A DNA stretch of 28,022 nucleotides from a virus, in IMG/VR virus record IMGVR_UViG_3300028843_000269, positions 1-28,022 of that record. One strand, written 5' to 3'. Positions 1 to 28,022 of the stretch are shown piece by piece (within the stretch, counting starts at the first letter, position 1; each line of letters begins with the position of its first letter). A model generated the notes under the pieces. It made no database searches, was not told the DNA's origin, and worked only from the letters and a program-made list of their open reading frames with translations. Made by a program: the position numbers and the translations under genes.

Positions 1-6
1 TTTTTT

Positions 7-423
7 TTACAGGAATGATTTTAATCCTGAAAAATTTGGCTTAGCTTGCCGTGCTACTACTGGATCAATATGTAATAGCGACGAACTAGAACCCGACAGC
101 AGACCTTTTGATTTTAAATGTGCAATACCGCGCAGTGTTATTTCATACGTATGCGCCTGTTTTCCAGACCGTCTACACTTGCGGTTAACTAACTGCGTTA
201 AATAACCAAGCTTATCGCTGGATAGGTCAGTTGCACGCTTGGGTGAGTCGCCGTATAACTCATACTTCCAGTCATAATATTCTGCTGCCACTTCTTTTGC
301 TGTGCATCCAGGCTTATGCATAAAACCTAATAGCAACTGATCCTGATGCTTATATCGAGTGTGGCTTTTGCCTATCTCAATAACCGCACTTGCACTACCA
401 TTCTCATTATTCATTTCATCCAC
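7..423 (-). CDS. Hypothetical early protein, winged-helix-like
   Basis: The product is 138 residues from a GTG at 423, or 135 from the in-frame ATG at 414. The GTG lies one base after the stop codon of the upstream replication gene, so the two are probably translationally coupled; AAGTGGA ahead of the ATG is a possible ribosome binding site for the shorter form. The middle and end (around residues 65-110) combine a basic stretch with a beta-hairpin-like segment ending in TYEITLRGIAHLKSKGLL, as in winged-helix proteins. Phage genes just downstream of replication genes often encode such small DNA-binding proteins. I do not recognise a named family. It is the last early gene visible before the left edge, and the operon probably continues beyond it. 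Confidence 0.7.
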   Translation of the reverse strand: MDEMNNENGSASAVIEIGKSHTRYKHQDQLLLGFMHKPGCTAKEVAAEYYDWKYELYGDSPKRATDLSSDKLGYLTQLVNRKCRRSGKQAHTYEITLRGIAHLKSKGLLSGSSSSLLHIDPVVARQAKPNFSGLKSFL

Positions 424-1404
424 TTAGTGTGAGATCTTTGGTAAATTACTGTCAGCGACGCGCTGATCTATACGTCTGCGTAACCAGCCTCTTGTTTGTT
501 GATAATCAAAGCCAGGGGGTGCATCACCATAACCATGCTGGCTCATCCAACCTATCAAAGCATTATCACTGTTTGGAGGCCTGGCCCATGCAGGTAGGCT
601 ATGACTATTACCCTCAACATATACGCCCTTGCTACTATCACGTACGCCTCGTAATTTATCAAATAACTCAGGGCGTCTGAAATAATCCACCACCTTAGCA
701 CCAAACTTAACGGTCCATTGTCGCTGTGTATACTGTCTGTTTTCTTGCGAATACCAATAACCGACAAATTCAGATACCCAGGCTAAATCAATATCATCTA
801 TCTTGTAACGATTACCAAACGCCCTAAACAAAATCATGTTTAAATCTTCTCCCGTTGGCTGCCAATCCAATGTCATGATAAACGCCTCGCTTTTAATTTC
901 ATTTTCCTGTTGATGTTGTTGTAAAAGAGTTATGGTAACCTCATCTAGTTTCGACTGGTAAGCTTGACCATTAAGACTGCGCAACTCACTATTCTTTATG
1001 GGATTTATATTATTTGTAACTGTTAACCTAACTGGTAACCTACTGGTAACCTCATTTTTGACGGAGTTACACCCCCACAGATATTCGATAAAAAAAACGC
1101 GATGCAACATAAGCTTTTTCATCTTTCCTTTATGACTAGATGATTCAAGCAGCCCCGCTTTTATTAATCGCCTAACGCTGTTTCTAACATCATCAGAAGA
1201 AACAGCCCATAAATTACTCTTACGCCCTGGCTCAATCTTTTCAGACAGATCAAACGCTATACCCCCATATGAAACCTTACACACCCCACCAATCACACCA
1301 TTATCATGATTAGTACGCTGACATAGATAATAAAACACCTCCCTATCTATAACCTGCATAGCTCTCAGCAACTCCATTTCTTCACTAAGGAGATAATGCA
1401 ACAC
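424..1404 (-). CDS. Phage replication protein with DnaT-type C-terminal domain
   Basis: This is probably the helicase-loading or primosomal partner of the adjacent DnaB. The reading frame is open from an ATG at 1449, but the best start is the GTG at 1404: it lies one base past the dnaB stop and has GAGGGG eight bases upstream, giving 326 residues. Residues 1-110 look like a winged-helix DNA-binding domain (VRRLIKAGLLESS). A variable linker follows at about 111-175. Residues 180-255 match the DnaT single-stranded-DNA-binding domain pattern, with DW.P, EFVGYW and QW..KF. The linker DNA carries tandem 11-bp repeats, as the lambda O gene carries its origin iterons. The domain call rests on recognised motifs; the loader role is inferred from position next to dnaB. 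Confidence 0.8.
   Translation of the reverse strand: MLHYLLSEEMELLRAMQVIDREVFYYLCQRTNHDNGVIGGVCKVSYGGIAFDLSEKIEPGRKSNLWAVSSDDVRNSVRRLIKAGLLESSSHKGKMKKLMLHRVFFIEYLWGCNSVKNEVTSRLPVRLTVTNNINPIKNSELRSLNGQAYQSKLDEVTITLLQQHQQENEIKSEAFIMTLDWQPTGEDLNMILFRAFGNRYKIDDIDLAWVSEFVGYWYSQENRQYTQRQWTVKFGAKVVDYFRRPELFDKLRGVRDSSKGVYVEGNSHSLPAWARPPNSDNALIGWMSQHGYGDAPPGFDYQQTRGWLRRRIDQRVADSNLPKISH
1019..1052. repeat. Iteron-like tandem repeats, candidate replication origin
   Basis: Three near-tandem 11-bp units are visible on the plus strand: ACTGTTAACCT at 1019-1029, ACTGGTAACCT at 1031-1041 and ACTGGTAACCT at 1042-1052. A further GGTAACC occurs at 934-940. The units lie in the linker-coding part of the DnaT-domain gene, next to an AT-rich stretch at about 990-1020. 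In lambda the origin iterons lie inside the O gene beside an AT-rich region, so an origin is a reasonable inference, not proven. Confidence 0.5.
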
Positions 1405-1405
1405 T

Positions 1406-2773
1406 CTAATAACCCCTCGCCAAATCATGGAACCGAGTTTTTGGAGCATCGAATTTTAACCTAACTGTCCCTAATGCACCGTTTCTATTCTTACCTATGA
1501 TCAACTCAGCCACCCCGACATCAACAGACTCAGGGTTATATACCTCATCACGATAGATAAATGCGATCAAATCAGCATCCTGTTCAATAGCTCCTGACTC
1601 TCTTAAATCAGACATCACAGGCCGTTTATTCGGCCTACTCTCAAGATTCCTATTCAACTGACTCAACGCCACAACAGGAACCGACAGTTCCTTAGCTAGC
1701 TGCTTAAGTCCCCTGGTAATCTCTTCAATCTGCGCATTACGATTATCAGCACTCAAATTATCTGAAGACATCAGCTGTATATAATCAATTACAATCAACC
1801 CTAATCCATCGGGATGCTCATCAGATATTTCAGCCACTAGCCGCATAATACGACTACGAATACCACTAATAGATAGCGCAGACGAATCATCAATAAACAT
1901 AGGAGACGGACCTAGCTGCTGCAGCGCAGTAGAAATTAAAGGCCAATCACTATCCTGAACTTTCCAAGCCTCCCTCACTGTTTTTAAATCTACCCCACTA
2001 TTTGCCGCGATTAACCGCCTGGCTATTTGATCCGTTGCCATTTCCATACTAAATATAGCGACCGGCAGAGACTGCTTAACTGCTACATGCTCAGCAATAT
2101 TCATTACCAAAGCTGTCTTACCCTGACTAGGCCGTGCAGCAACTATAATCAAATCGCCACCCTCAAGCCCACTGGTCATATTATCTAGGTCACGAAAACC
2201 AGTGGGTACCCCCAAAACATCCGTTTTTGGTGGGTTTTCAAAATCACTCTCCATCTTATCAACAACACCAGCAAGCACTTTTTTAATAGGTAAAAAACCA
2301 CGCTTACCCCTGATGCCCTGCTGAGCCAACGCAAAAATCTTATTCTCAGCAGCAGAAATAATAGACTTACTCCCCGCTCCCTCCGAATCCATCGCCGCCG
2401 CCATCATTTCTTTGCCGACCGTAATAATGGTTCTTAATAATGATTTTTCCCTGACAATCTCAGCATAAGCAAGCACATTAGCTGCACTTGGAGTTTCCTT
2501 AGCAATTGATGCAAAATATGCAAATCCCCCCGCACTATCGACTAACCCCTTACCTTGCAGATAATTATTTAGCGTTAAAATATCTACTGGCGTACTCTTA
2601 GCAATCAACTGAGAAATTGCATTAAAAATAATCCTATGATCATTTCTATAAAAATCATTAGCTGACAACACACCTTGAACAGCACCAAATGTTGAAATAT
2701 CTAGCATTAGACCGCCCAACACTGATTGCTCCGCTTGTATCGATTGTGGTGGAATTGCTAAATCATTTTTCAT
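1406..2773 (-). CDS. dnaB: Replicative DNA helicase DnaB
   Basis: The 455-residue product is a full-length DnaB-family hexameric helicase that would unwind the fork during phage DNA replication. The N-terminal DnaB domain spans about 10-110 (AEQSVLGGLML at 14-24). The RecA-like core has Walker A ARPSQGKT at about 213-220, Walker B LIVIDY at about 326-331, and the family signature ALSQLNR followed by SDLRESGAIEQDAD at about 388-401. The ATG at 2773 has no clear ribosome binding site, so initiation may depend on translation of the small gene ending at 2777. The next gene starts one base after its stop. No truncation is seen. Phages that carry their own DnaB usually pair it with a specific loader, here probably the DnaT-domain protein. 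Confidence 0.96.
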   Translation of the reverse strand: MKNDLAIPPQSIQAEQSVLGGLMLDISTFGAVQGVLSANDFYRNDHRIIFNAISQLIAKSTPVDILTLNNYLQGKGLVDSAGGFAYFASIAKETPSAANVLAYAEIVREKSLLRTIITVGKEMMAAAMDSEGAGSKSIISAAENKIFALAQQGIRGKRGFLPIKKVLAGVVDKMESDFENPPKTDVLGVPTGFRDLDNMTSGLEGGDLIIVAARPSQGKTALVMNIAEHVAVKQSLPVAIFSMEMATDQIARRLIAANSGVDLKTVREAWKVQDSDWPLISTALQQLGPSPMFIDDSSALSISGIRSRIMRLVAEISDEHPDGLGLIVIDYIQLMSSDNLSADNRNAQIEEITRGLKQLAKELSVPVVALSQLNRNLESRPNKRPVMSDLRESGAIEQDADLIAFIYRDEVYNPESVDVGVAELIIGKNRNGALGTVRLKFDAPKTRFHDLARGY

Positions 2774-2776
2774 ATT

Positions 2777-2995
2777 TTATAAATTATTATTATCAATAAA
2801 TTTAGAACAAAAACGCTGGGCATTGGGCCAAAAACACTTACTACCTAATTCTCGAAAAAAATCATCATAGACAAACCGATTAGGCTTTTTTAGCATAAAT
2901 GCATCATAGGGCACACAGTCACCAATACCAGTGCCATCACCCTCAGTATCGAGGGAAAAATAGCTACAATCGACACAACGTACATTAATAATAAT
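2777..2995 (-). CDS. Small cysteine-rich protein with probable ATT start
   Basis: The frame between dnaB and the gene ending at 2998 has no ATG, GTG or TTG near its beginning, yet reads as a convincing 72-residue protein. It has VRCVDC, then GIGDC, GSKCFW and RFC: five cysteines in a pattern like small zinc-binding phage proteins of the CxxCxxF type. The best start is an ATT at 2995, six bases after GGTAAAAGG, which is a good ribosome binding site; ATT is a rare but known initiator (infC). Other possibilities are an ATT at 2992 or 2989, a frameshift from the upstream gene, or a sequencing error that removed a normal start. The stop at 2777-2779 lies three bases before the dnaB ATG, so the gene would fit tightly in the operon. 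Confidence 0.6.
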   Translation of the reverse strand: MIINVRCVDCSYFSLDTEGDGTGIGDCVPYDAFMLKKPNRFVYDDFFRELGSKCFWPNAQRFCSKFIDNNNL

Positions 2996-2997
2996 TG

Positions 2998-3243
2998 TTA
3001 ACCTTTTACCTGCTTTGCTAATGCTTCTAGTGCTTTTTGCATTTCAATAAGAGTATCTATCTGGGCTTTATTTTTGAAATTATCAGGAACAACAGGCGCC
3101 AAAGAATTTGGAGACATTGCCTCTTTAATCTGATTATTCATTGCTTGCTCAGCATCTTCAATAATTTGATCATAATAACTCTTAGCATCTGTCTGGATTG
3201 TCTCAAAATCAATAATTGCTTGCTTGTAAATATCAATGTTCAT
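2998..3243 (-). CDS. Hypothetical small early protein
   Basis: The product is 81 residues, starting at the ATG at 3243 about ten bases after an AGG. It is largely helical: residues 1-40 are charged and amphipathic (YYDQIIEDAEQAMNNQIKEA) and residues 58-80 form a second amphipathic helix, with a short proline-containing loop between (SPNSLAPVVPDN). A small coiled-coil or helical-hairpin protein is likely. No family is recognised. It follows a probable terminator at 3268-3297, so either that terminator leaks or the gene has its own promoter. Its stop overlaps the ribosome binding region of the following cysteine-rich gene. Confidence 0.7.
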   Translation of the reverse strand: MNIDIYKQAIIDFETIQTDAKSYYDQIIEDAEQAMNNQIKEAMSPNSLAPVVPDNFKNKAQIDTLIEMQKALEALAKQVKG

Positions 3244-3267
3244 AATTTCTATGCCTGAATAAATAAC

Positions 3268-3297
3268 AAAAAGGGCCGAAAAAAAACAGCCCCTTTT
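3268..3297 (-). terminator. Probable rho-independent terminator
   Basis: On the minus strand AAAAGGGGC (3297-3289) pairs with GCCCTTTTT (3276-3268), with one G-U pair and a T-rich loop, and the 3' arm ends in a T run. It follows the RebB-like gene directly. The plus strand also ends in TTTT, so it could work in both directions. It would isolate the RebB-like transcript or attenuate the downstream replication genes. Confidence 0.65.
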
Positions 3298-3309
3298 ATT
3301 TAAAAAAAA

Positions 3310-3588
3310 TTAAGCCTGGTTGGCAGACTTAAGATTTACTAACATTGATGAAACTGATGCCGATAAATCCGCAATCTGTTTCCCCAAATCTCCACGCTGC
3401 ATAGCTGCAGAACCCATACCCTCAGGAACAGAGGTAGTATTAAGATGATCAATACTACGAGCGAGCGATGTCTCTGCCAGTATTTGCAATCGTTGTTGAT
3501 GTGACGCTACATTCGATGCAACCTGCTCCCCAAGCGTTTTAAAATTTGCATTAGCTACTGCTTCTACAACTGATTCATTTAAAGCCAT
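3310..3588 (-). CDS. RebB-like (killing-trait / R-body family) small protein
   Basis: The product is 92 residues, with the ATG at 3588 eight bases after AGG. Residues 8-22 (VEAVANANFKTLGEQ) resemble the RebB core pattern TDAVTQxNVKxLGExP. Residues 27-50 (VASHQQRLQILAETSLAR) resemble the following NAVxxQQQxxxLAQA segment. The middle of the family seems shortened here, and the C-terminus (about 60-92) is an additional amphipathic helix. RebB proteins are building blocks or relatives of R-bodies, coiled protein ribbons first known from Caedibacter, where the genes lie on phage-like elements. The similarity is from memory, not a profile search. The gene has a probable terminator directly after it and about 100 bases of AT-rich DNA before it, so it may be transcribed separately and strongly. 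Confidence 0.5.
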   Translation of the reverse strand: MALNESVVEAVANANFKTLGEQVASNVASHQQRLQILAETSLARSIDHLNTTSVPEGMGSAAMQRGDLGKQIADLSASVSSMLVNLKSANQA

Positions 3589-3689
3589 TTTTATTACCTA
3601 TAATATAAAATTTAAAATTAATTCCACGTCTCTAGTAAACATAAAACAAGCCTAGAAAATCCATTTGCCTGAAATCCATAAAACAAAAA

Positions 3690-3896
3690 CTAATCACACC
3701 GATAACGCCAACACGGCGTATTACAATACTCAATAAATATTGCCCATTTGATTTCTTGATCAACTATATCTATCGTTTTAGTCAAATCATCATGCATAGC
3801 CGTTACCAATTCACACTGTCGCGCAGCAATAATGCATAAAGCCCGCTGCTGAAATAACAACCAATACATGTGCTTTTTAAACTCTTTCAAATTCAC
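3690..3896 (-). CDS. Hypothetical small early protein
   Basis: The product is 68 residues from a GTG at 3896 that overlaps the stop of the preceding gene (GTGA), which indicates translational coupling; an internal ATG nine codons in is an alternative start. The N-terminus is basic and amphipathic (MNLKEFKKHMYWLLF), followed by a hydrophobic stretch with AARQCELV. The C-terminus is rich in Cys, Trp and Tyr (YCNTPCWRYRC). No family is recognised. Coupling with the two genes upstream suggests that the three products act together or are needed at the same time. Confidence 0.6.
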   Translation of the reverse strand: MNLKEFKKHMYWLLFQQRALCIIAARQCELVTAMHDDLTKTIDIVDQEIKWAIFIEYCNTPCWRYRCD

Positions 3897-4129
3897 TTAA
3901 TACCCCCATTCCTTTGACAACCCTGACAAACCACAACGTCACCTTTTTTAACAATCGAAACTGCCCACTTTCCGCAACGACAGCAACTCACCCAGCGCCA
4001 CCCCATAAATAAAAGCCGCAGCCCCCTAAAAAAATTAATAAAACACTCACAAATCCTGGCAACAAAAAGCCCAAAATAACCAACAAAAATATAATAGATT
4101 AAACGTCGCTTAGTTAAATCCTGTTTCAT
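3893..4129 (-). CDS. Small membrane-linked zinc-ribbon protein
   Basis: The 78-residue product starts at an ATG overlapping the stop of the LuxR-type gene (ATGA). Residues 10-25 and 29-45 are hydrophobic (IYYIFVGYFGLFVARI and INFFRGLRLLFMGW), so one or two membrane or membrane-surface helices are likely. Residues 49-71 carry two CxxC pairs (C49/C52 and C68/C71) separated by a beta-hairpin-like segment, a typical zinc ribbon. This resembles the Com-like zinc-ribbon layout of some phage translational regulators, but without a clear match. Overlaps at both ends (4126-4129 and 3893-3896) place it in a three-gene coupled block. Confidence 0.65.
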   Translation of the reverse strand: MKQDLTKRRLIYYIFVGYFGLFVARICECFINFFRGLRLLFMGWRWVSCCRCGKWAVSIVKKGDVVVCQGCQRNGGIK

Positions 4130-4548
4130 GCTAGGGTATCTTTTTTTAATATTCTTGCTGCCCCGATCCTTGGCAATCTCGATGCACGCGCTGGATTTAT
4201 ATCCTGAGCAAATAACTGGCTTGCAGATGACACAATAAACCCCATCAACAATAGATTTCTTGCCCCACGGCTAACCGCCTCAAACGTCAATACCCCTTCC
4301 TTACACGTAAGCGCGACTGCTTCAGTCACACTGGACACACCCAATTTAGACAACGCTACACCCAGCTGACTATCTATCGTTTTAACCGCAATAGATAAAC
4401 AATTCGCCGCTTTTTTTCTGGGCATCCCTACCGCAACCGCTTCAAACGCACGAACCTCAGCAGGCGTTAAACCCGCTGTTCCAGGCACTAGCATTGCTAT
4501 TGTTGCGTTATGAGGGTTATCCCCGATGTTATTGACTAAATTATTCAT
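4126..4548 (-). CDS. LuxR-type HTH regulator with C-terminal hydrophobic segment
   Basis: The frame is open from 4647, but the ATG at 4548 has GAGG eight bases upstream and gives 140 residues; the upstream extension crosses an inverted repeat and is unlikely to be coding. Residues 27-80 are a LuxR/GerE helix-turn-helix domain: LTPAEVRAFEAVAVGMPRKKAA, then the recognition helix SIAVKTIDSQLGVALSKLGV. No N-terminal sensor or receiver domain is present. Residues 98-114 (RNLLLMGFIVSSASQLF) are hydrophobic and could be a membrane helix or dimer interface. It sits just downstream of the Cro-like gene, so it is expressed early after induction. The 13-bp inverted repeat at 4627-4684, immediately upstream, is a candidate autoregulatory site. 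Confidence 0.75.
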   Translation of the reverse strand: MNNLVNNIGDNPHNATIAMLVPGTAGLTPAEVRAFEAVAVGMPRKKAANCLSIAVKTIDSQLGVALSKLGVSSVTEAVALTCKEGVLTFEAVSRGARNLLLMGFIVSSASQLFAQDINPARASRLPRIGAARILKKDTLA

Positions 4549-4626
4549 TAAACTAACCTCAACAATAAAAAAAATCCCCGCCCGAAAACGTGGGAATGGA
4601 CGTAAACAACGAGGTTGTTGTTTGGG

Positions 4627-4684
4627 TGACCTACACATTAAAAACACACTTTTCTACAGTTTATTAACAAAAATGTGTAGGTCA
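4627..4684. promoter_or_regulatory. Long inverted repeat, candidate operator or RNA hairpin
   Basis: TGACCTACACATT at 4627-4639 is perfectly inverted as AATGTGTAGGTCA at 4672-4684, with a 32-base AT-rich spacer. It lies between the Cro-like gene (stop at 4709) and the LuxR-type gene (start at 4548). It could bind a dimer at each arm with looping, or fold in the early transcript. A smaller hairpin (AACAAC-GAG-GTTGTT, 4605-4619) lies next to it. Confidence 0.55.
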
Positions 4685-4708
4685 TAAACAATAGGAGTAT
4701 TTAAATCA

Positions 4709-4951
4709 TTAATTAATAACACTGCATTCTTCAGAATTATCTTCATTTAATGTTATTGGCTTTTTAAAATAATCAGGACGGATCAAACTACGATCAATTC
4801 CAAATTTTTCCTCGATCTGTATTGCGCGAAACGTAGGAAACTGATTATTAATTCGCCACTTACTAACAGCATTATCTGACACACCTAATGCACTCGCTAA
4901 CGCCTTTTGTGTGCCGCCTGCCAACTTTATTACATCCTGAAAAATACTCAT
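4709..4951 (-). CDS. Cro/YdaS-like DNA-binding protein
   Basis: The product is 80 residues from the ATG at 4951, or 86 from a GTG at 4969 that has no ribosome binding site and lies upstream of the predicted transcription start. Residues 8-35 (IKLAGGTQKALASALGVSDNAVSKW) are a helix-turn-helix of the Cro/YdaS type, in which the KLAGGTQKALA opening is characteristic. The C-terminal half is short and ends in an acidic tail, with no effector domain. It is divergent from the repressor gene at 5034 and heads the early operon, the position of lambda cro. The deduced -10 element puts the transcript's first base at the A of this ATG, so the mRNA is probably leaderless. It probably competes with the repressor for the operators at 4962-5039. 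Confidence 0.82.
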   Translation of the reverse strand: MSIFQDVIKLAGGTQKALASALGVSDNAVSKWRINNQFPTFRAIQIEEKFGIDRSLIRPDYFKKPITLNEDNSEECSVIN

Positions 4952-4957
4952 GCCTAT

Positions 4958-5039
4958 ATTCAACCACACGTTTAGTTATTTATCAACCGCTCGTTGCTTT
5001 TAATGCTTATTAATATAGTGCAAAATTAAACCTATGGTT
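4958..5039. promoter_or_regulatory. Right-operator-like cluster with divergent promoters
   Basis: Three 11-bp imperfect palindromes of the AACC-NNN-GGTT type are seen: AACCACACGTT (4962-4972), AACCGCTCGTT (4985-4995) and AACCTATGGTT (5029-5039). Start-to-start spacings are 23 and 44 bp. The minus-strand promoter for the Cro-like gene is TTGATA (4986-4981), a 17-bp spacer, then TTGAAT (4963-4958); each box overlaps an operator edge. The plus-strand repressor promoter has a good -10 (TATAGT, 5014-5019) but a poor -35, as expected for an activated PRM-like promoter. The third operator covers the repressor start codon and would allow autorepression. Confidence 0.7.
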
Positions 5040-5426
5040 GAAATATCAAAAATAATCAAATCACAGCTAAAAAAGAATTTGCTTGAGAAAAAATTGAAGC
5101 GCTCAGACTTAGCAGAATACACACAAGTAAGTGACCAAGCGGTTGGGAAGTGGGTAAAAGAGGGAAAAGTAAGTGTAGAAAACATACCAAAAGTAGCAAG
5201 CTTTCTTGGTATTCAAATAGCCGAATTAATGACAAACGAGATTGAGAAAATAAATTATAAAAATCTCAGTGAAACTTCAGGAAACTACAATATTGATGAC
5301 AAAGGCAACGAAAATACGAGGATTTTAATTGAGCTCATTAGTGTAACATCTGGATCGGGACAACTAACCGCCGCATCAATACAAACAATTACAGAATTGA
5401 TTAGACAGTTAGCACAGAAAAAATAA
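5034..5426 (+). CDS. Short CI-like repressor (XRE family)
   Basis: The product is 130 residues. Residues 12-60 are an XRE/HTH_3 domain (KRSDLAEYTQVSDQAVGKWVKEG, recognition helix about 34-43). The C-terminal 60 residues are polar, ending in a helix (ITELIRQLAQKK), and probably give oligomerisation. No S24/LexA-type peptidase signature is visible, so RecA-stimulated self-cleavage is unlikely and induction must work some other way. The ATG lies inside an operator copy and only about eight bases after the predicted transcript start, with no ribosome binding site, so translation is near-leaderless as for lambda cI from PRM. It is convergent with the gene at 5458-6264. Position and operators make it the lysogeny repressor with good confidence. 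Confidence 0.82.
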   Translation: MVEISKIIKSQLKKNLLEKKLKRSDLAEYTQVSDQAVGKWVKEGKVSVENIPKVASFLGIQIAELMTNEIEKINYKNLSETSGNYNIDDKGNENTRILIELISVTSGSGQLTAASIQTITELIRQLAQKK

Positions 5427-5457
5427 AGAAAAAGAGGCACTGCACCACTTAATTTTA

Positions 5458-6264
5458 TTACCAGACCAACCAAATTAATAAAACTAAAACTAGCCAGGCA
5501 AGCCAATTTACATTATTAGAGGCCTCCGACCCATAAGCAATATATTTATTGCTCATGGGTACATTCGCAGCCTTAGACCCCACCATAGACTCGACAGTAT
5601 TAATCTCGACTGCATTACTTAGTAGCGCACGCGTACTTTTGTAAGCAAGCGTCCCTTTGCTACCACCAAAACAACTAAACCCATTAGGAGAATCCCAATC
5701 TCCAAACCTAATAAGATCCTCCCCTTTATAACGACGCACGGACTTAATCACGCGCTTATCGCTTAATAACTGATCAGCCACCTTTTTGATAATATCATTG
5801 CCCGGGCCATCAATCTCCACATCTAAACGCCCATACACCATATTACGATAAACGCGAAAAACAAACCACGACAAAAGATCATCCTGCCTACCCTCTTGCA
5901 AAAGCTCTAACTGAATACAATTAAATAAGCGGCGCTTACCCGTATATTCAGAAAAATAAACATCAAAAAATCTGGCAAACTCCCTATGCCTTTCTTCAGC
6001 TGGATAATCGCCGTCAATCTCCAATGCGATAAGAGCTGATAAATCATCTTTACCCGCATTTTCAGGTATATAAATCCCTAGGTCATCAGCATAACTCAAC
6101 TGAGCATCTGTTGCGGGATCAGCCGGCATAGCGTTAACCTCCATAACCTCAGTTCCATCGTTTTCAGCCCTAACTCTAACGCAACTTTCATTAGCACCGT
6201 AATAGACCTTTCTTCTCTTTCTGCCTGTTTTTATACCCGTCCCTACAACTTCAAACTTTAACAA
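5458..6264 (-). CDS. Tail-anchored membrane protein of the immunity region
   Basis: The frame is open from an ATG at 6306, but AAGGAG followed seven bases later by TTG at 6264 marks the likely start, giving 268 residues. Residues 1-45 form a small beta-rich domain (FEVVGTGIKTGRKRRKVYYGA). A segment seen in other phage or prophage proteins, as I recall, follows at 50-80 (PATDAQLSYADDLGIYIPEN, then DDLS). The middle (about 85-240) is soluble and unrecognised. The last 17 residues (WLAWLVLVLLIWLVW) are a single membrane helix, so the protein is tail-anchored with its bulk in the cytoplasm. Its promoter lies in the 6332-6373 operator cluster, so it is probably controlled by the repressor. A role in superinfection exclusion or immunity fits the location but is only inference. 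Confidence 0.75.
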   Translation of the reverse strand: MLKFEVVGTGIKTGRKRRKVYYGANESCVRVRAENDGTEVMEVNAMPADPATDAQLSYADDLGIYIPENAGKDDLSALIALEIDGDYPAEERHREFARFFDVYFSEYTGKRRLFNCIQLELLQEGRQDDLLSWFVFRVYRNMVYGRLDVEIDGPGNDIIKKVADQLLSDKRVIKSVRRYKGEDLIRFGDWDSPNGFSCFGGSKGTLAYKSTRALLSNAVEINTVESMVGSKAANVPMSNKYIAYGSEASNNVNWLAWLVLVLLIWLVW

Positions 6265-6331
6265 AATACGACTCCTTACATTAAAACATCTTATTTTAAT
6301 TTTCACTATACACCAGCAATCGCCACTTTAA

Positions 6332-6373
6332 AATAAACCGTTAGTTGATTCTAAATACAACCTATGGTTTAAT
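6332..6373. promoter_or_regulatory. Left-operator-like cluster with back-to-back promoters
   Basis: Two operator copies, AACCGTTAGTT (6336-6346) and AACCTATGGTT (6359-6369), are 23 bp apart, the same spacing as in the other cluster; the second is identical in sequence to the copy at 5029-5039. A plus-strand promoter TTGATT (6345-6350), 17 bp, TTTAAT (6368-6373) drives the genes from 6418. A minus-strand promoter TTGTAT (6360-6355), 17 bp, TTTATT (6337-6332) drives the membrane protein. Each spacer or box overlaps an operator, so a bound repressor would shut both. Confidence 0.7.
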
Positions 6374-6417
6374 GATTGCAAATTAATTATATCTGCCACG
6401 CATAACCGGAGCCCCCC

Positions 6418-6615
6418 ATGACCCCAAAACCACAACCCCCCCAACAAAAATCAGACCAGATTTATCAAAAAGCACAACAAAGTGCTTTAGATTTTGGCCA
6501 TTCAGGTGTCAATAAATACATCTTCATGTGTGGATTTTTACAGCAAGAACTATGCATCGCATTTGAAAAAATTAAAACCTTAGAAAAATTAAACCAATCA
6601 TCAGTTACCCGCTAA
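6418..6615 (+). CDS. Hypothetical small protein, first gene of plus-strand operon
   Basis: The product is 65 residues, with GGAG six bases before the ATG. The N-terminus is proline- and glutamine-rich (TPKPQPPQQKSDQ); residues 20-60 are helical (QKAQQSALDF, then LQQELCIAFEKIKTLEKL). No family is recognised. It lies about 45 bases after the -10 box of the repressed plus-strand promoter, in the place lambda uses for PL-transcribed early genes, and would be made immediately on induction. Confidence 0.65.
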   Translation: MTPKPQPPQQKSDQIYQKAQQSALDFGHSGVNKYIFMCGFLQQELCIAFEKIKTLEKLNQSSVTR

Positions 6616-6634
6616 AACAACCTAATAAAACATC

Positions 6635-6793
6635 ATGACTATTACCCAAAACAAACTCATCAACGGCATGCATATTGTTAAAATACACCACAACAAATAC
6701 ACCACAACATGTGCCGATACCTCACGAAAAATAGCCTACAAAAAAGCCATGCATAGCATGCTACAAATCATTAAATTAACAGGGATACCCTAA
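6635..6793 (+). CDS. Hypothetical 52-residue protein
   Basis: The ATG at 6635 lies 19 bases after the previous stop. The product (MTITQNKLINGMHIVKIHHN, continuing with KYTTTCADTSRKIAYKKAMH) is basic and well behaved in composition: a possible beta-hairpin followed by a helix. There is no strong ribosome binding site, so coupling to the preceding gene is likely. No family is recognised. A strong hairpin begins seven bases after its stop. Confidence 0.5.
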   Translation: MTITQNKLINGMHIVKIHHNKYTTTCADTSRKIAYKKAMHSMLQIIKLTGIP

Positions 6794-6799
6794 GGTGGT

Positions 6800-6840
6800 G
6801 CAACGCCCAGCGGACGGTGGCGAGTAACATCCGCTGTTGC
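6800..6840 (+). other. Strong bulged stem-loop
   Basis: GCAAC (6800-6804) and AGCGGA (6809-6814) pair with TCCGCT (6830-6835) and GTTGC (6836-6840): an 11-bp stem with a four-base bulge and a 15-base loop. No T run follows, so it is not an ordinary terminator. A second hairpin (TGCCTC 6884-6889 with GAGGCA 6897-6902) lies downstream. Together they make the 6794-6919 gap a structured, non-coding stretch, possibly an RNA processing or regulatory element. Confidence 0.55.
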
Positions 6841-6919
6841 ATTTGGGATCCTCTACGACTTCATACTCAATGAGCAACCGTCATGCCTCACGACACGAGG
6901 CAATCACCGAGGTAAACAC

Positions 6920-6967
6920 ATGAAATTATTAGGAATCATTGGCGCACTACTAAGCGCAGGCGTCTAA
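6920..6967 (+). CDS. Very small hydrophobic ORF (15 residues)
   Basis: GAGG lies eight bases before the ATG, a good ribosome binding site for such a short frame. The peptide MKLLGIIGALLSAGV is hydrophobic throughout, like a membrane peptide or a broken signal sequence. The next ORF starts two bases after its stop. Either a real micropeptide, a leader peptide, or the remnant of a longer gene. Confidence 0.35.
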   Translation: MKLLGIIGALLSAGV

Positions 6968-6968
6968 G

Positions 6969-7052
6969 ATGCCAAAACAGCCTAGGTACTTTAATAAAGT
7001 AGGCGAACCAGGCATAAAGAAACGCAAAGCGCGTCGTAAAAACCGTTGTTAA
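6969..7052 (+). CDS. Very small, highly basic ORF (27 residues)
   Basis: The ATG is eight bases after CAGG and two bases after the preceding stop. Eleven of the 27 residues are Lys or Arg (GIKKRKARRKNRC at the end), which would bind nucleic acid if made. The spacing to both neighbours and the ribosome binding sites suggest a translated chain of tiny genes. It resembles small basic packaging-type peptides only in composition; no family can be assigned. Confidence 0.35.
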   Translation: MPKQPRYFNKVGEPGIKKRKARRKNRC

Positions 7053-7064
7053 TCAGGAGAAAAC

Positions 7065-7258
7065 ATGAAAATAGCCCCAGAAAACCCTGGCCTATCCAAC
7101 CGCACTCTAAATAGCTAAGTTGGAAAAAATAAGCTACGATTTTCTTTCCAGAAGAAAGCGGAAACCTTCTTCGCGAAGATCCACGCCAAACAACGCTACC
7201 TGACTTAAAAGCGGTAGAAAACAATCCACCCATAGATTTTAAACAAGCAACAGGATAA
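7065..7258 (+). pseudogene. Probable frameshifted small gene
   Basis: AGGAGA precedes the ATG at 7065 by about five bases, the best ribosome binding site of the region, yet the frame ends after 17 codons (MKIAPENPGLSNRTLNS). The two other frames then carry protein-like sequence in turn: KLEKISYDF at 7117-7143 and FPEESGNLLREDPRQTTLPD onwards at 7142-7255, ending in a stop at 7256-7258. Joined, these would give a protein of about 65 residues. I read this as one gene broken by two +1 shifts, though separate tiny ORFs are possible. Confidence 0.4.
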
Positions 7259-7262
7259 TAAA

Positions 7263-7368
7263 ATGCAAAAACAATAGGCAGAGCCCCTAAAATTACATTA
7301 CCAGACAGCAAAAAGCACTAAAAGACGTACAATTTCAGGCACAACAAATAATCGAGGTATATCTATGA
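7263..7368 (+). pseudogene. Probable frameshifted small gene before the transglycosylase
   Basis: The ATG at 7263 gives only MQKQ before a stop. If one A is added to the run at 7267-7271 and one to the run at 7310-7314, a single frame of 36 residues appears: TIGRAPKITLPDSKKALKDV, then QFQAQQIIEVYL. It ends in a TGA that overlaps the next gene's ATG (ATGA), as intact operon genes do. That overlap supports a formerly or actually functional gene, interrupted by two single-base losses in A runs (mutation, sequencing error or recoding). Confidence 0.45.
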
Positions 7369-7868
7369 TTACAAAATATGACGCATTGATCAAAGCTGCA
7401 CAGTCTACATACCTAAATGGTGTTGATTGGAGGCTGTTTAAAGCACAGCTAGCCCAAGAATCAGCATTAAATCCAATTGCCGTATCCTATGTAGGCGCAC
7501 AGGGAATAGCCCAATTTATGCCCCGTACATGGCAAGAGGTTAAAAACGATCTAGAGTACCCAAATATTGCAACCCCGTTTGACCCAGTTGTAGCAATACC
7601 AGCTGCAGCATATTATTTATCAAAACAGGCGTATAAATGGACATCAAAACGCGAAGAGGCTGACAGAATATGTCTAGCATTTGCGAGTTATAATGCAGGA
7701 TTTGGTAATATTTTAAAAGCACAAAAATATGCACATGGCGCAGTTGAATACTATCCGATTATTGAGCAACTGCACCGCGTGACTGGTCATAAAAACTCAC
7801 AGGAAACCATACAATACGTGCAGAATATTTTTAAAATATTTGGCGAATATCTGATCCAAGGTCGATAG
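7365..7868 (+). CDS. Lytic transglycosylase (SLT family)
   Basis: The product is 167 residues. It cleaves the MurNAc-GlcNAc bond of peptidoglycan with formation of an anhydro-sugar. The SLT motifs are complete: QESALNP with catalytic Glu32, GAQGIAQFMP (44-53) and ASYNAG (107-112). No signal peptide or membrane helix is seen, so export would need a holin or other route. GAGG lies seven bases before the ATG. It sits in the plus-strand operon under repressor control, with no holin next to it. It could be the phage endolysin displaced from its usual place, or a cell-entry or cell-wall-remodelling enzyme. The family call is firm, the role is not. Confidence 0.9.
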   Translation: MITKYDALIKAAQSTYLNGVDWRLFKAQLAQESALNPIAVSYVGAQGIAQFMPRTWQEVKNDLEYPNIATPFDPVVAIPAAAYYLSKQAYKWTSKREEADRICLAFASYNAGFGNILKAQKYAHGAVEYYPIIEQLHRVTGHKNSQETIQYVQNIFKIFGEYLIQGR

Positions 7869-7891
7869 AAAACAACAAAAGAAACCCAATA

Positions 7892-8275
7892 ATGCCTAAA
7901 CTAAATGAAGATGCACTTAAAAAAGTTATCAGCTACGACCCTTTTACTGGCGTTTTTATCTGGAAACTTCACCACCGAAAAAACAGCCTACTAGGCCAAA
8001 AAGCAGGCTCAATCAATACTTGTGGAGTGCGATATATCCACGTATTTGGGGAAAAATACCAGGCATCACGCCTGGCCATACTGCATATAACGGGCACCCT
8101 ACCCGATTATGCAGGGCATAAAGACAAAGACCCAGGCAACCTGAAATTTAATAACCTTTATGCCAGCGACACCCCAATAAAAACACGACATAATAACATA
8201 CAAAAAAAGACCCAGAAAAAACCAAATGTTGATCATTTAATATTGTTTTGTACCGGGCATAGTATTCAGAATTAA
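7892..8275 (+). CDS. HNH-endonuclease-like protein, possibly degenerate
   Basis: The product is 127 residues. The N-terminal half fits phage HNH/AP2-type endonucleases: YDPFTGVFIWK (15-25), AGSINTCGVRYIHV, then ASRLAILHITGTLPD (58-72). The active-site stretch GHKDKDPGNLKFNNL (75-89) lines up with the usual DHxNGxxxDNRxxNL, but the first Asp is Gly and the DNR triad is changed. The fold is therefore recognisable, while catalysis is doubtful. The last 30 residues are lysine-rich and lack the usual DNA-binding AP2 part. Free-standing HNH genes of this type are common as mobile genes in phages. Confidence 0.65.
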   Translation: MPKLNEDALKKVISYDPFTGVFIWKLHHRKNSLLGQKAGSINTCGVRYIHVFGEKYQASRLAILHITGTLPDYAGHKDKDPGNLKFNNLYASDTPIKTRHNNIQKKTQKKPNVDHLILFCTGHSIQN

Positions 8276-8294
8276 AAATAATAAATGTACGAAT

Positions 8295-8512
8295 ATGAGT
8301 GAAAATGAAATACAAAAATCAACACTTACATTTAACGAAAATGGACGAGCCATCATTGAAACAACTGATGGTGTAGAGATGTCTGTAGTAGAAATGACTT
8401 TCAGTGTGTCAATGAATTTGTTCACTTTCATAATGTCAGTTTTGAAGACCTACAATCTCTATGCTTAGGGCTAGCCACTGAGATTGAAAAATATAAAAAA
8501 CTAACCTTATAA
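8295..8512 (+). pseudogene. Small gene with a single frameshift
   Basis: From the ATG at 8295 the frame gives 57 residues, of which the first 33 look like protein (SENEIQKSTLTFNENGRAII) and the rest do not. Adding one A to the run at 8392-8394 joins the start to a better frame reading NDFQCVNEFVHFHNVSFEDL, then QSLCLGLATEIEKYKKLTL, ending at 8510-8512, for a total of 73 residues. I infer a small gene broken by one base loss. No family is recognised. If the shift is real, the product is truncated and inactive. Confidence 0.5.
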
Positions 8513-8560
8513 CCCATCTGCCCAGTAAAGGTGATTGTTATATTTTTTATAGGAATAATT

Positions 8561-8827
8561 ATGTGGCAATGCGACAAATGCAACGAATATAGATTTAACG
8601 ACAGCAAAATATGTCATTGCAAAGAATTTAACGTGATAGATCTGGACGGAGACAATTTTAAAATTAGAGATATGGATGATCAAGGTGCAGCTTTAAAATT
8701 TGCACAAGAATCTAATGAAAATAACGAATATTATTTAATGGATTCAAATGTAGAAATAAAAGTGAACGGTAAAAGTTTTTCAATTAGTGCTGAGCCAGAT
8801 GTTCATTATTCAGCGTCTGAAATATAA
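8561..8827 (+). CDS. Small protein with N-terminal zinc-finger motif
   Basis: The frame opens at a GTG at 8531, but AGGA six bases before the ATG at 8561 sets the start, giving 88 residues. MWQCDKCNEYRF and ICHCKEF form a CxxC and CxC set within the first 22 residues, a probable zinc site. The rest is acidic and beta-rich (VIDLDGDNFKIRDMDDQG, then NGKSFSISAEPDVHYSA). Similar short zinc-binding proteins are frequent in phage accessory regions. No specific function is assigned. Confidence 0.65.
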   Translation: MWQCDKCNEYRFNDSKICHCKEFNVIDLDGDNFKIRDMDDQGAALKFAQESNENNEYYLMDSNVEIKVNGKSFSISAEPDVHYSASEI

Positions 8828-8943
8828 CGCCCTGGTCAGCAGCTGCAGGCAGGGAAACAACCGAGATATTTAATAGCTCGAAATTTTAACAAACGACAAT
8901 CTATCCAAGAAACTGCGCGGCTTGCGGTCGCCTGGAGCAGATT

Positions 8944-9109
8944 GTTGGCAGGCAATTGAAAGGAACAGATTATGTTTTTTAAAATATTCTTAATGAATGT
9001 ATTAGTTATTTTTATAAATTCGAAATTAGGAAGAAAAAAACTTAACGCAATAGAGGTGCTTTTGATTACGTTATTTAACGCTACACTACTAAATATTTAG
9101 CCTGCCAAC
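8944..9109. repeat. 10-bp inverted repeats flanking a small membrane-protein gene
   Basis: GTTGGCAGGC (8944-8953) and GCCTGCCAAC (9100-9109) are perfect inverted copies that flank the 42-codon ORF at 8972-9100; the right copy begins on the last base of its stop codon. They could form a long-range stem in RNA or mark a transposable or recombining cassette. The upstream stretch 8828-8943 holds no gene I can support. Confidence 0.4.
8972..9100 (+). CDS. Small hydrophobic protein (42 residues)
   Basis: AAGGA lies about seven bases before the ATG. The product has two hydrophobic stretches (MFFKIFLMNVLVIFI and EVLLITLFNATLLNI) separated by a basic turn (NSKLGRKKLN), suggesting a two-helix membrane hairpin. 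This size and layout would suit a small membrane effector, a holin-like protein or a toxin-like peptide; none can be chosen from sequence. It is flanked by 10-bp inverted repeats. Confidence 0.5.
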   Translation: MFFKIFLMNVLVIFINSKLGRKKLNAIEVLLITLFNATLLNI

Positions 9110-9117
9110 GCCATAAT

Positions 9118-9146
9118 CAGGCGGACATGCTTTACCGTCTCGCCTG
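9118..9146 (+). other. GC-rich hairpin in intergenic region
   Basis: CAGGCG-GAC (9118-9126) pairs with GTC-t-CGCCTG (9137-9146), nine base pairs with one bulge and a ten-base loop, in AT-rich surroundings. GATTTTATT follows, so weak termination on the plus strand is possible. It lies between the small membrane ORF and the gene at 9185. Confidence 0.4.
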
Positions 9147-9184
9147 GATTTTATTGTTATGTTGCGACAAAAATAGGAATATCT

Positions 9185-9376
9185 ATGGATATAATCGAAT
9201 TAATAACAAATTTATCGGTTGAAATGAACAACGTTGCTAATGCAATGATAGAGCATTCGGATGATAATAAATGCAATGATAAACAAAACTGGATAGATCG
9301 CTCTAACGAACTATCAGGTGCTGCACAGATAGTGGAAGAGTGGGCCTTATGCGCCGCCAAAGATGAAGCAACATAA
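9185..9376 (+). CDS. Hypothetical small helical protein
   Basis: The product is 63 residues, with AGGA seven bases before the ATG. It is acidic and almost wholly helical (MDIIELITNLSVEMNNVANA, then AAQIVEEWALCAAKDEA). It may form a helical bundle or a dimer. No family is recognised. It is the last gene before the palindrome at 9380-9413 and the integration genes. Confidence 0.6.
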   Translation: MDIIELITNLSVEMNNVANAMIEHSDDNKCNDKQNWIDRSNELSGAAQIVEEWALCAAKDEAT

Positions 9377-9379
9377 CAC

Positions 9380-9413
9380 TGGTGATAGATGGAAAACTTT
9401 CCATATATCACCA
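9380..9413. promoter_or_regulatory. 34-bp near-perfect palindrome upstream of the excisionase gene
   Basis: TGGTGATA at 9380-9387 mirrors TATCACCA at 9406-9413, and ATGGAAA at 9389-9395 mirrors TTTCCAT at 9398-9404, with a single mismatch and a two-base centre. There is no T run after it. TGGAAAACT is repeated directly at 9390-9398 and 9431-9439. It could stop operon transcripts from entering xis-int, or bind a regulator such as the excisionase. Confidence 0.5.
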
Positions 9414-9506
9414 TATTACAACGCAAAAAGTGGAAAACTCGATTTTTATAGAAAAATATTATAACCTATAAAAATGAACCCTGAAGTATTGAAAAAGGTG
9501 ATATAA

Positions 9507-9713
9507 ATGACAGCACAGGCACTGGCTTTGCCAAGATGGGTAAAGCCAAGAATTATTGCTGCAGTATTCGGATACACAGAGGATGCAATAGCAAAAAAGA
9601 GACAGCGTGGGATCTGGCTTGAGGGAAAAATATGGAGAAAAGCGCCAGATAACACTATCATGTATTGTCCTCAAGAGATTGATATCTGGGTTGAAAATGG
9701 CAGTCACAACTAG
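9507..9713 (+). CDS. xis: Excisionase-like protein (DUF1233 type)
   Basis: The product is 68 residues. The pattern LPRWVKPRIIAAVFGYTEDA, then IAKKRQRGIWLEGKIWRKAPD, with a final IDIWVE, fits the putative phage excisionase family DUF1233 as I know it: a small MerR-like winged helix that bends DNA and directs the integrase to excise. AAGGTG lies six bases before the ATG. The 3' end overlaps the integrase start by 17 bases in another frame, so both are made together. The family assignment is from motif memory; the position directly before the integrase gene makes it more secure. Confidence 0.82.
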   Translation: MTAQALALPRWVKPRIIAAVFGYTEDAIAKKRQRGIWLEGKIWRKAPDNTIMYCPQEIDIWVENGSHN

Positions 9714-10929
9714 AACTGGAAAAACAAAAAAAACTCTAACAATAGATTTCTCTTATAGAGGCATCCGGTGCAGAGAATCACTAAAAGGGCTTGTTGTTAA
9801 TAAAGCAAATCGTAAATTTGCAGAGCGAAAATTGGCAGTTATTGAACTTGAAATAACATTAGGAACTTTTAATTATGCTAATCACTTTCCTGACTCAAAA
9901 AGAGCAATTTTACTTGGCATAACTAAAGTTAAAGACAAGCTGCTTGGTGATGCCGTAGATGAATGGCTTGCAATCCAGGGAACAAAAATAAGCCACTCGA
10001 CGATGATTAACTATAAATCAAAAGTTAAAACTTATATTAAGCCTGCATTTGCTGTACAGCCTATGTCTCAAATTACGCAATCAGCCATCGAAACATGGAT
10101 AGCTGTTGATCTGGCGCATTTAAAAAATAAAACAATAAATGAGGCACTTATTATCATGAGAGCCATATTTAAAACTGCAAAAGCAGACAAAATAATACCT
10201 GATTCCCCTTTGGAATTTATTGATAATTTAAAAGTAGTGACAGATGAACCAGACCCTTTTACAAAAGACGAAATAAATAGAATCCTATCAACTCCAACTA
10301 ATAGGATTCAGGAAATTAACATGATTGAGTTTAACTTTTGGAGCGGCTTAAGATTATCAGAATTAATTGCTTTAGGGTGGGATGATATAGATCAAATCAA
10401 CTGGACTGCAAAAATTCACTTGGCAAAAGTGAATGGAAAGTTCAAAAAAACAAAAACAGAAAGAGCAGAAAGAACAATAGAATTACTTAAGCCTGCGATT
10501 GATGCAATTAAAAAACAAATATCATTCACCTACATGTTTCCATCTATAAAAATTGAAGTGACTCAGCGAGACATAAAGACTGTAAAAATAATTGACTGGA
10601 GGCCTGTTTTTTTAAATTCAAATACTCAAGAGCCTCATGCAAGTGATATTGCTATTCGCACTCGCTTTTGGACTGCTCATTTAAAAAGAGCAAAAGTCAG
10701 ATATAGAGCACCCAAAAACACCAGGCATACATACGCGAGTCAATTACTGTCCACTGGGACTATTTCTAAGGACTGGATAGCCAAACAGATGGGCCACACC
10801 TCAACAAAGATGATCGATAAGCATTATGCAAAATGGATCCCTGAAGATGCCCCTCCAATGGCTAAAATGGCAAATAAAGCACTTGGTTTTCTTGAACAAT
10901 CCGTCACAAATGCGTCACAAAAAAAATAA
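9697..10929 (+). CDS. int: Tyrosine-type phage integrase
   Basis: The frame opens at 9607, but the ATG at 9697 (410 residues) begins a normal N-terminus, while the 30 upstream codons are out-of-frame xis sequence. Residues 15-68 form the arm-binding domain of the DUF3596 type (SYRGIRCRE, ERKLAVIELEI, GTFNYANHFPDS). The core-binding domain spans about 84-180. The catalytic domain has Arg219 (SGLRLSEL), Arg343 (KNTRHTYAS), His367 (MGHTS) and Tyr377 (KHYAKW). The usual first His of the HxxR box is Lys340, a variation known in relatives. It integrates the phage at a tRNA-Ser gene, judging by the core sequence 36 bases downstream. Its last codons contain one copy of the arm-type repeat. Confidence 0.95.
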   Translation: MAVTTRTGKTKKTLTIDFSYRGIRCRESLKGLVVNKANRKFAERKLAVIELEITLGTFNYANHFPDSKRAILLGITKVKDKLLGDAVDEWLAIQGTKISHSTMINYKSKVKTYIKPAFAVQPMSQITQSAIETWIAVDLAHLKNKTINEALIIMRAIFKTAKADKIIPDSPLEFIDNLKVVTDEPDPFTKDEINRILSTPTNRIQEINMIEFNFWSGLRLSELIALGWDDIDQINWTAKIHLAKVNGKFKKTKTERAERTIELLKPAIDAIKKQISFTYMFPSIKIEVTQRDIKTVKIIDWRPVFLNSNTQEPHASDIAIRTRFWTAHLKRAKVRYRAPKNTRHTYASQLLSTGTISKDWIAKQMGHTSTKMIDKHYAKWIPEDAPPMAKMANKALGFLEQSVTNASQKK

Positions 10930-11101
10930 TAAAAATAAATATATCCATTATATCAATTGCTTAAATGGCGGAGAGCAAGGGATTCGAACCTATGCTATTA
11001 TAGCGCCCGTCTTATTTAGTCTGCAATAGTCGCAATATGCTGATAATACTAATTGACTATTATGGACTAAAAAGGACTTTGGTTCGTCACAAATGCGTCA
11101 C
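10902..11101. other. Phage attachment site attP with tRNA-Ser core
   Basis: Positions 10966-10990, read on the minus strand, are the last 25 nt of a tRNA gene: T-loop TTCGAAT, T-stem 3' strand CCCTT, acceptor GCTCTCC, discriminator G, then CCA. The G discriminator and GGAGAGC-type acceptor fit tRNA-Ser. Upstream of the core the T-stem no longer pairs, so this is a fragment and not a gene. CGTCACAAATGCGTCAC occurs at 10902-10918 and again at 11085-11101, each with two CGTCAC boxes 11 bp apart, and these are likely integrase arm sites. TAGTC at 11017 and 11027 faces GACTA at 11055 and 11065, all with 10-bp spacing. The 10930-11268 gap holds no gene. Confidence 0.85.
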
Positions 11102-11208
11102 TTATTGTTAATAACATAATCCATAGAAAAATAATAATCTAAGTACAATTTTTTATAACTACAGTCATTATAAAATTCTGCACATTGCCTAAGCAACCCT
11201 GATTTTTG

Positions 11209-11225
11209 GACGCTTAAAAAGCGTC
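11209..11225. other. Short perfect hairpin at the end of the late operon
   Basis: GACGCTT (11209-11215) and AAGCGTC (11219-11225) form a seven-base-pair stem with a three-base loop, 44 bases after the stop of the last late gene. No T run follows on either strand, so termination is only possible, not clear. It lies between attP and the late genes. Confidence 0.35.
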
Positions 11226-11268
11226 GTTGGAATATGAATACTGCAGTAGTGAAACTCCCTCCTTAAAC

Positions 11269-13692
11269 TCACATTAATCCAATGTTTGGAATCCCTAACC
11301 ATTTCTTTTTTGCGTGAACTTGGGTCAGCACAGTATCGTCGTCCCTAATCGTAACTGCCGAAAAACCACCTGACGCATTAACTAAAAATAGTTCTTGATC
11401 AGGGGCAAGCTCCTCTCCAAACGAGTCAAACTGTGCGTTCTGCAAAAAAAACACACAGTTTGCCTGTTTGCCTACAGCCATTACCGCAAAATAACGAAGC
11501 GGGACAGGCAATCTATAATAAGGATCTAGCTGTGTGTATGGGTCTCTTGTGCCTTCTGGGCTTTTTTGGCGTACCTCGTAGTCACCGTTTAGACCGTCTC
11601 TAAAGCCTAGCCGGAATAATAATAAACCCGCCGTTTCGGGGTAGTCGAATAGAACTAGCTTTCGAGCCCTTAATGCAGGGGTAGACTGAGTAAACCATTT
11701 AAAAGTATCTAGTGATCTTAACTGATTTTTTCTACCGTTTTGAGTAATATTAATTGATCCTGATACCGTACACGAAAGCGTCGTGTATTCTTCGCCTCTA
11801 GGGATCTGTATCGGATGATAATCTACAAACTTATGGCGTACATATATAGCAGTGTTGTACCTCATATCCATTGCTAATACCATAATTATTTCAGTTGTGT
11901 CTAGCTCATGCCTAGTACCCCCATCCCCGTATGTAGCAGGTTGACCAGTGTCTGTTCTGGTTATTATTTCTTCCCATGGGAAACTATACGTATATTTGAG
12001 GCTTGCCATTAGATTAGCTATACCTCCAGGATAATTTGCGCGTGTATCTGTGCCCGAAACAGACCATACGAACTCCACTTTTTCATTTTGTTTGTAATCT
12101 ACTGCTATTATTTTTTCCTGTGGTCGGTTAGGGGGAAATATATACCCAATATTAGTCAAATATAAATTGCCGTAGGACAGGTACAAAAATTGCAACGTAT
12201 CCTCAATTAGCGAAACTGAGCTAGACGAAATGGAAAATTCTATGACGTGTTCGTTTGCGTTCCTAGAGAATATAGCGTCTATAGTGGAAACTCCGTCAGC
12301 ACTGGACTGTACCTGCTCAGTCAGTACACCAACAAATGGCTCATAGTATTTAACATAAATTGTTCTTGCGTTTTGGCCGTCTTGACTAATTAAAATACCT
12401 TGCGTTAGCTGATTAACACCTATTAAAACAAGACCTGAAAAAATAACAGTCCCGTCGGGGGACGTTATTTCACAGAGTATGTCAAATCCAGGAGATAAAG
12501 GTGTGTACAACTGGAATTTTATATTTCTTTCGTCGGAAAAAGAGTCTCGACCCTTGTAAAAAACAACTAAATCCTCCCCCCGAAATCCAGCACCAACTGT
12601 CAACCATCCTTGTTTTTCAGGCTTTATTATCTTGCCTTTTTCGAATATTGGTGATACTTTAAAAAACTTGTCTGAATAACGAGATACTGGACCGTTCCAT
12701 GTAATCAGCCGGTTCCCATCTGTCCAATCCACATTACCCCACTGATACTCTCTTTCGTGTTCAAAATAAGTATCTTCCCTAAACCCATTCTCATCCGCTC
12801 GAATCGGAAGGCTCACCCCTTGAATCCAGTTTTCAATCATGAACGCTTCGACTGTGCAGAAAGCGGGGTTGCTTACAAATCCAATAACTACAGGAGTTCC
12901 ATCCTGAAATTGGACAATAACATTGTCTCCATCCTCGAAGGCTTCTGCGTCACAATCCATGTAATCAATCTCGACACCGGAATATCCTAGCCCCTTGTTA
13001 ATATTAATGTTTTGCTGGGAACTGTGAGCCGCGTTTAAAACGACTGTACACGTATTCTTTTCCTTGTCTAAATTTGATAGGACAGCGACCCTGTACGCCG
13101 GCCTATCACGTTGTACAGCCGCCAAAACTGCTAAATTATAGGCCGTAGTCATAGGCCCACTGGCGATGGTTGGCTGTAGTTTAGTGGACTGTGCTAGCCC
13201 TCCTGGCTGTATCAATATGGTTTTATTATCTCTATTAACCTCAAGGGTTCCGTGCAGCCCTCCCTCTAGCTCGTCACTTAAATCTGCACACCAAATGTTA
13301 CGAATATCAGCACTAACTCCATCGGAAAAAGATTCTAAACTTTTATTTTTGCTTTGAATTAAAATATCAGTTAGGGCTATTTGTTCCTTTAATAATCCTG
13401 CTTTGTTCGATAGCTCCGCTAGTTCGTTTGTTAGTTTATTAATAAACGCACGCTCAATATCTGTGATTGGTTCGCTAGACGTATCAATAGCAGTGTTTAT
13501 AGCTAGTACTAGAACCTTTATTTCGTTTGTAATTAAAAATAAGTCAGCGGATAAGTCGTCCACTCTACCTTCGGCCTCTGATACTGCTTTTTCAGTGATT
13601 TCTTTAAGTACATCAATATTGCCCTCATCTTTAATAATCTCTGCGGTGTAGTATCCGTCACCTAAATTTGCAATAACGTTACACTGTCCCAT
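11269..13692 (-). CDS. Large tail-tip or host-contact structural protein
   Basis: The product is 807 residues, the last late gene before attP, where lambda-like phages keep their receptor-contact proteins. Residues 1-20 repeat the style of a short virion anchor (MGQCNVIANLGDGYYTAEII). Residues 25-125 form a long alpha-helical coiled coil (EKAVSEAEGRVDDLS, INKLTNELAELSNKAGLLKEQ). Residues about 195-285 look like an OB-type beta domain as in tail hub proteins (VLNAAHSSQQ to DGTPVVIGFVSNP). The rest is beta-rich with no recognised enzyme motif. The start forms TAATG with the stop of the preceding gene. It is not homologous to lambda gpJ as far as I can see. Confidence 0.65.
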   Translation of the reverse strand: MGQCNVIANLGDGYYTAEIIKDEGNIDVLKEITEKAVSEAEGRVDDLSADLFLITNEIKVLVLAINTAIDTSSEPITDIERAFINKLTNELAELSNKAGLLKEQIALTDILIQSKNKSLESFSDGVSADIRNIWCADLSDELEGGLHGTLEVNRDNKTILIQPGGLAQSTKLQPTIASGPMTTAYNLAVLAAVQRDRPAYRVAVLSNLDKEKNTCTVVLNAAHSSQQNININKGLGYSGVEIDYMDCDAEAFEDGDNVIVQFQDGTPVVIGFVSNPAFCTVEAFMIENWIQGVSLPIRADENGFREDTYFEHEREYQWGNVDWTDGNRLITWNGPVSRYSDKFFKVSPIFEKGKIIKPEKQGWLTVGAGFRGEDLVVFYKGRDSFSDERNIKFQLYTPLSPGFDILCEITSPDGTVIFSGLVLIGVNQLTQGILISQDGQNARTIYVKYYEPFVGVLTEQVQSSADGVSTIDAIFSRNANEHVIEFSISSSSVSLIEDTLQFLYLSYGNLYLTNIGYIFPPNRPQEKIIAVDYKQNEKVEFVWSVSGTDTRANYPGGIANLMASLKYTYSFPWEEIITRTDTGQPATYGDGGTRHELDTTEIIMVLAMDMRYNTAIYVRHKFVDYHPIQIPRGEEYTTLSCTVSGSINITQNGRKNQLRSLDTFKWFTQSTPALRARKLVLFDYPETAGLLLFRLGFRDGLNGDYEVRQKSPEGTRDPYTQLDPYYRLPVPLRYFAVMAVGKQANCVFFLQNAQFDSFGEELAPDQELFLVNASGGFSAVTIRDDDTVLTQVHAKKKWLGIPNIGLM

Positions 13693-14720
13693 TATACTTC
13701 CCGCAACTGCATTACTTTTTGGGTTACACTTATATTCCTTGTCAAAACACCAACAACTACTTTAGATGAATCCGGCAGAATTACTGTATCTCCTTGAAGC
13801 AGTTGCATGTTGTTTCTAGCTCTAATGAGTGTCTGCCCTTGAGCCGTTGTTGAACTGTACTGTAGTTTTTCTATACCCATGGTCTTAGCAATAGATTCAG
13901 GCCTGTCAGTGCTGCCAGTAATTGATACGGAGTAGTTAAGGCCGCCTTGACTCGGAGTTACTGTTGTAATTTCAATCCAATCTGTTGATGTTTCTAAAAA
14001 ACTTTCGTCAACGTATTCTTCTACTGAGATTATTTTAAACTTAGTTTTACTGACAATTTCCTGTAACCATTTTTTTCCATTAGGTATGCTAATTCGATAG
14101 CTATTTATCTGTGAATTAAGGGTTTCAGAAAAGTTTGCCATCGGGATAGTTACTTCTGTAACATCATCCGAAACAACTAATTTCCATATCGCACGTGAGA
14201 TATTTTTTGAACTAACAAATATCTCTGTGTTGGCAATAATTACAGGCAACGGCTCAGTAATAAATACTGTAGCGGTGGTTGTAGCCACTGCTGTATTTGT
14301 ACTGTACAAAAATGACAAGTGTAAAGGCTTACTAGTTTTCGGGCGGGATAAGTGCCCCTTAAACAAAAAAACAGAAGGAATAGGCTCCCGACGCCTACTA
14401 GATAATCCGTAAGTCACTATAAAACTAGTATGCTGAGGCTTAAAAGAGCTAGAGCGTGGTTTACTAAAAAACACTTGAAAAATACCAGCAAGAGGCTTAA
14501 GTGTTTTTTGTTTCGGAACGTTTGAAACGTAAATGAAACGAGTATGGATCGGCTCGTTTACTGGGAGTAAAGGCGCCCAAAAAGATACGCTAAAATCAGT
14601 GTGGATTGGACTATTATCACCACTTATTGTACCCAAAAAATCAGCAATAAAAGGGCTAGTTTGCTCCTCAAGTGCAATAAAATTTGCAACAAATGGACTA
14701 ATGGGTGGTGTATAGCTCAT
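13692..14720 (-). CDS. Tail-tip protein with N-terminal 19-residue repeats
   Basis: The product is 342 residues. Residues 8-137 hold eight copies of a short motif, (S/E/K)-P-x-x-x-x-F, with its Pro at about 9, 23, 38, 57, 76, 95, 113 and 132. From the third copy on the spacing is 19 residues (once 18). Each copy reads like a single beta strand plus loop (SPIHTDFSVSF, EPIHTRFIYVS, KPLHLSFLYST), so a repeated beta structure or a fibrous strand is likely. Residues 150-342 form a separate domain (VSDDVTEVTIPMANFSETLN) with a beta-rich end. The stop shares bases with the next ATG. No named family is recognised; a tail-tip role comes from position. Confidence 0.6.
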   Translation of the reverse strand: MSYTPPISPFVANFIALEEQTSPFIADFLGTISGDNSPIHTDFSVSFWAPLLPVNEPIHTRFIYVSNVPKQKTLKPLAGIFQVFFSKPRSSSFKPQHTSFIVTYGLSSRRREPIPSVFLFKGHLSRPKTSKPLHLSFLYSTNTAVATTTATVFITEPLPVIIANTEIFVSSKNISRAIWKLVVSDDVTEVTIPMANFSETLNSQINSYRISIPNGKKWLQEIVSKTKFKIISVEEYVDESFLETSTDWIEITTVTPSQGGLNYSVSITGSTDRPESIAKTMGIEKLQYSSTTAQGQTLIRARNNMQLLQGDTVILPDSSKVVVGVLTRNISVTQKVMQLREV

Positions 14721-14724
14721 GCTT

Positions 14725-15168
14725 TTATACCGCTGTCAAATTCTCATACGTCAAGGCGTTGTAACCGTCAGCATATAGCGTAACTCTATATCCCCCCATC
14801 CCTACAACAAGTTCGTCAAATTTAACAATGCCATTTTGGTCGCTTAATTTTGTTTGTAATCTGTTTTTTGAATTCTTGTGGTGCAGCACACAAACTACAT
14901 CCTCTAAAATAAGACTTGCTGCTTTACACTGTATTTCAATCGATCCAGATCTAACTATGTCAGGGGCTTCATCAAGGTTGCCCAAATAACCGCCAATAAA
15001 CATTGTGGAAGGATTTTCAGCTAACTGAATGCTGAACGCGGGTTTTTCATTCGTCGACATCGCCGTAAAATAAGCCAACTTAATTTGTGAGAACGTAGGC
15101 AAAGCGTTTGTGTTTACGGAGCTGATACCTCCCTGTTTTTCCATTGCCAAAACACCCAAAAATGCCAT
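14725..15168 (-). CDS. Small tail-tip protein with Ig/regulatory-like C-terminal domain
   Basis: The product is 147 residues. The C-terminal 75 residues have the layout of a carboxypeptidase-regulatory or Ig-like beta sandwich: VVCVLHHKNSKNRLQTKLSD, then NGIVKFDELVVGMGGYRVTLYADGY. Such domains are common on phage virions, where they decorate the surface or bind carbohydrate. The N-terminus (MAFLGVLAMEKQG) is short and hydrophobic. The ATG at 15168 directly abuts the end of the upstream gene. Function is inferred from domain type and position. Confidence 0.6.
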   Translation of the reverse strand: MAFLGVLAMEKQGGISSVNTNALPTFSQIKLAYFTAMSTNEKPAFSIQLAENPSTMFIGGYLGNLDEAPDIVRSGSIEIQCKAASLILEDVVCVLHHKNSKNRLQTKLSDQNGIVKFDELVVGMGGYRVTLYADGYNALTYENLTAV

Positions 15169-16274
15169 CAGAATGTATCCGATATTTCAATCAAAAATTG
15201 AGCTGTACTATTCATTTCTAGTATCTGAAATGTTTTTCCAGCAAAAATGCCAGATCCCTCAATAATATCTAAATGACTGAAAGGTTCTAGATGCAATGGA
15301 TCCAAAAACCCTTTTAATTTGCCACGCTGAACATTTAAGGAATTTACATTTATATCTGCAACAATCAACGCATTTCTTGTTGGATCGGGATAAGCAAGTT
15401 TACCTGTTCCTGTATACGAGCCACCGTATCCCGGATGCGTCATTACATTTATTTTCTCCGCACCTCCGATACCCGAATAATTTCTGGCCACATACATGGA
15501 GGTACTAACCGAACCAGCATTATTACTTACTCGAGCAAACTGAGCGCTGTTGCTGGGCGTGGTAGATAATCCCGCTATTAACACGGTATTATACGATTCT
15601 GAAACTAATTCAGGATCGAAATCACCGAAAAACATACCCTGACATGTTGTTGTAGCTCCGTTACTATTAATATGATAGAAAAATTGACTTTCGGTAGCTA
15701 CAATTATCCAGTCTCTTTCCGTGGTATTGCTGCTTTTCATAACGTAAAGTCCGTTAGAATTTTGTGCCTGCGTGGGAAATGGTCCCGCACCTGACCCAGC
15801 ATCTCCCATCGTTTCGTATCCGCGAACCTTCGCATACGAATTCGAAGAGGAGTCATCAAGCTGAAAACTTAATCCATTGCTTCCCGCCCCTTGTTTAAAG
15901 CTACGAATATTTCCACTTGCGTATGGTTGTGTCCATCCCGCCCCATTGAGCCTCCCCGTAATTGTACCTGTCGCAGGTGTTGCTGGAGCAGTGTTTATTT
16001 CATAGGTTAACTCGGTTGAGCTTATCACTTTTACACTGTGATCCCCGTTGTACTCGGGTTCGACTGCACCTGCAATATTGTATTTTGCGAGATGGGATAA
16101 ACCATGAGCTAACGGTGTAGTAACAGTTACCGTGGTGCCTACTCTAGTTAGTGTAACTGTCTGATCCCCATACCCATCCTGTAGACAGGCCTTATACACA
16201 TCTGCCAATTGTCCAGATGTTTTTGCAATAGGCAATGCACCAAAATCTGTACTTCTGTAAATTCTAACGGTCAT
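15168..16274 (-). CDS. Putative virion structural protein of the tail tip
   Basis: The product is 368 residues, beta-rich, with Gly-, Ser- and Thr-rich loops. Residues 1-40 (TVRIYRSTDFGALPIAKTSGQL) and 40-110 form an N-terminal beta domain with a repeated-strand look (TVTLTRVGTTVTVTTPLAHG). The remainder contains many YxGxG-type loops (HPGYGGSYTGTGKLAYPDPT). I recall similar proteins as unnamed structural proteins in tail regions of other siphoviruses. There is no catalytic motif, signal peptide or collagen repeat. It is followed at once by the gene ending at 14725. Confidence 0.55.
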   Translation of the reverse strand: MTVRIYRSTDFGALPIAKTSGQLADVYKACLQDGYGDQTVTLTRVGTTVTVTTPLAHGLSHLAKYNIAGAVEPEYNGDHSVKVISSTELTYEINTAPATPATGTITGRLNGAGWTQPYASGNIRSFKQGAGSNGLSFQLDDSSSNSYAKVRGYETMGDAGSGAGPFPTQAQNSNGLYVMKSSNTTERDWIIVATESQFFYHINSNGATTTCQGMFFGDFDPELVSESYNTVLIAGLSTTPSNSAQFARVSNNAGSVSTSMYVARNYSGIGGAEKINVMTHPGYGGSYTGTGKLAYPDPTRNALIVADINVNSLNVQRGKLKGFLDPLHLEPFSHLDIIEGSGIFAGKTFQILEMNSTAQFLIEISDTF

Positions 16275-16276
16275 TT

Positions 16277-16750
16277 TTATGCTGCCTCTTTAATTGACAT
16301 CCACCCATTGGAGGGCATTGTGTAAATAAACTCATCGGCTACTACATCAATTTGAGCAGAGCTTGAGCTGTCGTCTAAATCAAAATACCAAATTAGCTTG
16401 TCATTAGACCCGTCAAAAACGCCTGCTACAGCGGGCTGGACAAGAACAATGTATTTTCCGGTCAACGTGACTGCTGACCCGAAATCGATATTGTTGCTTT
16501 TGAACAATGTTTCCGCAGGTGTTGTTGCAGAGTCTAGCGATCGTCCTGTTAAATTTACGGGAGCCCCGTCCCCGACAGTAATGACGCCGGCCAAATCGAA
16601 TGAGGTGGTATGCCCAGGATTAGGGGAGTATGTGTTATCGCACACAACTACCATAAATGCACCTACAACAGAGTCATTCCACTGTTTTGTTGGGTCCCCT
16701 AAAAGAACACCCAGCATCTGGTTGTATGCTGTTACTTTACTAATTGCCAT
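16277..16750 (-). CDS. Putative tail-tip structural protein
   Basis: The product is 157 residues: MAISKVTAYNQMLGVLLGDP, then a beta-rich body with DLAGVITVGDGAPVNLTGRS and GKYIVLVQPAV. The length and beta content suit a trimeric or ring-forming virion protein. The start overlaps the stop of the upstream gene by 11 bases and the next gene starts two bases after its stop, so the late operon is continuous here. No family is recognised. Confidence 0.55.
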   Translation of the reverse strand: MAISKVTAYNQMLGVLLGDPTKQWNDSVVGAFMVVVCDNTYSPNPGHTTSFDLAGVITVGDGAPVNLTGRSLDSATTPAETLFKSNNIDFGSAVTLTGKYIVLVQPAVAGVFDGSNDKLIWYFDLDDSSSSAQIDVVADEFIYTMPSNGWMSIKEAA

Positions 16751-17570
16751 TGTAATTTACTCGGTATGTGAAATCTCTAATTGATAAATCAGGTGAACCC
16801 TGAATCAGTGTTGTACTAAAAACCCTCAAACTGCTATCTAAATCTTTACCCACGTCACCATCTATCCTAATCATTTGCTCGGAGTACACGCTGGTGTCGT
16901 CTCCTGGTTCTGAGATTCTAAACCAGGATGCAACTCCTGTTTTTATAATTTCCCCAGACCAATCCTGAGAGGCTTTTTTAACAACCTCCCCCCCGTCAAT
17001 AGCCAAAAACTCTAAGGGCCCCGTTATGACACACAGAACATCTACGGCCAATATCGCAGCATGAGCACTAGACGGCTGTGTTCCCTGCAATATTTCAAGT
17101 TTGGTGTTAGCTAACAGAGAGGCTAAATCTGATGTAACATCAAACAATTCTACCGAGTCAAAAAACATGGTTTGGCTAATACCCCCCCCAAAACCTACAT
17201 GCAACACGGCTGACTCTTGCAACACCTTAACTGTTAAATAAACACTGCTATACTCTGTCAATGCTGTAAATGCAATAGACTCTTGCTGTCCGTCCGGAAA
17301 CACTAAACGCAGTAGTCCGTCCTGTGCAGTGCCTTTTTTTACACCAATTTTAAATGTATACGTCCTACCTTTTTTAAAATAAAATTCTTGAACAATAAAC
17401 CCTTCGCCCGCCGCCGACAATGTTAACTGCTTATTCCCAACTAGCTGTTCTGTAACATTATTAAGCACCCACTGCGCTGTGGGGTCAGTTGTAAAATCTG
17501 GATTAATTGCCTCGTTTACAAAAAATCCATTTTGTTGGTTGGCTAGTTTTTTAGATCGTCTAATCGGCAT
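16740..17570 (-). CDS. Putative tail-tip protein with carbohydrate-binding-like N-terminus
   Basis: The product is 276 residues. Residues 20-150 resemble a jelly-roll, carbohydrate-binding-module-like fold (QWVLNNVTEQLVGNKQLTLS, YFKKGRTYTFKIGVKKGTAQ, ending FFDSVELFDVT), which could contact host polysaccharide. Residues 165-276 are a second domain (AILAVDVLCVITGPLEFLAI, then ASWFRI). Its start overlaps the preceding gene by 11 bases. The fold idea comes from strand pattern only; a tail-tip position supports host contact. Confidence 0.55.
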   Translation of the reverse strand: MPIRRSKKLANQQNGFFVNEAINPDFTTDPTAQWVLNNVTEQLVGNKQLTLSAAGEGFIVQEFYFKKGRTYTFKIGVKKGTAQDGLLRLVFPDGQQESIAFTALTEYSSVYLTVKVLQESAVLHVGFGGGISQTMFFDSVELFDVTSDLASLLANTKLEILQGTQPSSAHAAILAVDVLCVITGPLEFLAIDGGEVVKKASQDWSGEIIKTGVASWFRISEPGDDTSVYSEQMIRIDGDVGKDLDSSLRVFSTTLIQGSPDLSIRDFTYRVNYNGN

Positions 17571-17910
17571 GTTTTTTCTCTACCTGAACAGTGAATTTAA
17601 TCGGCATGTTATCTGTATTTAGATCAGAAATAACACCAGAAAAAAAACCCTGCTTTGTTGCAAAATGTAAGATGGGGTATGTCTGCATCATGCGCTTTAG
17701 ATTAGTTATACCTGTAATGCTGATTGTATCTACAGCAATAGAAAAAATAGTATCCGAATCAGAAAATCCACTATCAATAATTTCTGTCCCGCCGTCTAGT
17801 GTCTTAACTGAGGATACTCTACGTGACAAATTTTCAAAAGAGCTTTCTGGTCGCAAACGCAACATCAAAAAGCCGTCTAAATCAAATGTCGGTGTTGTAA
17901 TTCCGATCAT
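17560..17910 (-). CDS. Minor tail protein at the tape-measure-distal end
   Basis: The product is 116 residues. Its start overlaps the tape-measure stop (ATGA). It occupies the place of lambda gene M, whose product joins the tape-measure end to the tail tip. The sequence is beta-rich (DLDGFLMLRLRPESSFENLS, LHFATKQGFFSGVISDLNTD) without a detectable match to gpM. I call it a distal-tail or minor tail protein by position and size. The non-lambda tail-tip cassette begins with this gene. Confidence 0.55.
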   Translation of the reverse strand: MIGITTPTFDLDGFLMLRLRPESSFENLSRRVSSVKTLDGGTEIIDSGFSDSDTIFSIAVDTISITGITNLKRMMQTYPILHFATKQGFFSGVISDLNTDNMPIKFTVQVEKKHAD

Positions 17911-20543
17911 ACTAAAACGTCCAATCCTTCCGCATTTGCTTCAACTTGAATAAATCCAAATAGTGCGGACAATAACATTTTCATTTCAGTTTCTGCATTT
18001 TGTACATCGATAGTAATTTTAGCCTCACCTTTTGCTAACGCCTGTGCTCTTATTCTAAGAAGATCAATCTGGGCACTGTTTAATGCTAGCTGTGACTCGT
18101 TTAACGCCTGTGCGCGCCTGGATGCTTCAATCGCCGCTTGCCTTGTTTCAAATCCAAACTTATCCCAATCGGGTGCATCCGTGCTAAATAAATCCGATAT
18201 CAGATCATTGGTTGATGCGACACTGACACCAATGGCATCATAAGCTGCAACAACCTCTTGCGCCTCGGATTGTATTTGCGCGACTTGAATATCGGCACTA
18301 AATTCCATGGCTGAAATTCGCTCATTACTCGCGAGTTTCGCCAGCACTTCTTCCATTTTATTAGTTTGAACAATGGCTATTCTTTGTGTTTCCGTTAGCT
18401 CAATCGTAGCATCAGATACTTGACCAATCGGCCCAACGGAATCTGCAGCAGAGTTACCATAAGAATCCAATGCATCCGATCCATTATACAATTCAGTACT
18501 AATATCATGGACAGCATCACCTGTTCCGTAGAGCGTGCTGAGCATGGATTCTATTGTTGCATCAGTACGGCCTGATAACGTACCGTACAATTCCATATTT
18601 TCACCCGCCTGCTGAACAGCCGTTAATTGCTGCTGGAACGCACGAGTCACCGGTGGCATGACCTCTAATAATTTTTCTGTTGTTTTTGCTACTTCGACTA
18701 ATGCTGGCGCTGTGGTTTGATTGTCTCCCTCATGCAACAAATCATAAATCCATGTACCTAACGTGTCTCCACTATCCCCAATTTGATTATCGATGGCCTC
18801 AGCAATGCCTAGGAATTCGCCTAAAGCATAACCACCCGCACCTGCCGCCAGTACTAGCCCTGTAGGCCCAAGAGAAGCCGATAGTGCCGCAGCACTTGTT
18901 GATAATGCTGGCAATGCACCAGACAACGTAGCGACTGAACCGGAAAGCCCTGAAAGCACGCTGCTGGTTGCAATGGCACTTAAAGATAACCCAATTAATT
19001 TAAGCGCGTCTGCCCCAGTTGTGACTGCACCACTAAACGTTTCAAAAACTTGTGCATATCCTAAAATATTGCCGCTTAATTTTTGAGTCTCACTATCTAA
19101 ACCATTAAATTCACTGATTAATAACGCCACTGTTTGCAACGCTGGCTGCCACGCTTCAATAATACCAGAAATAACTATATTTAATGATGCGAGGCTATCA
19201 ACAACAAACTGGATGGCCTCTTTTAAATCATCGGCATTGGTAAAATCAAGATCCCCAAAAATACCGCCGATGCTATCGCCAATCTCACCAAACGAATCAA
19301 TAAATTCTGAAAAGTCAACGCCATCAAGCGCTTCTGGCAACACCTCCGCGATAGCTGAAAGGTAATCACTCACAGCCACTTCAAAATCACCCAATGCTTT
19401 GAATACAGGATCAAAATAACCCTGGTCAACCGCAATATTCGTACCTCTGAATACATCCCCCAGACTTTCTACGATATCTTTCCAGCCTGGCAATAATTCA
19501 TCACCAATATTCTGTAATGATATTTTTAAATTGTTTTGCATGTTCTGGGTGACTAAATCCAGATTCTGTTCCATTAGGCTGAAATTATCACTGACGACAG
19601 TGGCTTTATTCGCCATTTCGCCTAGTGATTTCTCAAAGGTCCCCGCCGAATCCGCACCTAAAACTAAAACGGACTTAACTGCTTCAACAGAGGGAAGTAG
19701 TTTACTCATTTCAGTAAATGACCCGCCTGTTTCATTCTGCAGCTGCTTCATGACGGCCTGCAAACCATCTGTTTCAATCGTCATACCGCCTAAAGCACCA
19801 CTTAAGGCATCTGATGGCTTGGCCATGGCTGTCAATATGGCTGTTAATCCGGTCATTGATTCGGCGGTATTAATACCCCCGCCGGTCAGTGCAGCTACCG
19901 CAGCTAACATATCATCAAACGGCACACCCGATGCTGCCGCACTAGCCGCTACACGACCTATGCTGGCCTCTAATTCGGGTAGCGTTGTTTTACCATTTTG
20001 AACCGCCGTAAAAAATGCACCAGTGACATCTGCAGATTTAGATAAATCCAGTCCATAGGCATTTATGATAGTGGTTAGCGCATTGGTGGCAGTACCTAGA
20101 TCCGAATTTGAAACAACCGCCAGCCTTTCGGCTTCAGCCAATGCCGCCACTGAGCCCTCGGCATCCCCCGTTGCCGACACCATATCATAGGTTGATTGAG
20201 TAATGTCTTCAAATGCAAAAACAGAATCAGCACCGTATTCCTGAATGCTGATCTTCATTCGGTCAACTTGTTCAGGCGTTGCATTAAATAGCGTACCGAT
20301 TTCATTAACCGAGGTCTGTAACTTTGCAGATTCGTTGACAGCCACGCCCAGCATAGCAGTCCCAAGAGCTAGAATAGCTAATTCAGTCTGTAGTGCGGTA
20401 TCGGCAACATTGGATAATGGTGATGTGATATCGCTAAAGCTTTTAACCGATTTATTGATATTTTTGCCCAGATCATTCAACACTTTTCCTGTGTTATCCT
20501 GAGCTCCAAATATAATATCAATTGATTTTTTAATATCAGCCAT
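17907..20543 (-). CDS. Tape measure protein
   Basis: The product is 878 residues. It sets tail length and helps DNA pass into the host. The N-terminal 70-330 region matches the TP901-type tape measure core, with typical LFNATPEQVDRMK, YDMVSATGDAEGSVAA and GVPFDDMLAAVAALTGGG motifs. Residues about 520-595 are a long hydrophobic Ala/Gly/Ser-rich stretch (LKLIGLSLSAIATSSVLSGL), a probable membrane-inserting segment. The C-terminus (about 720-860) is helical. At the usual 0.15 nm per residue the tail would be about 130 nm. The ATG overlaps the stop of the GT frame (TAATG). No peptidase or muramidase domain is seen. Confidence 0.92.
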   Translation of the reverse strand: MADIKKSIDIIFGAQDNTGKVLNDLGKNINKSVKSFSDITSPLSNVADTALQTELAILALGTAMLGVAVNESAKLQTSVNEIGTLFNATPEQVDRMKISIQEYGADSVFAFEDITQSTYDMVSATGDAEGSVAALAEAERLAVVSNSDLGTATNALTTIINAYGLDLSKSADVTGAFFTAVQNGKTTLPELEASIGRVAASAAASGVPFDDMLAAVAALTGGGINTAESMTGLTAILTAMAKPSDALSGALGGMTIETDGLQAVMKQLQNETGGSFTEMSKLLPSVEAVKSVLVLGADSAGTFEKSLGEMANKATVVSDNFSLMEQNLDLVTQNMQNNLKISLQNIGDELLPGWKDIVESLGDVFRGTNIAVDQGYFDPVFKALGDFEVAVSDYLSAIAEVLPEALDGVDFSEFIDSFGEIGDSIGGIFGDLDFTNADDLKEAIQFVVDSLASLNIVISGIIEAWQPALQTVALLISEFNGLDSETQKLSGNILGYAQVFETFSGAVTTGADALKLIGLSLSAIATSSVLSGLSGSVATLSGALPALSTSAAALSASLGPTGLVLAAGAGGYALGEFLGIAEAIDNQIGDSGDTLGTWIYDLLHEGDNQTTAPALVEVAKTTEKLLEVMPPVTRAFQQQLTAVQQAGENMELYGTLSGRTDATIESMLSTLYGTGDAVHDISTELYNGSDALDSYGNSAADSVGPIGQVSDATIELTETQRIAIVQTNKMEEVLAKLASNERISAMEFSADIQVAQIQSEAQEVVAAYDAIGVSVASTNDLISDLFSTDAPDWDKFGFETRQAAIEASRRAQALNESQLALNSAQIDLLRIRAQALAKGEAKITIDVQNAETEMKMLLSALFGFIQVEANAEGLDVLV

Positions 20544-21153
20544 TAGCGATTCTGCTTATTTTTTAATTGCTCGTTTTTTTCTTCGTAAAACCAATTCCAC
20601 AGTAACATCTCTGTTGCTGTTAATTCGCCCTCTGGAAATATCGACGGCCTGACCTGATAGATAAACGCCCCGCGCATATCAAGTAAAACCATCATGGCTT
20701 TTATTTCGCCATCTTCCCAGAGTTTTCGGGCTTTTTTACATCCATTCCCAAATGCGATAATTCAACAATTTTATTGGTCAATGTGTAGAAAACGATGGGA
20801 AATGTTTCCGCTAGTTTTAATGCCAGCGGCTTATCAATACTGGGGGACACAGAACACGATACCAACTGCTCTAAGCGAATGACAATATCATTCGGTGTCT
20901 CGTCAGAAATCCCTACAGCACTTTTCAGCTCCTCTATCTTTTGCTTATCATTTGCAACAGCGGCCAATAGATTTGCTATATTTTTATTTTTTGCTGAGGA
21001 CTCATGGCCTTTAGCAATTTCATTAGCAGTTTGCCCGCGAACCGTCCAAACCTTTTCATCATCAGCAGAAAAAAACACATTCAATTCAGGTACCTTAATG
21101 CCACACGTTCGCGGCTCATAGGCCTGCTTCATAAACGCTGTATTATTAAACAT
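20543..21153 (-). CDS. Tail assembly chaperone GT, made by -1 frameshift
   Basis: Slippage by -1 at A-AAA-AAG (20737-20731, minus strand) moves ribosomes from the G frame after VKK into GCC CGA AAA, adding 62 residues (ARKLWEDGEIKAMMVLLDMR to the end, with ATEMLLWNWFYEE near the middle) before the stop at 20545-20543. The fusion would be about 203 residues. The extension looks like lambda gpT-type sequence, and the slippery heptamer is in the correct zero-frame phase. GT recruits tail tube subunits to the tape measure. Positions 20546-20700, which carry no ordinary ORF, are explained by this extension. Confidence 0.85.
20701..21153 (-). CDS. Tail assembly chaperone G
   Basis: The zero-frame product is 150 residues from the ATG at 21153, which overlaps the stop of the tail tube gene (TAATG); the longer open frame from 21198 lies inside that gene. 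It is a gpG-like chaperone by position, length and the frameshift arrangement: an N-terminal beta part (VPELNVFFSADDEKVWTVRG) and a helical C-terminal half (NDIVIRLEQLVSCSV, LALKLAETFPIVFYTLTNKI). It coats the tape measure together with GT during tail assembly and is absent from virions. Confidence 0.8.
   Translation of the reverse strand: MFNNTAFMKQAYEPRTCGIKVPELNVFFSADDEKVWTVRGQTANEIAKGHESSAKNKNIANLLAAVANDKQKIEELKSAVGISDETPNDIVIRLEQLVSCSVSPSIDKPLALKLAETFPIVFYTLTNKIVELSHLGMDVKKPENSGKMAK
20731..20737 (-). other. Slippery heptamer for -1 programmed frameshift
   Basis: A-AAA-AAG on the minus strand, read as GTA AAA AAG in the G frame, fits X-XXY-YYZ. It lies about 30 bases before the G stop, and the -1 frame then stays open for 62 codons up to the tape measure start. 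Confidence 0.85.
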
Positions 21154-22136
21154 TATGACGCTCGATTTGATGACGCCTGTGAAGCGGTAATGGTACAACT
21201 TACTTTAGGATTATCAGCTGCACCAAAAGTACGCCCTACGCCCAAAATACCCTGCGTTAATATATGCGGGGTTTTATTTTCATCCTGATAATATCTAAAC
21301 CAAAGATTCTGGCCAGCTGCCCCCACAATTGGATCGGTAATGCCATCTTTTAAAATGGCAGTGAACGAGCCTTGCCCCAGCGAACTGGAAGAAGACCCAA
21401 TGGTCGCTTTATAAACTTGCTCAGAACTGACACTATAGGACACCTCAGCGGGCACAAAATCATTAGCATGTGGCTGTTCAATAAACACGGGATCAGCATA
21501 AGAAGCATAAACGCCTTTAGGCACTCCGCCGGTATGAATAGCTGGCAAAGCTGCATTAAATGAGATTTGGGCCAGCAGATTATCAGCAGTATAAACAGGA
21601 AAATCAGAACGTTCTAAATGCGTACCTGGCACCTGAAAAATCTCAGCCGAAGTAATCGGACCGGCAACATTGGTTGTTGTTCTTACTTGCGCTATTTCAA
21701 TACTGCCGACTGGAATAAAAGGATGCGCACCTGGATCACCACGCACTTCACTAAAACTATCATCCGCACTATCGACACCTTTAACAATCGCTATTGCACC
21801 CGAACTATTAATCGTAATTGAACTGACACTTGCTTTATCAGTACTTGCACGTGTAATGGCCTGATCTACCCCAGCACTGACCGACTTTTTGACACCCGCT
21901 AAATAACAAGTGAGCGCAGGAATATCAACCACATTATCAGAACCTGATACAGATGGAATCACTGATAATCCTGTTAACACGCCATCCGGACGTACATCCG
22001 GCGAATTCCCGTCGGACTCTGAAAAGTGTATCGCTTGAGAGGTAAATGCGGTACGATCACCGCTATCGGCTAAAGCCTGCATTAGATACGGTGTTATACC
22101 GCTTTCCCAGTCCACTCTTGAGTTGACATTGCTCAT
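21153..22136 (-). CDS. Major tail tube protein
   Basis: The product is 327 residues, with AGGA seven bases before the ATG. It forms the tube of stacked rings. The sequence is beta-rich with little charge and many Ser/Thr/Gly. It includes EDENKTPHILTQGILGVGRT-like strands and a C-terminus of NPKVSCTITASQASSNRAS, fitting phage tail tube proteins (compare lambda gpV), though longer than gpV (about 246), possibly with an additional Ig-like domain. Position between the tail terminator and the G/GT chaperones is the strongest evidence. The stop forms TAATG with the next start. Confidence 0.82.
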   Translation of the reverse strand: MSNVNSRVDWESGITPYLMQALADSGDRTAFTSQAIHFSESDGNSPDVRPDGVLTGLSVIPSVSGSDNVVDIPALTCYLAGVKKSVSAGVDQAITRASTDKASVSSITINSSGAIAIVKGVDSADDSFSEVRGDPGAHPFIPVGSIEIAQVRTTTNVAGPITSAEIFQVPGTHLERSDFPVYTADNLLAQISFNAALPAIHTGGVPKGVYASYADPVFIEQPHANDFVPAEVSYSVSSEQVYKATIGSSSSSLGQGSFTAILKDGITDPIVGAAGQNLWFRYYQDENKTPHILTQGILGVGRTFGAADNPKVSCTITASQASSNRAS

Positions 22137-22151
22137 AATAAAATCCTGTAA

Positions 22152-22586
22152 TTAATAAACAGACGAAAACGGATCGCCTAATTTTGTTGTATAAATAATA
22201 TTAAAAAGAACTACCAGCGCGACCATCCCGCTACCATCGTCCGGATAAGTTGGTGTTGATGAAAAATATTCCAACGTTTCAGCCAGTCCGTTCAGCGTAA
22301 TATCTGACATCATTAACTGAATAACCTCCCCGATCACGTTAGCGCTTGAACTACTGGCATTTTGACCCGCTGCCAGTTGCCATTGAATTTCAATGGCGAT
22401 CGGAAATGTCATGCGCTGAATCTTATATTCAGAATCCAGCTTAATTTCTTCACCATCCCAGATTGAAACGTTTCTAATCGGCTCGTCATCATGCCAGCGC
22501 ACGCAGCGGGTTATTTCGGCAACTGACAGCGGTTGCGCCTTGGCCACAAAAGCCGCTATGATTTTTTCTCGAATCGTGTCAGCCAT
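22152..22586 (-). CDS. Tail terminator protein (gpU-like)
   Basis: The product is 144 residues. It is a lambda gpU-like tail terminator that caps the tail tube and joins it to the head. MADTIREKIIAAFVAKAQPL opens with the helix expected of the family, and ITRCVRWHDDEPI, then FPIAIEIQWQLAAGQNA and the closing VVLFNIIYTTKLGDPFSSVY follow the usual alpha/beta order. The start overlaps the end of the Z-like gene by eight bases. Family recognition is by pattern and by the Z-U-V gene order. Confidence 0.8.
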   Translation of the reverse strand: MADTIREKIIAAFVAKAQPLSVAEITRCVRWHDDEPIRNVSIWDGEEIKLDSEYKIQRMTFPIAIEIQWQLAAGQNASSSSANVIGEVIQLMMSDITLNGLAETLEYFSSTPTYPDDGSGMVALVVLFNIIYTTKLGDPFSSVY

Positions 22587-23163
22587 CGTTATATCTGTTT
22601 AATATAAAGTTTATTTGTGAGTCCAGTTCGCGTTGCAGTCTGTCAGCTGATTCAAACTCTACCTGGCGCGATAGACCCGGGGTTTTTTCATAAACCGTCG
22701 TGATTGATGGCCCAAAAAACTCATCAATAGGCAATCTTTTAGCATAAAACCCGTTACTAATTTCACGGCGACTAAATATGCCACGACGCCCGCTACTCAT
22801 CTGTGCATAAAAATAATGCGACAAACGAACCGCGCCTTTATTTTTATAGACCTTTAACGAAACACCCTTTTTTAACTTCCTATTTGTAAATAAAATAGCA
22901 GGGGTTAGTACGCGCTTTAAATGCAGTTTTGCACTTAATCGCAGTGCACTGGCCTTACTAATGCGCATATTTTTCTTAATCACTTTAGCTTTTAATGTGA
23001 CCGTTTTTCCTATGCCTTTTGCCGTAGCGGTTTTTGCGCCGGATACTGTTTTATTCAATGATCGTACAATGGCTAAATTCGCATCCCGTTGAATACCGCT
23101 TAACATCCGAATAACAGAATCAACCTGAGCCTGATCAACAGTAATCGCCTGTTGATTACTCAT
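22579..23163 (-). CDS. Minor tail protein Z-like
   Basis: The product is 194 residues, basic and rich in Lys, Arg and Ala in the first 110 (VRSLNKTVSGAKTATAKGIG, then AKVIKKNMRISKASALRLSA). This fits prophage minor tail protein Z (PF06763), which completes the tail in lambda and acts at the head-proximal end. VYEKTPGLSRQVEFESADRL is in the C-terminal part. The ATG overlaps the stop of the preceding gene by four bases. Confidence 0.8.
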   Translation of the reverse strand: MSNQQAITVDQAQVDSVIRMLSGIQRDANLAIVRSLNKTVSGAKTATAKGIGKTVTLKAKVIKKNMRISKASALRLSAKLHLKRVLTPAILFTNRKLKKGVSLKVYKNKGAVRLSHYFYAQMSSGRRGIFSRREISNGFYAKRLPIDEFFGPSITTVYEKTPGLSRQVEFESADRLQRELDSQINFILNRYNDG

Positions 23164-23459
23164 TTTTTCATTCTCAATGTCACATAAGCCCCATCATCAC
23201 TAACCACTGAATCAACGGTATAAGTGATGTTTTTATGCGTTATCTCATGACCCCGCTTAGGCTTTACCAGCAAATATTCTTTAAATAATTCAATTTGCGT
23301 TCGACTATCATTTGTATATCCCTCATCACCGACTTGCTCTACATCAAACTCGACAATAGCTTTAAATGTCTCCGTCCAACCTTCGCCAGAATAGGTTACT
23401 GTATCCCCCAGCACGTCTAATATCGCCTCATCGGGGAAGTCGTCAACAAAATCATTCAT
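23160..23459 (-). CDS. Head-tail joining protein (gpFII-like)
   Basis: The frame extends to 23483, but the ATG at 23459 lies one base after the stop of the upstream gene and gives a 99-residue product (MNDFVDDFPDEAILDVLGDT), while the longer form overlaps it. The product is small and beta-rich (AIVEFDVEQVGDEGYTNDSR, then TYTVDSVVSDDGAYVTLRMK), like lambda gpFII, which seals the head and forms the docking site for the tail. The assignment depends chiefly on the place between head and Z genes. Confidence 0.65.
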   Translation of the reverse strand: MNDFVDDFPDEAILDVLGDTVTYSGEGWTETFKAIVEFDVEQVGDEGYTNDSRTQIELFKEYLLVKPKRGHEITHKNITYTVDSVVSDDGAYVTLRMKK

Positions 23460-23460
23460 C

Positions 23461-23721
23461 TTATTTAAAAATTTTATCTGCAAAAAAAGTAATCACTGCA
23501 AACATACCGCTGACAATAAAAATAACAGCGCCAATAAAACTTTTTTGACTACTCATATATTGTTTTATTTCATGCAGATCTTGCTTAAATTCTTCAACCT
23601 CTGCCGCCCTTCTTTCATCTGCAGCAGTTTCCATCTGCTCTCTCATTTTTCGATACAGAATATTTTGAGAAAATTGTTTTTCTAATTCAGTAATTCGTTC
23701 ATAACAATTTTGATCTTGCAT
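23461..23721 (-). CDS. Coiled-coil membrane protein
   Basis: The product is 86 residues. Residues 5-55 are a charged helix with heptad character (ERITELEKQFSQNILYRKMR, then ERRAAEVEEFKQDLHEIKQ). Residues 60-80 are one membrane helix (FIGAVIFIVSGMFAVITFF), followed by a short basic end (ADKIFK), so the bulk faces the cytoplasm if the positive-inside rule holds for DKIFK. The layout recalls XhlA-type haemolysin or holin accessory proteins and tethering proteins, but no clear family match can be made. It lies in line with the lipase and lipoprotein genes. Confidence 0.65.
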   Translation of the reverse strand: MQDQNCYERITELEKQFSQNILYRKMREQMETAADERRAAEVEEFKQDLHEIKQYMSSQKSFIGAVIFIVSGMFAVITFFADKIFK

Positions 23722-23726
23722 AGTCT

Positions 23727-23951
23727 CTAAGGCACTTTATTAACTAGCGTTTGAATAATTTGTAACTGCATTTCGTTATACTTCATACCCTTCGCATTAC
23801 CAACAAGCTGACAATCTTTATCAATAACTAAATCAGCCGCCTTGACCTCACGCATTGAAATTATCTTAAGCTCGCAAGTATCACTTTTTAATCTGTAATA
23901 GGCACAGCTGTTAAGCAGCAATGCCATTGAAAATATCAATAATCTTTTCAT
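23727..23951 (-). CDS. Small lipoprotein coupled to the lipase gene
   Basis: The product is 74 residues. Residues 1-16 are a lipoprotein signal (MKRLLIFSMALLLNSC) with lipobox LNSC, so Cys16 should be lipidated and the mature protein would be about 59 residues in the periplasm on a membrane. The mature part is not proline-rich, so it does not look like an Rz1 spanin. The ATG overlaps the lipase stop (ATGA), so the two are translated together. Roles in protecting the cell from the lipase, in guiding it to the envelope or in superinfection exclusion are possible; none is shown. Confidence 0.75.
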   Translation of the reverse strand: MKRLLIFSMALLLNSCAYYRLKSDTCELKIISMREVKAADLVIDKDCQLVGNAKGMKYNEMQLQIIQTLVNKVP

Positions 23952-24622
23952 AACGCAGCAATATATAAATCAATATTATGGTCATCCCAAGTTGCATCTC
24001 GGTCAGGATCGGGTTGTAAAATAACGACCGGATAATTATGTCGATACCATTGTTTTTTAGGCAATAATGACATTAATTTAACTAGCACAGGATGGCCCAC
24101 TAAAGCATATATAAAAAACCCAATCCTATGAAATATATAACCCGGTAACGTTGGTACAATGTCAGATTTATAGCGATAATTCCATTGTGAAAAATCATAT
24201 CTTTTAGCGGTTAATTGTGCCATGGGAGAGCCAAAGCCCACCCATTGTTTAATCACAAATCCCTTTGCCTGCAATTTCACAGCCGCGAGCAGTGCCAACG
24301 CACCACCCAGAGAATGTCCAGTACAAATAACCGGCAGATCCATCACTAAATGATCTGCAATAAAATCAGCAACAGGCCGAGCACCTTTCAAAAATCCGGC
24401 ATGCACCCAACCGCAGTCTTTGTCATACCAGGGCAATATACGCATATCCCGTAAAACGTCAATCCAGTCCGAACCTGCAAATAAAGCACCTGCTTCAGTA
24501 CCTCGAAATGCGACCACCTGGACATTATCAAAATATTTGATAATAACCTCGCATTCGTTGACGTTAAAGACGACTTGGCTGTAGCTGTCTTTGCAGATTT
24601 GGGCTAGGGCTTTGGGGTTCAT
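23948..24622 (-). CDS. Class 3 lipase (alpha/beta hydrolase)
   Basis: The product is 224 residues. It is a Lipase_3-family serine hydrolase, so it should cleave fatty-acyl esters of glycerides or phospholipids. The family motifs are in order: VAFRGTE (37-43, oxyanion side), TGHSLGGALA with nucleophile Ser104 (101-110), Asp154 in YKSDIVP, and His215 in DDHNIDLY, a complete triad. No signal peptide is present. Hydrophobic residues 168-185 (GFFIYALVGHPVLVKLM) may be a lid or membrane contact. It lies between the capsid and head-tail joining genes in the position where lambda has FI, and its start is a weakly preceded ATG. A lytic, membrane-damaging or virion-carried enzyme are all plausible. Confidence 0.88.
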   Translation of the reverse strand: MNPKALAQICKDSYSQVVFNVNECEVIIKYFDNVQVVAFRGTEAGALFAGSDWIDVLRDMRILPWYDKDCGWVHAGFLKGARPVADFIADHLVMDLPVICTGHSLGGALALLAAVKLQAKGFVIKQWVGFGSPMAQLTAKRYDFSQWNYRYKSDIVPTLPGYIFHRIGFFIYALVGHPVLVKLMSLLPKKQWYRHNYPVVILQPDPDRDATWDDHNIDLYIAAL

Positions 24623-24629
24623 TGACTAC

Positions 24630-25661
24630 TTATGTCCGCCTTGCTCTTTGTAGCATAGCTGGCCGTGTACAAACATGTAATGGGTAACTATAAGCTTCAA
24701 TATCCGCGTACATATTACGATCACGATCTGGCACAATCATCGGATACATGCGCTCACCCAACTGACCAATAGTATCAAACTTTTCAGATGGACTAAAAAC
24801 CTCAAGAAATGCTCCGGGCGCATTCACTGGAAAGAATTTTGCTTCATCTGTCGCAATGCTAACAGTCGTTCCATCATCAGTCCCGCGATAATTCTCGAAA
24901 GTAATACCGCCATAGTTGAACATTTCATAGACCGCTCCAGAGCGTAAATCTGATGCTTCTTGGGTATTTAAATAAGTCTCACGGACTTCCTTATGCGCAG
25001 TCAAATCATCCCAGAAGCCATCACCGCATAAGCAATAGACGGTCGTGCCGGGAACCCATGCGCCTTTTGAGGCCCTCATCATTTGCCTGACAACCTGCGA
25101 GCATTTTTTACGTACTGCGCCAGATGCAGGCGAAGCATTATCAAGATCAAAATCTATTTCTGTTGCTTGCGTGACGCCAAATTCAGAAAACCAGTCGATA
25201 ATGGTTGAACCATCGGCATCTTTTACAACGCCCTGAATAGACCCAAGACGCATATTCTCCAGCGTCATTTCTATCTGACTCTGTAAGCCAACCGGCCCTG
25301 CAAGACGACGTAGAATTTCAGCCTGAACCTGCATTTGCTCGCTTTCAGTTCCAAACGCACGAATATTAGCTAATTCAGACGCATTAATGCGGTCAGCCAT
25401 CATAATTCTGGACGTTTTGAAATTACGCATTGCGCGCTTTTCTGTTTTTCGCGTATCTGGATCAGCACCACGATTTGAAGTTTGAATGAGGCCTAATACC
25501 CCGTCACGACTTTCGATAGAGACATCTTCAGTACGCACTGGATTCGGTATAAAAACGGGCATTTCACCCAAGCGCATGGGTCGATAATCAACCGCCGAAA
25601 TTGCATTAAGCATAGACACCAGGCTAAAGGCGTTACTGTTAAATACATCTAATGTAGCCAT
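24630..25661 (-). CDS. Major capsid protein (lambda gpE family)
   Basis: The product is 343 residues, close to lambda gpE (341). AGGAG lies eight bases before the ATG at 25661, the strongest ribosome binding site of the late operon, as suits the most abundant protein. Family landmarks are MPVFIPNPVRTEDVSIESRD (34-53), the N-terminal EXXXR-like helix region at about 85-130, YCLCGDGFWDDLTAHKEVRE (208-227), then NYRGTDDGTTVSIATDEAKF and FFPVNAPGAFLEVFSPSEK, and YPMIVPDRDRNMYADIEAYS near the end. It makes the HK97-fold shell. Confidence 0.93.
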   Translation of the reverse strand: MATLDVFNSNAFSLVSMLNAISAVDYRPMRLGEMPVFIPNPVRTEDVSIESRDGVLGLIQTSNRGADPDTRKTEKRAMRNFKTSRIMMADRINASELANIRAFGTESEQMQVQAEILRRLAGPVGLQSQIEMTLENMRLGSIQGVVKDADGSTIIDWFSEFGVTQATEIDFDLDNASPASGAVRKKCSQVVRQMMRASKGAWVPGTTVYCLCGDGFWDDLTAHKEVRETYLNTQEASDLRSGAVYEMFNYGGITFENYRGTDDGTTVSIATDEAKFFPVNAPGAFLEVFSPSEKFDTIGQLGERMYPMIVPDRDRNMYADIEAYSYPLHVCTRPAMLQRARRT

Positions 25662-25675
25662 TTATTTATCTCCTA

Positions 25676-26041
25676 TTATCTAACTATAATGTCAACGGTT
25701 TCTAATGACGTAATGCCATCTGTTTTATTGCCGGCTGAAATGCCCGTAATCCAGACAATCTCATCCCCACTGACCTCAGCCATACGTGAAATAGCAACAC
25801 CGTCAACATCACCCGCTGTTGCATCCACTGCATCAAACAAAATAGCAATCGCATCTTCAGAGCCATCAACACCGGCAGGGTCATGTTCGACATATTTACC
25901 CGAGGCCGTCACTAAACCTAAAACAGCCCCTGCAACCAGATTTTCACCAGACAAAACGGTAATGGCTTTTCGACTGATATAGCCATTGCCTTCTGAGACA
26001 ATAAACTCACCTGCGTGCGTTCCTTCTGTTAATGTTGTCAT
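25676..26041 (-). CDS. Head decoration protein (gpD-like)
   Basis: The product is 121 residues. It matches the head decoration protein family (PF02924, lambda gpD): THAGEFIVSEGNGYISRKAI at the start, LSGENLVAGAVLGLVTASGK in the middle and the closing beta strands. Trimers cap the expanded capsid and stabilise it. The ATG overlaps the protease stop (ATGA), and it precedes the capsid gene as in lambda (C-Nu3-D-E). Confidence 0.9.
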   Translation of the reverse strand: MTTLTEGTHAGEFIVSEGNGYISRKAITVLSGENLVAGAVLGLVTASGKYVEHDPAGVDGSEDAIAILFDAVDATAGDVDGVAISRMAEVSGDEIVWITGISAGNKTDGITSLETVDIIVR

Positions 26042-26439
26042 GAGCGCTTACCTCCGTTCATTGCAACTAATTTAGTCGCTGCTTTATCCCACCCTGCTTT
26101 CCCGTCATCCGATCCAGCTTGATTATCTTCACCATCCGCCCCTACTTTAGGGTTTCCCATGGCGTCCATGTGTTTTTTAAACTCATTTCCACCCGCCGTG
26201 GTATCCTGCGCCGCAGCCGGTGCTGCTGCCAATAATTTACCTACCGTTTCAGCATCCATATCGGTCTCAAATGCAAACGCTCTGGCTTGTGCATCGCGAC
26301 CCTTTGCTTCATCGTGGTTTAAAATGGCGCTGATTCGAGTGCGTTCTGCACTAACCCCCGCCACATATCCTTCATCACGGCTTGCTGATAAAGCGTGCTC
26401 ATTCGCAGCCGCATCAGTGCCATTATTTTCTATACTCAT
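26038..26439 (-). CDS. Internal scaffolding protein (Nu3-like), same frame
   Basis: Within the protease gene, AGGA lies seven bases before an in-frame ATG at 26439 (MSIENNGTDAAANEHALSAS), which would give 133 residues identical to the protease C-terminus. Lambda makes Nu3 scaffold from gene C in just this way. The helical, Ala/Asp-rich sequence (DEAKGRDAQARAFAFETDMD, then AAAPAAAQ) fits a scaffold. It is inferred from the internal start signal and lambda logic. Confidence 0.65.
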   Translation of the reverse strand: MSIENNGTDAAANEHALSASRDEGYVAGVSAERTRISAILNHDEAKGRDAQARAFAFETDMDAETVGKLLAAAPAAAQDTTAGGNEFKKHMDAMGNPKVGADGEDNQAGSDDGKAGWDKAATKLVAMNGGKRS

Positions 26440-27297
26440 CGTTAAATCCTGTGTTGTTTTAGAAAAATTTTGCTGCATTTCAATCAGCATACTATCGGCT
26501 GTTGCTATTACATCAGCCAATCCCGCGTCAATAGCAGACTGTCCTGTAAAGACACCCGCTTCCTGTGCGCGGATCACATCCACAGACAGGCCTCTATATT
26601 GACTAATTGTGTTGACAAACAGCGTGTATAAACTATCCACTTCTGTCTGAAAACGCGCTCTAACAGCATCACTTAAGGGTTCAAACTGATTACCATCTAC
26701 TTTATGTGATCCTGCAAAAATATGTTCAATGCGTATCCCTTCTTTTTCGGCCATTTTAGAGACATCTGCATGACGCATTACGACACCGACAGAGCCCGCA
26801 ATACCAGTCTGTGTAATGCTGATTTTGTTGGTCGCTGACGCTAATAAATAATTTGCCGAGGCCGATAAATTAGAAATTGCCGAATAGATTGGTTTTAGCG
26901 TGGCCCATGTTTTTATCTGGTCGGCCAATTCAAATGCCCCCGCTACTTCACCGCCGGGGGAACTCATTTCCAACAATATGCCATGTACATCTGGGTCGAC
27001 TATGGCCGCATTAATTGATTTACCAATATTGTCATAGCCTTGTACAAAACTGCTATCACCTTCTAAATGGCCACGGTGTGCTAATACGCCAAATACGCCA
27101 ATCACAGCAATCCCACCAATCACCTGATAACCTGGGCGCTTTTTTTCGCCAGTGGCTATCATGGCCATATCTTTATTAACGGTATAATCCTGTATGCCGA
27201 AACGATCACCAATACCGGCAATAATGGCATCCAGTTTTGCGGGGTGAATCATTAACGGCGTGTTGAAGATGCGCCCAAATAATTGTGGATTACGCAT
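26038..27297 (-). CDS. S49-family prohead protease with C-terminal scaffold domain
   Basis: The frame extends to 27348, but the ATG at 27297 (MRNPQLFGRI) overlaps the portal stop and begins the normal lambda-gpC-like N-terminus, giving 419 residues. The SppA-type fold has EMSSPGGEVAGAF (110-122), the nucleophile Ser169 in GIAGSVGVV and the probable base Lys199 in AGSHKVDG. The C-terminal third (from about 287) is acidic and helical, as in Nu3 scaffolding domains. The protease trims scaffold and portal during head assembly. It is the second gene of the visible late operon. Confidence 0.9.
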   Translation of the reverse strand: MRNPQLFGRIFNTPLMIHPAKLDAIIAGIGDRFGIQDYTVNKDMAMIATGEKKRPGYQVIGGIAVIGVFGVLAHRGHLEGDSSFVQGYDNIGKSINAAIVDPDVHGILLEMSSPGGEVAGAFELADQIKTWATLKPIYSAISNLSASANYLLASATNKISITQTGIAGSVGVVMRHADVSKMAEKEGIRIEHIFAGSHKVDGNQFEPLSDAVRARFQTEVDSLYTLFVNTISQYRGLSVDVIRAQEAGVFTGQSAIDAGLADVIATADSMLIEMQQNFSKTTQDLTMSIENNGTDAAANEHALSASRDEGYVAGVSAERTRISAILNHDEAKGRDAQARAFAFETDMDAETVGKLLAAAPAAAQDTTAGGNEFKKHMDAMGNPKVGADGEDNQAGSDDGKAGWDKAATKLVAMNGGKRS

Positions 27298-28022
27298 CGG
27301 CGTCCTCTTCTTTTTTGTTTTGTTCATCACTGTCAGCATAAAACTCACTTAAGTCTTCATCAGCGGTTGCCAGACTATCGACCCCAGCTTTTGAAAAGCC
27401 AGCGATATAGTAAGCTGCCTGGTCAGGCAGTCCCACTGCACGGGTTTTATCCATTGCTAACTTTAATTCCCTAACGCGCTGCTCTTGTACTTCTTCATAA
27501 TCCACACCGAGGACTGCACATTCTTCCTGCTGTGTCGTATGCGTCATACCAAGTCTAAGGTCAGCCGCTTTGGCATCTTTTACAGGATCAATCGACCCAC
27601 GGCCCGAAAATACCCATCGGTTACTTAAAAAAGAGTGTTTTTGTTCGTAATATCCCGGGGCTTCAACGCGTTCTAGATTGATAGCTTCTTCCATCCAACA
27701 TTCGTATATGGGATCTATCCATTGGTCTTGCAACCATTTACGTTTTGAATGAAAATAACGCCACGCCTCAATTAACGCCGCTCGGGCAGAACTGTAATTG
27801 GTTTTTGAAAAGTCTTTTAATAGCAGTTCATAGGGCATGTTTAGCCCGGCTGACATGTGGCGCATGATGGCTTCCATGAATCCATCAAAAGCGGTGTTTG
27901 GTCTGCCGGCGGTTGCATCCGAGGCTTTAAAACCAGCGGGGACTACTTGATAAGTACCGCCACTCATTTTGCGTTTATTAATGCTATCAGCTGCACTTTG
28001 ATAGTAACTGCTAGTACTAACA
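27290..28022 (-). CDS. Portal protein (lambda gpB family), partial
   Basis: The C-terminal part of the portal protein. The frame is open to the right edge of the window, and no start is needed at 27967, since sequence upstream (STSSYYQSAADSINKRK) continues the same protein. The conserved gpB-type segment is NMPYELLLKDFSKTNYSSAR, then AALIEAWRYFHSKRKWLQD (about 100 residues in). Twelve copies form the ring through which DNA is packaged. The stop overlaps the protease start. Terminase genes should lie just beyond the edge. Confidence 0.9.
   Translation of the reverse strand, partial: VSTSSYYQSAADSINKRKMSGGTYQVVPAGFKASDATAGRPNTAFDGFMEAIMRHMSAGLNMPYELLLKDFSKTNYSSARAALIEAWRYFHSKRKWLQDQWIDPIYECWMEEAINLERVEAPGYYEQKHSFLSNRWVFSGRGSIDPVKDAKAADLRLGMTHTTQQEECAVLGVDYEEVQEQRVRELKLAMDKTRAVGLPDQAAYYIAGFSKAGVDSLATADEDLSEFYADSDEQNKKEEDADA

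Follow-up and report, generated by a model that had tools for sequence, protein, structure and literature searches.

What kind of genetic switch is encoded by five short palindromic sites that lie in two clusters in a phage genome, and how closely does it follow the OR and OL regions of lambda? In the window, which is the entire 28,022-base virus record, the sites flank a putative repressor gene (Table 1), and we consider it very probable that a temperate phage has its immunity region here, with a short CI and a divergent Cro acting on five operators of the AACC-NNN-GGTT type. The sites, their spacing, the gene layout and their conservation in other phages are read directly from the DNA; the assignment of the two proteins to these sites is our proposal, and the layout, the relatives and an independently annotated promoter in the Acinetobacter phage vB_AbaS_TRS1 lend strong support to the OR/OL-type reading.

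The gene order, cro, OR, cI, a gene in the place of rex, OL and int, is that of lambda. The cro-like gene heads a leftward early operon which continues with a LuxR-type regulator, small ORFs, a putative replication initiator with a DnaT-like domain, and DnaB. The regulator, a small LuxR-type HTH protein (GerE; PHROG 3282; positions 4126-4557, minus strand), occupies the place of lambda cII downstream of cro. The CI-like protein matched HTH families only in Pfam and PHROG, where no S24/LexA-like domain for autocleavage and oligomerisation was found, and it had no sequence match in the PDB. No N-like gene was recognised in the window. Directly after int, at 10968-10990, lies a sequence resembling the 3′ end of a tRNA gene, ggcggagagcaagggattcgaacc, which is probably attP.

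Table 1. Features of the putative immunity region and of the adjoining operon, in window coordinates.
Feature	Position	Strand	Sequence or match	Remark
cro-like gene, 80 aa	4709..4951	-	Pfam P22_Cro, YdaS_toxin, HTH_3	sequence match to solved Cro proteins XPH1, 3bd1
PR (predicted)	4958..4986	-	TTGATA-17-TTGAAT, 9/12	exact offset match to annotated TRS1 promoter
OR1	4962..4972	.	AACCACACGTT	overlaps PR spacer and -10; offset kept in relatives
OR2	4985..4995	.	AACCGCTCGTT	overlaps PR -35; offset kept in relatives
PRM -10 candidates	5014..5026	+	CAAAAT 5021-5026 or TATAGT 5014-5019	no good -35
OR3	5029..5039	.	AACCTATGGTT	cI start codon inside
cI-like repressor, 130 aa	5034..5426	+	Pfam HTH_26, HTH_3; PHROG repressors	N-terminal HTH
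282-aa gene in lambda rex place	5458..6306	-	PHROG 20233	unknown function
Candidate promoter of the 282-aa gene	6305..6332	-	TTTAAA-16-TATAGT, 9/12	
OL site	6336..6346	.	AACCGTTAGTT	overlaps PL -35
PL (predicted)	6345..6373	+	TTGATT-17-TTTAAT, 9/12	same geometry in OL pairs at other loci
OL site	6359..6369	.	AACCTATGGTT	identical to OR3; overlaps PL -10
PL operon	6418..10929	+		65-aa ORF first, then lysozyme-like transglycosylase, ORF 9507-9713, integrase
Small ORF in xis place	9507-9713	+		conserved beside related integrases
Tyrosine integrase	9607-10929	+		ends PL operon

A preliminary description of this DNA had reported five sites sharing an 11-bp palindromic core, with start-to-start spacings of 23 and 44 bp in the left cluster and 23 bp in the right one. 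All five sites and their spacings were found as described, but the shared core needs to be qualified. The full AACC-NNN-GGTT is present only at OR3 and at the OL site at 6359, as the same 11-mer, which has no further copy in the record, whereas the other three sites are of the form AACC-N4-GTT, one mismatch away from the palindrome.

The promoters are embedded in these sites. At both PR and PL, a -35 hexamer TTGAnn lies in one operator and a -10 hexamer, TTTAAT or TTGAAT, in the next. Indeed, the GTT right half of each operator begins a promoter hexamer, and the distance between the -35 and the -10 hexamers (6+17) accounts for the 23-bp spacing of the operators. The promoter that the depositors of TRS1 annotated has, base for base, the same position relative to its sites as 4986-4958 in the window. 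In almost every locus examined, the PR and PL hexamers keep their offsets from the operators; in the OL pairs of nine other loci, TTGnnn is found at these offsets in all and TTTAAT in most, and three OL pairs are spaced by 24 bp, with an 18-bp promoter spacer. Among the three promoters initially proposed, each with a 17-bp spacer and a common geometry, 4986-4958 and 6345-6373 are thus backed by relatives, while the third is not (see below). The PR -10 of the window is weaker than in most relatives.

The transcription start of PR is predicted to fall at the cro ATG, about position 4951, which would make the cro message leaderless. For PRM, no convincing -35 could be recognised. The -10 candidate CAAAAT, whose offset is conserved in relatives as GATAAT or GAAAAT, would start the cI message at or next to its ATG, at about 5033, and would place the centre of OR2 near -43 and that of OR3 near +1. 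With TATAGT instead, the start would be at about 5026 and the cI leader 7-8 bases long. In PY54, mapping has shown a cro message that lacks a leader (PMC4488713).

These positions suggest how the switch could work. CI and Cro would bind OR1 to OR3 and the two OL sites. Since the operator halves begin the promoter hexamers, a repressor dimer on either operator of PR or PL would block RNA polymerase. The centre of OR2, about 43 bp upstream of the presumed PRM start, corresponds roughly to the position from which the CI of lambda activates cI, and the CI of the window may do the same. OR3 covers the cI start codon as well as this presumed start; from there, Cro, or CI in excess, would shut cI off. 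Both the cro and the cI messages would be leaderless, and looping between OR and OL over about 1.35 kb is possible.

The recognition helices are consistent with such an assignment. An alignment of six CI proteins, taken from loci that carry AACC-GGTT sites, shows A36, K39 and W40 of the recognition helix to be invariant. The helix of the window Cro, VSDNAVSKW, is identical to that of the CI of another locus (L048), which adjoins AACC-GGTT sites, and resembles that of the window CI, VSDQAVGKW. This correlation supports AACC-GGTT as the probable target of both proteins in the window.

Does Cro nevertheless compete with CI at every site? N15 and phiKO2 have three OR and two OL operators and a repressor devoid of autocleavage motifs (PMC4997575), and share this operator number and this type of repressor with the window. 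In phiKO2, CI was measured to bind all five operators and Cro only OR3 (PMC4997575), and the Cro of PY54, another phage of similar layout, likewise binds OR3 only (PMC4488713); competition at all five sites of the window should therefore not be assumed. In the resulting alternative, CI would occupy all five sites and Cro only OR3, which is one of the two perfect palindromes among the window operators. However, the other perfect palindrome sits in OL, and the Cro and CI helices are similar, and we regard this alternative as rather unlikely.

A second alternative concerns the right cluster and the gene in the place of rex. The 282-aa protein has a very hydrophobic C-terminal helix and matches a lone gene in the Faecalibacterium phage FP_Lagaffe; an alternative TTG start at 6264, with AAGGAG upstream, would give 268 aa, and its single-sequence fold was unusable (mean pLDDT 39). 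It looks like a moron or an exclusion-type gene. In another locus (L052:2458-3594, plus strand), the corresponding position between OL and cI is taken by a 378-aa acyltransferase-like gene that diverges from PL, and this points to a cargo slot at that position. The right cluster could be a divergent switch, at which CI would repress PL and at the same time activate the 282-aa gene from 6332-6305 (minus strand), making it rex-like in the lysogen. Relative to this promoter, whose start is predicted at about 6298, the centre of the 6336 site would fall near -43, as proposed for OR2 and PRM, and the acyltransferase-like gene has the same divergent place. However, promoter-like matches in that stretch are not in excess (7 found, 11.1 expected), so that 6332-6305 can only be taken as a lead, and we hold activation from OL to be doubtful.

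As a lead, it is still a better candidate for the 282-aa gene than the additional divergent promoter initially placed inside the OL sites, at 6360-6332 (minus strand), which would be repressed together with PL. This pair, TTGTAT-17-TTTATT, does combine hexamer-like sequences with a 17-bp spacer, but it scores just 7/12. Across loci, hexamer scores on the opposite strand are 4-8 versus 6-10 in the lytic direction, as the palindromes alone predict, and 6360-6332 is therefore probably the mere reverse face of the palindromic sites. We consider this version improbable and have set it aside.

How specific is the motif to these regions? AACC-N4-GTT-type sites are found 10 times in the whole window versus 3.1 expected from 1000 first-order Markov simulations. 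The two intergenic regions (4952-5039 and 6307-6417) hold five of them, against 0.015 expected and a simulation maximum of 1, these intervals having been chosen when the finding was already known; the five other copies (1679, 4470, 8220, 11625 and 19763) are about the number expected by chance. The enrichment in these two intergenic regions was thus borne out by the scan of the whole phage.

The sites, their spacing and the promoter geometry also recur in other phages, as a genuine operator system had been expected to do. A DNA pattern built from the two 23-bp pairs matched 34 viral stretches, many of which have divergent HTH genes next to two or three sites. The exact three-site pattern (23+44 bp) was found in 71 viral stretches versus 4 for a control pattern of identical spacing built on a CAA-N5-TTG core, and in most of the 71 a CI-type gene starts at or just after site 3. 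These stretches are not independent, since more than 50 of the 71 belong to a single Acinetobacter-type lineage, whose CI is long and LexA-like. Four others (L071, L074, L100 and L102) carry other repressors and only a looser AAC-N5-GTT core at the 23+44 spacing, and in them site 3 contains the ATG of the repressor-like gene, precisely the arrangement seen in the window. The start codons of both cro and cI in these four loci are at the predicted transcription starts; the PR of L100, TTGACA-17-TTTAAT, is at the upper end of the group. The remaining three-site stretches, most of which lack a repressor gene at site 3, look like chance matches or repeats.

The pair pattern was found in 30 of 30 records, which had been selected for carrying it, and a reversed control pattern in 2 of these 30. 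A second pair lies 1.1-3.6 kb away, beyond cI, in nine loci (L022, L023, L030, L034, L045, L048, L052, L061 and L126). The 44-bp spacing is not universal for the motif, as L057 has spacings of 23 and 25, and a class-wide genome scan with the three-site pattern gave 0 matches in 369 genomes. As motif and spacing recur in many phages, the switch looks real. Chance clustering of a short AT-rich motif, which the five copies elsewhere and the choice of the finding after looking might suggest, is contradicted by the intergenic count and by the control scan with its repressor genes at the sites, and was set aside as having a negligible probability.

Searches of viral contigs, genomes and phages with CI, Cro, the replication protein and the 282-aa protein revealed no close relative of this phage, the sole exception being weak matches of the 282-aa protein to Faecalibacterium phages. 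The integrase relatives (L003-L010) are mostly from Oceanospirillales, a hint at the host group; their loci hold no CI of the window kind, and their best Cro is 38% identical. Two of them (L003 and L004) end next to a tRNA-Ser gene. In L015, a Synechococcus phage whose capsid gene is similar, only DnaB matched among the early and lysogeny proteins compared.

Among the individual loci, the IMG/VR contig L126 shares with the window a short CI (126 aa), a divergent Cro, an OR pair (4596/4619), an OL pair (5729/5753) and embedded promoters. It differs by an OL spacing of 24 and by having no third OR site with the motif. The TRS1 lineage shares the operator motif, the 23+44 spacing of OR and the PR offsets. 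Its CI, however, is 230-248 aa long with a LexA-like domain, compared with 130 aa in the window, its cI ATG lies 18-25 bases past the start of OR3, and its cro leader is about 40 bases long; no second operator pair was found in the records of this lineage that were scanned.

Compared with lambda (NC_001416), the window shows the same divergent pair of cI and cro separated by operators, the same PR under two operators, and, beyond cI, a second cluster of related operators at PL, followed by the int operon, with a gene in the place of rex. Lambda has six 17-bp sites, with three OR sites evenly spaced at 24 and 23 bp and three OL sites spaced at 24 and 20 bp, whereas the window has five AACC-GGTT sites of 11-15 bp, with OR spacings of 23 and 44 bp and two OL sites 23 bp apart. 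Lambda CI is cleavable and of the 236-aa class; the 130-aa CI of the window has no recognisable LexA-like (S24) domain. In the window, unlike lambda, OR3 covers the cI start codon and the gene in the rex place is on the strand opposite cI. To say that the layout reproduces lambda OR and OL would therefore go too far: the number of OL sites, the 44 bp between OR2 and OR3, the position of OR3 and the type of CI show that this is not a copy of lambda.

The immB regions of N15 and phiKO2 match the window in the number of operators, but those of N15, phiKO2 and PY54 are 16 bp long, of the form TA-N10-TA, and unrelated in sequence. In addition, the N15 OR spans 65 bp with sites not at 23+44, and OL in these three phages lies upstream of repA, whereas in the window it lies upstream of the int operon.

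The lambda-type architecture is already known; what is new here is the operator code, the position of OR3 and the short CI. No earlier description of an AACC-GGTT operator in Acinetobacter phages was found in the open-access literature. A similar half-site may have been predicted by Hall et al. (2005, J Mol Biol 350:667), who, as cited in PMC4488713, related Cro helices to OR half-sites. Tentatively, and with somewhat less than even confidence, we propose a widespread operator code, approximately TCAACC-NNN-GGTTGA, recognised by repressors whose helix has the form xA[VP]xKW; its promoter hexamers lie inside the operators, the spacing is set by sigma-70 geometry and OR3 lies over the cI start, with leaderless cI and cro messages in the window phage and a few others. 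This code would be common to very different repressors, including short ones that are not cleavable like lambda CI and would be induced otherwise.

In conclusion, the immunity region is now testable in a phage for which no close relative was found, and the operator motif and its spacing rule pick out immunity regions in otherwise unannotated phages. Since the motif is common to many CI/Cro lineages, cross-immunity between such phages becomes predictable, and the choice of operator by the recognition helix becomes testable.
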